A model generated the notes under the pieces. That model was not told where the DNA came from, searched no databases, and saw nothing but the letters and a program-made list of their open reading frames with translations. Position numbers and translations under genes: made by a program. This document shows, piece after piece, positions 1-64,000 of a DNA stretch of 64,000 nt; position 1 is the stretch's first letter; each line of letters starts with the position of its first letter. Where the stretch lies: positions 1 to 64,000 of the forward strand of contig NZ_JAQSDC010000038.1 of assembly GCF_029945705.1 (NCBI RefSeq), in the 5' to 3' direction. This stretch comes from Methylotenera sp. (GTDB lineage: Bacteria; Pseudomonadota; Gammaproteobacteria; Burkholderiales; Methylophilaceae).

Positions 1-50
1 CTTCTTCAAGTACAAGATAGACAGTGTCAGGCTTACTCAAACCAAAATAA

Positions 51-69
51 TGCCCTCTTGGGGAGGGCA
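51..69 (-). terminator. Hairpin terminator downstream of the Crp/Fnr gene
   Basis: GCCCTC-TTGGG-GAGGGC inverted repeat immediately after the minus-strand stop; on the minus strand it is followed by ATTATTTT. Confidence 0.55.
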
Positions 70-80
70 GGGTAACTATG

Positions 81-749
81 CTAAGAGTTTGCTAACTTTT
101 CTAATGTGCTACGCTCAATAATTTCTACTTGGCCTCGACCCAATGATACGGCTCCTTTTTGCTCGAGTCGCTTTAATTGTCGGCTTACAACCTCCCGCGC
201 TGTACCAAGTTCATCAGCAATTTGTTGATGCGTGCGTGTTATTTGCGATGATTTGGCATCTAATAGCACTTTTGCCAATCTTGCATCTAGGCTGTGAAAT
301 GCAACTTCATCTAGTAGCACAATGAGGTCGCTTATTAACGCGCCATAGTTTGTCATAACAAATTTTCTGAAAACTGCAGAATCTATCATTAGTTGATGAA
401 ATGCTGCTGCTGGAATTAGCGCATCGCGAATCGCTTCTTCGACTATGGTTGAGGCAGGATAATCACTATTACCTAATAAGCAGGTCGTGGTGATGACACA
501 GGTTTCACCTGCAACTACTCTGTACAGCAATATTTCACGCCCATTAGTTGACATCTTATATACGCGAGATTGACCTTCTAGGCGCATGACATAAGCACCA
601 CAAGGCGTACCTTCACGATAGCCAATAGTTCCGATCGGCGCTTCGACTATACGCACATACTTTGTAAGTAAATCTTTGGCGGGTGATTCTAAGTTATTAA
701 GTTCTGGAAATAGTGCTAACCAAGATAGGTTGTCATGCGTGCTTTGCAT
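81..749 (-). CDS. Crp/Fnr family transcriptional regulator (cNMP-binding-like domain plus C-terminal HTH)
   Basis: 222 aa; C-terminal HTH 'RTHQQIADELGTAREVVSRQLKRLEQKGAV' typical of Crp/Fnr; N-terminal beta-roll-like region with GETCVITTTCLLG. Confidence 0.9.
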   Translation of the reverse strand: MQSTHDNLSWLALFPELNNLESPAKDLLTKYVRIVEAPIGTIGYREGTPCGAYVMRLEGQSRVYKMSTNGREILLYRVVAGETCVITTTCLLGNSDYPASTIVEEAIRDALIPAAAFHQLMIDSAVFRKFVMTNYGALISDLIVLLDEVAFHSLDARLAKVLLDAKSSQITRTHQQIADELGTAREVVSRQLKRLEQKGAVSLGRGQVEIIERSTLEKLANS

Positions 750-867
750 TTTGTAAACTTTCTAGAAATAATAAGTTAATGGATATAACTCTAAAATAAG
801 CTAACTAAAGCAATAGTCGCGTATGGGGATAAGCTTGCCGCTCTGTAAACCATATCATATGGTAAGT

Positions 868-2343
868 TTAATTGTCGTTCATTAAGCTTTTAATTAGAGC
901 TAAGCCAAAACCAACTCCAAAGCCACTTGTGTCGCTACTTACTGCGCCTAGCCCTCCTTCATTATTCGCTGAGGATAAATCAGTATGCAGCCAAGCCACA
1001 TCATTTTCTACAAATTTTCCTAAAAAGCGTGCGGCATGAATGTGGTCTGCATCGCCATCGATTGTGCATTGCATAATGTCTGCAATATCACTATCTAAAT
1101 CACTTTCATAATCGTCATCATAAGGAAAAGCAACAATACGCTCGCCAGTTTCATTGCCAGCATGCACAGCCTTGTTTGCCAACTCAGCATGATTGGCAAT
1201 TACGCCGCTCATCCGTGTGCCGAGTGCAGATATCATAGTGCCTGTGAGCGTAGCGAAATCAATAATAGCATCTGGTAACTGACCATGCTCATTAGTGCGG
1301 CTCGCTAATGTTAAGGTGTCAGCTAATACCATGCGGCCTTCAGCATCAGTATGAACGATTTCTATTGTCATGCCGTTAAGTGCGGTTACCACATCATTTT
1401 GCTTGTAAGACAGAGGGCCAATATGGTTTTGTGCGATAGCAAGCCAGCAATCAAGTCTCACGGGTAATTGCTGTAGTGTTGCGGCAAGTAAAATACCTAA
1501 GGCTACAGCGCTGCCATTCATGTCTTCATGCATGCCCTGCATATATTTTGCTGGTTTTAGATTGTGCCCACCTGTGTCAAAACAGATGCCTTTTCCTACG
1601 AGAGCAATATTCTTTTGAGCATCTTTCGGCTCATATGTTAAATGCACAATAGCGGCATCTTGCGGGTTGCTACCTTGGCCAACAGAGTAGAACGCACCTG
1701 CGCCCATTGCTTTAAGTTTGGCCATATCAAACTCTTGATGCTTCCAGCCGTACTCTTTAGCTAATACCGTTATTCTATCTCGATAAATTGTAGGAGTAAG
1801 TTCATTGGGCGGCGTAATGCTGAGTTGGCGGCATAGCGTGTTGCCTGCTACACGAGCATTTACGTAAGCGTAATCATGCTGCGCTCTGTAGCCGTGTATG
1901 ATGATATTTTCTAAAGCCTTAAATTTATCTTCTTTTTTGCAACTGGGAAGTTTTGCGGCATTAACTGTTGCTACGTAGTAAGCTGCGCACGCATTTAACT
2001 CACGTGTGGCCACGTCACCAAATACAAAAATGGCCAGTTCTGAAGGTTGTTCATCTAATAATGGTGCTAATGCTTTACGAAGGAGTGTATGCCGTTGAAA
2101 CGCATTCAATTTTCCTTCTAAGACTACAAAGCTTGCGATACCAGCATTAGGTAAGTCTGTTGTTAATGGTGTTTTATATAAATCTTTGTATTCACTGTGG
2201 GTGCGTTTTAGTTTTGTGCGTAATATCTCACTGTAAGGAATATTGGCTTCTTCATTTTCAGTTAGAACAAAAAGCATGTGCTTATACGAAGTTAGTGTAT
2301 TTTCACTACCAATTTCTGAAAATTGAGTTAATTTTAACGACAT
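868..2343 (-). CDS. Leucyl aminopeptidase family (M17) protein
   Basis: M17 signature 'VHTDAEGRMVLADTL' and 'GKGICFDTGGHNLKPA'. Confidence 0.9.
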   Translation of the reverse strand: MSLKLTQFSEIGSENTLTSYKHMLFVLTENEEANIPYSEILRTKLKRTHSEYKDLYKTPLTTDLPNAGIASFVVLEGKLNAFQRHTLLRKALAPLLDEQPSELAIFVFGDVATRELNACAAYYVATVNAAKLPSCKKEDKFKALENIIIHGYRAQHDYAYVNARVAGNTLCRQLSITPPNELTPTIYRDRITVLAKEYGWKHQEFDMAKLKAMGAGAFYSVGQGSNPQDAAIVHLTYEPKDAQKNIALVGKGICFDTGGHNLKPAKYMQGMHEDMNGSAVALGILLAATLQQLPVRLDCWLAIAQNHIGPLSYKQNDVVTALNGMTIEIVHTDAEGRMVLADTLTLASRTNEHGQLPDAIIDFATLTGTMISALGTRMSGVIANHAELANKAVHAGNETGERIVAFPYDDDYESDLDSDIADIMQCTIDGDADHIHAARFLGKFVENDVAWLHTDLSSANNEGGLGAVSSDTSGFGVGFGLALIKSLMNDN

Positions 2344-2490
2344 TTATTTCCCTCGAACTCTTATATGATATGTAAGACAATCGTAGCTAATGTCAATATT
2401 TCATGGGCTGTTCAGCACGGTTTAACTTGACCAAAAAGCCTAAAAAAGACACACTATAGCTTCAAAATTAATTTTTTAAAGTAAGTTCAT

Positions 2491-2510
2491 CGTTTAGAAT
2501 ATTCTAAACG
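2491..2510. promoter_or_regulatory. Perfect 20-bp palindrome upstream of aceE, candidate operator
   Basis: CGTTTAGAATATTCTAAACG is its own reverse complement; a further half-site CGTTTAG lies at 2529-2535. Confidence 0.55.
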
Positions 2511-2609
2511 AATGGAACAACCTAATCACGTTTAGTTGCAGTAACGTTTTGTATATTTATTTTCTATAAATTATACGCGCAGCAACCACAACACGGAGAA
2601 ATCTCACGC

Positions 2610-5294
2610 ATGGCAACGAATCAAAACGCTAGTATTCAAGACAACGGCTTAACTGAAACTGACCCGCTAGAAACACAGGAGTGGTTAGATGCACTCACTG
2701 CCGTCATTGAAAACGAAGGTACAGAACGCGCGCACTTTTTACTTGAAGCAATGATTGATAAAGCACGTCGTTCAGGCAGTAATTTGCCTTATAAAGCAAC
2801 TACCGCTTACGTCAACACTATTCCAACGCATTTACAGTCTAAATTGCCAGGTGACCCAGAAATGGAGCGCCGCGTACGTGCACTGGTTCGCTGGAACTCT
2901 ATTATGACTGTATTGCGCGCCAACGAAAAGTCACCAGGTGTAGGTGGACACATTGCCAGCTTTCAGTCTGCTGCTACTTTGTATGATACTGGCTTTAACT
3001 ATTTTTTCCGTGCACCAAATGAAAACTTTGGAGGCGACTGCATCTACTTTCAAGGCCACTCTTCACCAGGTGTATACGCGCGAGCTTTCTTAGAAGGCCG
3101 CTTTACTGAAGAGCAAATGGATAATTTCCGCCAAGAAACGGGCGGTAATGGTCTATCTAGCTACCCACATCCTTGGTTGATGCCAGATTTCTGGCAGTTT
3201 CCGACTGTGTCTATGGGTTTAGGCCCTTTGGCGGGGATTTATCAAGCGCGTTTTTTGAAATATATGCATAACCGTGGTATTGCGGATACTAGCGATCGTA
3301 AAGTTTGGGTGTTTTGTGGCGATGGCGAAATGGATGAGCCTGAATCACAAGGTGCAATTTCATTGGCTGCGCGAGAGGGTTTAGATAACCTAATTTTTGT
3401 GATTAACTGTAACTTGCAGCGCCTCGATGGTCCTGTGCGCGGTAATGGCAAAATCATTCAAGAGCTTGAATCCAACTTCCGCGGTGCGGGTTGGAATGCA
3501 CTTAAAGTGGTGTGGGGGTCATATTGGGATCCACTACTTGCTATGGATAAAGATGGTTTGCTCAAAAAGCGCATGGAAGAGTGCGTGGATGGTGAATATC
3601 AGAACTTTAAACAAAAGGGTGGCGCGTATACACGTGAACACTTCTTTGGCAAATATCCTGAGCTAAAAGAAATGGTCGCGGCCATGTCCGATGCTGATAT
3701 TTGGCGCTTAAACCGTGGTGGTCACGATCCTCACAAAGTGTATGCGGCTTATCATTCAGCAGTAAACCATAAAGGTCAGCCGACTGTAATTTTAGCCAAA
3801 ACTGTTAAGGGTTACGGCATGGGCGATGCTGGTGAAGGTCAAAATACGACGCACCAACAAAAAAGCATGGATATTGAGTCACTTAAAAAATTCCGTGACC
3901 GCTTTGATTTAGCATTAACTGACGAGCAAGTTGAAAATCTATCATTCTACAAACCAGCCGATGATAGCCCTGAGATGAAATACTTGGCTGAGCGTCGTAA
4001 TGCGATGGGTGGTTTTGTACCACAGCGTCGTCGCAGAGGTAATGAACTGAAAGTGCCTGAGCTTTCAGCATTTGAGAATATGTTAGTTGCAACTGGCGAG
4101 CGTGAAATTTCAACGACGATGGCATTCGTGCGTATTCTTTCAACCTTGGTGCGAGATAAAGAAATTGGCAAGTTTGTCGTGCCTATCGTGCCAGATGAAG
4201 CGCGTACTTTCGGTATGGAAGGTATGTTCCGCCAGTTAGGTATTTACTCTTCTGTTGGCCAGTTGTACGAGCCACAAGATTCTGATCAAGTGATGTACTA
4301 TAAAGAGTCAAAAACTGGTCAGATTTTAGAAGAAGGCATTAACGAAGCTGGCTCATTTGCCAGCTGGTTAGCTGCTGCAACCTCATACAGCGTCACAGGC
4401 ACGCAAATGATACCATTCTACATTTACTACTCAATGTTTGGTTTCCAACGTATTGGTGACTTTGCATGGGCTGCTGGCGATAGTCGTGCGCGTGGTTTCT
4501 TGTTAGGGGCTACTGCAGGTCGTACAACATTGAATGGCGAAGGCCTACAGCATGAAGATGGCCATAGCCATTTAATGTCTGCAACGATTCCAAATTGTGT
4601 ATCTTATGACCCAACATTTGCTTATGAACTTGCTGTGATTATTCAAGAAGGTTTGCGCCGCATGGTGCAAAACCAAGAAGATGTGTATTACTACATTACC
4701 TTGATGAATGAAAACTACACGCATCCAGAAATGCCTAAAGACTCTGCTGAGGGTATTCTGAAAGGTATGTATAGCTTTAGCAAATCAAAAGCGAAAGGCC
4801 TGAAAGTACAGTTGATGGGTTCTGGCGTGATTTTGCGTGAAGTGATTGCTGCGGGTGAGTTGTTAGAAAAAGACTGGGGCGTATCCGCTGACGTTTGGAG
4901 TGTAACTAGCTTTACCGAGTTACGCCGTGAAGGCATTGATGCAGAACGTCAAAACTTGTTGAATCCAGAAGCTAAACCTAGACTTAGCTATGTGGCTCAG
5001 TGCTTAGAAAAAGCAGAAGGTCCTGTGATTGCTTCTACAGATTATATGCGCTCATTTGCAGACCAAATCCAGAACTTTGTACCGAAGCGCTTTGTATCTT
5101 TGGGTACTGATGGTTACGGTCGTTCAGATAGCCGTGAAGCATTACGTAGCTTCTTTGAAGTTGATAGACATTACGTAGTATTGGCTGCGCTTAAAGCTTT
5201 GGCAGACGATGGTAAATTGCCAGCAAGCAAAGCAACTGAAGCAATTAAAAAATACAAGTTAGACGCTAACAAGCCTAACCCAACGACAGTTTAA
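2610..5294 (+). CDS. aceE: Pyruvate dehydrogenase E1 component, homodimeric type
   Basis: 894 aa; TPP-binding 'GDGEMDEPESQGAISLAAREGLDNLIFVINCNLQRLDGPVRGNGK' characteristic of AceE. Confidence 0.97.
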   Translation: MATNQNASIQDNGLTETDPLETQEWLDALTAVIENEGTERAHFLLEAMIDKARRSGSNLPYKATTAYVNTIPTHLQSKLPGDPEMERRVRALVRWNSIMTVLRANEKSPGVGGHIASFQSAATLYDTGFNYFFRAPNENFGGDCIYFQGHSSPGVYARAFLEGRFTEEQMDNFRQETGGNGLSSYPHPWLMPDFWQFPTVSMGLGPLAGIYQARFLKYMHNRGIADTSDRKVWVFCGDGEMDEPESQGAISLAAREGLDNLIFVINCNLQRLDGPVRGNGKIIQELESNFRGAGWNALKVVWGSYWDPLLAMDKDGLLKKRMEECVDGEYQNFKQKGGAYTREHFFGKYPELKEMVAAMSDADIWRLNRGGHDPHKVYAAYHSAVNHKGQPTVILAKTVKGYGMGDAGEGQNTTHQQKSMDIESLKKFRDRFDLALTDEQVENLSFYKPADDSPEMKYLAERRNAMGGFVPQRRRRGNELKVPELSAFENMLVATGEREISTTMAFVRILSTLVRDKEIGKFVVPIVPDEARTFGMEGMFRQLGIYSSVGQLYEPQDSDQVMYYKESKTGQILEEGINEAGSFASWLAAATSYSVTGTQMIPFYIYYSMFGFQRIGDFAWAAGDSRARGFLLGATAGRTTLNGEGLQHEDGHSHLMSATIPNCVSYDPTFAYELAVIIQEGLRRMVQNQEDVYYYITLMNENYTHPEMPKDSAEGILKGMYSFSKSKAKGLKVQLMGSGVILREVIAAGELLEKDWGVSADVWSVTSFTELRREGIDAERQNLLNPEAKPRLSYVAQCLEKAEGPVIASTDYMRSFADQIQNFVPKRFVSLGTDGYGRSDSREALRSFFEVDRHYVVLAALKALADDGKLPASKATEAIKKYKLDANKPNPTTV

Positions 5295-5306
5295 GGACAC
5301 GCAGAC

Positions 5307-6647
5307 ATGGCAATTCAAGACATACTTGTCCCCGACATCGGCAATTTTGACAGTGTTGATGTTATTGAAATATTAGTAAAAGTGGGCGACACCGTAGCTA
5401 AAGAAGATTCACTCATGACGGTGGAATCTGACAAAGCTTCTATGGATATTCCATCACCTTTTGCTGGTGTGGTAAAAGAGTTAAAAATGAAAGTCGGCGA
5501 TAAAGCTGCTCAAGGTGGTTTAATCTTAACGATGGATGTGGATGACTCAGCTTCTGCGCCAGTAGACGCTGTGAAAGCTGCCGCACCGCAGCCCGCCGCA
5601 GAAAAACCAGTGGCTGTTGCAGTGGCAATTCCTGAACCTAGCCGCCCAGCGCCAGAGCCGCCAAAAACGATTGCACCAGCTCAACAACCTGTGCCAGTGG
5701 CTGCAAGTGCAGTTGTTGATGCGGGCAAGTTATCGCATGCAAGCCCTTCAGTACGTAAATTTGCACGTGAGTTAGGGGTTAATTTAGCTTTTGTAAAAGG
5801 AAGTGCGCCTAAGAGTCGTATTGTTCAAGCTGATGTGCAAGCGTTTGTAAAAGGTGAACTGGCTAAACCGCGTACAGAAAATATGGGTGCAGGCGTAAGT
5901 GGTTTCTCTACTTTACCTATGCCAGTGATTGATTTTAGCCAGTTTGGTGCAATCGAGAATAAACCACTCTCACGCATTAAAAAATTGTCAGGTGCTAACT
6001 TACACCGTAACTGGGTAACGGCTCCGCATGTCACGCAGTTTGATGAAGCTGATATTACCGACTTGGAAGACTTTAGAAAGTCGATGCAAGCTGATGCAGA
6101 AAAACGCGGTGTTAAACTCACCATGTTGGCATTTTTGATTAAAGCCTCTGTGAACGCACTTAAAGCATATCCAAATTTTAACTCATCACTTTCACCTGAT
6201 GGCGATAGCTTGATCTTAAAAAACTACTACAACATCGGCTTCGCCTGTGACACGCCAGATGGTTTGGTCGTACCAGTAGTTAAAGATGTACAGCAAAAAG
6301 ACGTGCTCGATATTGCTCGCGATTTAGGTGAGCTTTCAACCAAAGCGCGTGAGCGCAAGCTGAAAGTTGAAGAAATGCAAGGAGGTTGTTTCACCATTTC
6401 TAGCTTAGGTGGTATTGGCGGTACGATGTTCACGCCTATTATCAACTGCCCAGAAGTGGCGATTTTAGGCGTTTCACGCTCTAGTATGCAGCCTGTGTAT
6501 GATCCTAAAACCAAAGCATTCGAGCCACGCTTGATGTTGCCTATGTCACTGTCTTATGACCACCGAGTGGTTGATGGTGCTGATGGTGCACGCTTTACGA
6601 GTCATATGCGCATGATGTTAAGTGATGTAAGAAGGTTGTTGCTATAG
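5307..6647 (+). CDS. aceF: Dihydrolipoamide acetyltransferase (PDH E2), single lipoyl domain
   Basis: Lipoyl domain '[13 protein letters not shown]', peripheral subunit-binding domain, catalytic 'LSYDHRVVDGADGARF'. Confidence 0.96.
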   Translation: MAIQDILVPDIGNFDSVDVIEILVKVGDTVAKEDSLMTVESDKASMDIPSPFAGVVKELKMKVGDKAAQGGLILTMDVDDSASAPVDAVKAAAPQPAAEKPVAVAVAIPEPSRPAPEPPKTIAPAQQPVPVAASAVVDAGKLSHASPSVRKFARELGVNLAFVKGSAPKSRIVQADVQAFVKGELAKPRTENMGAGVSGFSTLPMPVIDFSQFGAIENKPLSRIKKLSGANLHRNWVTAPHVTQFDEADITDLEDFRKSMQADAEKRGVKLTMLAFLIKASVNALKAYPNFNSSLSPDGDSLILKNYYNIGFACDTPDGLVVPVVKDVQQKDVLDIARDLGELSTKARERKLKVEEMQGGCFTISSLGGIGGTMFTPIINCPEVAILGVSRSSMQPVYDPKTKAFEPRLMLPMSLSYDHRVVDGADGARFTSHMRMMLSDVRRLLL

Positions 6648-6657
6648 TCTAATTTAC

Positions 6658-6689
6658 TTCACCAATCCTACTTTTGTAGGGTTGGTGAA
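6658..6689. terminator. Stem-loop after aceF (terminator-like, weak U tract)
   Basis: TTCACCAATCCTAC-TTTT-GTAGGGTTGGTGAA, 14-bp stem with one G:T wobble. Confidence 0.5.
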
Positions 6690-6773
6690 CGTCAACTTAG
6701 TGATTAATACCTACAAAGTCACAGTGGTAAAGATTAGTGCTAGAATCATTTTTTGATTTTAAGTTAAACCTAT

Positions 6774-7751
6774 ATGGCAATCTCTCGATGTAATAAATGT
6801 GGCAATGTTACAGAACATGAGCGAGAGCTCGTAGCTACAACGATAGTTTGTCAATGTGGAGCTAGTGCAGCAGTTTATGACACTGCATATTTCGTCAACA
6901 AACTTTCTGAGATGTACTTTGCATTACGCAAAGAGTTTAATGCGCTTACTCCAGATTCTTCAACACCCCATCAAAATCAGTTAAAAAAGAGTGACGATAG
7001 TTTCGACATTCATAATTCGGATTCTTTAAGTTCTGATGCGCAACACGCCCCTATTATTCAGTGGTTTAAATCAAAAAATATCATTGCTACCGCCAGCATT
7101 AATGCAGTTGATACTACAGGCTATTTTGACGAAGCCGCTGTAGCTATTGGTACTGATTACGAACTACTTGGAGTGGTGTGCGAGCAGATTCGCTACGCTC
7201 AACAAAAAGAGTACACCAGCAACCTAATCCATCTTGATAAAAAATCTAAAGAAGATGTTAAAGCCATTGAGGTGTTTGTTCAGCAGCTGTATGATCACTC
7301 ACTTATTGCTCGTTGCATCAGTAATAAAAAAGAGAAAAATATCCGTGTTGTCCTACAAAATGCGCCTAGTGTCAGGCGTTTCTTTGCGGGTGATTGGCTT
7401 GAGTGGTTTGCATTGATGGTTGGCTTAAGAATATGTAAAGAACGTAATATCAAATTTTCTTGTGCTCGAAATATGACGCTTGCTTTTCCATCAAACGAAA
7501 ATAGAGAGCTTGATGTTTTCTTTTTGATTAACAACAATCAGCCACTTTATATTGAGTGCAAGACTGGCGATTTTCGCCAAGACTTAGATAAGTATGTGGC
7601 TTTGCGTAAGCGTTTGGCAATAGACCAAAGATACTTTATTCTTTGTGTTGTAGACCTAGATAATGAGCAGTGTAAAGGCTTGACTGCAATGTATGGCATG
7701 ACTTTTGTGAATACACAAACATTAGGTCAACATTTAACAAGCCTGCTGTAA
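6774..7751 (+). CDS. Zinc-ribbon protein with C-terminal PD-(D/E)xK / DUF1887 (Card1-like) nuclease-like domain
   Basis: N-terminal CNKCGN...CQCG; C-terminal 'GDWLEWFALMV...NRELDVFFLINNNQPLYIECKTGDF' resembles the WLE...NELDV...L.IECKT pattern of DUF1887-type nucleases. Confidence 0.6.
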   Translation: MAISRCNKCGNVTEHERELVATTIVCQCGASAAVYDTAYFVNKLSEMYFALRKEFNALTPDSSTPHQNQLKKSDDSFDIHNSDSLSSDAQHAPIIQWFKSKNIIATASINAVDTTGYFDEAAVAIGTDYELLGVVCEQIRYAQQKEYTSNLIHLDKKSKEDVKAIEVFVQQLYDHSLIARCISNKKEKNIRVVLQNAPSVRRFFAGDWLEWFALMVGLRICKERNIKFSCARNMTLAFPSNENRELDVFFLINNNQPLYIECKTGDFRQDLDKYVALRKRLAIDQRYFILCVVDLDNEQCKGLTAMYGMTFVNTQTLGQHLTSLL

Positions 7752-7766
7752 TAGTTTAGTCATGTA

Positions 7767-7796
7767 AAAGGGCGCAATTAGCGCCCTTTTTATTTT
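7767..7796 (+). terminator. Rho-independent terminator
   Basis: AAAGGGCGC-AATTA-GCGCCCTTTTTATTTT. Confidence 0.85.
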
Positions 7797-7845
7797 ATAG
7801 CTTATTATTTATTGGTTAGGTGAATACAGAGCAGCTCTTTGAAGT

Positions 7846-8610
7846 TTAGCGTAAGCCGCCCGTAATATGTAATGTTTCACCTGTTACATATGCCGCGTCA
7901 CTGGATGCTAGAAAAGTCACTACAGAGGCAATCTCATCTACCGTGCCAATGCGCCCCATAGGCGTAACTGACTCTATCCAAGTGCGCATATCACCTTCAT
8001 GAAAGCCTGCGGTCACTACGCCTTCGGTTGCAATCATGCCTGGGTTCACTGCATTTACGCGGATATTTCGCCCCGCTAACTCTTTGGATAGCACCATTGT
8101 TAAAGCATCTACTGCACCTTTGGTTGCTGTATAGACGGCGCTGTTAGGTGGTGCAATCGTTGATACACCAGAGCTAACGTTTACAATACTACCGCCTTTT
8201 TCACTAAAAGAACGTACCGCTTCTTGTGTCACTAGCAACAAACCTAATACGTTTAGATTAAATTGTTTGTGGAAATGCTCTGGTGTAATAGCATCAAGCG
8301 GACTGAACTCATAAATGCCCGCGTTATTTACAAGAATATCAATCGCACCTAGGGAGGATTTGGTTTCATCGACAATACTTTTAATTTCTTCTGGTTTTGA
8401 AAGATTGCCATACACGGCAATTGCTTTACCGCCTTTGCTAATAATCTCAGTCACCACACGGTCAGCACCTTCTTTGCTGCTGTTATAGTTTACGGCAACT
8501 AGCGCTCCTTCATCTGCCAAACGTAGTGCTATTGCGGCGCCAATTCCTTTCGATGCACCAGTCACTAGTGCGATTTTACCTGCAAGTTTTTTAGACATAA
8601 TAATCTCCAT
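7846..8610 (-). CDS. SDR family oxidoreductase (3-oxoacyl-ACP reductase-like)
   Basis: TGASKGIG, NNAG, YTATKGAV (YxxxK), NPGMIATEG; likely internal start at MSKK. Confidence 0.93.
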   Translation of the reverse strand: MEIIMSKKLAGKIALVTGASKGIGAAIALRLADEGALVAVNYNSSKEGADRVVTEIISKGGKAIAVYGNLSKPEEIKSIVDETKSSLGAIDILVNNAGIYEFSPLDAITPEHFHKQFNLNVLGLLLVTQEAVRSFSEKGGSIVNVSSGVSTIAPPNSAVYTATKGAVDALTMVLSKELAGRNIRVNAVNPGMIATEGVVTAGFHEGDMRTWIESVTPMGRIGTVDEIASVVTFLASSDAAYVTGETLHITGGLR

Positions 8611-8673
8611 TTCATGTGTATTTAAAGTTTGAATGTGTAATTGCTCTATTGTTGAATTTAGTTTTTCGTGAAT

Positions 8674-8716
8674 AACTAATATTAGTTCAATAGTTCATTA
8701 TTAATGAACTATTGAA
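8674..8716. promoter_or_regulatory. Compound operator between divergent SDR and ArsR-type regulator genes
   Basis: AACTAATATTAGTT (perfect palindrome, 8674-8687) overlapping TTCAATAGTTCATT-ATT-AATGAACTATTGAA (perfect 14-bp inverted repeat, 8686-8716). Confidence 0.7.
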
Positions 8717-8747
8717 CCATGTCAACACTTACTGTATAATTTTTTCT

Positions 8748-9059
8748 ATGGTTCAATTTGTTCATCCATCTACACAAGATATTACTTTGGCAGGGTTGCT
8801 TGGTGCACTTGCAGATCCAATGCGCCTGCGTATTGTTAGTAGCATGCTTCAAAGAGATGGCTGTATGTCTTGTTCTGAGGCTGCACCTTGCCCCAATATG
8901 GCAAAATCTACGCTATCTCATCACTTTCGCATCTTGCGCGAAGCTGGCATTATCCACACAGGTAAAGTTGGTGTGGAAAATCGCAATGTCTTGCGTATTG
9001 AGGATATCAATAGTCGCTTTCCTGGCTTGTTAGAGCAGATTCTAAAATTTGGTGGTTAG
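8748..9059 (+). CDS. ArsR/HTH family transcriptional regulator
   Basis: 'LGALADPMRLRIV...MAKSTLSHHFRILREAGII' winged-helix; ATG at 8748 preferred over the upstream ORF start. Confidence 0.88.
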   Translation: MVQFVHPSTQDITLAGLLGALADPMRLRIVSSMLQRDGCMSCSEAAPCPNMAKSTLSHHFRILREAGIIHTGKVGVENRNVLRIEDINSRFPGLLEQILKFGG

Positions 9060-9503
9060 TAAGGCATGCATTGCACTCATATTGTGCAATGTGCTTATTT
9101 AAGTGATAGTTAAAGACTAATTTAGTCATTTCAGAAGTGTCGTTTAAGGCAACTATTGCAAAATCACTTTGAATTACAAGCAAATTTAATCAATTAAAAG
9201 ATTAGATTAAAATTTATTTAATCTAGCTAGCTTTCATCCTTATCCCATGCTCCCTGCGGCCAATAACGAAGATGTAAATGGTTTTATAAAACCGTAAAAT
9301 CTGATAGAAAAATGCGCTTTATTCAAGGATTAAATGCGCAATCTACCTATAAAATTACACTTTATTACATATAGTAATCAGTCACTTGGTATGTAAATTG
9401 CTAATGTTAATTCAGGTAATGCAGCTTTAAATGTACTGTTAATTTAATTTTACGAGGTTTTTCACTTAATTATGTAACATTCAATTTGATATTGGAGTCC
9501 ATC

Positions 9504-10514
9504 ATGACAAGGTTAATGTTTGCTTTACTTTATATGTGTGTAGCAACTTACAGTTGGGCAATGCCAACCGATGAGTTAGTGCAAGACATTAGTGAACATG
9601 TTGTGAAGGTTCAAGTTGGATTAGCCAATGGAGGCTACGGTTTAGGCTCAGGCGTTGTTATCGCCAAAGACCAAGTTGTGACCAATTGCCATGTGGTTGC
9701 TAACGCAGTTTCTGTGACGATTAATGCAAAGGGCGAAAACTACAGTGCAAGCGCCCTTAAGCCAGATTGGCATCATGATTTATGCATTCTAAAAGTTGAA
9801 GGCCTTAATCTGCCAATAGCTAATATCGGCTCAAGTCAAAATCTTAAATACGAACAACCTGTTTACTCTGTTGGGTTCGCAGGGTTTTCACCACGTGCTA
9901 ATGCGACATCAGGCTTTGTTAAAGGCTTGTACCCTATGGATGATAGTGTGGTAGTGAGAGCTAGCAACACTTTTAGGTTAGGTGATAGTGGCGGCGGGGT
10001 GTTTGATGAGTCTGGTAATTTAGTGGCTATCATCACAGTTAAAAGCCCTGGCCATAATGCTTTTTATTACAATATGTCTGTTGAGTGGGTAAAGCATTTA
10101 CTCAATCAACCTGAGCAAAGTATTGTCAGTGTGAGTGAGTTGCCATTTTGGGCAGAATCTGAGGATAAATGGCCGTTTTTTATGCGTATTGTTCAGCCCT
10201 TAAAAACTGAAAACTGGGAGATGCTGAATAAAATTGCTTCAGCATGGTATGAAAAAGAACCGAACACTTCAGAAGCCTTGTTTTATCGCGCTGTTGCTGA
10301 GTTTAGTTTGAAAAATGAGGCGAGGGCTGAGCAACATTTTAATCAAGTGCTCGTAAAGAACGGCAATAACAGTAGCGCGATTTATTATTTGGGCTTAATC
10401 GCGGAGAATACTGGTAAGCACATGGAAGCATTGAACTTGGTTGCCATGCTGGATAGTTTGGATCAAACGACGGCAGGTGAGTTAAAGGTGGCAATGGGCA
10501 TAGCCGAAAATTGA
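9504..10514 (+). CDS. Secreted trypsin-like serine protease with C-terminal TPR-like repeats
   Basis: Signal peptide MTRLMFALLYMCVATYSWA; catalytic triad motifs TNCHVV, DWHHDLCIL, GDSGGGVF; helical repeats in the C-terminus. Confidence 0.85.
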   Translation: MTRLMFALLYMCVATYSWAMPTDELVQDISEHVVKVQVGLANGGYGLGSGVVIAKDQVVTNCHVVANAVSVTINAKGENYSASALKPDWHHDLCILKVEGLNLPIANIGSSQNLKYEQPVYSVGFAGFSPRANATSGFVKGLYPMDDSVVVRASNTFRLGDSGGGVFDESGNLVAIITVKSPGHNAFYYNMSVEWVKHLLNQPEQSIVSVSELPFWAESEDKWPFFMRIVQPLKTENWEMLNKIASAWYEKEPNTSEALFYRAVAEFSLKNEARAEQHFNQVLVKNGNNSSAIYYLGLIAENTGKHMEALNLVAMLDSLDQTTAGELKVAMGIAEN

Positions 10515-10577
10515 ACAGTTAAGTCAATGTCTTCATCATCTTAAGCTATGATTCTGTGCGAGAGCCTAAATAATAGC

Positions 10578-12947
10578 CTAAGGCACAAACTCTACAACGA
10601 CTTCACGGCTATCGGATTGGCCCGCATTATCTACCGCACGTAACAAATAATGCCCCGCTTTTTGGGGTGACCATGCGATGCCCGCACCAGCCTCGCTTTT
10701 CGCAATAAAAGAATTGTCAGCAAACCAGTAAATAGCACCTTGACCGCCACGACTGGCCTTAAGCGCGATAGTTTCTGGCTTACTTAAACGTATGGTGTAG
10801 GAGACGCCTCTGAGCGGCGAAGTGATTTGCGGTTTATCGTCGATGACTTGGCTGATATTATTGCTACAACCTGTTGGCAGCGCTGGTGGTACTCGACGTG
10901 GCATACCTGCTTCACGGAATAGCCGCAACATATCCGAGCTCCAAAACTCAATGATTTCCTCTCGCGTATTTGCCCCCGCACCACAGACAACTTGGTTGGT
11001 CGTGTTATCAAAGTAAACTGGTCTATGTAGCGTGCTAATTTTTATGGGTGATTTGCCTGGAATAAACCAAGTTTCACTGAGATTTTTACAGTATTGATTG
11101 GGCAGGTCTCCACTTGCAGTACAAACTTTTACTTTGGTTAAAGTGCGCGGTGCCATTGCCTCAATATCAGTTTTTGGGTTTAATAAATGCTGATGACGTA
11201 GGCTATCCAGAATCTGAAAGAATAAAGGTGCTGCGGTTTTGATGCCGATAAAGGCTGGATTAGGTTTGCCGTCGAAATTACCCACCCACACCGCTAATAC
11301 ATTGTTACCGCTTACGCCTACCGTCCATGCATCGTGGAAACCCCAAGAGGTGCCAGTTTTCCAAGCGGTTTTGTATGGGTCAGGTTCGCCAGTGTCTGGC
11401 CGAGGATTTTGCCGCAACATATCTAGAGTGATATACGCTGACTCTTCACTTAATAGTGGAAAAGTGGCTGAATCTTGTTTTGTTAAGCGATAAGGGGCAA
11501 AGCGACCGTGGTTGGCCAACATGGCGTATAAGCTGACGAGTTCCTCCATCGTTAGCTCACCACCACCTAATGCGAGGGCTAGCCCATAATGAGATTCACT
11601 TTTTAAATTGCTTACGCCTGCATTCTTCAAAAAGTCGTACAAACTAGGCTGAGTGAGTTTCGAGGCTAAACTCACCGCAGGTACATTGCGAGAACGGATT
11701 AGTGCATCTGTTGCGTTAATTGGGCCGATAAAACGACCGTCGAAATTTTCTGGACTGTATGGACCGAAGCTAGTTGGCGCATCTTTTAAAATGCTGGCAG
11801 GGTGAATCAAACTTTGATCCATTGCCAAGCCATATATAAATGGTTTTAAGGTAGAGCCTGGCGAGCGTTTGGCGGATGTTCCATTTACCTGCCCGTCTAT
11901 CACTGCGCTAAAATAATCAGCCGAGCCTACTAAGGCTTTGACTTGCATGTTTTTTGCATCGTACAAAACAGCGCTGACATTGCTGATGCCTAAGTTTTTA
12001 TTATTCTCAATGTAGCTAGCAATCATGCGTTCGAGTGTGGCTTGAGCGTGAATATTTAAGCCCGTGTGTATGGTTGCTTGATTGCGGTGCTCGGCAAGCA
12101 ATGCATCAGTAAAGTGCGGGGCTAGAAAAGGTAAGTTTTGGTTGCTTAAACGTTTGGCTTCTTTTAATGATTGCGCTGGCAAGCGCATGTCAGCCGTATA
12201 TTTAGCATCTTCTGGATGTTGAGCTAACCAGTCTTGCCATAAGCGGCTTCTAGCTTCATTTAATTGTGCGTTTTTGTTACTAATGCTTAGGCGTTTGTTA
12301 GGATTTTGTGGAATTACTGCCAGCGTCATCATTTCGGGCAAGTTTAATCGGCTTGCGGGTTTGTTGAAGTAAAACAGGCTAGCGGTAGCGATGCCTTTAA
12401 TGTTGCCACCATAGGGCGCAATATTCACATAAGCTTCGAGAATGTCGTGCTTGGAGTAACGTGACTCTAACCAAATTGCCGCTAGTATTTGCTTTAGCTT
12501 GCCGCCTACTGTGCGAGAGTCAATGCCGTATAAGCCGCGAGCCAACTGCATGGTGATGGTGGATGCGCCTTGGCGAGAACTGCCAGAATAAGTGCGTGCC
12601 ATGCCACGTAACAACGCGATAGGATTAACGCCAAAATGCCAGTCAAAATAGCGGTCTTCATATAATTTAACTGCTTCAGCTGCGTTAGCGTGAATGTCTT
12701 TTAACGGCACCCATAGTTGGTATTGTGAATCTGAGGCTAAGGTGAGCCGTAGTAAGGTGCCATCGGCTGCATAAATGGCGGTGGAGTGAGGGATTAAGCT
12801 TGAAAGCGAAGGTTTAGGACTCAGGCGGAGCCCCGCAAGCACTAAACCTAAGAGTGCAACAATGATTAACGGTTTTTTGATTATGCGAGTAGTTAGCTTA
12901 AAAGCTAACCAAAACTTTACGAGTCGCCGTTGTTTAATATCATTCAA
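10578..12947 (-). CDS. pbpC: Penicillin-binding protein 1C
   Basis: Transglycosylase 'EDRYFDWHFGVNP...GASTITMQLARG', transpeptidase 'SPGSTLKPFIYG', 'KTGTSWGFHDAW', PBP1C C-terminal domain. Confidence 0.94.
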   Translation of the reverse strand: MNDIKQRRLVKFWLAFKLTTRIIKKPLIIVALLGLVLAGLRLSPKPSLSSLIPHSTAIYAADGTLLRLTLASDSQYQLWVPLKDIHANAAEAVKLYEDRYFDWHFGVNPIALLRGMARTYSGSSRQGASTITMQLARGLYGIDSRTVGGKLKQILAAIWLESRYSKHDILEAYVNIAPYGGNIKGIATASLFYFNKPASRLNLPEMMTLAVIPQNPNKRLSISNKNAQLNEARSRLWQDWLAQHPEDAKYTADMRLPAQSLKEAKRLSNQNLPFLAPHFTDALLAEHRNQATIHTGLNIHAQATLERMIASYIENNKNLGISNVSAVLYDAKNMQVKALVGSADYFSAVIDGQVNGTSAKRSPGSTLKPFIYGLAMDQSLIHPASILKDAPTSFGPYSPENFDGRFIGPINATDALIRSRNVPAVSLASKLTQPSLYDFLKNAGVSNLKSESHYGLALALGGGELTMEELVSLYAMLANHGRFAPYRLTKQDSATFPLLSEESAYITLDMLRQNPRPDTGEPDPYKTAWKTGTSWGFHDAWTVGVSGNNVLAVWVGNFDGKPNPAFIGIKTAAPLFFQILDSLRHQHLLNPKTDIEAMAPRTLTKVKVCTASGDLPNQYCKNLSETWFIPGKSPIKISTLHRPVYFDNTTNQVVCGAGANTREEIIEFWSSDMLRLFREAGMPRRVPPALPTGCSNNISQVIDDKPQITSPLRGVSYTIRLSKPETIALKASRGGQGAIYWFADNSFIAKSEAGAGIAWSPQKAGHYLLRAVDNAGQSDSREVVVEFVP

Positions 12948-13020
12948 TTGATGTCTACTATTAAGTCTGGTTTTATCAGTTCAAACTTTGTAAGTAAAGA
13001 GCCGCAAACATCCGCAAAAC

Positions 13021-13130
13021 CATCATTCCCGCGTAGGCGGGAATCCAGACAGAAAGCACCACTAAAGTATTTCATGACTATCACTGATATTGAACCCTAA
13101 CTGGATTCCCGCCTGCGCGGGAATGACGAG
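13021..13130. repeat. MITE/REP-doublet copy 1 (two inverted 20-bp hairpins, 100 bp outer stem to outer stem)
   Basis: ATTCCCGC-GTAG-GCGGGAAT (13025-13044) and ATTCCCGC-CTGC-GCGGGAAT (13105-13124), flanked by CATCATTCCC...GGGAATGACGAG. Confidence 0.88.
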
Positions 13131-13188
13131 CTTAAGAGAAGTTTATGAAAATTACACCATTAAATTAATTGATAGTAGTGCGCTTAGT

Positions 13189-16100
13189 TTATTTTCCAGC
13201 ACGTCCTACAGTTAGGTTAGTAGGCAATGAGCGTGCTTGCAGTAAGCGGTTATACATAGACTCCGCATAAGCAGGCGGCACTACAAATTGCCCGCTATTC
13301 GTTGCTTTGATTTTGTAAGTGAACTCCGTAATCGTGTTGGTCACTGCGCCGTAAAACACCACTCGGTCTTCACGAATATCTGCATAGCTTGGTTGCCAGC
13401 CCCCGCCAATGCCCAGCGGACTTGTCCAGCTTGACGTTTCTGGTGCAGAACCTTCTTCGCTGTATTCGCCATCTTGGCTAATCGAACTGTCCGTTTCGCT
13501 TACCGCAGCTTGTAGCACAGGCTCGAAGCCGCCCGGCAACAAATCTACAATCGCCACATCATCTACATTGCCGTCAATCGAGCGAATTTTGATGTGCACA
13601 GTAATCTCGTCGCCCATGGTAATAGATTTTAACGCGGCACCTTTATCATCGGTATATTCACGGATGATTTCCATGCCTTGTTTTAAGGCGGTGCTTGGCG
13701 GCTTCATGTCAAAACCGGACTCTGTTACTGCATAGAATAACGGCAAGCCACTTGGTCCTTGTAACTTCAAGCGCGCAGTGTTTGGCGAGAAGTTTACCAG
13801 TGGTGCAATGCTATTTTCTGGCAGTTTGAGCGCGGTGACTTTGCCTTGCTTGTCTATTGCACTAATGCCCATTTGCCCTACAACCTTTGTGCCAGCAACG
13901 TTCACATAAGCGTCAAAACCAAGCAGCGCATAAGACGATGACAATGTGTTAAAACGCCCCTCAGATATTGGCTGCATGATGTTGTTTAACGCGCCGCTTG
14001 ATATATCTTTAACCTTTTCTGGAAAGTGGCGTGACACTAAGTAAAGCGTTTGTGCATTTCGCACCACGTCATCGTAATAATGCCCGTAGATCGGTTTTTG
14101 GCTGCTAGCATTTAACAATTTAACGGGTTTAGCTATTAAGTCACTTGCTACGGCATGTTGTTGTAATAGCTGATAGCTAGCGGCAAGATAAGCCGCAGTT
14201 AAGTCTGAACGCCACTCTTTGAAGCTGCTGTCAGTTAAAGCTTTAGCATCTAAGGTACTACGCAAGCTTGCTAGCAATGGCGTGGTGACTGTGCCTTCGC
14301 GAGTCAGCAGATAAGTTGCGTAAGCGCGTACACGCACGGCATCCAAGTTTTCTGCTGGGCTGGCGGCTAAAATTTGCAAATACTCCAAGCCTTTTTTCAG
14401 CATGTCGGCAGGTACTTCTTCACCCACATTCGCATGGTCACGCGCCTCTAGCATCATGTGTACTGCATAAACGCTGGCGAACTCGTCTGCACCTACGCTA
14501 GCATCCCACAAACCAAAGCCACCTTCAGCATTTTGACGTGTGCGAAGTACGCTCAAGGCGTTTTCAAAGTTACCTTTTTTCGTGCTAACGCTAGCCAATA
14601 GCTCAGGGCGTTTTTTAAGCACGATGATAGGCATGACTTGGCTGACCAATTGCTCAGTACAGCTATGTTCATAGTTGGCTAAGTAATCAAGTAAGCCGCC
14701 AGAAGCCACTAATGGCAACGGTGAAACGCTGGCTTGTTGTTTACGATATTCTGCAAACATAGCGCGTTTCACGTTGACTTGTGTATCGCCTTTAAAGCTG
14801 CCAGTTTGCAGAATGGTCATGTGCGGCGTTGATGGACGCACACTAATTTCAGTGCCCAATTTCGCAGACTTATCGCCGATATTGGCCGCAAATTCAATTC
14901 TAGCTGAGCCCAATTTAGCGTCTGCGCCTTCTTTGACTTTAAGTTTATAAAGACCAGTACCTTCACGCAATTCACCGATTTTTAACACTTGTTTTGCTGA
15001 ACCCACCAACTCAAAGGCTGGCGAAGCGACAAGATTAAGGGTGACTGCGGCATCTTTGCCTGAACCTTTGACGTTGTTAGATACGCCAACACTCACATCA
15101 AATGTATCACCTGGCGTGACGGTGAGTGGTGCGTTTGGTGACAATACAAAGTCACCACGTACTAAGGCATCGCTAGTGGTAATGCCAATGCTAGCGTCGT
15201 TCACCATGACTGCGATGATGCGCATTTTGCCGTTGAATGTTTCTGGCACCGTGTAGCTAAACTCTTTGCTACCAGACACATCGACAATGCCAGACCAATA
15301 GACGGCTGGCTTGTCAGTTTTACGTTTGAACGGATTCAAATGTTTGCCTAAAGCGCCATCGGCATCGCCGCCCGGTGCGGTTGCAGCCATGATTTTTTTG
15401 AATTCAGGTAAGATTAAATCCAAAATTTGTGAAGTTGAAACTTCCAATTGTCGTTTTTGGAAGAAGAAACCAAGCGCATCTGGATTTTTATATCTTGCGA
15501 CTTGCAATATGCCTTCATCTACCGCAAACACCACTGCACGACCAGGTTTAGCCGCATCCAGCTTCATTCTCAGTACTTGACCTGGTTTGATGAGTGACTG
15601 GCTACTGAGTTTCAGTGTATTGGTGCGCTGTGCCAAACTTGTTACAAATGGCACAACCCCATATGAAAGCGGACTAGTGAAGATTTCATCCGAACTTGGG
15701 TCTCGCACAAACTGCACGCTCACATAGCCGTTGCCTTCAAAGTCTGCAGGCAGCTTGATTTTTTGCACCGAAGCTTGCGAATCAGCTTTAAACCATTGTT
15801 GTGCATACACTTTGTCGCGCTCAATAGTAATTAAACCAGCACCCACATAAGGCGCGCGAATGCTTACGCTAATCTCTTGGCCTGGCGCATAGTCTTTTTT
15901 ATCTAGCACCAGTTGCAGTTCAGCATTGCGCTCTAATGAGCGGCTGACATTGCCTAGGCCCGCCACGCTATATTCCACACGGTTAAGCTCTAAGCCGTCT
16001 TTGTTTTTAAGCACGTAAGCAAAGTCGCCCGGTGTTTCGGTGGCAAGTGCCAGACTGTTGCCCGCAGCTTTGATGCTGTAAGGTGATGCTTTAATCAGTA

Positions 16101-19100
16101 CTTCTTTTTTGCGTGATTCATACTTGAATGTACCGCTGCCTTGCTTGGTCAACACTGAAACGTATTTGCGCTCAATGAGGTTCAAGCTTAAGCCTTCGGC
16201 AGCCACTTTTTGCAAGGTTGAGTTAACTGCAATCAGATTAACACTACGTTTGCTAGGTTTGCTGACGTAATTTAAATCACCGTCGGCTTTAAAGCCTATC
16301 AAATAAGGCTGTTCTGAAATTAGCGTGGCGACTTCGGCAGAAACACTGCGTCCACCGCCAGCTTCATAGGCTTGCGCGACGATATTGAGTCTGTAGGTCG
16401 CTTTGGTGTATTTCTCTAAACCTAAGGCAAATTCTGCAACACCTTGCGCGTTACTTGTGGCATCGCTTAGCTTTTCGGTATAACCCTCTTTTGCACGTAA
16501 TGGGTCATAGAATGCGAAGTCTGCATATTGGCTAAACGCTGGGTAAGCCGGGCTGAGCGTCATAGTGGAAGTCACGCGTCTATTCTCAGCGGGCGTACCA
16601 AATAAGTTCTGCACATTGATATTAGCTTTTAAATCTTTTGGATTCAGCCAGCCTTCAGTGTTTTCAGGGTATAACGTTGCATCTTTCGCAAATAAGGCTT
16701 TTACCTTCATGCGATCGGGTTGGAATTCCTGTACTTTTACGCTGACAGAGCCTAATTGCTGATAAGGATTGCCATCTTTAACCGAGTAAAGGTTAATATT
16801 GTAAGACCCTGTTGGCGAGGTTTCTAGGGTTTTATATTCTAGCTCGTTAAAGCCGCCTGCGCCAAGCTTAACCATTTGGGTTTTCACCACTAGGCCACGT
16901 GCATCAAGCACTTCGGCTTGCAACGGCAAGCCATCTAATGCTTTAGCCCAAGTAGCAGTTTTGACTATCATGCCGATATGCATAGTGTCGCCAGGGCGAT
17001 AAATACCACGGTCTGAAAATAGGTAAGCATTTAAGCTATCTGAGCTGGCTGCATTCGCAATGCCGCCTACATCAAAACGTGAGTAGTCTAGGTTTCTGTC
17101 ATAGTGATTAATCGGCAGGAAGCTTAAATCTCCCGCTTTTTTCACAATATATAAAATAGGTGAGCGTTCACGTTGTAAGCCATCAAGCTTAGTAAAGTTA
17201 ACGCGACCATTGGCATCAGTCGTTTGGCTAAAGATGGATTGACCATTCTTAGCAATCACCTCAACCGTAGCGCCAGCCACTGGCAAACCAGTATGAATAG
17301 ACTGAACGTAAACCACTTGGCTACCATCGAGTTCTTTTTTGGCGATTAAGCCTAAGTCAGTGACAAGAATCAGTCGTTTATCAACAAAGGCTTCTGGGTT
17401 TTGATTCTCCGATGGGTTGTAATCACTACTATCATCAACTTGTTCGCTTGCTTGTTCACCCGCTTCAGCATTTGCTTCTTTTTTAGGTTTGTATCCGTGA
17501 ACCGTGAGTAAGAATACACCACGCTTGTTTTGATTAGAATCTAAGCCTTCACCTTTGCTTAGGTAATCACTCAAATCTAGCGCTTCGTAATGCGCTTTGC
17601 CCGCTTCTAAATGTAAGGGAATGTTTTTCTCAAAACGCTCACTCAAGTTATCACCATCAAGATAATAATTGAATGATGGGTCGCTGAAATTACCGCTAGA
17701 TTGCGTAATGAGATGTTGCAATTGGCCCGGCAGAATGCGACCAATTTCCATTTTAATGCCAGGTAAGTCGCGTGCTAATACCGCCACTTTGCGTTCGCCG
17801 CTGAGCGCTAATAGTGAGCCTTGGCTGAGAATTTTCACTTCTGCTGGAAAGACGGGTACTTGCAATATGCGCTGCTGAGTTGCGCCTAATTGATAGCCAC
17901 CAAATGATTTTAAGCCTTTGTCGATTTGCACATAAATATAGCTGCCAACATCTGCTTTGTATTTAAATGAATGAGCTTCTATGTTCTCGCGCTCGGCAGG
18001 AATAGCTTCTAAGGCAAGGGGTTTGCCCGCTGCCAGTACTGCTTCGGTAATGTCTTTGGTGTTAGACCAAGCATGCGGATACTTTAACTCCTCTGGCGTG
18101 CTGACCAATTTGTTGCGTGGCAATACCCATGCCTTAATATGGCTCGCCATGTCTTTTTCATTCACCGCAGCAGAGGCATTAAGTAATAGAATTTGCTCAG
18201 GCTCGTTTTGGTCATTAGACACCACAATTGGGCTGACCTCATTAATTAGCAAGCTATATAAGCCTGGCACATTCACGCTTTGTGTTAAAGCTTTTTCAAA
18301 TGGTTTGCCACCAGTGGCGGCTTTTAAGCCCTCATCAACAGTCACTTCTAACACGCTATCATCTTTAGGAATCGCGAGTGGGGCGGAGTGGATATAGGCG
18401 TTGAGCTTTAATTTATCGTAGCTTACGACGAATGGAATCTTGTCAGAACCAAAGCTCAATAAGCTGTTTTTATTACTACGCATTTTTAGCGTAATACTTT
18501 TTTCTAGTTTTACAGTGTCTACTGGGTGCGTAAAGTTAAGGTTAACCACTACTTTTTTCATGGCGGCATTGATAGGGTCTTGATAAAACTCGCTATTGCT
18601 AATGCTGGCAATAAATAATGGCGAAGTGAACTCTATGTCCCATTTGTCTAGCAATGTTTTAGGTGTCAATGCTTGGGCATTTAAGCTTACTTTGTAGTCA
18701 GTGCCTACTGGCCAGTCCGCTTTTGGCTGAAATGACAGCTCATTTTCAGACTCCCATTTCCACGCACCTTCGATTTTTGGCATGATATTCACGCCAGTAG
18801 CAATCACTTTTCCAACGTTTTCAATTGGCGCGACGGAGCTATCAAAGCTTAATTTGAAAGGGTTTGGCGGTAAATTGTCTTCGATTTGTGTTCTGGTCGG
18901 TACGGTCACAGTTACTTTTACGGTCACAGGCTGTGGTCTAGATTGATACCAAGTCCAAGCCTGCCAGCCGCCTGCACCAAGTGCGACAATTAAAGCAATA
19001 ATGCCTAAACCTTTGAGTGGTTTTTGAATGAGGGCTAGGCGTAGTTGATTAAGCTTGTCCCCACACCATTTCATCCATGCAGGTGCTTGATAATTGACTG

Positions 19101-19194
19101 AGCCAAATAAATGGTTGAGTAAGGCGCTGAGTAATTGCCATAATTTAGCGAAAATCATTTGAGTAAATTTTAAGCCAGCGCGAATGAATGACAT
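13189..19194 (-). CDS. Alpha-2-macroglobulin family protein (YfhM-like, membrane-anchored)
   Basis: About 2000 aa; MG domains, bait-like region, thioester motif 'CTEQ' in 'YEHSCTEQLVSQ'; N-terminal TM segment. ATG at 19194 (MSFIRAG) preferred over 19239. Confidence 0.92.
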   Translation of the reverse strand: MSFIRAGLKFTQMIFAKLWQLLSALLNHLFGSVNYQAPAWMKWCGDKLNQLRLALIQKPLKGLGIIALIVALGAGGWQAWTWYQSRPQPVTVKVTVTVPTRTQIEDNLPPNPFKLSFDSSVAPIENVGKVIATGVNIMPKIEGAWKWESENELSFQPKADWPVGTDYKVSLNAQALTPKTLLDKWDIEFTSPLFIASISNSEFYQDPINAAMKKVVVNLNFTHPVDTVKLEKSITLKMRSNKNSLLSFGSDKIPFVVSYDKLKLNAYIHSAPLAIPKDDSVLEVTVDEGLKAATGGKPFEKALTQSVNVPGLYSLLINEVSPIVVSNDQNEPEQILLLNASAAVNEKDMASHIKAWVLPRNKLVSTPEELKYPHAWSNTKDITEAVLAAGKPLALEAIPAERENIEAHSFKYKADVGSYIYVQIDKGLKSFGGYQLGATQQRILQVPVFPAEVKILSQGSLLALSGERKVAVLARDLPGIKMEIGRILPGQLQHLITQSSGNFSDPSFNYYLDGDNLSERFEKNIPLHLEAGKAHYEALDLSDYLSKGEGLDSNQNKRGVFLLTVHGYKPKKEANAEAGEQASEQVDDSSDYNPSENQNPEAFVDKRLILVTDLGLIAKKELDGSQVVYVQSIHTGLPVAGATVEVIAKNGQSIFSQTTDANGRVNFTKLDGLQRERSPILYIVKKAGDLSFLPINHYDRNLDYSRFDVGGIANAASSDSLNAYLFSDRGIYRPGDTMHIGMIVKTATWAKALDGLPLQAEVLDARGLVVKTQMVKLGAGGFNELEYKTLETSPTGSYNINLYSVKDGNPYQQLGSVSVKVQEFQPDRMKVKALFAKDATLYPENTEGWLNPKDLKANINVQNLFGTPAENRRVTSTMTLSPAYPAFSQYADFAFYDPLRAKEGYTEKLSDATSNAQGVAEFALGLEKYTKATYRLNIVAQAYEAGGGRSVSAEVATLISEQPYLIGFKADGDLNYVSKPSKRSVNLIAVNSTLQKVAAEGLSLNLIERKYVSVLTKQGSGTFKYESRKKEVLIKASPYSIKAAGNSLALATETPGDFAYVLKNKDGLELNRVEYSVAGLGNVSRSLERNAELQLVLDKKDYAPGQEISVSIRAPYVGAGLITIERDKVYAQQWFKADSQASVQKIKLPADFEGNGYVSVQFVRDPSSDEIFTSPLSYGVVPFVTSLAQRTNTLKLSSQSLIKPGQVLRMKLDAAKPGRAVVFAVDEGILQVARYKNPDALGFFFQKRQLEVSTSQILDLILPEFKKIMAATAPGGDADGALGKHLNPFKRKTDKPAVYWSGIVDVSGSKEFSYTVPETFNGKMRIIAVMVNDASIGITTSDALVRGDFVLSPNAPLTVTPGDTFDVSVGVSNNVKGSGKDAAVTLNLVASPAFELVGSAKQVLKIGELREGTGLYKLKVKEGADAKLGSARIEFAANIGDKSAKLGTEISVRPSTPHMTILQTGSFKGDTQVNVKRAMFAEYRKQQASVSPLPLVASGGLLDYLANYEHSCTEQLVSQVMPIIVLKKRPELLASVSTKKGNFENALSVLRTRQNAEGGFGLWDASVGADEFASVYAVHMMLEARDHANVGEEVPADMLKKGLEYLQILAASPAENLDAVRVRAYATYLLTREGTVTTPLLASLRSTLDAKALTDSSFKEWRSDLTAAYLAASYQLLQQHAVASDLIAKPVKLLNASSQKPIYGHYYDDVVRNAQTLYLVSRHFPEKVKDISSGALNNIMQPISEGRFNTLSSSYALLGFDAYVNVAGTKVVGQMGISAIDKQGKVTALKLPENSIAPLVNFSPNTARLKLQGPSGLPLFYAVTESGFDMKPPSTALKQGMEIIREYTDDKGAALKSITMGDEITVHIKIRSIDGNVDDVAIVDLLPGGFEPVLQAAVSETDSSISQDGEYSEEGSAPETSSWTSPLGIGGGWQPSYADIREDRVVFYGAVTNTITEFTYKIKATNSGQFVVPPAYAESMYNRLLQARSLPTNLTVGRAGK

Positions 19195-19359
19195 GTACAC
19201 CCTTTTTTTGAAAAGTACTTTTTTGTAAAGCCTAGTCAAAAATAGGCTTAAATTTTTAGTGTGTAAATCATACTACTGATTCATATATTTTGAAGGTCTT
19301 AAAGGTCTTTTTGATGATAAAATTATGATAAATAACTGAAGGTTTAACGAAGGGTTGGC

Positions 19360-21132
19360 ATGAGCAATTTATTAGAAGTTTTGGTACCGGATATTGGTAA
19401 CTTTGATAGTGTGGATGTGATTGAAGTCCTTGTAAAAGTAGGAGATGTTATTGCTAAAGAAGACTCGCTGATGACAGTTGAATCTGATAAAGCATCCATG
19501 GACATTCCGTCTTCAGTTGCTGGTACCGTAAAAGAGTTAAAGGTCAAAGTTGGCGATAAAGTGGCTAAAGGTAGCTTGATTCTGCTAGTTGAAGCGGCTG
19601 CAAGTTCGGAAGCGCCAGCTACACAAGAAGTGGCTACAAAAACTGCAGCCGTTGAAGTTAAGCCAGTCGCAACGCCAGTGGCTTCAACTGTTGCTTTAGG
19701 CGCTGCAGATTTACATACGGAAGTCGTTGTTTTAGGTTCAGGCCCAGGCGGCTATACCGCAGCTTTCCGCGCTGCGGATTTAGGCAAAAAAGTGGTGCTG
19801 ATTGAACGTTACTCAACACTTGGTGGTGTTTGTCTAAACGTTGGTTGTATTCCTTCAAAAGCTTTATTGCATACAGCAAAAGTGATTACTGAAGCTGAAG
19901 AAACTGCGCATCACGGCGTGAGTTTCGGTGCGCCCCAAGTAGATTTAGAACAATTACGCAATTGGAAAGCTAATGACGTGGTCGCCAAGTTGACGGGTGG
20001 TTTAGCAGCGATGGCTAAACAACGCAATGTCACTACCGTGCAAGGTGTAGGTAAGTTTACCAGCCCAAATCAAATGGTTGTTACTGCTGCAGATGGCACA
20101 GTGACGACCATTTCGTTTGATAATGCAATTATCGCAGCTGGTTCACAAGCGACTAAATTTCCAGGTGTTGCAGCCGATGAGCGTATTATGGACTCTACTG
20201 GCGCGTTAGGATTAGCCGATATACCAAAACGCATGCTAGTCATTGGTGGCGGTATTATTGGTTTGGAAATGGGCACGGTTTATGATGCGTTAGGTTCTAA
20301 AGTGAGTGTTGTAGAGTTTACTGATGGGCTAATTCAAGGTTGTGACCGTGACTTGGTGCGCCCACTACAAAAACGTATGGAAAAACGTTTTGAAAGCATT
20401 ATGCTTAATACCAAAGTTGCTAGCATGGAGCCTAAAACAGATGGTATTCATGTCACCTTTGAAGGCGTTAACGGTAATGCAGATGCGCCTAAAGGCGTTG
20501 AAGTGTATGACCGCGTGTTGGTGTCTATCGGTCGCCGCCCAAATGGTAAAAATATCGGCGCTGAAAACGCAGGTGTGGCTGTAGATGATTATGGTTTTAT
20601 CGCGGTAGATAAGCAAATGCGCACCAACGTGCCACATATCTTTGCGATTGGCGACATCGTCGGCCAACCGATGCTGGCGCATAAAGCGACACATGAAGCT
20701 AAAGTAGCAGCAGAAGTCATTGCTGGTGAAAAAGTAGAATTCGTTGCCTCAGTGATCCCATCGGTGGCTTACACAGATCCTGAAGTGGCTTGGGTTGGTG
20801 TGACAGAAATAGAAGCTAAAGCCAAAGGCCTTGAGATTGAAAAGGCCTCATTCCCTTGGGCTGCGAGTGGTCGCGCAATATCAGTGGCACGCACAGAAGG
20901 GTTGACCAAGTTGATTTTTGATAAAAATACACATCGTGTGATTGGTGCTGGTATTGTGGGCGTTAATGCAGGTGAGTTATTGGCTGAAGCCGTGTTGGCG
21001 ATTGAAATGGGCGCAGATGCTCATGATTTAGGTTTGACGATTCATGCGCACCCAACCTTATCAGAAACTGTATGTTTTGCAGCCGAGATGAAAGAGGGCA
21101 CGATTACTGACCTCTACATTAAAAAACGCTAG
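19360..21132 (+). CDS. lpdA: Dihydrolipoyl dehydrogenase with N-terminal lipoyl domain
   Basis: Lipoyl domain [13 protein letters not shown] followed by FAD domain with [17 protein letters not shown] and C-terminal HAHPTLSE. Confidence 0.96.
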
Positions 21133-21183
21133 GATTTACTGAGTCTAGATTCTACTGAATTAAGTTGAATAGGATATAACACT

Positions 21184-21393
21184 ATGCAATCACTAAACAG
21201 TTTAACGAGAGCTGAGAAATTGCGCATGATGGATGCGCTTTGGGACGATTTAACTCATGATATAGAGCCGTTTCAATCGCCAGCGTGGCATGAGGATGTG
21301 TTACGTGACACGCAACAGCGAGTTGCTAAGGGTGAGGTTGAAACTTTAGATTGGGAAAAAGCCAAGCAGCTATTGCGCAATCAACTTAAATGA
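21184..21393 (+). CDS. Addiction module antitoxin (TIGR02574-like)
   Basis: Small 69 aa protein 'LTRAEKLRMMDALWDDL...WHEDVL' typical of putative addiction module components; overlaps the downstream toxin ORF. Confidence 0.82.
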   Translation: MQSLNSLTRAEKLRMMDALWDDLTHDIEPFQSPAWHEDVLRDTQQRVAKGEVETLDWEKAKQLLRNQLK

Positions 21394-21683
21394 AAATTCA
21401 GTTATTAAGCACGGCTTTTGCTGATATAGCAGAGGCTCAAATGTTTTATGAGAAGCAACAAAAGGATTTAGGGGTTTATTTTCAAGATGCGATATTTGCC
21501 GATATTGATTCACTGATTGTCTATGCAGGTGTTCATGTGCAGATTTTCGGATTTTATCGTGCGCTCTCAAAAGTATTCCCTTATGCAATTTATTACAAAA
21601 TAGAGCCTGTGAGTGTGGTTGTGTGGCATGTGCTAGATTGCAGAGCGAAGCCAGCTCGAATAAAAAGGATGCTTAAAAACTAA
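21390..21683 (+). CDS. RelE/ParE family toxin
   Basis: 97 aa; 'FADIAEAQMFYEKQQKDLG...FGFYRALSKVFPYAIYYKIE...VWHVLDCRAKPARI'; ATGA overlap with the antitoxin. Confidence 0.85.
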   Translation: MKIQLLSTAFADIAEAQMFYEKQQKDLGVYFQDAIFADIDSLIVYAGVHVQIFGFYRALSKVFPYAIYYKIEPVSVVVWHVLDCRAKPARIKRMLKN

Positions 21684-23047
21684 TGCAAACATTTACCTCA
21701 TTACTTTCGCAACTCCTTCCAAATGACAGGGTGTTCACCGACCCTGTGGATTGCTACGCTTATGCTTATGATAATTCGCGTATTTTTCATGCCCCTATCG
21801 CCGTAGTTTTTCCGCTGAATACCGAAGAAGTGCAAGCTGTGATTAAGCTTTGTAATGCGCATAATGTGCCAGTTGTGCCGCGCGGCCGTGGTACGGGCAC
21901 TGCGGGTGGTAGCGTGCCTGAAGCTGGCGGTGTTGCGTTGTCCTTAGAGCGCATGAATAAAATTATCAGTGTAGACCCAGATAACCGCATGGCGATTATT
22001 GAGCCGGGCGTGCTCAATCAAGAGTTGCAAGATGCGATTAAAGGTGTTGGTTTCTTTTGGCCGCCAGATCCATCAAGTGCGGCTTATTGCAGTATTGGCG
22101 GTAATCTTGCCACTTGTGCAGCTGGCCCACATGCTGTGAAATATGGTGTTGCACGTGACCACGTGCTTGGCTTAAAAGCAGTAACTGGTAATGGCGACAT
22201 TATTAAAACAGGCTGCTACACCAGCAAAGGCGTGGTTGGTTACGACTTAACTCGATTATTAGTTGGTTCTGAGGGCACACTCGCAGTAATTGTTGAAGCG
22301 ACACTCAAACTCACCCCTTTACCAAAACATACAGGAGGCATCACCGCAGAGTTTGCAGATACGGCCAGTTGCGCGCGCGCGATTGCAGCGATTATGGCGC
22401 AACCTTACACGCCAAGTGCTTTGGAATTTTTAGATAACGGTGCCTTAAATCTGATTAGAGGTCGCCATAAAAACCTATTGCCACAAAATGCCCGCGCTTA
22501 CTTGATGATAGAGGTTGATGGTGCGCAGCAAGAGATTATTGAAGCCACCGAGGCGATTTTGCAAGCTTGCCAAGTAGATGGCTTGATTGAAGCCAAACCT
22601 GCGGAAGATACCAAGGCTTTATGGGCTGCACGTAAGGCTTTGTCGCCATTGTTGAAAGACATTGCGCCTAAGAAAATTAATGAAGACATCGCCGTGCCAG
22701 TGTCGCATTTGCCTGAATTATTAACAGGTTTAGAGAAATTAGCCGCGCAATACAAAATTTCTAATGTGAATTTTGGTCACGCAGGCAATGGCAATATACA
22801 CGTGAACTTACTAGTAAACCCAGACAATGCCGATGAAATGAAACGTGCTTATGAGTGCTTGGATGAGGTGTTCAGCTTAGTACTTTCGTTGCAAGGCACG
22901 TTATCTGGCGAACATGGTGTGGGTATGGCGAAACGCCCATTTATTTCACGCGAGATCGATGAAACCACCATTAATTTAATGAAAGCCGTTAAGTTAACGT
23001 TTGACCCGAATAATATTTTAAATCCGGGTAAGTTGTTTCCCAACTAG
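21683..23047 (+). CDS. FAD-binding oxidoreductase (GlcD / D-lactate dehydrogenase-like)
   Basis: FAD-PCMH domain 'VPRGRGTGTAGGSVPEAGGVALSLERMN', C-terminal 'GTLSGEHGVGMAKRPF...FDPNNILNPGKLF'. Confidence 0.93.
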   Translation: MQTFTSLLSQLLPNDRVFTDPVDCYAYAYDNSRIFHAPIAVVFPLNTEEVQAVIKLCNAHNVPVVPRGRGTGTAGGSVPEAGGVALSLERMNKIISVDPDNRMAIIEPGVLNQELQDAIKGVGFFWPPDPSSAAYCSIGGNLATCAAGPHAVKYGVARDHVLGLKAVTGNGDIIKTGCYTSKGVVGYDLTRLLVGSEGTLAVIVEATLKLTPLPKHTGGITAEFADTASCARAIAAIMAQPYTPSALEFLDNGALNLIRGRHKNLLPQNARAYLMIEVDGAQQEIIEATEAILQACQVDGLIEAKPAEDTKALWAARKALSPLLKDIAPKKINEDIAVPVSHLPELLTGLEKLAAQYKISNVNFGHAGNGNIHVNLLVNPDNADEMKRAYECLDEVFSLVLSLQGTLSGEHGVGMAKRPFISREIDETTINLMKAVKLTFDPNNILNPGKLFPN

Positions 23048-23073
23048 TTTGCTTGTCCTAAGATTGGGGCTAT

Positions 23074-23423
23074 TTATTTTGCTCGGGTAAACTTTGCATA
23101 ATAAATAGCGCATCCAAAAAATATCACGGTGAGTAAAACTTCAAGCAGTGCTAATTTGGCTGAAAGTCCAACATCTGACCAAGCGCGCACAATGCCCTCA
23201 GTGAAATATAGCAAAATAAACATACTTGCCCATTTATAGGTGTAGCGTTTGCCGTGCAGAGTGCCGAATAACGGCAGTAATAATGGGAGCGTTTTTAGCA
23301 TGAGTAATGAACCGCCTGGCTTGAATGGTGCGAGCACTGTTTCCCATGCTAAACAAAGTAGGATAAGCGCGATTAAGCTAATGCTAGCGCCTAGTTGAAG
23401 TTGCTGTATGCTAGGTTTTTGCA

Positions 23424-23427
<4 letters not shown>
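23074..23427 (-). CDS. DUF2069-type integral membrane protein
   Basis: 117 aa, several TM segments, 'LLPLFGTLHGKRYTYKWASMFILLYFTEGIVRAWSD'. Confidence 0.75.
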
Positions 23428-24778
<1,351 letters not shown>

Positions 24779-25375
24779 CTAATCTTCCAAGTGATAAGTA
24801 ATATTTCCATCTTTAATGGTAATTATTTTTTTTGATTTTAGAGTTTCAATTAAATTAGCTAATTCATGTCCAGAAAGGCTTTTTTGAAATAGTGAATTAA
24901 TCGTGCTGTTTAGAGTTTTCTCTTTACGTGGTTTTGAAGAACCTCGCTGTTTTAAGTTGTCGATAACCGCATTGATTCTCTCGGTTTCAGATGATGAGTT
25001 AAGTGCTTTAAATAAAGGCATATCTTTAACCTCTAGTGACCTGGCGCACAATATTTTTATAGTCTTTAAGTGTTTAATTAAAGGATCAAATCCTTTATCT
25101 CTAGAAATAATATGAAAGTATGAGTTAGGTTCTTCTTTTGCTAACTGACCGATATAGAATGCGATATGAAAATCTAATGCATTGTGGCCATTACCATCTA
25201 TTTTTATATATTTAGCCTTAGTTCCAAATTCTTGCAACGTTTCTACTAGTTCAAATGGAATTTTGGATTGATTTTCACCTACAAAAATAAATACTCGGAA
25301 TTGCTCCTGATTTAAAGCTGAGAGCAACTTTGGCTGAACATTTTCGTAGTCTATAAGTACAAAGTTAGTTTTCAT
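24779..25375 (-). CDS. PIN/NYN-like domain protein with C-terminal helical/winged-helix-like tail
   Basis: 'FVLIDYENVQPKLL...KIDGNGHNALDFHIAFYIGQL...FHIISRDKGFDPLIKHL' matches the PIN-like acidic-residue layout (DYEN...NALDF...SRDKGFD). Confidence 0.75.
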   Translation of the reverse strand: MKTNFVLIDYENVQPKLLSALNQEQFRVFIFVGENQSKIPFELVETLQEFGTKAKYIKIDGNGHNALDFHIAFYIGQLAKEEPNSYFHIISRDKGFDPLIKHLKTIKILCARSLEVKDMPLFKALNSSSETERINAVIDNLKQRGSSKPRKEKTLNSTINSLFQKSLSGHELANLIETLKSKKIITIKDGNITYHLED

Positions 25376-25481
25376 TAATAAATTAAAACCTTTAAATTTA
25401 TAAGTAATATTGACATTAATTCACATGCATGAGTTTTGGCGTGGATTACTTATTATTAACGTTCATTTTTTTGGATACATT

Positions 25482-28400
25482 TTATTTGAAGCTAAAAGTA
25501 TACAGCACATCTACAGCGCTTTCTGTGCCTGCTTCTCCGCGCAATGACCAACGTGAGGTCATGTTGTAGGTGAGTCTGGCAACATCTAAAAGACCGCTGA
25601 TGCTTTTTTGATAGCTGAGATATAGCCTCGATGAAAGGCGTTTGCCAAACACCACGGCGGCGCTGTCTGCATCACCGCCAGAAAAACTAAATTCGTCTAA
25701 GCCGGCCGCTCTTGCCAACTGTGTTTGCAATGGCACGGATTGTCCTTGCGATAGTATTACGCCAGCAGCTAGTGATAATAAGCCATAGTCACTTTTGCTG
25801 GTTTGGTCCATGCCGTGTCCTAATACTAGCCATGATAATTTCTCGCTGTCAGCTACCGCTGGGTCAGAAACTAATTTTGTGATGGGGATAAGGGCTGTGC
25901 CTGTGACTTCGATGCCCGCATTCACTGGCGTGGTGTTACGCATGGCTCTGATGTTGATCCCTGGATTTTCTACCGTGCCGTTAAAGTTAATAATGCCGCG
26001 CTCTATGATTAATTTTTGACCGTAAGCGGAGAAAGAGCCTTCTTTCACTTCGATGATACCTTCGGTATGTGGTTGATATTGTGTTAAACCAGTTAGGGTT
26101 AATGCACCAGTAAGTTGTGCATCTAGTCCGCGACCGCGCAAGGTGAACTCCTTGCCTAAGTCGATACGCAATCCGTTGAGTAATATTTTGAGTGCAGGTT
26201 CAGGGGTAATGTCAGTTTGCCCAATAATAACCACGTCATCTCCAAGCACTGGCGTATCCTCATTTGACAACTCAACGAGACCTTTCGCTACATTGAAATT
26301 GCCAGAAATCATGAGTAAACCATTGGTCAATGTGGTTTTTCCTGTGCCATTTAAAGTTAAGAGGCGATCAGCGCGAGAGATTGCCGTGAAGTTTTGCGCA
26401 GACCAATCTAGGTCAATTTGTGGTTTTGCTTTGTCTAAATGAGCGGTGTCTAGCAGTAAAAATCCTGTGGCTTGTAAGTGCCCATCGCCGCCTTGCCATG
26501 TGGCTTTAGTAATGAGTAATTTGTCATGCTCAAAACTTGCTTGCAACTCGCCATTAATAAAATTGACGCCTTCAGTTGGTAGCGAGAATTGCAGATTCTT
26601 ACCATCCACATTGCCGCTGAAATTAGGCTCTGCTAGTGTGCCGTTAGCGGTAACGGTGATATTTAAATGACCATCAAAGCTGGCATCCATCAGTGAAGTG
26701 GGCATGGGCAGCCATGCTAGAGTTTGTAATTGCGCTTTGCCGTTCAATGTCAGTGGCGCACTGGCAAGTAGGGCGAACCCCGCGTTTACTTTGGTGAAAG
26801 TGGTGCTTAAATTAACCTCTAAAAAGCCAATATTTTGTCCCTTAAGGCTAGCGCTAATCTCAGCCTGATTATTCACAAACGTAGCGTCAAATCTTGCCTC
26901 TTGTAAACCAAGTGGTTTCTTAGTGCCATCGGCTGCGGTCATTGTGAAATCGCCAGTATCGTGCTTTAAGTTGATATAGCCATTCAAACTATCTGTTGCT
27001 TTGATGTCCCATTGAGCTGAAAAAACTGGGCTGCCTTGTAGTGTGGATGGCAATATGAACAATTCTGCGGGTAAATCCTCTAGTGCCAATTGATCGGCAT
27101 GGCCAGCGCTTGCAAAGCCACTGGAGTCAAATTTTATGAGGTCAATAAACAGGTTGCCTTTATTTAATTGAACGTGCGCTTGTTCTAGTGTTGCGCCTTT
27201 CGCATCGAATGACAACGTCGCTGGCGTGGTCAGTTTGATAGGTGAGTTTCCTTCCAAAGATAGGCTCTGCAATAATCCCTGCCAGCGGTTGGTTGCAGTG
27301 ATTAAGCCGCCTTGCAACGTGCTTTCAAATTTAAGCTCCTTGCCTTGAGCACTTAGATTAAGCTGATGTTTTGCTCGTGTACCTTGTAAAGTCAGTTTGC
27401 CATCCAACACAGGATGCTTGCCGTATTGCAGGTTGTTGGCAGTAAACTCTCCGTTTACTTGGCCATTTTCATCAGCCATCATCGATGCCTGACCTGCTAG
27501 TTTTTCTACTTTCAAACCGCCTGGCAAGCTGATATTTTTTGCGAGCAATTTGAGTTGTAGTGCTAAATTCTCAAAAGTACCTGTCACCGTACCGCTTACA
27601 TTTGCTTGACCAGAATAATCTGTGCCAAACTTTCTCAAATCTGCTAAATCAGCTTGCCAATCAAGTTTACTATCGGCTTGCCCAAGGCTGCCATTTGCTT
27701 TAATGATGTTGTTGGCAATACTGGCTTGCAGATCGATATTGCGGATTTGCTTATCTTCAATGATGATGTTGCCGCTGCTAAGCAAGGCTTGGCCTTGCCA
27801 TTGGCTATCTCGTGCGGCAAATTGGATGGTAGTCGCGAAGGTCGGTAGAAGCTTACCTTGTACAGCAATATCAAAATTGAGTTTTGATGTTGGGTAGTTA
27901 CCAAAGTTTTCAGGCTTGAGTTCGTTAATCGTGATGTTGGCCGAGAGGGGATAATCATCCGCCAAGCCAAGTTGACCTTTAATATTCACAAGGGCTGCGG
28001 ATGGTATATTGGTCTGCTGAGTTTGGAATATGGCTAATTGATTGTTGTGTTTGGCGAGTATTAAGTCGCTATTAAAATGTAAGGTTTGCAGGTCGCCAGA
28101 GAGTGCTACTTTAATATCGTAATGTGTGCTGGCATTCGCTTTTTTGAGGTTAGTGTTGCCTTCAAGTATAAAAGGTTTGGAGGTGCTCATTTGTAGTGTT
28201 GTTGAAGCGGAACCCCATGGCGTATCAACATTTAACGTATTAATTTTGATGGTTTTTGCATCAGCTTCAAGGTTGAGCTTTAGATTGCTATAGGTCTGAG
28301 TTTCACCATTTTTAATGACGAGTATCTCTGCAATATCCGCCTGCATGATTTTAATGGGAAATGGTGGTTTAATGCGATTAGGCAAACCTGCATCTTTTGT

Positions 28401-28664
28401 TTTTGCCGTACCGTCGCCCACTGTAATAATAAGCCGTTTTGCGCGCACCTTGTCTACCAATAACTTGCCGTCACCAAATGGCGAAAACTGCCAGTTAGCC
28501 TCTAGTTTTTCAAGTTTCAGGTGAATGTTATCGAGGTCGTAACTAAAAGTATCAAGGCTGGTTTGGGAGTTGATTGACATTTCGCTGTGTGCGGGGCTTA
28601 CCAATAAACTAAGACCAATCAGCATTAACATTAAATAACGTATAGAAAAGTAGCGTTGCACCAT
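25482..28664 (-). CDS. tamB: Translocation and assembly module protein TamB
   Basis: 1060 aa beta-rich repeats; C-terminal DUF490-like region ending 'YLSYQKSISGLLDVARLTYNMTSRWSLRGEAGTESAVDVLYTFSFK'. Confidence 0.9.
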   Translation of the reverse strand: MVQRYFSIRYLMLMLIGLSLLVSPAHSEMSINSQTSLDTFSYDLDNIHLKLEKLEANWQFSPFGDGKLLVDKVRAKRLIITVGDGTAKTKDAGLPNRIKPPFPIKIMQADIAEILVIKNGETQTYSNLKLNLEADAKTIKINTLNVDTPWGSASTTLQMSTSKPFILEGNTNLKKANASTHYDIKVALSGDLQTLHFNSDLILAKHNNQLAIFQTQQTNIPSAALVNIKGQLGLADDYPLSANITINELKPENFGNYPTSKLNFDIAVQGKLLPTFATTIQFAARDSQWQGQALLSSGNIIIEDKQIRNIDLQASIANNIIKANGSLGQADSKLDWQADLADLRKFGTDYSGQANVSGTVTGTFENLALQLKLLAKNISLPGGLKVEKLAGQASMMADENGQVNGEFTANNLQYGKHPVLDGKLTLQGTRAKHQLNLSAQGKELKFESTLQGGLITATNRWQGLLQSLSLEGNSPIKLTTPATLSFDAKGATLEQAHVQLNKGNLFIDLIKFDSSGFASAGHADQLALEDLPAELFILPSTLQGSPVFSAQWDIKATDSLNGYINLKHDTGDFTMTAADGTKKPLGLQEARFDATFVNNQAEISASLKGQNIGFLEVNLSTTFTKVNAGFALLASAPLTLNGKAQLQTLAWLPMPTSLMDASFDGHLNITVTANGTLAEPNFSGNVDGKNLQFSLPTEGVNFINGELQASFEHDKLLITKATWQGGDGHLQATGFLLLDTAHLDKAKPQIDLDWSAQNFTAISRADRLLTLNGTGKTTLTNGLLMISGNFNVAKGLVELSNEDTPVLGDDVVIIGQTDITPEPALKILLNGLRIDLGKEFTLRGRGLDAQLTGALTLTGLTQYQPHTEGIIEVKEGSFSAYGQKLIIERGIINFNGTVENPGINIRAMRNTTPVNAGIEVTGTALIPITKLVSDPAVADSEKLSWLVLGHGMDQTSKSDYGLLSLAAGVILSQGQSVPLQTQLARAAGLDEFSFSGGDADSAAVVFGKRLSSRLYLSYQKSISGLLDVARLTYNMTSRWSLRGEAGTESAVDVLYTFSFK

Positions 28665-30412
28665 CAGAAAGCCACCCCTATATTAAAGTGGAGTCGATAT
28701 TCGCCAGTCGCTTCACCGTAAGCAATATCAGCACCAATCGGGCCTAGAGGGCTTTTCCAGCGTGCACCTAAACCATAGCCGTAGACAGGTGATAAGTCTT
28801 GTAAAGAGTTGGCGGCATTACCTGCATCCACAAATAGCGCTGCGCCCCATTGGCTGGTGAGCCATTGAACAACTTCAACGCTACCCGTGGCAATGTAACG
28901 TCCACCAACAATTGCATCGCCCTCTGTCACACCTAAGCTTTGATAGGCATAACCGCGCACGGACTGATCACCACCGGCACGAAATAAATATAATTCAGGA
29001 GCACTATTTTTGCCGTTCACTAAACCAATTTCGGCACGTGCAATAAGTTGTGTGCTCGAAGTAATCGGGTAGTAGGCTTGAGTTTTAATGTGACTTTGCA
29101 AGAAACTGCCATTCGCCGTAGACGTTAATGGCGCGCCAGTAAACTGCACATTCAATAAATAACCACGTGTTGGGTTGAGATCGTTATCGGTATGTCTGAG
29201 TATGATGCCATAGCCAAGTGTTGCTGCATAAGTGCTGGCAGAGCCTGCACCATCAACCTTAGAGCTTTCAGTCAGCAGGTTTGCATTCACATATTGTTCA
29301 CGTTTTCGATCTCCCCATGCGCGTTTAACGCCAACTTGCGTCACGGTTAAATCTAAACCTTCTACCAGCGTATGAGATACATTTCCATTCAAGCTATCTC
29401 GGTAACCTGCTTTAGTCGTTGGCAGATGAATCTCACTGCTAAGGACTTGCGCATCTTTCTCCACTTTAAGGTTGCTACTCAATCTCCAGCCCATATTGAA
29501 CAAATTCAAGTCATCTACAGATAATTGCAAACGTGGTCCTGTGTTAGTGCTGTAACCAGCACCGATGCCCATTTTAATGCTACGATTTTCGATGACTGTG
29601 ACTTTAATCGGTGCAGCATTAGGGTCTGCACCATTATTTGAATTGAGCGTATCGGCAGTTACTTCTACGCTTTGAAAATAACCACTTTCCTGTAAGCGCG
29701 TTTGAAATGTCAGCAAGTCAGATTGGTTATAAATATGCCCAGCTTTAATGGGGTTAAGGTTTTCAACCACTCTAGGTTTGTAGCGCTTTAAACCTACTAT
29801 TGTCGTATCACCAAACCTAATTGCAGCACCGCTATTCACCTCGACACTTAATGCTACTGTCTGCGTCTCTAGGTTAACTTCTGCTTTACTATTGCTGATG
29901 CTGGCATTGGGATAACGCTGGACTAAAAACTCAGTCAACAGCTTACGTTTAGCTTGACTCCAACTTTCTTGGCGAAAAGGCTCACCTTTTTGCAATAGCC
30001 ATGTATCACGGAGTTTTTCTACGCTAGGCTTGGCATCTGCTGGCTGAGTAGTAATTTCTCCCGTAAATTTCAATGTCACATCGTTGACTAAAACAGGTGC
30101 ACCAGCTTCAACCTCAAATTTAGCGATGTATACGCCACTTTGGTTGTTGAGCGTTGGAGTAATTTTGGCTGCGAAATAGCCTTCGGTTGCGATTAAATCT
30201 TTGATGTTTTGCGGGGCTAGTGAGAATAAACGTTGCCACTCTGCGGGGCTCATGCGCGGATTGTCGCGCCATTTCACCATGTCTAAATGCTTTTGCAGTA
30301 AGTCTTTGAGTGGTGTTGGTGCCGTAATTTCAAGCTGATAATGGGCTGACTCTGCCTGCACAGGTAGAGCCAGAAATAGCCACAAAAAACAGATTAAAAG
30401 GATTTTTCTCAA
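28664..30412 (-). CDS. tamA: Autotransporter assembly factor TamA (Omp85 family)
   Basis: POTRA domains plus Omp85 barrel, 'GGDQSVRGYAYQSLG', C-terminal 'LGPIGADIAYGEATGEYRLHFNIGVAF'; adjoins tamB. Confidence 0.92.
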   Translation of the reverse strand: MRKILLICFLWLFLALPVQAESAHYQLEITAPTPLKDLLQKHLDMVKWRDNPRMSPAEWQRLFSLAPQNIKDLIATEGYFAAKITPTLNNQSGVYIAKFEVEAGAPVLVNDVTLKFTGEITTQPADAKPSVEKLRDTWLLQKGEPFRQESWSQAKRKLLTEFLVQRYPNASISNSKAEVNLETQTVALSVEVNSGAAIRFGDTTIVGLKRYKPRVVENLNPIKAGHIYNQSDLLTFQTRLQESGYFQSVEVTADTLNSNNGADPNAAPIKVTVIENRSIKMGIGAGYSTNTGPRLQLSVDDLNLFNMGWRLSSNLKVEKDAQVLSSEIHLPTTKAGYRDSLNGNVSHTLVEGLDLTVTQVGVKRAWGDRKREQYVNANLLTESSKVDGAGSASTYAATLGYGIILRHTDNDLNPTRGYLLNVQFTGAPLTSTANGSFLQSHIKTQAYYPITSSTQLIARAEIGLVNGKNSAPELYLFRAGGDQSVRGYAYQSLGVTEGDAIVGGRYIATGSVEVVQWLTSQWGAALFVDAGNAANSLQDLSPVYGYGLGARWKSPLGPIGADIAYGEATGEYRLHFNIGVAF

Positions 30413-30471
30413 GTGTAGGCTACCTTATTTAATTGCCCGACTTGTGGATGCTTACTAAGCGAGCATCGCAG

Positions 30472-31884
<1,413 letters not shown>

Positions 31885-31961
31885 TTACCTTAGTCGAAGG
31901 TGCGTAAAAAGTTTTTATTTTGCACCAACTACTTTGGTTGTATATTTTTAGCTAAAAATAA

Positions 31962-32020
31962 ATACCTTCCCCTAAATAGGGGGTATGCAATTGAAATTAT
32001 TTTGTGTAAAGTTTTGTAAT
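31962..32020 (+). promoter_or_regulatory. Promoter with upstream dyad
   Basis: CCCCTA-AA-TAGGGG dyad inside ATACCTTCCCCTAAATAGGGGGTAT (31962-31986), followed by TTGAAA (31991-31996) and TGTAAT (32015-32020), 18-nt spacer. Confidence 0.5.
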
Positions 32021-32039
32021 GATTTTTAAGGGGATTTTA

Positions 32040-32423
32040 ATGACTAAATTAAAGTGTGCGGTTTTGGCTGTATTGGTTTTAGCAAGTGCTTCAGTAAAAG
32101 CAGATGGCGTAGGGATTTTTTTTGGTGTAGGTTATGCGTTTGGTAGCTCTGGTGGCCCAGGCGTTTCGTTTAAATTATTAAGCGATAGAGAAGAGCACAA
32201 AGCGGTGGTTGGTGCTGGTGTTTCTTACTATCCAATGTCCACGAATAAATTTGGTGCTGACATTAGTGCAGGCTACAACTTTAATAATTCCGCGATTACA
32301 GTGGGGTATGACTTCTTGCAGAGTGGTGTTGTGTTAGGCGCAGGCTATGTGAATACTAAGGATGATAATGGCGCCGCTGCACCAGTAGTGACGCCAACAC
32401 CTCCTCAGAACAACAATACGTAA
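32040..32423 (+). CDS. Small secreted Gly-rich protein of unknown function
   Basis: Signal peptide MTKLKCAVLAVLVLASASVKA; AAGGGGA RBS before the ATG at 32040. Confidence 0.65.
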   Translation: MTKLKCAVLAVLVLASASVKADGVGIFFGVGYAFGSSGGPGVSFKLLSDREEHKAVVGAGVSYYPMSTNKFGADISAGYNFNNSAITVGYDFLQSGVVLGAGYVNTKDDNGAAAPVVTPTPPQNNNT

Positions 32424-32442
32424 ATGTTTTTGCAGTATTAGA

Positions 32443-32478
32443 AAAAGGGTATGTAGTGATTTTACATACCCTTTTTTA
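32443..32478. terminator. Bidirectional terminator between convergent genes
   Basis: AAAAAGGGTATGTA-GTGATT-TTACATACCCTTTTTT. Confidence 0.9.
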
Positions 32479-32479
32479 A

Positions 32480-33940
32480 TTAATGAGTGAGCATATCCAC
32501 AAACTCATTCACTGAGGTTGCTTCCAACTTAGCTTGGTCTAAGCAAAGCGTTAAAATATCCGCTTGTTTTTTAACATCAAAACGGCGTGCTAAGTTCACT
32601 TGGAATTTTTTCACGAGCTCTGGAATGCCCTGACCGCGGCGGCGGCGATGACCGATTGGGTACTCCACGGCGATATTGTCTGAGCTTGTATGATCTTTAA
32701 AGAACACTTGAATCGCGTTGGCAATTGAGCGTTTTTCTGGGTTTAGATAATCAGCCGTGTATTCTGCTTTTTCTACACATACCATTTTTGCTCGGATTGC
32801 ATCAATGCGAGGGTCTGCCGCTGCTGCATCTTCATAATCTTGGGCGGTTAAGTTGCCTTTTAGTAAACCAATGGCAGACATGTATTGAATACAGTGGTCA
32901 CGATCCGCGGGGTTATCTAATGGGCCAGTTTTATCGATGATGCGAATCGCTGATTCGTGTGTTGTGATCACGATTTTATCAATTTGCGTGATTTGTTCTA
33001 ATGATTGAATTTCTCTGCCCACTTGGGCATGTAATTGAATTGCACACTCCACAGCGGTTTGCGCATGGAATTCAGCGGGGAACGAGATTTTGAATAATAC
33101 TTGTTCCATGACATAAGAGCCGTAACTGCGTTGGAATTTGAAGGCATTGCCTTTAAATAGTACGTCGTAGAAACCCCATGTTTTGGCTGTAAGTGCCGAT
33201 GGATAGCCCATTTCACCTTGCATAGTCATCCACGCAAGCCTCACCGCACGAGAGGTAGCATCACCTGCCGCCCATGATTTACGTGAGCCTGTATTTGGTG
33301 AGTGGCGATAGGTGCGTAAGCTTTGGCCATCTACAAATGCGTTAGAAACTGCGTTGATGATGTCTTCTTTATTGCCACCTAAAAGCTTTGTCACTACCGC
33401 TGTTGAGGCGATTTTTACTAAAATCACGTGGTCTAAACCCACACGGTTAAAGCTGTTTTCTAGCGCTAATACGCCTTGAATTTCATGTGCCTTAATCATC
33501 GCTGTCAGCACGTCTTTAATGGTGAGTGCATTTTTGCCTTCAGCCACATTCTTACGAGAAATATAATCAGCCGTTGCCAAAATGCCGCCTAAGTTATCTG
33601 ATGGGTGACCCCACTCAGCTGCTAGCCATGTGTCGTTAAAGTCTAACCAGCGTATCATCGCGCCGATGTTGAAGGCGGCTAAAATTGGGTCTAGCTGAAA
33701 AGAAGTGCCAGGTACTTTTGCGCCGTTTGGCACGACAGTGCCAGCAATGACTGGGCCTAATAATTTGGTGCAAGCTGGGTAATCTAAAGCTTCAAAACCG
33801 CAACCTAGTGTATCCATCAAACAGTTGCGTGCAGTGTCGAAGGCTTCGTCGGATTTGATTTCGTAATCAGCCACATAATTGGCTATATCGACAATCACTT
33901 GGTCCGGAGCGGGGCGTACGTTAGAGATATGAGCGGACAT
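32480..33940 (-). CDS. prpD: MmgE/PrpD family protein, 2-methylcitrate dehydratase
   Basis: 486 aa; '[29 protein letters not shown]'; adjacent to prpC/prpB. Confidence 0.94.
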
Positions 33941-33978
33941 GTTTAAAAACCTTTGATATAAAAATAATTTAATTTAGC

Positions 33979-34060
33979 TCGTCATTCTCGCGGAAGCGGG
34001 AATCCATATTTAGACAGTCGTTAAATTCGCAATGGATTCCCACTTTCGTGGGAATGACAG
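33979..34060. repeat. MITE/REP-doublet copy 2 (short form, 72 bp stem to stem) between prpC and prpD
   Basis: ATTCTCGC-GGAA-GCGGGAAT (33984-34003) and ATTCCCAC-TTTC-GTGGGAAT (34036-34055). Confidence 0.82.
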
Positions 34061-34069
34061 CAGTGATGG

Positions 34070-35245
34070 TTATCGTTTTTCTAGTGGTACATAAGCACGA
34101 TTATCTGGGCCAATGTATTCAGCATTTGGACGAATGATTTTGTTATCAATACGCTGTTCAATCACATGCGCCACCCAGCCAGTAGTACGTGAAATCACAA
34201 AAATTGGCGTGAACATGCCTGTTGGAATGCCCATCATGTGGTAACTAGATGCGCTATACCAGTCTAAATTTGGAAACATTTTTTTCTCGCGCCACATCAC
34301 TTCTTCAATGCGTGCTGAGATTTCAAAAAGCGTCATATTGCCCGCATCTTCGCATAACTTGCGGCTAACAGCTTTGATTGACTCATTTCGTGGATCTGCG
34401 ATTGTGTACACTGGATGACCAAAACCAATGATGATTTCTTTACGTGCCATGCGCTCTAAAATATCAGCTTCTGCTTCATCGGCATTTTTATAACGCCCTA
34501 TAATTTCCATGGCCGCTTCATTGGCGCCACCATGTTTTGCGCCACGTAAGGCACCAATTGCACCAGTGATGCATGAATACATGTCAGACAAGGTGCCAGC
34601 AATGACACGAGCAGTGAAAGTAGATGCATTGAATTCATGCTCTGCATATAACACTAGCGAAGTGTTCATCGCATCAATGTGCAATTGGCTTGGTGCTTTG
34701 CCGTGCAGTACGTGTAGAAAGTGTGCGGCAATACTATTATCGTCAGTTTCTAAATTCACACGTTTGCCGTTGTGGCTAAAGTGATACCAATACAACAAAA
34801 TGGAGCCAAAGCATGAAATGAGACTGTCACCTAAATCTTGTGCGGCTTTGGTATTACGGTCAGCCGCTTCTGGTTGCAATGTACCTAACATGGCACAACC
34901 CGTGCGCATGACGTCCATCGGGTGAGTGTTTTTAGGAATTTGCTCAAGCACTGTTTTAAGTGCGGCAGGTATATCGCGCAATGTTTTTAGCTTGGCATGA
35001 TAAGCCGCTAACTCGGATTTATTGGGCAACTCACCATGAATTAATAAGTAAGCGACTTCTTCAAATGTGGCGCTTTTAGCTAGTTCAATAATATCGTAAC
35101 CGCGATAATGTAAATCGTTACCAGTATGCCCAACCGTACAAATCGCAGTGGTACCAGCAGAAACACCTGCTAATGCTACGCCTTTTTTCTTTTTAGGGGC
35201 GTCATTGTTTGATATTAGAACCGTCGTTTGAGTAGTGACAGTCAT
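34070..35245 (-). CDS. prpC: 2-methylcitrate synthase / citrate synthase family
   Basis: '[18 protein letters not shown]', '[14 protein letters not shown]'; internal ATG at 35245 (MTVTTQ) preceded by AAAGGAGAAAAG. Confidence 0.93.
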
Positions 35246-35246
35246 G

Positions 35247-36131
35247 CTACTTTTCTCCTTTAAATAGAGCATCTAATTTTTGTTCAAAACTGTGGTAACC
35301 CAAGTGGTCGTAAAGATCCATGCGGGTTTGCATAATGCCGACTACATTTTTTTGCGTACCATCATTTTTCACTACTTGGTAAACATTCAGTGCTGCTTGA
35401 TTCATCGCGCGGAAGGCTGAAAGGGGGTACAGCACCATGCTCACATCCGCTGTGCGTAATTCATCAACTGTGAATAATGGCGTGCTGCCAAATTCGGTAA
35501 TATTGGCTAACACGGGCACTTTGACTGCCGCTGCAAATTGTTTATACATGCCAAGTTCAGTAATCGCTTCAGGGAAAATCATGTCTGCGCCCGCTTCAGC
35601 GCAAGCGCAAGCGCGGTCTATGGCTGATTGCAGACCTTCAACAGCGAGCGCATCAGTACGCGCCATGATGACGAAGTCATCGTATGGTTTTGCATCAACT
35701 GCGGCTTTTACGCGGTCTACCATTTCTTCTAAGCTCACAATGGCTTTATTTGGGCGATGACCACAGCGTTTTGCGGATACTTGGTCTTCAATATGCACTG
35801 CCGCCGCACCAGCTTTGGCAATACTCTTTACGCTGCGAGCAATGTTAAAAGCGCCGCCCCAGCCAGTATCAATATCTACCAATAATGGCGTATCTACGGC
35901 ATCGGTAATGCGGCGTACGTCAATGAGCACATCTTCTAAAGTCGAAATACCTAAATCTGGCAAACCAAGTGAACCTGCAGCAACGCCGCCACCTGATAAA
36001 TAAATGGCTTTAAAACCGCTTTGGGTGGCGAGCATGGCGTGATAAGCATTGATCGCACCAATGATTTGTAATGGTTTTTCTGCGCTTAGGGCGGCACGAA
36101 ATCGTGCCCCTGCTGTGGCTGCTTGTGTCAT
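35247..36131 (-). CDS. prpB: 2-methylisocitrate lyase
   Basis: '[29 protein letters not shown]' (KRCGH), '[19 protein letters not shown]'. Confidence 0.95.
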
Positions 36132-36178
36132 ATTAACTACCTAACTGTATTTATTTAAAAATATTTTAAATTTAAAAA

Positions 36179-37180
36179 TTAACTGAAGAAGGCTTCTGTT
36201 GCCTCAGTAGGAATTGCAACTTTGGTTAATTTTGCTTTTTGCAAAATTTCCCAGAAATAACGATATGTCGCTCTGTCATGGAGTTCGCCGTCATACTGAA
36301 TTGGTCCCCAATCAGCCTTTTGTGCAGCAAGTAGAATGTTGGCGCCATCTTGCACTTCGTCGAAATTAGGTTTCATTGCATTCACAATTGCTTCGATTTG
36401 CGTTGGGTAAATGCTCCACATGCGTAAAAAGCCAAATTCGTTGCGTGCACGCGATGCATCTGAACGCGTGGTTTCTACATTTTTGAGATCTAATGTTACG
36501 TTGTGTGCTGGTACTACGCCGTTTGCAAGTGCTGCTGCAACTAACTCAGCTTTTGCACGTGCAAGCAAACGGTGGTCAAACTGACCTGGGCTACGCATGG
36601 CTGATGCTGGAATTGCGCCATGGTGACCGCTGACAAAATCCATTAAGCCAAAATCTAACACTTGAACCCAAGGCAAGGTCGCGATTTCATGCACAGCTTT
36701 TAATGCGCCATGTGTTTCAATTAATATATGCACAGGAATCACACGATCAATACCATTAAAAGTGGCAGTTTTCTGAATGTAAGCAATCATCTCGCTGGCT
36801 TGTGCGTAGCTTGTACATTTTGGAATGGTGATATAGCTTAAAACTTTGCCAGCACCCGCGACCAAAATATCTACATCTTGCTTCCAGTAGCTATTGGTGT
36901 AGTCGTGAATACGTGCGCCAGCCATTTTGTGTTGATTGGCTAAGCTTGTTAAAACGCGGACGATCATTTCAGCATGTTCACGTTCTTGGCCCGCCTGTGC
37001 GCCATCTTCGCAATCGCAAGTAATATCGAAAACAGGGCCAATCGTGTCTTGCATAGCTAAAGCTTTAAGAATTAACTTTTCGCTGCCAGCAAAATGCTCG
37101 CATGAAGGAATGATTGGGAATGATTTTTCCCCGCCAAATAAGGCATCTTTAGGGTGAACTAATTGTTGTGTGGTCGCCAT
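36179..37180 (-). CDS. HpcH/HpaI aldolase / CitE-like CoA ester lyase (malyl-/methylmalyl-CoA lyase-like)
   Basis: 333 aa; 'FDITCDCEDGAQAGQEREHAEMIVRVL', 'IPVHILIETHGALKAVHEIATLPWVQVLDFGLMDFV'. Confidence 0.8.
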   Translation of the reverse strand: MATTQQLVHPKDALFGGEKSFPIIPSCEHFAGSEKLILKALAMQDTIGPVFDITCDCEDGAQAGQEREHAEMIVRVLTSLANQHKMAGARIHDYTNSYWKQDVDILVAGAGKVLSYITIPKCTSYAQASEMIAYIQKTATFNGIDRVIPVHILIETHGALKAVHEIATLPWVQVLDFGLMDFVSGHHGAIPASAMRSPGQFDHRLLARAKAELVAAALANGVVPAHNVTLDLKNVETTRSDASRARNEFGFLRMWSIYPTQIEAIVNAMKPNFDEVQDGANILLAAQKADWGPIQYDGELHDRATYRYFWEILQKAKLTKVAIPTEATEAFFS

Positions 37181-37219
37181 TGTCTTTTCCTAAGTCTTTG
37201 AAAATTTTCTATGTATTGG

Positions 37220-38317
37220 TTAATTTGATTTGCGTGGCATCAGCACGGTGTAATCTAAATCTAATACTACGTTCGGGTGGTAAGTCTGTTTGCCATCGGT
37301 AGTGATATGTGTGCTTTCGAGCGCATCCGCAGGGATATTTTTTATACCGACCATGCGTAATCTCAATGCGCCTACATCGCTGCGATTTGGCACATCCCAT
37401 TTATCTAGTACTTCAGTCCAAGTGTAAATGGTGTCATCACCAAACGAGGGATTGCAATGCGTGCCGCCGTTAATCGCTACGATGCAAAGCGCATTTTCCA
37501 AACCATCATTTGATAATGCGCGGCAAAGGGAAATGATGTGACCGCCGTACATTAATCGTCTGCCAAATGCGGTTTTTTTCATCATCACATCATCAAAATG
37601 CAGGCGCGCATTATTCTGATAAAGCTTAGTTGCCAAGGTGTGATCGGTATCGCTGATAGTCATGCCCGCTGGGTGGTTGATGCGCTCACCGACGGCATAG
37701 TCATCCCATAAGTATTGTCCGCCAGTCACTGCCGTATTGAATTTTCTAGCGTCCAGAAATGTTGGTACGCTAAGCTCATCCGCAGGTACATAATTAGGTA
37801 AGTTAGGTACTACGGTTTCAGGCGCTGGCGCATCTAAATTGTTTTTATGCACCATTACCCAGCGTACCCATGAAAGCACGGGTTGCTGTAATTGATTTAT
37901 AGAAACCGAACGTACATAAACCACACCAGATTTACCGTTGGAATTTTGTTTTAAGCCAATCACTGTTGAGCTGGTACTCAGCGTATCGCCGATATGCACA
38001 GGCTGCAAAAAGCGTACATCGGCATAGCCTAGGTTTGCGATTGCATTGACGGAAATGTCAGGCACGGTTTTGCCAAACGCAATATGAAAAGCCAGTAAGT
38101 CATCTACTGGCCTGGCGTTGTAACCTAATGATTGAGCAACTGTATCCGCAGAGTGCAGCACTTGGCGTGCACCAGTTAACGCAATATATAAAGCCATTTC
38201 ACCTTCAGCAATGGTGCGTGGCGTGGCGTGATGAATCACTTGATTGAGCTGGAAATCCTCAAAGTAATTGCCCGCATTGATTTTGCCTGTTTTGATTATA
38301 TGTTCAGTTTTAGACAT
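37220..38317 (-). CDS. MaoC family dehydratase (mesaconyl-CoA hydratase-like)
   Basis: 365 aa double hot-dog layout; 'HHATPRTIAEGEMALYIALTG', 'DTLSTSSTVIGLKQNSNGKSGVVYV', 'GGTHCNPSFGDDTIYTWTEVLDKW'. Confidence 0.8.
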   Translation of the reverse strand: MSKTEHIIKTGKINAGNYFEDFQLNQVIHHATPRTIAEGEMALYIALTGARQVLHSADTVAQSLGYNARPVDDLLAFHIAFGKTVPDISVNAIANLGYADVRFLQPVHIGDTLSTSSTVIGLKQNSNGKSGVVYVRSVSINQLQQPVLSWVRWVMVHKNNLDAPAPETVVPNLPNYVPADELSVPTFLDARKFNTAVTGGQYLWDDYAVGERINHPAGMTISDTDHTLATKLYQNNARLHFDDVMMKKTAFGRRLMYGGHIISLCRALSNDGLENALCIVAINGGTHCNPSFGDDTIYTWTEVLDKWDVPNRSDVGALRLRMVGIKNIPADALESTHITTDGKQTYHPNVVLDLDYTVLMPRKSN

Positions 38318-39191
38318 AGCTTTCTTCCAAAGTCGTAATCATTTCGCTGAGTTTTAATAAGCGTTCAGCGGCTCTCACGTGATGGCGCTCAACTAATTTA
38401 TCGTTAACCACAACAGTGCCTTTGCCTTGTTCATTTGCCTCTTTTAAGGCGGCGATGATTTCGCGCGCATGTCTTACTTCTGATGATTGTGGCGTGTAGG
38501 CATCGTTGCTGTAGGCTAGCTGTGCGGGATGTACCAGTGATTTTCCATCAAAACCCATATCGCGACCTAAGCGGCATGCGTATTCAAATGAATGCATATT
38601 TTTGAAGTCGCTAGTGATACCATCGACCACCGCGTGCCCATAAGCACGTGCGGCTAAAATCACCAAAGAAAGTGAAGTTAAAATTGCAGAGCGTTCATGT
38701 GTTACACGTGCGTGCAGTTGAGAAATTAAGTCAGAGGTTGCCATCACAATGCATACAATGCGGTCAGATGCCGCAGCAATTTCTTTTGCGTTCAAAACCG
38801 CAATTGGGCTTTCAATCATCACCATAATCGGCAAGTGACTGCCTCCAGCGGCATCAAGTAAAGAAAGCGCGGTGAGTACATCTTCGCGAGATTCAATGTT
38901 TGGAAATAAAACGGCATCAACTTTGGTTTTTGCGATGGCTTTAATGTCGTCAGGTCCCCATTGTGAAGTGAGGTCATTCACGCGCACTACCACTTCGCGC
39001 GAGCCATAACCACCTTCATTGACAAAGCGCACTACGTTGTCGCGTGACTCTTCTTTGCATTCAACTAATATTGGGTCGCCCAAATCTAATATTACAGAGT
39101 CGGCATGTAACGTCCGCGCACGCTCAAGATAATGCGTATTGCAGCCTGGTACGTAGAGCATAGAGCGCCTAGGGCGAAAGTATTGAGCCAT
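38310..39191 (-). CDS. CitE-like CoA ester lyase (HpcH/HpaI family)
   Basis: 'RRSMLYVPGCNTHYLERARTLHADSVILDLGDPI', 'MVMIESPIAVLNAKEIAAASDRIVCIVMATSDL', 'GFDGKSLVHPAQL'; start at MAQYFRP (39191). Confidence 0.85.
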   Translation of the reverse strand: MAQYFRPRRSMLYVPGCNTHYLERARTLHADSVILDLGDPILVECKEESRDNVVRFVNEGGYGSREVVVRVNDLTSQWGPDDIKAIAKTKVDAVLFPNIESREDVLTALSLLDAAGGSHLPIMVMIESPIAVLNAKEIAAASDRIVCIVMATSDLISQLHARVTHERSAILTSLSLVILAARAYGHAVVDGITSDFKNMHSFEYACRLGRDMGFDGKSLVHPAQLAYSNDAYTPQSSEVRHAREIIAALKEANEQGKGTVVVNDKLVERHHVRAAERLLKLSEMITTLEESYV

Positions 39192-39263
39192 CTTGTTACC
39201 TTTAGTTTTAATTGTTTTAAAGCTAGGCTGATTATATAGAGAGAAAATAAAAAATGTCAATAT

Positions 39264-39290
39264 ATATCTTATGTCTTATATAAGATATAA
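39264..39290. promoter_or_regulatory. Candidate GntR operator between divergent arms
   Basis: ATATCTTATGTCTTATATAAGATATAA contains the perfect palindrome TCTTATATAAGA (39274-39285) plus an extra TCTTAT direct repeat. Confidence 0.6.
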
Positions 39291-39426
39291 AATGCTAGAC
39301 TATTGTAAATACTCGTGATATAAATATCGTTAATAGAATTCAACGTTAAATGGCGACTAAATAACTTAAAGTCAGCTCAACCTCTTGTTCAACTTTAGTT
39401 AGGTTTAAAAGTGAGATACAAAGACT

Positions 39427-40164
39427 ATGATAGATAAACACTACAACTCGCCAAGTTATAAGCCTTTGTATGATCAGATTAAAGTGCTGCTTACGCAAAG
39501 CTTAATCGGCGGTGAGTGGCGTCCGGGCGACATGATTCCTAGTGAAATTGAGTTGGCAGGTCGCTATAAGGTGAGTCAAGGTACGGTCAGAAAAGCCATT
39601 GATGCGCTTGCTACAGAAAACATTCTTATTCGCCGTCAAGGTAAAGGCACGTTTGTTGCTACACATAGCGCTGAGGGCATGAAGTTGCGGTTTTTAAGGT
39701 TGACTTCGGTAGATGGCCAAAAAGAGTTGTTACAAAATGAGTTCATTTCATGTACCAAAGGCAAGGCTGATGTGCGGATGGGGCAAATTCTTGATTTGAA
39801 AGCGGGCGCATCAACTATAGAAATAAAGCGCTTACTGACTTTTTCAGGCAGGCCGCTGATTTTTGACCATATTGTTGTACCAGCAGCGCCATTTAAAGGC
39901 TTGAATGGTACACGTGTAGAAGAAAATAACGGCTCAATGTATAGCATGTACGAATCAGAGTTTGGTGTGCGAATGATACGTGCTGAGGAGCGTTTAACAG
40001 CGGTAGGCGCTAAAGGTGAGGTGGCAAAGGCTTTGGGTTTAAAAGAGGGAGAGCCAATCCTTAGCATAGAGCGCGTTTCATTTACTTACGGTGATAAGCC
40101 GATGGAGTGGCGTTTGGGCTTGTGCGTGACTGATAATCATCACTACATGAATGAGCTCGAATAG
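39427..40164 (+). CDS. GntR family regulator with UTRA domain (HutC subfamily)
   Basis: 'YKPLYDQIKVLLTQSLIGGEWRPGDMIPSEIELAGRYKVSQGTVRKAIDALATENILIRRQGKGTFV' plus C-terminal UTRA-like domain. Confidence 0.93.
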   Translation: MIDKHYNSPSYKPLYDQIKVLLTQSLIGGEWRPGDMIPSEIELAGRYKVSQGTVRKAIDALATENILIRRQGKGTFVATHSAEGMKLRFLRLTSVDGQKELLQNEFISCTKGKADVRMGQILDLKAGASTIEIKRLLTFSGRPLIFDHIVVPAAPFKGLNGTRVEENNGSMYSMYESEFGVRMIRAEERLTAVGAKGEVAKALGLKEGEPILSIERVSFTYGDKPMEWRLGLCVTDNHHYMNELE

Positions 40165-40330
40165 CCCTTTTTGTGCTTTTGAAAACATGCACTAGCGGCG
40201 TCAGGCTGCACTTGCCGTACTAAAGTACTGTCTGCGTTTGCCTTTCTTGCTATTGCAATTTTTGAAAATCGCAGAATTTAGGTGAGCGGTAGTAAAAATT
40301 AAAAACTAAACCCTGAAAAGGTATTGCAAA

Positions 40331-41539
40331 ATGGACGATTTAAAAAAACGCGCACTTGATTATCACGAGTTTCCTAAGCCAGGTAAGCTTTCTGTGGAGT
40401 CATCTAAGCCGTGCGCTACGCAAGATGATTTATCTTTAGCATATACGCCAGGTGTGGCAGTACCCGTGCGCGAAATTAACCGTGATCCTGCCTTGGCTTA
40501 TAAATATACCAATAAAGGTAACTTAGTTGCAGTGATTACTGATGGCACTGCGGTATTGGGTCTAGGTAACATGGGGCCGCTGGCAAGTAAGCCTGTGATG
40601 GAAGGCAAAGCAGTTTTGTTCAAACACTTTGCGGGTATTGACGTGTTCGATATAGAAATCAATGCGCCAAGTATTGAGGCGTTTATTGAAACGGTGGTGA
40701 ATATCGCGCCAACATTTGGCGGTATTAATTTAGAAGATATTGCGGCGCCGCATTGTTTCCGCATCGAAAATGAGTTGCGTGCGCGTTTAGATATTCCGGT
40801 TTTTCACGACGACCAGCATGGTACAGCGGTGATTGTGGCTGCGGCCTTGTCGAATGCATTAGAGTTGCAAGGCAAAACATTACCAACAGCAAAAATCGTG
40901 TTTTTAGGCGCTGGCGCCGCAGGTTGCTCATGTGCGCGTTTACTCAAATTAATGGGTGCCACGAATATTACCATGGTGGATAAATCAGGTGTACTCGATA
41001 CTTCACGTAGTGACTTGCATGACAATAATCGTCATTTAGCCGTTGCGCCAAGTGATGCAAAAACATTGGCAGATGTGATGCCTAATGCGGATGTATTTAT
41101 TGGCGTTTCAGCCGCCAATGCCTTGTCACCAGAATTACTTAAATTGATGGCGCCAAAACCAGTGGTGTTTGCCTTGGCAAATCCAGACCCAGAGATTTTA
41201 CCAAGCTTAGCGCACGCAGTTCGCGATGATATTTTAATGGCGACTGGACGTTCAGACTTTCCGAATCAAGTGAATAATGCGTTGTGCTTTCCGTATTTAT
41301 TCAGAGGTGCATTGGATGCCAAAGCTAAGCAAATTACTGATGAAATGCAAATCGCAGCAGCGCATGCTTTAGCCGCGTTAGCGAGAGAGCCTGTGCCAGA
41401 AGATGTATTAGCGGCTTATCACTTGAAGAGCTTAAGTTTCGGTAAGGATTACATTATTCCCAAACCGTTCGATAAACGCTTGTTATCACGTGTGTCTGGC
41501 GCTGTGGCGGATGCCGCAAGATTGCAGCAAAGTAAATAA
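40331..41539 (+). CDS. Malic enzyme (NAD(P)-dependent, short form without phosphotransacetylase domain)
   Basis: 402 aa; 'YTPGVAVPVREI', 'VITDGTAVLGLGNMGPLASKPVMEGKAVLFK', 'FHDDQHGTAVIVAAAL'. Confidence 0.93.
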   Translation: MDDLKKRALDYHEFPKPGKLSVESSKPCATQDDLSLAYTPGVAVPVREINRDPALAYKYTNKGNLVAVITDGTAVLGLGNMGPLASKPVMEGKAVLFKHFAGIDVFDIEINAPSIEAFIETVVNIAPTFGGINLEDIAAPHCFRIENELRARLDIPVFHDDQHGTAVIVAAALSNALELQGKTLPTAKIVFLGAGAAGCSCARLLKLMGATNITMVDKSGVLDTSRSDLHDNNRHLAVAPSDAKTLADVMPNADVFIGVSAANALSPELLKLMAPKPVVFALANPDPEILPSLAHAVRDDILMATGRSDFPNQVNNALCFPYLFRGALDAKAKQITDEMQIAAAHALAALAREPVPEDVLAAYHLKSLSFGKDYIIPKPFDKRLLSRVSGAVADAARLQQSK

Positions 41540-41562
41540 ATACAATAATCTCAACAAGACTC

Positions 41563-41994
41563 TTGAATATGCAAAATAATCAGCAAAAAAATACTCAAAA
41601 GGCAAGGCTAAGACCGGGTCAAATGAGCCGACCTAAAAACCTGAACCTACTCACAATTCGCCTGCCAATAAACGCACTGGTGTCGATATTGCACAGAGCA
41701 ACAGGCTGCGTTTTATTTTTAATCTTGCCGATCATTTTACTGTTGTTGCAGTTTTCACTCAGCTCCGCGCAGCACTATGAAACAGTGATTGCGATTTTGC
41801 ATTCACCTTTTATAAAAATCATGCTTCTTGGATTGGCATGGGCTTTCTTTCATCACTTTTTTGCAGGTATTCGTCACCTGGCAATGGACGTACATTGGAT
41901 GACTACACTCATGAAAGCGCGTTACACCAGCAAAGTGGTACTCGTACTAGGTGCGCTAGCGACCCTAGTATTAGCCCTAAAAATATGGATTTAA
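41563..41994 (+). CDS. sdhC: Succinate dehydrogenase cytochrome b556 subunit
   Basis: 'RPKNLNLLTIRLPINALVSILHRATG', 'HHFFAGIRHLAMD'; precedes sdhD-A-B. Confidence 0.92.
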   Translation: MNMQNNQQKNTQKARLRPGQMSRPKNLNLLTIRLPINALVSILHRATGCVLFLILPIILLLLQFSLSSAQHYETVIAILHSPFIKIMLLGLAWAFFHHFFAGIRHLAMDVHWMTTLMKARYTSKVVLVLGALATLVLALKIWI

Positions 41995-42000
41995 TAATTT

Positions 42001-42345
42001 ATGCTGATTGAACTTTTAACTAAACGTTATCCAGGCATGCGCGCTTGGTTAACTCAAAGACTTAGTGCGCTAGTGATGGCGATTTACAGCGTTTTTGCGG
42101 TAGCTAGATTCTTAATCGTACAGCCGAGTCATTATGAAGCTTGGGTCGATTTTTTTCAGCCACTGTGGTGGCGTATCGCCACTTTGTTGTTTTGGATGAG
42201 CTTGTGTCTTCATGCATGGCTAGGCATCCGTGATGTATTTAAAGATTACGTGCCAAACCCAAGTGTACGTGACGTGTTAGATAAACTTTTAGTGGTGTCA
42301 TTATGGGTTTATTTGGTTTGGGCCACTTGGTTGCTACTCGCTTGA
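42001..42345 (+). CDS. sdhD: Succinate dehydrogenase hydrophobic membrane anchor
   Basis: 'WLTQRLSALVMAIYSVF', 'HAWLGIRDVFKDYV'; between sdhC and sdhA. Confidence 0.92.
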   Translation: MLIELLTKRYPGMRAWLTQRLSALVMAIYSVFAVARFLIVQPSHYEAWVDFFQPLWWRIATLLFWMSLCLHAWLGIRDVFKDYVPNPSVRDVLDKLLVVSLWVYLVWATWLLLA

Positions 42346-42403
42346 TTGAAATGGTGTTAATTGAAATAGTCATTATTTAAAATTTATTGAAGGTTAATTG
42401 GTT

Positions 42404-44179
42404 ATGGCGTTACAAACTCAAACATTTGATGCGTTAGTGGTAGGTGGCGGTGGTGCAGGTTTACGTGCTTCGCTGCAATTAGCGCAATCTGGCTTAAAAG
42501 TAGCGGTGCTGTCAAAAGTGTTTCCTACGCGTTCCCACACTGTGGCGGCGCAGGGTGGCATTGCCGCCGCGCTTGGCAACGTGGCGGATGATAAATGGTT
42601 ATGGCATATGTACGACACCATCAAAGGGTCAGACTATTTGGGTGACCAAGACGCGATTGAGTTTATGTGTAAAAATGCCGCTGCGGCAATTTATGAGCTT
42701 GAGCATTTTGGCATGCCGTTTGACCGATTAGAAAATGGCAAAATATTTCAAAGGCCGTTTGGTGGCATGACGCAAAACTTTGGTGAGAGTGCCATCTCAC
42801 GGACTTGTGCGGTAGCCGATAGAACAGGCCACGCCATGTTGCATACGCTATATCAGCGCAATATTCAATCGAATACGCAGTTTTTTGTGGAGTGGTTAGC
42901 GCTCGATTTACTAAAGGATGCAGATGGCGACGTATTGGGCGTGTTGGCCCTAGAAATTGAAACAGGCGAGGTGCATTGCATACGCGCTAAAGCCACTATG
43001 CTGGCGACTGGTGGCGCAGGCCGCATATTTAAAGCCAGTACGAACGCGTTCATTAACACTGGCGATGGTTTAGGCATGGCAGCACGCGCCAATATTCCGT
43101 TGCAAGATATGGAGTTCTGGCAATTTCATCCTACAGGGGTGTTGAATGCAGGCGTATTGATTACCGAAGGCGTTCGCGGTGAGGGTGGCTATTTAGTGAA
43201 TAGCGAAGGTGAGCGTTTTATGGAGCGCTACGCACCAAATGCTAAAGACTTGGCAAGCCGTGACGTGGTTTCACGCGCAACGGCCACAGAAATTAAAGAA
43301 GGCCGTGGCGTGGGTAAGAACAAAGATGCAGTGTTCTTAAAATTAGACCATTTAGGCGAAAAACTAATCAACGATAAATTGCCAGGTATCCGTGAAATTG
43401 CTAAAACTTTTGCCAATGTTGACCCAGTGTATGACCCAATTCCTATCGTGCCAACAGTGCACTACATGATGGGTGGTATTCCTACTAATCTGCAAGGACA
43501 GGTAGTCGTGCCCGATGGCAATGGCGGTCAATCAGTAGTGAATGGCTTATATGCAGTGGGCGAGTGTGCTTGCGTTTCAGTGCATGGTGCGAATCGTTTA
43601 GGTTCAAACTCACTGTTAGATTTGGTGGTATTTGGCCGTGCCGCTGGCGACAAAATGGTTGAGGAGGTGAGAAAGGAGAATTTAATACATTCTGCTCACA
43701 AACCACTACCCGCCGACGCATTCGATAAAACGTTGGCAAGATTAAATCGCTTAGACACACAAACGCAAGGTGAGAGCGTGAAAGATGTGGGTGCAGATTT
43801 GCGTGAAGCCATGCAAACGCATTGTGGCGTGTTCCGCTTTCCAGACTTGTTGCAAGCTGGTGTAGTGAAAATCGACCAGATAGCTGAGCGCGCAAAAAAT
43901 ACTGTGATTAAAGATAAAAGCCAAGTATTCAACACCGCCAGAGTTGAGGCATTAGAACTTGATAATTTGGTAGAAGTGGCTTTAGCGACCATGCATGCGG
44001 CAGAGGCGCGCACTGAAAGCCGTGGCGCACATGCACGGGAAGACTTTAGCGAGCGTGATGACAAAAACTGGCTCACACATTCACTCTACTACCGTGAAGG
44101 CCATCGCTTAGCATATAAGCCTGTACGCCTAAAACCGCAAACAGTACAAAGCTTTGAACCTAAAGCACGCGTGTACTAA
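42404..44179 (+). CDS. sdhA: Succinate dehydrogenase flavoprotein subunit
   Basis: '[17 protein letters not shown]', '[15 protein letters not shown]', '[22 protein letters not shown]'; ATG at 42404. Confidence 0.97.
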
Positions 44180-44204
44180 TTGAAATAAAACTAGAGACGA
44201 CAAC

Positions 44205-44945
44205 ATGAAATTCTCAATTTACAGATTTAATCCAGACGTAGACAAAAAGCCTTACATGCAAGACTACGATTTGCAGCTTGAAGACAGCGATCTAATGTTG
44301 TTGGATGCGTTATTGCGCATCAAAGAGTTGGATGATAGTTTGAGTTTGCGTAAGTCATGCCGTGAAGGCGTATGTGGTTCTGACAGCATGAATATCAACG
44401 GTAAAAATGGCTTGGCTTGTATTACTAAGCTATCCGACTTAGAAGAGCCCATCGTTCTTCGTCCGATGCCAGGCTTACCTGTGATTCGCGATTTAGTCGT
44501 CGATATGACGCAGTTTTTCGAAAACTACAATTCGGTTAAACCATACTTGGTGAATAATGACCCACCACCTGAAACGGAGCGCTTACAGTCGCCTGAGGAC
44601 CGCGCCAAGCTTGATGGCTTATATGAATGTATTTTATGCGGAGCATGTACCACCTCTTGCCCATCTTTCTGGTGGAACCCAGATAAGTTTGTCGGGCCAG
44701 CAGGGTTAATGCAAGCCTACCGCTTTATGGTGGATAGCCGTGATCAGGCGCTGGATGAACGTTTGGAGAATTTGGAAGAGCCGGATCGATTATACCGTTG
44801 CCACAATATTATGAATTGCGTGGAAGTTTGTCCTAAGAAACTCAACCCCAATGCCGCTATTGCAAAAATCAAAGACCTTAAATTTGAGCAGGCGCGTGAG
44901 CACAAAAACAAAGCGAAAAAACACATCGAAATTAAGTCTGTTTAG
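44205..44945 (+). CDS. sdhB: Succinate dehydrogenase iron-sulfur subunit
   Basis: 'SCREGVCGSDSMNINGKNGLAC', 'CILCGACTTSCPSFWW', 'CHNIMNCVEVCPK'. Confidence 0.97.
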   Translation: MKFSIYRFNPDVDKKPYMQDYDLQLEDSDLMLLDALLRIKELDDSLSLRKSCREGVCGSDSMNINGKNGLACITKLSDLEEPIVLRPMPGLPVIRDLVVDMTQFFENYNSVKPYLVNNDPPPETERLQSPEDRAKLDGLYECILCGACTTSCPSFWWNPDKFVGPAGLMQAYRFMVDSRDQALDERLENLEEPDRLYRCHNIMNCVEVCPKKLNPNAAIAKIKDLKFEQAREHKNKAKKHIEIKSV

Positions 44946-44959
44946 CGATTTAAGGGGTT

Positions 44960-45286
44960 ATGGAAATGTTTTTAAGTGAACTCCAGAAAGATAACAAGCC
45001 AGATCAAAAAAATATGACCGATGAAGAAGTGCGACGCCTAAGCTGGCGTTGTCGCCGAGGCTTGTTAGAACTAGATATTGTATTGCAGCGCTTTTCTGAA
45101 AAGCATCTTGCAACGCTCACTCAATCAGAGTTATTGGCGTTTGATAGCTTGCTAGATTTACCTGATAACGAGTTTTTAGATGTGGTGACATCAAGAATAA
45201 AGTTTGCAGAGGTAGAGGCATTGAGAAGCAGGCCATTGGATGCAGGTTCTATGAAGACAGTACTGACCAAATTAAGTGGTCATTAA
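44960..45286 (+). CDS. sdhE: FAD assembly factor SdhE
   Basis: 'RRLSWRCRRGLLELDIVLQRF' SdhE motif (RGxxE). Confidence 0.9.
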   Translation: MEMFLSELQKDNKPDQKNMTDEEVRRLSWRCRRGLLELDIVLQRFSEKHLATLTQSELLAFDSLLDLPDNEFLDVVTSRIKFAEVEALRSRPLDAGSMKTVLTKLSGH

Positions 45287-45328
45287 CGAAATTAGTTAAG
45301 AATAATTAAAATTATTGAAAGATTTAGC

Positions 45329-46456
45329 ATGAATAGCCCTGGAAAAATAAAGTGTTATACCAATAGCAATATGCTGGGTGAGAATTGGCCTGGCATACAG
45401 CTTTACTATCCACCTGTTAAGTATTCGCCAGCGCAGGGCATTTACGAAGATGTCACACAAGCAGCGGCACGCATGAAAAAGCATGCGCATCACACCAATG
45501 CCCATACTTTAATTTTTGACTTGGAAGACGGTTGTCGTCAAAAAGAAATGAGTCGTGATTTACTGCGCCAAGAGTTGCCAGAGCTGCGTAAAGTTAACCC
45601 GAGCGTCACCATTGCCATTCGCTCAAACTCATTCCGTACCGATGAATATGAGTTAGATATGCAACTCGTTAGCGATATGTCTGATTGTATTGATGTGGTG
45701 ATGCTTGCCAAGGCTGGTGAAGCCTATGGCGCCGCCGAGGTGCGCGATTTATCTAGCTTGTTACTTGAGTTAAATCCGAATATTACTATTCAGCCAATTA
45801 TTGAGCATCCTAAATCACTTAAAATAGCACCAGAGTTAATGCAATACAGCACAGTGAAGCATGTCGTGTTTGGTATTCATGACTTTTCAAAAGCGATGGG
45901 CATACACATCACGCCTGAACACTGGATTGAAGAGTTACAGTTTTATATGAATCAACTCATGTTTGAAGCGCGTATTGCGGGTAAGGGCGTGATTGGTGGT
46001 GTTGAAACATTAATTGGCGCGAATATTATGCCTGAAAAATTTATTGAACCACACGATGTACGCCGCTGGCTAGATTTGCATGGCGATTATGAGTCACGCA
46101 TTGTTTATAAACATGCCTGCCAAGAGGCCGCGATGGGTTTAACGGGTAAACAGGTAATACACCCAGGCCACATACATTTATGCAAAACGGCGTATACCCC
46201 TTCACCCACTGAAGTAAACCAAAAAGTACGCATCTTGAAAGCGGCAATTGAGGCAGATGCCTTACATGGCGGCGCGATTAAGTTTGAAGGCGAAATGCTG
46301 GATCCACCAATGTTTGGTAAAGCACTGCAAACTCTGCTGAGAGCCCATGCTTTACGCGCGTTAAACCAAGATGATATGGACTTTGCCTTGCAAGTGCTGG
46401 AATTATTACCAGCTCAAGTGATTCGTCAAAACTGGCCGTATGGCGTGTTGCTATAA
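45329..46456 (+). CDS. CitE-like CoA ester lyase (third paralogue in the cluster)
   Basis: 'TLIFDLEDGCRQKEMSRDLLRQEL', 'TIQPIIEHPKSLKIAPELMQYSTVKHVVFGIHDFSKAMG', 'GKQVIHPGHIHLC'. Confidence 0.82.
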   Translation: MNSPGKIKCYTNSNMLGENWPGIQLYYPPVKYSPAQGIYEDVTQAAARMKKHAHHTNAHTLIFDLEDGCRQKEMSRDLLRQELPELRKVNPSVTIAIRSNSFRTDEYELDMQLVSDMSDCIDVVMLAKAGEAYGAAEVRDLSSLLLELNPNITIQPIIEHPKSLKIAPELMQYSTVKHVVFGIHDFSKAMGIHITPEHWIEELQFYMNQLMFEARIAGKGVIGGVETLIGANIMPEKFIEPHDVRRWLDLHGDYESRIVYKHACQEAAMGLTGKQVIHPGHIHLCKTAYTPSPTEVNQKVRILKAAIEADALHGGAIKFEGEMLDPPMFGKALQTLLRAHALRALNQDDMDFALQVLELLPAQVIRQNWPYGVLL

Positions 46457-46512
46457 ATTCAATCAATCATGCTGCTGTCATTTAACAAAATGAAATTCAA
46501 GAGAGTCTGAAA

Positions 46513-48144
46513 ATGCAAAAGTTAGAACAATTTCCTGAGTGGGAGTGGAACGTTCCAAAACACTTTAATATCGGCGCGGCATGTACTGATAAGCACTTGA
46601 ATACGCCAGCGGCATCATTGATTGCGATGATTGTTGAGGATGACGCTCAAGGCACTTCACAAATCACCTTTGAGCAATTAGCGAAACGTACTGATCAATT
46701 TGCTCAGTTACTCAGAAATTTGAATGTGGGTGCGGGTGAGCGCGTGTTGATTCGCTTACCTAACTGTTTGGATTATCCAACGGCGTTTTTAGGCGCGATG
46801 AAGCGCGGTGCGATTTCAGTGCCAACTTCAACCCTACTCACTGCTGAAGAAGTGGCTTATTTGGCAAAAGACTCAACAGCAACAGTGCTCGTTACAGATA
46901 AAGCTGCCTGGCCTTCATTGCAAGATCATTTAACAGGTTTGCCAAATTTAAAACATGTGTTTTTGTCAGGCATTGGCGAAGTAGCGCCACATGCAAGCTT
47001 AAATGTTTGCGATTTAGACGCGCAACTTTCTGCAATTCAGACGTGTGAACCAGCACATTTAACAGCTTCTGATGACCCCGCCTATTTGGTGTACACCTCA
47101 GGAACAACAGGTTATCCAAAAGGCGTGCTACATGCGCACCGCGCGTTGATTGGCCGCGAACCAGCCTCTAAATACTGGTTTAATTTTGATGCAAACTCGC
47201 AAGACCGTATCATGCACTCAGGCAAGTTCAATTGGACTTATGTGTTAGGTTCAGGCTTGATGGATCCGCTCTATTTGGGCAAAACCGTCATTGTGCATGA
47301 AGGCAAAAATGACGCTGATTTATGGACACGCTTGATTGCTAAACATTCAGCGACGATTTTTGTGGGCGTGCCAACCATTTATCGCCAAATCATTCAGAAA
47401 TCTACAGCTAAGCAAGTAGATGTAACAAGTTTGCGCCACTGCATGAGCGCGGGTGAGCATCTATCTGATGAAGTTTTGCAACAATGGCGCGAACGCTTTG
47501 GTGCGGATATTTACGAAGCAGTTGGCATGAGCGAATTTTCATACTACTTAAGCCAAAGCATATTCCGCCCGATACGTGCAGGTTCTGCAGGCTTTCCGCA
47601 GCCAGGACATGCCATTAAATTGCTGAATCCTGAAACCTTAGAAGAGGTTCCGCAAGGCGAAGAGGGCATGATTAGCGTGCTAGATAGCGACCCAGGCTTG
47701 TTCTTGCGTTACTGGAATTTAGACGAAGAAACAGCCAAATACAAACATGATGGTTGGTTCTTCTCTGGCGACTATGCCCGTTATGATGAAGATGGCTATA
47801 TCTGGTTCTTAGGTCGTAAAGACGACATTATTAAAAGCTTTGGTTATCGTGTTTCACCTTACGAGATAGAACGCGTGTATAAAGGCCACCCCGATGTAGC
47901 AGATTGCGCAGCGATAGGCGAAGAATTAGAAAAAGATAAATTGCTAGTGGTGATTTACGTGATTTTAAAACCAGAAGCCAGCGCTAACCCAGATGATTTA
48001 TTGGCTTTTGGTAAGCAACATTTGGCCGCCTACAAAGCGCCCAAAACAGTGTACTTTGCACAGGATTTTCCACGCACTAAAAATGGTAAAATTTTGCGTA
48101 AAGATATTCAGCCAAGCATGGCGGTTGCTAAGAGTTCACGCTAG
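46513..48144 (+). CDS. AMP-dependent acyl-CoA synthetase/ligase
   Basis: 'LVYTSGTTGYPKGVLHAHRA', 'GWFFSGDYARYDEDGYIWFLGRKDDIIKSFGYRVSPYEIE', 'PRTKNGKILRKDI'. Confidence 0.93.
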   Translation: MQKLEQFPEWEWNVPKHFNIGAACTDKHLNTPAASLIAMIVEDDAQGTSQITFEQLAKRTDQFAQLLRNLNVGAGERVLIRLPNCLDYPTAFLGAMKRGAISVPTSTLLTAEEVAYLAKDSTATVLVTDKAAWPSLQDHLTGLPNLKHVFLSGIGEVAPHASLNVCDLDAQLSAIQTCEPAHLTASDDPAYLVYTSGTTGYPKGVLHAHRALIGREPASKYWFNFDANSQDRIMHSGKFNWTYVLGSGLMDPLYLGKTVIVHEGKNDADLWTRLIAKHSATIFVGVPTIYRQIIQKSTAKQVDVTSLRHCMSAGEHLSDEVLQQWRERFGADIYEAVGMSEFSYYLSQSIFRPIRAGSAGFPQPGHAIKLLNPETLEEVPQGEEGMISVLDSDPGLFLRYWNLDEETAKYKHDGWFFSGDYARYDEDGYIWFLGRKDDIIKSFGYRVSPYEIERVYKGHPDVADCAAIGEELEKDKLLVVIYVILKPEASANPDDLLAFGKQHLAAYKAPKTVYFAQDFPRTKNGKILRKDIQPSMAVAKSSR

Positions 48145-48175
48145 ATTATTCTGACATGGGCACAGCTATCAATAA

Positions 48176-48202
48176 CCGTTCGCTCTGAGCTTTGTCGAAG
48201 AG
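48176..48202. repeat. Intergenic repeat-like sequence CCGTTCGCTCTGAGCTTTGTCGAAGAG
   Basis: Resembles the widespread CGTTCGCCCTGAGCCTGTCGAAGGG intergenic palindromic repeat; recognised from memory, not searched. Confidence 0.5.
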
Positions 48203-48246
48203 TATTTATAGTGAATTTAGCACAACATTATTTGACCACCTCTGGA

Positions 48247-48327
48247 AGCCGCCTAGAATGCGGCTCCCAGCCCGATTATTTTTGCTCGGGAGTTTTATGA
48301 GGATGCCGTGTGGGTTACAAGTAACCC
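48247..48327. repeat. Cluster of three short hairpins, possible transposon/REP scar
   Basis: AGCCGC-CTAGAAT-GCGGCT (48247-48265), CCCGA-N10-TCGGG (48271-48290), GGGTTAC-AA-GTAACCC (48312-48327); followed by AATGGAGTCTGACC. Confidence 0.5.
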
Positions 48328-48416
48328 CTACTTGGTTCTATCAATGGAGTCTGACCTTATTGATTCCTATGATTTATTGTTGTAAGTCTGACAGTTGCAA
48401 GGAAAGAATAATACAA

Positions 48417-50734
48417 ATGAAATTAAAACTATTCGCTTTGCTGCTTAGCTTAGTAAGTTTGTCTACGAATTGCTATGCTGATAATTACACTGATGAGTTT
48501 TGTGTCGTGCCAATAAAAAATGTACCTTCATACGACGATAGCTTATTTACTTCTCGTTTAGTTGAAGATAGATGGCAGCTATCAGGTATTGAACAGCCAC
48601 TTTATGTCAATAGTTTGAATCAACAAGCAACTTATTTTGGCACTTGGACAATCAATAAAGATCGTGAGTTTGTACCATATAACCACCCTGCACCTACTCA
48701 CCCATGGGATGAATATATTGAAGAGCCTTGGAGCGGCAGAGTTGTGTTCAATCGAAATGCTGCTAAGAAGCAACTATTAGCATTAGAGCAGGGACAAACA
48801 TTGTTTAAGGCACTTGATCAGAGCAAACTCAAAGGTCGAACTTTTTTTAAAAGCCTTGCTACGCTATCTATCGCTCAAGAAACCATTGTTTTCACACAAG
48901 CTGGCATACCTTATCAAGTAGGAAAAGACTCATTAAAACCATGGCCAACATATCAAAAAATTAGGCAACAGGGTGTTAGCTTTAAAAAATTAGGTTATGG
49001 TGGTCGAGAGCCTATCTATGATGCACCAGCACTTGGTGGCTTTATTGTTGCCAGTGATACCAGTGAGTTATTTTTATATAGTGATAACAAGCTTGAAAAA
49101 ATCAAAATTGGCACAAAAGACGGAATCCAAAAAGCAGTTAATTTGATCGATCAGAAAATGTTTGTATTTGTCACTTCTGATGAGTTAATTCATGTCGTAC
49201 AACGTTCTGATGAGGGGCAGATTAACGTTAGAAGTTATACTCTTAGTGTAAAGTCAGGCTATATATACTTAAAAAATATAGGACAATTCATTTGGTATGA
49301 TGCCTCCATATCACGCTGGGTAAGATTAACCCGTAAAGGCTTTGAACCTATCCCTATTCAAAGCGATGTATCCATACCTCAGTCAGCTACCATCACAGAA
49401 ATGCCACATTTGAATATGGCTTTGTTAGATACACGCAATGCAATATTTCAATATGATGGTATTAAATTCATCAAGATATTGACCTATCCTAATCCCCAGC
49501 AGTATTACAGTAAAGTATTTCCGTTACCATCAATCGAAAAAGCTCTATTGCTAACGCATGATAATCGGTTGTATTCTTTTGATAAAAACAAGCCTCTTAC
49601 CGAAGTTAAAACGACAGTAGATTTATCGAGTTTTCAAACATCTATTATTGATTGGCCTAATGCTAAATCAGCTTTGCTTCTAAATGACTCTGGGATTTAT
49701 ACGGTTGATAAAAACCTAGCTACCAAAAGGATTCATGGCGGCGATACGTTTACGAGTAATTTTTCAAATGCAGAGCATATTGGTCACAATAATGTTACTG
49801 GTGAACTCTATTTGAGCAATAGGCGGGGTTTCTTTGCGGTGGTTGATAAGAAGGTATCGGGTCATGCTGTCTGTGATTATTACGATGTAATGAACTCTAA
49901 AATACCCAAAGTTCAACTCTGTATTAATCCCATTAAACAATCAAAAATAAAGGATATAGGCCTATTACTTAGTGAAGGCAAACCCTCGTCGAATGGAGAC
50001 GGAGTCTTTTTTGATGCTGTAAAAGGTGTTCACTACGTAGACCAGAGTAATACCATCCTCAATATTGATCCACAGAATGATGGTTCACAGGCATCTGATG
50101 AGGGTTTTGTGCCGATATGGTGGATGACAGGGGCTAAAATTCACATTGAATGGGATGAACTTAAAAGAATTTTTAATAAGCCATCCAAACCTTCAGAGCT
50201 AGAGAGGATAAAACTGTTTGATGGTCAATTTGAAGCTTCTAAAAAAATATTGACCGCATCTATCTTTGATGTAAATGACAAAACAACAGTAGTGGCTACA
50301 ACTGATGGTGCATATATAAAAAAACCACGGGCGCCCCTCAAAAGCTTGCTGGCGATAATCTAGTTCTTAATTATAACGACAGGGGCACTCAAATACTGGC
50401 CAGACATCCAAACGGTGATGATGTTGTTTTGGGCAATGGTATAGGTTTGTTTTTTATTGATGTGCAAAAAAGAACGATCAAACTGATCACAGATGACGCC
50501 TATGAATTAATGGGTTCAATATTTCGTATTCAAAATATCGATAAGTCTAAAAAGTTATTGATTACAGCTTCAAATGGAGACTTCTTAATAGATGAAAACA
50601 ATCATGTTGCCAAAATAACTAATATTGCAGGATTCAAAACAGTTAATGTGTATCTTGGTGGAACAAAAATTTTTGCTACCAAGAAAACTGATAAAGATGA
50701 GCAAATATACGAGTTGAAATTAAATTGTAAGTAA
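48417..50734 (+). pseudogene. Secreted protein of unknown function, split by a frameshift at A7 (50318-50324)
   Basis: Signal peptide MKLKLFALLLSLVSLSTNCYA at ATG 48417 with GGAAAG RBS. Frame 0 stops at 50363; the -1 frame is open from the A7 tract through ORF 50429-50734. Confidence 0.7.
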
Positions 50735-50748
50735 ATGCGGCGGATTAA

Positions 50749-50820
50749 ACTACGAAGTGCGACACCCTGATTATTAAAGAATACCTCATTTGGGGTTAAC
50801 CAGCCAAGGCACTTTCTATA
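50749..50820 (-). mobile_element. IS30-family transposase C-terminal remnant
   Basis: Minus-strand translation YRKCLGWLTPNEVFFNNQGVALRS matches the typical IS30-family C-terminus (RPRKxLGxxTPNEVF). Confidence 0.68.
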
Positions 50821-50899
50821 GAGCAAATGTAGTCTCCATTGATTTTCACCCCACTGGTTCAAATTAAGCAACTAAAACACAGATAAAACAAAGAAATTT

Positions 50900-52429
50900 A
50901 TGACCACCATTAAACAAACTGACTTCATTCAAAGCATTAAAGATGCCTTGCAATATATTTCTTATTATCACCCTGTAGATTATATTCAGGCCTTGGGCCG
51001 CGCTTACGAGGCAGAGCAATCACCCGCGGCTAAAGATGCTATTGCGCAGATTTTAACTAACTCTCGTATGTGTGCGGAAGGTAAGCGCCCACTTTGCCAA
51101 GATACTGGCATTGTTGTTGCTTTCGTTAAAGTAGGCATGAACGTGCAGTGGGATGCAACGCTTGATGTTGAGCAAATGGTGAACGAAGGTGTGCACCGTG
51201 CATATATGTTGCCAGAGAATAAATTGCGCGCTTCTATTGTGAGGGACCCCGCTGGAAAGCGCGCCAATACTAAGGATAATACGCCAGCTGTGGTGCATGT
51301 TTCATTGGTTGCTGGTGATAAAGTTGATGTGCAAATTGCAGCAAAAGGTGGCGGTTCTGAGAACAAAGCTAAGTTGGCAATGCTCAACCCGAATGACAGT
51401 ATTGTGGATTGGATTTTGGAAGTTGTGCCCCAAATGGGTGCAGGCTGGTGTCCACCGGGCATGTTAGGCATCGGAATCGGCGGTAGCGCAGAAAAGGCCA
51501 TGTTGTTAGCGAAAGAATCTTTGATGGCGCCGATTGATATGCACGAACTTAAAGCTAGTGGTGCTAAAAACAGAATTGAGGAATTGCGCTTAGAGATTTT
51601 TGAAAAAGTGAATAATTTAGGCATAGGAGCGCAAGGTTTAGGTGGTTTAGCAACAGTATTGGATGTGAAGATTTTAGATTACCCAACGCACGCGGCTAGC
51701 TTGCCAGTGGCGATTATTCCAAACTGTGCAGCTACACGCCATGTGCATTTTGAGTTGGATGGTAGTGGTGCAGCAGAGTTGGAAGTGCCTAATTTAAACG
51801 ACTGGCCAAATGTGCATTGGGCACCAAGTGAAGCATCGTTAAGAGTAGATTTAGACGCAATAACCCAAGCCGATATTCAGACTTGGAAGCCAGGTCAGAC
51901 TTTGTTGTTAAACGGAAAATTGCTTACAGGCAGAGATGCTGCGCATAAGCGCATTGCCACGATGTTAGCTAACGGTGAGAAATTGCCAGTAGATTTTAAA
52001 AACCGTTTTATTTATTACGTCGGCCCTGTAGATGCAGTGCGTGATGAAGCCGTTGGACCAGCAGGCCCAACCACGGCAACGCGTATGGATGGTTTTACAG
52101 AAATGATGCTTAATGAAGTTGGTTTGCTGGGGATGGTGGGTAAAGCTGAGCGTGGCGATGAAACAATTGCGTCAATCGCCAAATATAAATCAGTGTATTT
52201 GACAGCTGTAGGCGGCGCGGCTTATTTGGTGAGCAAGGCCATTAAAAAAGCCGAAGTGCTGGCGTTTGCAGATTTGGGTATGGAAGCGATTTATGAGTTC
52301 ACGGTGCAAGATATGCCGGTGACGGTGGCCGTGGATAGCCAAGGTAATTCAGTACACACCACTGGCCCTGCTGAGTGGAAAGAAAAGATTGCGCAGCATA
52401 AAACGATAGAAATTCACTCTGTGCCTTAA
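50900..52429 (+). CDS. fumA: Class I fumarate hydratase (4Fe-4S type)
   Basis: 'RPLCQDTGIVVAFVKVGMNV', 'AAKGGGSENKAKLAMLNPNDS', 'GWCPPGMLGIGIGG', 'YYVGPVDAVRDEAVGPAGPTTATRMD'. Confidence 0.95.
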   Translation: MTTIKQTDFIQSIKDALQYISYYHPVDYIQALGRAYEAEQSPAAKDAIAQILTNSRMCAEGKRPLCQDTGIVVAFVKVGMNVQWDATLDVEQMVNEGVHRAYMLPENKLRASIVRDPAGKRANTKDNTPAVVHVSLVAGDKVDVQIAAKGGGSENKAKLAMLNPNDSIVDWILEVVPQMGAGWCPPGMLGIGIGGSAEKAMLLAKESLMAPIDMHELKASGAKNRIEELRLEIFEKVNNLGIGAQGLGGLATVLDVKILDYPTHAASLPVAIIPNCAATRHVHFELDGSGAAELEVPNLNDWPNVHWAPSEASLRVDLDAITQADIQTWKPGQTLLLNGKLLTGRDAAHKRIATMLANGEKLPVDFKNRFIYYVGPVDAVRDEAVGPAGPTTATRMDGFTEMMLNEVGLLGMVGKAERGDETIASIAKYKSVYLTAVGGAAYLVSKAIKKAEVLAFADLGMEAIYEFTVQDMPVTVAVDSQGNSVHTTGPAEWKEKIAQHKTIEIHSVP

Positions 52430-52503
52430 GTCACATGTGTAGTGCACTATTTGCGTTAAACTCTGTCAAAATTGATGATAAATACTCAGAGAGCGCACAT
52501 AAA

Positions 52504-52809
52504 ATGCTAAAACTTTTGTTACGAAGTGCTGTTTTGCTAGGCTTGTTTTTGAATGTAGCCATCGCCAATGCAGATGATGTGCTAGGCTACTTAACCGATA
52601 GTGATGGTCGATATGCTGGCCCAACAGTAGAAGACAATGTGCTTGCGATGGATACTGATAAAAATGGCTTTGCCGATGTTACTGAAGTACGCGCGTTTTT
52701 AGTGCTTAAAAACGGTACGGATTATCAAAAAGAGATACTAGATAGATGGCAGTTGCGTAGCCAAGGTAAAAGTTGCACATTGCCGCCAGACGATAAATTG
52801 TTTAATTAA
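52504..52809 (+). CDS. Small exported protein with one EF-hand-like motif
   Basis: Signal peptide MLKLLLRSAVLLGLFLNVAIANA; 'DTDKNGFADVTEVRAF' EF-hand loop. Confidence 0.6.
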   Translation: MLKLLLRSAVLLGLFLNVAIANADDVLGYLTDSDGRYAGPTVEDNVLAMDTDKNGFADVTEVRAFLVLKNGTDYQKEILDRWQLRSQGKSCTLPPDDKLFN

Positions 52810-52861
52810 AGAGTTGAGTCATTAGCAAGAATGTATTTTAATCATAGAAAAACTTACAAAT

Positions 52862-52972
52862 TCGTCATTCCGTCGTAGGACGGAATCCAGTCAAAGTTGA
52901 ACATTAAAGTATTAAGTTACTATCACTTAAATTGAAACCTGACTGGATACCAGCCTCCGCTGGTATGACGAT
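52862..52972. repeat. MITE/REP-doublet copy 3 (100 bp stem to stem) between the EF-hand gene and acnB
   Basis: ATTCCGTC-GTAG-GACGGAAT (52867-52886) and ATACCAGC-CTCC-GCTGGTAT (52947-52966); interior aligns without gaps to copy 1. Confidence 0.87.
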
Positions 52973-53133
52973 TCTTAATAATTTCGTTAATAATTTAACT
53001 AAAGCTAGGTTAGTGCAAGTGTTTCGAATTATTAAAACCCGTTAACTAAAATTTAGACTGGTTTATAATTGCGCCATCTATTCATTGAACTAAATATTTA
53101 AAAACATTACTTTTAAAAGAGCCTTAAATTACT

Positions 53134-55722
53134 ATGTTAAAAGCCTATCAAGCCCATGTTGCAGAGCGCAACACAGTTCAACTTCCACCATTACCTTTAT
53201 CTGCTGAGCAAGTAGCGCAAGTCGTTGAGTTGCTTAAAAACCCGCCAGCAGGCGAGGGTGAAACATTACTTGATTTAATTGCCAATCGTACGCCAGCAGG
53301 GGTTGACCAAGCTGCTTACGTTAAAGCAGCTTTTTTAGCAGATGTTGCTAAAGGCATTGCTAAATCACCTGTGATTTCACCTGAAAAAGCGGTGGAATTG
53401 CTAGGCACCATGCTTGGCGGTTATAACGTGCAAGCCTTAGTGAGCTTGCTTGAAACTCCGATGGCGGCAAATGCAGTAACTGCATTAAGCAGTACAATTT
53501 TGATGTTCGACGCATTTCACGACGTGGATGTGTTGATGAAAGCGGGTAATGCCCACGCTAAGAAATTGATTGAAAGTTGGGCAAATGCCAAGTGGTTTAC
53601 CAATGCGCCAGTACTAGCTAATGAAATCAAAATGGTCGTTTTTAAAGTAGATGGCGAAACCAACACTGATGACTTAAGCCCTGCGCAAGATGCATGGAGC
53701 CGCCCAGATATTCCACTGCATGCCAAAGCCATGCTCATTAATAAAATGCCAGATGGTTTGAAGCTGATTGAGACTTTGAAACAAAAAGGCTTGCCGTTGG
53801 CTTATGTAGGCGATGTGGTGGGCACAGGATCATCACGTAAATCTGCGATTAACTCAGTACAATGGTTTATGGGCAATGATATTCCTAATATCCCAAACAA
53901 ACGCACGGGTGGCGTGATTTTAGGCGCTAAAATTGCACCAATTTTCTTTAACACAGCCGAAGATTCAGGCGCATTGCCGATTCAATGTGATGTGTCAAAA
54001 CTGAATATGGGCGATGTGATTGTCATTAAACCGTATGAAGGCAAAGTGCTCAATGAAGCGGGTGATGTGCTCTCTACCTTTGAATTGAATCCAGTCACTA
54101 TGCCAGACGAAGTGCGCGCTGGTGGACGTATTCCATTGATTATTGGCCGTGGTTTAACTTCAAATGCACGTAAAGCACTAGGTTTGCCAGAAACTACCGT
54201 ATTCATTAAATCAACACCAGCAGTAAGCTCAACAAAAGGGTATACGCTCGCACAAAAAATGGTTGGTCGCGCATGCGGTTTGCCAGAAGGTACAGGCGTG
54301 CGTCCTAATACTTATTGCGAGCCAAAAGCGACAACGGTTGGTTCACAAGATACAACAGGCGGTATGACGCGAGATGAGTTAAAAGAGTTGGCTTGCTTGG
54401 GTTTTAGTGCTGATTTAGTCATGCAAAGTTTCTGTCACACAGCAGCCTATCCAAAACCAGTAGATATTAAATTGCAACACAGCTTGCCTGAGTTTATGTC
54501 TAGCCGTGGCGGCGTTTCATTACGCCCAGGTGATGGCGTAATTCACTCATGGTTAAACCGCTTAGTGTTGCCTGATACAGTGGGCACAGGTGGTGACTCT
54601 CATACGCGTTTCCCGATTGGTATTTCTTTCCCCGCAGGTTCTGGTTTAGTCGCTTTTGCCGCGGCAACAGGCGCAATGCCATTGGATATGCCAGAGTCAG
54701 TGTTGGTGCGCTTTAAAGGCACCATGCAGCCAGGGATTACTTTACGAGATTTAGTGAATGCGATTCCTTATGCAGCGATTCAAGAAGGCACTTTAACCGT
54801 TGGTAAATCAGGCAAAAAGAACGTATTTAATGGTCGCGTGCTAGAAATTGAAGGCTTGCCAGATTTGAAAGTGGAACAAGCCTTTGAGTTGGCGGATGCT
54901 TCAGCTGAGCGTTCAGCCAATGGTTGTACTGTGTTGTTGAATGAAGCGCCAGTAATTGAGTTTTTAAAATCTAACATCGTGTTGATGCAAAACATGATTG
55001 AAAATGGCTACGAAGATGCGCGTACGTTGCAACGCCGTATTGAAAGTATGCAAGCGTGGTTGGCAAAACCAATTTTACTCAAACCAGACGCAGATGCCGA
55101 ATATGCGCATGTGATTGAGATTGATTTGAACACGATTAATGAGCCGCTAGTGGCTTGCCCGAACGACCCAGATGACATTAAACCGTTATCAGCAGTTGAA
55201 GGCGATAAAGTGGACGAGGTGTTTATTGGTAGCTGCATGACGAATATCGGCCATTACCGTGCTGCGGCTAAAGTCTTAGAAGGTTCAGGTAGTATTCCAA
55301 CGCGCTTATGGATTGCCCCACCAACCCGTATGGATGAAGCACAGTTGCGTGACGAAGGTGTGTACTCGACTTTCGGCGTGGCGGGTGCGCGAACTGAGAT
55401 TCCAGGTTGCTCTTTATGCATGGGTAACCAAGCGCGCGTGGCGGATAAAGCGACTGTATTCTCAACCAGTACACGTAACTTTGATAACCGCATGGGTAAA
55501 GATGCGCGTGTTTACTTGGGTTCAGCTGAGTTAGCTGCTGTTTGTGCGAAGCTCGGTCGTATGCCAAGCCATGCTGAATACTTGGAAACAGTAGGTAATA
55601 AACTTGCTAATACTGCTGAAATTTACAAATATCTAAATTTTGACCAGATGACTGAGTATAAAGCGGCCTTAGATACATTAAGTACTGGTAAAAAAGTAAT
55701 TTCAATTGCTGAGATAGTTTAG
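53134..55722 (+). CDS. acnB: Aconitate hydratase B (bifunctional aconitase/2-methylisocitrate dehydratase)
   Basis: 862 aa; '[33 protein letters not shown]', '[19 protein letters not shown]', '[12 protein letters not shown]'. Confidence 0.97.
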
Positions 55723-55752
55723 TATTTAGTTTTTTGTTATTGAAATTTTTCT

Positions 55753-56613
55753 ATGAAGTCACTCTTTACGGCTAGGTGCAAGCATCTAGTCGCTTGTTTA
55801 TTAGTGGTGCTCACTGTCGCGGCATGTAGTCAAAAGCCTTTAACAGCCAAGCAGATACTTGACCAAGCCTACCCAATTTTTGATCAAAAACACGCATGCT
55901 GGATTTCAGATGATGGCGATGGTAGTCGCTATTGCATGAAGTTAGATGCCGAGCAGAAATTGACATTAAAAGATGGCGAACGCTTATATGTCATCACTTC
56001 TGGTGAACTAGTGGATGATAAAGGCGAGTCTATTGCATCGCATGCAAATATAGGCTCTGTTGGCGCTTTTGTGGCAGAGTCGCGAAATGGTAAGTCTGAA
56101 GTTATCGCCGCTAATCCATCTATTCAAGTAGGTTCAAGCGGAGTTGGCCCAACCGCATGGAAATTAGTCAAGCTTGGCCCTGCCGACTATTGGGGCTGGC
56201 AAAATACTTGGGGTGATTGTCATCAGGGCTATTGCGGTAGTCGATACAGTATTCTTGCGCCTTATGGAAAGAGTGTGAAAGAAGTTGGGTCTATGACCGC
56301 CAACTATGATGACACGGGCGCATGTGGCGGTATGACTGATAAGCTAGACGAGAACGGTAATGCAGTATTAGATGAGAATGGAGAACCTATTCAGGTCGAT
56401 GTGGATTGCGACAAAGCCTCTTCATTCGTTGAGTCTTCGCTGAAAATAGATACGCAAAACCCCAATGTTAAGGTTTATCCTATATTGTTAACTTTAACAG
56501 GACGTGATAAGAGCGCAGAGCTAAAAAGTCAAATTTGGAAATTTAATTTCGACAGTAAAGCTTGGAGTTATAAAGCGCCAAAAAACTATCCACTCGCGGA
56601 TAAAGACTTTTAA
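55753..56613 (+). CDS. Predicted lipoprotein of unknown function
   Basis: Lipobox LTVAAC after a signal peptide. Confidence 0.75.
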   Translation: MKSLFTARCKHLVACLLVVLTVAACSQKPLTAKQILDQAYPIFDQKHACWISDDGDGSRYCMKLDAEQKLTLKDGERLYVITSGELVDDKGESIASHANIGSVGAFVAESRNGKSEVIAANPSIQVGSSGVGPTAWKLVKLGPADYWGWQNTWGDCHQGYCGSRYSILAPYGKSVKEVGSMTANYDDTGACGGMTDKLDENGNAVLDENGEPIQVDVDCDKASSFVESSLKIDTQNPNVKVYPILLTLTGRDKSAELKSQIWKFNFDSKAWSYKAPKNYPLADKDF

Positions 56614-56674
56614 TCAATCTTGTGAATTTTGCATTTCCAATTTGATTGTTCAGTTTTCCTGATATTATCCATTT

Positions 56675-57103
56675 ATGAATTCAGAACAAAAACCAGATAA
56701 TCATCACATATTTAACCCTGAAGAGATTACGCAGCCCGCTAAGCGCGGCGCTTGGAAGTGGATGCTGCCGTTATCTGTTGTGCTATCCGTGGTGGTTTTT
56801 GCAGCATGGCATTTTGGCTGGCACGCTAAAGCCGTGACAACTGGTGTGGTGATATTCGCCACTATTTCTCATGTGTTTGCTTGGGTCGTCGGTCTAATTG
56901 CTCTTATTCCTATTATTGGCCCACTCATTGTAAAAGTGCTATCGATTGGTATCATTTGGCTGTTGAACGCTATCGGCTATTTGGTTTCCTATGTTGCTAT
57001 TAAGCGTGGCTATTCTAAAGATGTACTGACCTATCGCGCGGTGACCATTGCGCTTATTACTGGAATTGTCATTGGCTACATACTTTGTAGCCTTATTTCT
57101 TAA
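56675..57103 (+). CDS. Small integral membrane protein
   Basis: 142 aa with multiple TM segments. Confidence 0.7.
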   Translation: MNSEQKPDNHHIFNPEEITQPAKRGAWKWMLPLSVVLSVVVFAAWHFGWHAKAVTTGVVIFATISHVFAWVVGLIALIPIIGPLIVKVLSIGIIWLLNAIGYLVSYVAIKRGYSKDVLTYRAVTIALITGIVIGYILCSLIS

Positions 57104-57168
57104 CCATATGCTTCATCGCAGTAAATATCCCCAAATCTATAACGCTATTTTCTCTAAGTTATCGCAAG

Positions 57169-58269
57169 ATGATCATCACAAAAATTAAACAAACACGCTT
57201 GTATCACCATGTTTTAAAGCTAGGTGATTTCTTTCCTGTGATTTTCTTTTTTGGCGGATTTTTGTGGGATGCGCTCACCATAGGTCGTAATGTTGCCTAC
57301 TCAGATCTCATTACCTTTTTTGTCTATTTATGTATAGCCGCTGCTATTCTATTTACCATCGGAAGCCCAAGATTTATCTTATCTGATGCCTCAAAGCTAT
57401 CCCCATGGGCTGCAAAAATTCATAAGCGTTTATATTGGGAGAATTTACCTTACTTTTTATTGCAGTTTTTATTTGGCAATTTATTGAGTTCTTTATTCAT
57501 TCTGTATTTCAAAAGTTCTAATCATTGGCTGGCTTGGGCGATGTCTATTATTTTAGGTATTCTGCTAGTGGCCAATGAGTATCTAGAAGACAAATATAAA
57601 CAACTCACGCTCAGCTGGGCGCTATTTGGTTTTTGTGCCATGTTGCTGTTTAATTTTGCTTTGCCTTATTTAATGGGCAGCATTCATGCAGTGTGGTTTT
57701 ATTTAAGTACATTACTAGGTGCAGCTGCGGCATATGGTCTCTATAAAAAAACACCTAATCATGATGGTAGCATCTGGCCAGTTGGTGTAATAGCTGCTTT
57801 GTTAATGCTCGCTTATGCGTTTGATATGATTCCGCCTGTGCCGCTAGTGAAGCGCGATATTGCGGTGGGTTATGCCATTAATAAAGTCGATGGTAATTAC
57901 CAGTTAAGCCAGCAGCCATCCAACTGGTGGGTATTTTGGCGTAATGCTAGTAGTGATTTGTATGTTGCGCCTGGCCAGCGTGTGTATTGCTTTTCTTCAG
58001 TTTTTGCACCTAATGGATTAAAAACACGCTTGTACCATGTATGGCAATTCCACGATAAGAAAGCAGGCTGGCAAACTAAGTCACGCGTCGGCTTTACTTT
58101 ATCTGGCGGCCGTTACAATGGCTTTCGTGGATATACCTACAAAACAGATTTGCAAGCAGGTGAGTGGAGAGTCAATGTTGAAACTGAAAACGATAAAACT
58201 GTAGCAGTGCATGAGTTTAGCGTTAAAGCTGAATCGTCAACTTCAACGCCGTACATACAAGTTTATTAG
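57169..58269 (+). CDS. Membrane protein with C-terminal DUF2914 domain
   Basis: Multiple TM helices then 'GQRVYCFSSVFAPNGLKTRLYHVWQFHDKKAGWQTKSRVGFTLSGGRYNGFRGYTYK'. Confidence 0.8.
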   Translation: MIITKIKQTRLYHHVLKLGDFFPVIFFFGGFLWDALTIGRNVAYSDLITFFVYLCIAAAILFTIGSPRFILSDASKLSPWAAKIHKRLYWENLPYFLLQFLFGNLLSSLFILYFKSSNHWLAWAMSIILGILLVANEYLEDKYKQLTLSWALFGFCAMLLFNFALPYLMGSIHAVWFYLSTLLGAAAAYGLYKKTPNHDGSIWPVGVIAALLMLAYAFDMIPPVPLVKRDIAVGYAINKVDGNYQLSQQPSNWWVFWRNASSDLYVAPGQRVYCFSSVFAPNGLKTRLYHVWQFHDKKAGWQTKSRVGFTLSGGRYNGFRGYTYKTDLQAGEWRVNVETENDKTVAVHEFSVKAESSTSTPYIQVY

Positions 58270-58279
58270 AATTGATTTA

Positions 58280-58819
58280 TTAGTGCTTATGTTCTACACG
58301 CATTAACTTATCTATATATGCAATCGCAATAGCAGAAAATACAAATGTCATGTGAATGACAGTTTGCGCAATTAATACTTTGTCACTTAAATTTTCTGCA
58401 TTAATAAATGTTTTAAGTAGATGAATCGATGAAATACCAATAATGGCGGTGGCTAACTTAACCTTTAACAAATTGGCATTTACGTGAGATAACCAATCTG
58501 GTTCATCTGGGTGACCTTCTAAATTAAGGCGTGAAACAAAAGTTTCATAGCCACCAACAATCACCATGATGAGTAGGTTTGAAATCATCACCACGTCAAT
58601 TAAACCCAATACAATCAACATAATGTCTGCTTCAACAAGGTGTGAAGCTTTAGCCACTAAATGTACTAACTCAAGGCCAAAAAAGTACACATATACGGCT
58701 TGTGCAACAATTAAGCCTAAATAAAGTGGTAGTTGAAGCCAGCGGCTACCAAATAAAATATTGGTCATCACGCTTTTTTGCTTATATTCGATAGAAGAAG
58801 GGGTGTTATGTTCTTGCAT
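58280..58819 (-). CDS. UPF0114/YqhA-like inner-membrane protein
   Basis: 'SRWLQLPLYLGLIVAQAVYVYFF...LIDVVMISNLLIMVIVGGYETFVSRL'. Confidence 0.88.
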   Translation of the reverse strand: MQEHNTPSSIEYKQKSVMTNILFGSRWLQLPLYLGLIVAQAVYVYFFGLELVHLVAKASHLVEADIMLIVLGLIDVVMISNLLIMVIVGGYETFVSRLNLEGHPDEPDWLSHVNANLLKVKLATAIIGISSIHLLKTFINAENLSDKVLIAQTVIHMTFVFSAIAIAYIDKLMRVEHKH

Positions 58820-58886
58820 GTGTTAAAGCCTTTAATTTGATTGCAGATTGCGATGTTATTGTAGCAGGTTGAAGCGTTAGCTTTAT

Positions 58887-59729
58887 TTAGACTATTTGAC
58901 TATCTATCGCGTAACTCGCGGCTCCATCCAGAGCTAATAGCTGTGTTAACACTGGCATGGTTTCTTCCAGTATTTTAGGCAATGTCCAAGGCGGATTCAC
59001 AATAAACAAGCCGCTGCCATGCATACCAAAGCCTTCTGTCGATGGCTCTTGTATGGTCATTTCTACGTTTAACCAGTTCGGCAAACCTAAATCTATTAAA
59101 TCATCGATCATTTCAGCTGGTTCTGAACGCTGCAAAATAGGGTACCAAACCATGTAAGTGCCAGTCGAGAAGCGTGTCAGGCTGTCTTTAATCATGTTGA
59201 CCACGTGCTGGTAATCTTGTTTGTCTTCATAAGGCGGGTCTATCAGCACGGCGGCACGACGAGGCGGTGGTGGCAAGCAAGCTTTGATGCCAGCAAAACC
59301 ATTTTGCATTTCAACTTTAACTTGCTTGCCTTGACCTCTAAAGTTTTCGATTAACAACTTACAGTCGTTTGGGTGCAGCTCAAATAGACGCATTTTGTCG
59401 TCAGCACGCAAAAAGTCTTGTGCCACTATAGGCGAACCAGGATAGAACTCCAGTGAGTTGGTATTAAAGCGTTTAATCTGCGCAACAAAGTTAGTAAGCG
59501 GCTTAGGTAGATTGTCCGCCGACATCAGTTTCGCAATGCCTTGTTCAAACTCTGCATTCTGTGTGGCATAACCTTCGGTTAAGCTGTACAAGCCAGCGCC
59601 AGCGTGGGTATCGATATACCAATAAGGCTTATCTTTTTGATTCATGTAATCTAGCACTAGGCCTAATACATAGTGTTTGAGTACATCGGCGTGATTGCCT
59701 GCGTGAAAGGCATGGCGGTAACTTAGCAT
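58887..59729 (-). CDS. rlmJ: 23S rRNA (adenine(2030)-N6)-methyltransferase
   Basis: 'MLSYRHAFHAGNHADVLKHYVL', 'AAVLIDPPYEDKQDY'. Confidence 0.95.
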   Translation of the reverse strand: MLSYRHAFHAGNHADVLKHYVLGLVLDYMNQKDKPYWYIDTHAGAGLYSLTEGYATQNAEFEQGIAKLMSADNLPKPLTNFVAQIKRFNTNSLEFYPGSPIVAQDFLRADDKMRLFELHPNDCKLLIENFRGQGKQVKVEMQNGFAGIKACLPPPPRRAAVLIDPPYEDKQDYQHVVNMIKDSLTRFSTGTYMVWYPILQRSEPAEMIDDLIDLGLPNWLNVEMTIQEPSTEGFGMHGSGLFIVNPPWTLPKILEETMPVLTQLLALDGAASYAIDSQIV

Positions 59730-59830
59730 TTGATAATAGGTGCAATTAACATGGAGAAATTATAGGCGACAAACGTCTGTTTTCTGTATGATTCAATAAA
59801 TTATTTAACATGCAATTTCTAGAAAACCTT

Positions 59831-60511
59831 ATGAGCAACCATCCACAGCACGGCGACCATCAACATGCAGCACATCAGCATCATACGGATGACCATCAGC
59901 ATGGCAATGCATTCGCAATTCCTTTTTTCTTAATTCTAATCTTTGCCATTATTGAGCTATTTGGTGGGATTTTTACACAGTCGCTCGCATTACTTGGCGA
60001 TGCTGGACACATGATCTCGGATGTATTGGCGCTTGGAATGGCTTGGTATGCGTCGCACCATGCTAGTAAATCTACCAGCAGCAAGCATGCTAGTGGTTTA
60101 ACGCACAAAGAACTTTACGCTAGCATTGTGAATTGTGTGTTGATGTTAGTCGTCATTGTGTACTTGGTATTTGAGGCGATAGATAGATTAAAAAATCCGC
60201 ATAACGTGACAGGTGGCTATGTGATGCTGATTGCATTTGTTGGTTTATTGGTGAATTTACTGGTAGCTAAAATGTTACATCATCACGGTGAAGAGCATGG
60301 CAGTAAAGATAATCTTAATCATCGCGCTGCATTTTTACATGTGTTGGGAGATGTACTCGGGTCAACTGCTGCTTTGGTAGCAGGTGCCGTTATCTACTTT
60401 ACTGGCTGGCAGGCAGCTGACCCTATTTTAACGTTGTTTATTTCGGCATTGATTTTGGTCGTCACCTTAAAGTTAGCCAAAGATATTTGGCGCACATTTA
60501 AAAACGGCTAA
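59831..60511 (+). CDS. Cation diffusion facilitator family transporter
   Basis: His-rich N-terminus, 'LLGDAGHMISDVLALGMAW', 'HVLGDVLGSTAALVAG'. Confidence 0.92.
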   Translation: MSNHPQHGDHQHAAHQHHTDDHQHGNAFAIPFFLILIFAIIELFGGIFTQSLALLGDAGHMISDVLALGMAWYASHHASKSTSSKHASGLTHKELYASIVNCVLMLVVIVYLVFEAIDRLKNPHNVTGGYVMLIAFVGLLVNLLVAKMLHHHGEEHGSKDNLNHRAAFLHVLGDVLGSTAALVAGAVIYFTGWQAADPILTLFISALILVVTLKLAKDIWRTFKNG

Positions 60512-60585
60512 TTAGTAGAGCCTAATATGGCTTATATCAAGCTACTCACGCTATTTATCACCACTTAAATCAAAGGAGATTCAAT

Positions 60586-60768
60586 ATGCCCTATGTCAAT
60601 ATTAAGTTAGCGGGTTCTGTGACTAAAGAACAAAAAGCCCAAATCGCAAAAGAATTTACTGAAACTTTAGAGCGCGTTGCGCATAAGCCTAAATCCTATA
60701 CTTATATTACGTTTGAAGAAGTTGCTTATGAAGATTGGGCAATAGGTGGGAAGCTGCTCAGTGATTAA
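60586..60768 (+). CDS. 4-oxalocrotonate tautomerase-like protein
   Basis: 60 aa, Pro-1 after Met, 'MPYVNIKLAGSVTKEQKAQIAKEFTETL'. Confidence 0.9.
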   Translation: MPYVNIKLAGSVTKEQKAQIAKEFTETLERVAHKPKSYTYITFEEVAYEDWAIGGKLLSD

Positions 60769-60821
60769 GTGCCAATGGAGTAAAAGCAAGTTGAATAAAT
60801 GCCTAGTGTTAGAATAGAACA

Positions 60822-61676
60822 ATGAAAACTCCCCAAAGACTTGAGCCTCTTCTAGAAGATGGCTTGATTGACGATGTTGTGCGTCAACTAATGAGCGGTA
60901 AAGAGGCTACCGTATATGTCGTGCGTTGTGGCGACGATGTGCGTTGCGCTAAAGTCTACAAAGAGGCGAATAAGCGCAGCTTTCGTCAGAGCGTAGACTA
61001 TACCGAAGGCCGTAAAACTAAAAATAGCCGCCAAAGTCGTGCCATGGCTAAAGGTTCAAAGTTCGGTCGCGAATCACAAGAGGCCGCATGGCAAAGTGCA
61101 GAGGTGGATGCTTTGTATCGCCTAGCCAATGCAGGCGTGCGAGTGCCAGAGCCGTATAATTTTTACGAAGGTGTATTGTTAATGGAGCTGGTGACCGATG
61201 CCAATGGCAACGCCGCGCCACGTTTAAACGATGTGACTTTTAGTGCCGAAGAGGCACGTATTCATCACGCCACTTTAATTAAAGAAGTGGTGCGCATGCT
61301 TTGTGCGGGAATCGTGCATGGCGATTTGTCAGAGTTTAATATTTTAATGAGCGCCGATGGCCCCGTGATTATTGATTTGCCGCAAGCGGTCGATGCGGCA
61401 GGTAACAATAACGCAAGTGAAATGCTGGAGCGCGATGTTAGAAACTTAAGTGATTACTTTGGACGTTTTGCACCAGAGCTACTCACCACGCAATACGGCA
61501 AAGAAATTTGGGCGCTTTATGCACATGGTGATTTAACGCTGGAAACGCCACTCACAGGGCGCTTTAGGCAAAGCACTAAAGCGGTTGATTTAAAAAGTGT
61601 GATGCGTGAAATCGAAGACACAAAGAAAGCCGAAGAGGCTAGGTTGTTGCGCATCGCTGAAGCTAAAGCGGAATAA
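60822..61676 (+). CDS. RIO1-like serine kinase (PA4780-type)
   Basis: 'LMSGKEATVYVVRCGDDVRCAKVYKEANKRSFRQ', 'GIVHGDLSEFNILMSADGPVIIDLPQAVD'. Confidence 0.93.
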   Translation: MKTPQRLEPLLEDGLIDDVVRQLMSGKEATVYVVRCGDDVRCAKVYKEANKRSFRQSVDYTEGRKTKNSRQSRAMAKGSKFGRESQEAAWQSAEVDALYRLANAGVRVPEPYNFYEGVLLMELVTDANGNAAPRLNDVTFSAEEARIHHATLIKEVVRMLCAGIVHGDLSEFNILMSADGPVIIDLPQAVDAAGNNNASEMLERDVRNLSDYFGRFAPELLTTQYGKEIWALYAHGDLTLETPLTGRFRQSTKAVDLKSVMREIEDTKKAEEARLLRIAEAKAE

Positions 61677-61714
61677 CAAGCTCGAGCTAAATAAGCCCAT
61701 GTTCGACTAAACTC

Positions 61715-63514
61715 ATGTTCGACCCTAAACCCATATTAAAAAATTTACCTAATCTGCCCGGTGTTTATCGCATGATAAACGCCACGGATGAAGTGATTTA
61801 CGTGGGTAAAGCCAAAGACCTCAAAAAGCGCGTTTCGTCGTATTTCAATAAAAACTTAGCTAGCCCGCGCACGCGCATGATGGTGAGCCATATCGTTAAA
61901 ATTGAAACGACTGTCACTCACAATGAAGCCGAGGCTTTGTTGCTGGAAAATAATCTGATTAAAGGCTTAATGCCGCGTTACAACGTCGTGTTTCGCGACG
62001 ATAAATCTTACCCTTATATAGTATTGACTGGCGATGATGTAGCGCGTTTGGCGTTTCATAGAGGTGCTCAGCGTAAAGGTAATCAATACTTTGGTCCTTT
62101 TCCTAACTCGGTTGCGGTGCGCGAAAGTATTCAACTTTTGCAAAAGGTATTTAAGCTACGTACTTGTGAAAACACGGTGTTTGCTAACCGAAGTCGACCT
62201 TGTTTACAGCATCAAATTGAGCGCTGTACCGCGCCTTGCGTGGGGCTTATTTCAACTGAAGATTACAATAATGACGTGCATCAAGCCGCGATGTTTTTGC
62301 AAGGCAAGACTAATGAGGTGATTGATGCGCTTGGCGCGCGGATGAATACAGCCGCAGCCAATCAGCAATATGAAATGGCGGTGGTGTTTCGTGACCGCAT
62401 GCAAGCGCTAAGGCAGGTACAAGCCAAGCAGTTTGTGAGCGACTTCAATGTGTCAGACGCGGATGTGATTGCGTGCGCCGAATTGCAAGGGCAGCACTGC
62501 ATTAATTTGGTAATGATTCGTGGCGGTCGGCATTTAGGCGACAGAAGCTATATGCCTAAGAACACCGACGGCGAAACATTGGAAACGAGCATGGAGGCGT
62601 TTGTAGCGCAGCATTATGTCGCGCAAAATACGCCGCCGCTGATTGTGGTGGGCGTTAAAATTGAAACGACTGTGCTTGAAGAGGTGCTGAGTGAACAAGC
62701 TGGTCGCAAGGTAAAAATCAATACCAATCCGATTGGTGACAAACGTGTTTGGCTGAAAATGGCGCAAACTAATGCCGAGTTGGCGTTGGGTCAGCGTGCT
62801 GCGACTTCAGCCAATCAAACTGCTAAATTACTGGCTTTACGTGAAGCGCTACATTTACCCGATAATACCGAGCGCATTGAATGTTTTGATATTAGCCACA
62901 CGATGGGTGAGGCGACCGTGGGTAGCTGCGTGGTGTTTGACCGTGGAGATATGCAAAATAGCGAGTATCGACGCTATAACGTCACAGGCATTACACCAGG
63001 TGATGATTACGCTGCAATGCGGGATGTGCTGACGCGCCGCTATAAAAAAGTGGCGGCAGGTGAGGGCGTGCGACCCGACTTAATCTTTATTGACGGTGGT
63101 AAAGGGCAGCTAGGCGTTGCGGTTGAAGTGATGGCAGAAGTAGGACTGGAGGATATTTTACTTGTCGGCATCGCTAAAGGTGAAGAGCGTAGACCCGGTC
63201 TAGAAACCATGATTTTTTCTGACACAGGCGAAATGCTTAACTTAGAAAAAGACAATAAAGGCTTACATTTACTGCAGCAAATCCGTGATGAGGCCCATCG
63301 ATTCGCCATTACTGGGCATAGAGCCAAGCGTGCTAAGGCGCGACTACATTCCAGCTTGGAAGATATAGAAGGCATAGGAGCCAAGCGCCGCAAGGCGCTA
63401 CTCACGCGCTTTGGTGGATTAGATGGTGTAAAGGGTGCTAGTATTGACGAAATCGCCCAAGTTGAAGGCATCAGCCAGAGCTTGGCAGAAAAAATTTACG
63501 GAGAGTTGCATTAA
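61715..63514 (+). CDS. uvrC: Excinuclease ABC subunit C
   Basis: GIY-YIG 'LPNLPGVYRMINATDEVIYVGKAKDLKKRVSSYF', 'ECFDISHTMGEATVGSCVVFDRG', C-terminal HhH. Confidence 0.97.
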   Translation: MFDPKPILKNLPNLPGVYRMINATDEVIYVGKAKDLKKRVSSYFNKNLASPRTRMMVSHIVKIETTVTHNEAEALLLENNLIKGLMPRYNVVFRDDKSYPYIVLTGDDVARLAFHRGAQRKGNQYFGPFPNSVAVRESIQLLQKVFKLRTCENTVFANRSRPCLQHQIERCTAPCVGLISTEDYNNDVHQAAMFLQGKTNEVIDALGARMNTAAANQQYEMAVVFRDRMQALRQVQAKQFVSDFNVSDADVIACAELQGQHCINLVMIRGGRHLGDRSYMPKNTDGETLETSMEAFVAQHYVAQNTPPLIVVGVKIETTVLEEVLSEQAGRKVKINTNPIGDKRVWLKMAQTNAELALGQRAATSANQTAKLLALREALHLPDNTERIECFDISHTMGEATVGSCVVFDRGDMQNSEYRRYNVTGITPGDDYAAMRDVLTRRYKKVAAGEGVRPDLIFIDGGKGQLGVAVEVMAEVGLEDILLVGIAKGEERRPGLETMIFSDTGEMLNLEKDNKGLHLLQQIRDEAHRFAITGHRAKRAKARLHSSLEDIEGIGAKRRKALLTRFGGLDGVKGASIDEIAQVEGISQSLAEKIYGELH

Positions 63515-63562
63515 TGAGCTGTGTTTTAGTCGAATTGCAGGGCAAAAATGGGAGCGTGTTAA

Positions 63563-64000
63563 ATGAAAGTTAACATTCCTACCATGCTTACATGGTTACG
63601 TATTTTGCTGATTCCTGTGTTTGTCGGTGCTTTCTATTGGCCTGAAAACCTACACAAACTCAGTGCAATGCCTTCACATTCGGTGAATATCTTCATCACT
63701 GTGATATTTGCGATTGCATCATTTACCGATTGGCTCGATGGATATTTGGCTCGACGCTGGAATCAAACCTCATCATTTGGTGCTTTTTTAGATCCTGTGG
63801 CAGATAAACTCATGGTGGCGGCTGCCTTAATCGTGTTGGTAGAATTTGGCCGGGTAGGTGCGATTGTTTCTTTAATTATCATCGGTCGTGAAATCGCCAT
63901 TAGCGCGCTTCGTGAGTGGATGGCTGGCGAAGGGCAACGCAGCAGCGTAGGTGTTGCGATGATAGGAAAAATAAAAACTGCCGCACAAATGCTTGCGATC
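63563..64000 (+). CDS. pgsA: CDP-diacylglycerol-glycerol-3-phosphate 3-phosphatidyltransferase, truncated by the window end
   Basis: My translation: MKVNIPTMLTWLRILLIPVFVGAF...SFTDWLDGYLARRWNQTSSFGAFLDPVADKLMVAAAL; CDP-alcohol phosphotransferase motif; no stop before 64000. Confidence 0.93.
   Translation, partial: MKVNIPTMLTWLRILLIPVFVGAFYWPENLHKLSAMPSHSVNIFITVIFAIASFTDWLDGYLARRWNQTSSFGAFLDPVADKLMVAAALIVLVEFGRVGAIVSLIIIGREIAISALREWMAGEGQRSSVGVAMIGKIKTAAQMLAI

Follow-up and report, generated by a model that had tools for sequence, protein, structure and literature searches.

In dnaX and in IS3-type elements, -1 ribosomal frameshifting takes place at A_AAA_AAG or A_AAA_AAA heptamers accompanied by stimulators, and A_AAA_AAA is used together with a stem-loop in proven insertion sequence (IS) cases (PMC4066793). 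Efficient transcriptional slippage in bacteria has been documented at runs of about nine A or T (PMC5009743), and the GeneTack survey assigned frameshifted genes that are singletons and have no conserved site to errors or recent indels (PMC3711429). Here, we analyzed a gene for a probable secreted protein that is broken at an in-phase A_AAA_AAA in a 64,000-nucleotide stretch of a Methylotenera sp. genome, hereafter the window (Table 1). The reading we favor, with a probability of roughly 0.55, is a real and recent loss of a single base from a homopolymer in a dispensable foreign gene, by which the second of two domains was truncated.

Read from the ATG at 48417, frame 0 crosses the junction as GCA TAT ATA AAA AAA CCA CGG, with ATA AAA AAA at 50316-50324, and its stop codon occupies 50361-50363. 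The -1 frame is preceded by a TGA at 50303-50305 and ends with a TAA at 50732-50734, giving 138 codons counted from the tract. Since this TGA closes the -1 frame upstream, a single shift joining the two frames is confined to 50306-50360 (~55 nt), in which the A7 is the sole homopolymer of six or more. Past the tract, codon usage per codon scored +0.141 in the -1 frame, compared to -0.395 in frame 0 and -0.856 in the third frame; upstream, frame 0 scored +0.099. The short tail (50325..50363) that is added if frame 0 is kept scored -0.19 in frame 0 and +0.34 in the -1 frame. An extension of this length was open in 0 of 5,000 dinucleotide shuffles, so its openness is not due to chance. Together, the coding scores and the shuffles identify both halves as parts of one ancestral gene: the frame-0 ORF and the -1 extension are a single ancestral ORF of ~772 aa. 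As expected of a pseudogene, this ORF is interrupted and its remainder is still coding; besides the frame break, no further lesion was found, and the break is therefore either very recent or not real.

Table 1. Features of the broken gene and of the insertion around it, in window coordinates
Feature	Coordinates	Strand	Description
Frame-0 ORF	48417..50363	+	648 aa; MKLKLFALLLSLVSLSTNCYA read by eye as a probable Sec signal peptide; contains domain A (C29...C486) and the beginning of domain B (C502)
A7 tract where the frames meet, an in-phase A_AAA_AAA	50318..50324	+	Read from sequence
-1 frame, open from stop to stop	50306..50734	+	Encodes the remainder of domain B, up to ...YELKLNCK*, which holds the Cys presumed to close the domain
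Out-of-frame tail PRAPLKSLLAII*	50325..50363	+	Added if frame 0 is kept
Window-specific insertion	48145..50899	+	Flanked by genes for acyl-CoA synthetase (46513-48144) and fumarate hydratase (50900-52429); not present in relatives at the collinear position
Possible C-terminal remnant of an IS30-type transposase, RKCLGWLTPNEVFFNNQGVALR	50740..50815	-	Open stretch in the right part of the insertion; translation

The broken gene is the sole gene of a 2.75-kb, AT-rich insertion. At most of the Methylophilaceae loci examined, 0-40 nt separate the gene for acyl-CoA synthetase from that for fumarase. A complete relative (G012) is collinear with nearly the whole window at ~85% identity; its aligned ends are 73 nt apart at this site, compared to 2.8 kb in the window. 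The neighboring acyl-CoA synthetase shares 82-92% identity with several named Methylotenera loci, which places the organism in Methylotenera or very near it. The gene itself is AT-richer (33-39% GC vs. about 44-46%), and its codon usage falls at the low end. Searches of 150 related genomes, of 369 genomes from the class (with the protein and again with a profile), of phages, and of viral contigs gave no homologue; two weak matches in the class were set aside as chance, one lying beside pilin-like ORFs and the other against opposite-strand ORFs. A horizontally acquired, dispensable orphan is the best explanation for the gene. The open stretch at 50740-50815, which we take to resemble the C terminus of an IS30-type transposase and to be a possible remnant of one, gave no match in HMM and tblastn searches. 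No target-site duplication was found at the edges of the insertion, where the longest shared word was 8 nt, and an Rfam search of the insertion returned no match.

Several side observations were made. The left part of the insertion holds a REP-like pair of GC-rich hairpins (palindrome; 48238-48300), of which the part at 48238-48278 has an 83% copy elsewhere in the same genome (contig C47:53966-54006). Another Methylotenera has an additional, unrelated ORF with an apparent signal peptide at the same junction (L008 8629-9155, a 526-nt gap), and the acyl-CoA synthetase/fumarase junction may accept insertions repeatedly. At 31842-32492, the window is ~4.4 kb shorter than G012 (0.65 kb between aligned ends vs. 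5 kb in G012).

Neither part of the protein matched a family in Pfam, NCBIfam, or PHROGs, and a PDB sequence search gave no significant match. The only relatives found, all of them hypothetical and 356-415 aa long, are encoded on Rhizobium plasmids and in a single further genome of the phylum. A signal peptide is visible in some of them, and they align with residues 1-492 of the window protein at ~22-24% identity. A four-sequence alignment has 33 invariant columns, among them C29, which lies close to where the mature protein begins, and C486, close to the domain end. The relatives have a Cys close to the N terminus (CLxPV) and another (SCLx*) that precedes the C-terminal residue by two positions. 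The conserved N-terminal motif and the terminal Cys over the domain length, by which this Rhizobium-type secreted family is recognized, are both present in the window protein, which is probably secreted as well. The copy on the plasmid of Rhizobium sp. 32-5/1 (L142 1379-2282) is broken into several frames, at places other than those in the window gene, and this independent breakage fits a dispensable family.

In the read-through product, Cys residues of the mature protein stand at 29, 486, 502, and 771. Of the 280 residues left, most lie between C502 and C771; the latter, the penultimate residue, is encoded in the -1 frame. This arrangement suggests that the read-through protein is a tandem of two disulfide-closed domains, with putative disulfides in both. 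Since C771 is encoded only past the shift, truncation leaves C502 without a partner. The two halves are only marginally similar in sequence (hhalign: E ~0.01-0.03, probability <5%), and a single-sequence AlphaFold2 model was uninformative (pLDDT 33). The domains are probably beta-rich; a beta-propeller is no more than an impression gained from repeated strand-turn motifs.

How, then, might the gene have come to be broken? Under the preferred account, a horizontally acquired gene for a ~772-aa, probably secreted protein would recently have lost one A by replication slippage. Ribosomes would now stop at 50363 and yield a 648-aa product in which the first domain, the counterpart of the whole Rhizobium relatives, would be complete and the second unfinished, with an unpaired Cys. 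The function of the second domain would thereby have been lost. Spontaneous low-level -1 slippage on A_AAA_AAA may still give a trace of full-length protein, as a by-product of the lesion and not as a program. A base loss is the probable direction of the mutation; no close homologue was found that would show the ancestral tract length.

The main rival to a real deletion is a sequencing or assembly error, by which the recorded tract length would be wrong and the gene an intact 772-codon ORF. We regard this as rather unlikely, though it deserves serious weight: the lesion is a solitary homopolymer indel in an otherwise open gene, as such errors typically are, the assembly is a draft in 60 contigs, and it counts further for this reading that many public bacterial pseudogenes are technical in origin (PMC11017572). 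Against it, the intact coding sequences of the window contain 12 homopolymers of seven or more (7-8), and none of the window's syntenic genes shows a frame break relative to G012. The error rate was also gauged on sampled stretches of the same assembly. The 144 kb covered by homology contained a single frame break, which lay outside homopolymers; scanning 399 kb ab initio likewise gave one split-gene candidate, again outside homopolymers, although this is weak evidence, as the score cut-off also misses the window gene. Elsewhere in the same genome, a candidate split gene away from any homopolymer was noted on contig C35 (L120 1771-1816), the downstream frame of which has no start codon.

A functional switch at the A7, whether by ribosomal slippage or phase variation, would allow one gene to make one- and two-domain secreted forms, and a Cys found only past the shift would lock the second domain; we consider this improbable. 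Its first version, in which ribosomes shifting to -1 at A_AAA_AAA in a programmed manner (or slippage during transcription) would set a defined ratio of the two forms, appears quite improbable. A programmed -1 frameshift gene is marked by a slippery heptamer, a stimulator, and conservation of the site. The heptamer is present, is in the correct phase, and is the one used in the IS cases above, and a 6-bp GC stem (50333-50338 with 50380-50385) starts 8 nt past it. However, the RNA downstream was no more stable than its shuffles in pseudoknot-free folding (z from 0 to +1.5) and ranked only in the top 8-23% among windows of the same gene, so the stable stem that the sequence-only reading had proposed to look for past 50324 did not appear. 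Upstream anti-SD pairing was ordinary, with 30% of positions equal or better. No homologue carries the shift site, and the relatives found have no second domain. In E. coli, the best heptamers without a stimulator shift about 0.3% (PMC4066793), which further counts against a programmed shift. The tract had also been thought suited to transcriptional slippage; a run of seven falls short of the documented length of about nine (PMC5009743).

The phase of the heptamer is in itself unremarkable. Any run of seven A has the correct slippery phase one-third of the time, and the A_AAA_AAA motif follows automatically from a homopolymer deletion that falls in the matching phase. The coding sequences of the window hold two other in-frame A_AAA_AAA, both in intact genes, together with one A_AAA_AAG and ~100 X_XXY_YYZ. 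What the sequence-only reading had described of the anatomy stands, namely a secreted gene with an in-phase A7 at 50318-50324 at the junction, a frame-0 stop at 50363, and an intact -1 extension open to the TAA at 50734, all of which we read again in the sequence. Its programmed slippage has no support other than the heptamer, and the evidence favors the indel or pseudogene that it had named as the simplest alternative.

Phase variation, with the A tract as a contingency locus turning the second domain on and off, is very unlikely, and the least likely of these readings to account for the break: a homopolymer does lie within a probable surface or secreted protein gene and the frame beyond it is preserved, but tracts of 7-8 A or T also occur in ordinary coding sequences here, and A7 is short for a contingency tract. 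Separate initiation of the downstream part is unlikely and was rejected, as there is no start near 50363 and the earliest start codon of the -1 frame is the TTG at 50429.

A functional site would represent an unusual case of -1 recoding, neither mobile nor dnaX, that controls the domain content of a secreted protein. If it is ordinary, the gene is another recently frameshifted foreign gene and carries a caution, in that any homopolymer indel that interrupts a gene in the matching phase should leave an in-phase slippery heptamer at the junction. With the hypothetical secreted proteins of Rhizobium plasmids (WP_326893462.1, L005 5890-7032), the window protein shares the N-terminal C-x-V-P-x-K-N, GxWTI, and the domain-closing Cys; those relatives are single-domain proteins (356-415 aa), whereas the window protein adds a second domain, broken by the frameshift. 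With dnaX and IS3-type frameshifting, the window gene has the in-phase A_AAA_AAA in common; unlike them, it has no significant downstream structure, distinctive SD-like stimulator, conservation, or IS ORFA-ORFB layout. It is closest to the singleton or orphan frameshifted genes of GeneTack (PMC3711429), with which it shares a single poly-A frame transition in the 3' part of the gene, a site that is not conserved, and no cluster of homologous frameshifted genes. Unlike those singletons, the window gene has a distant family recognizable for its first domain and sits in a defined recent insertion.
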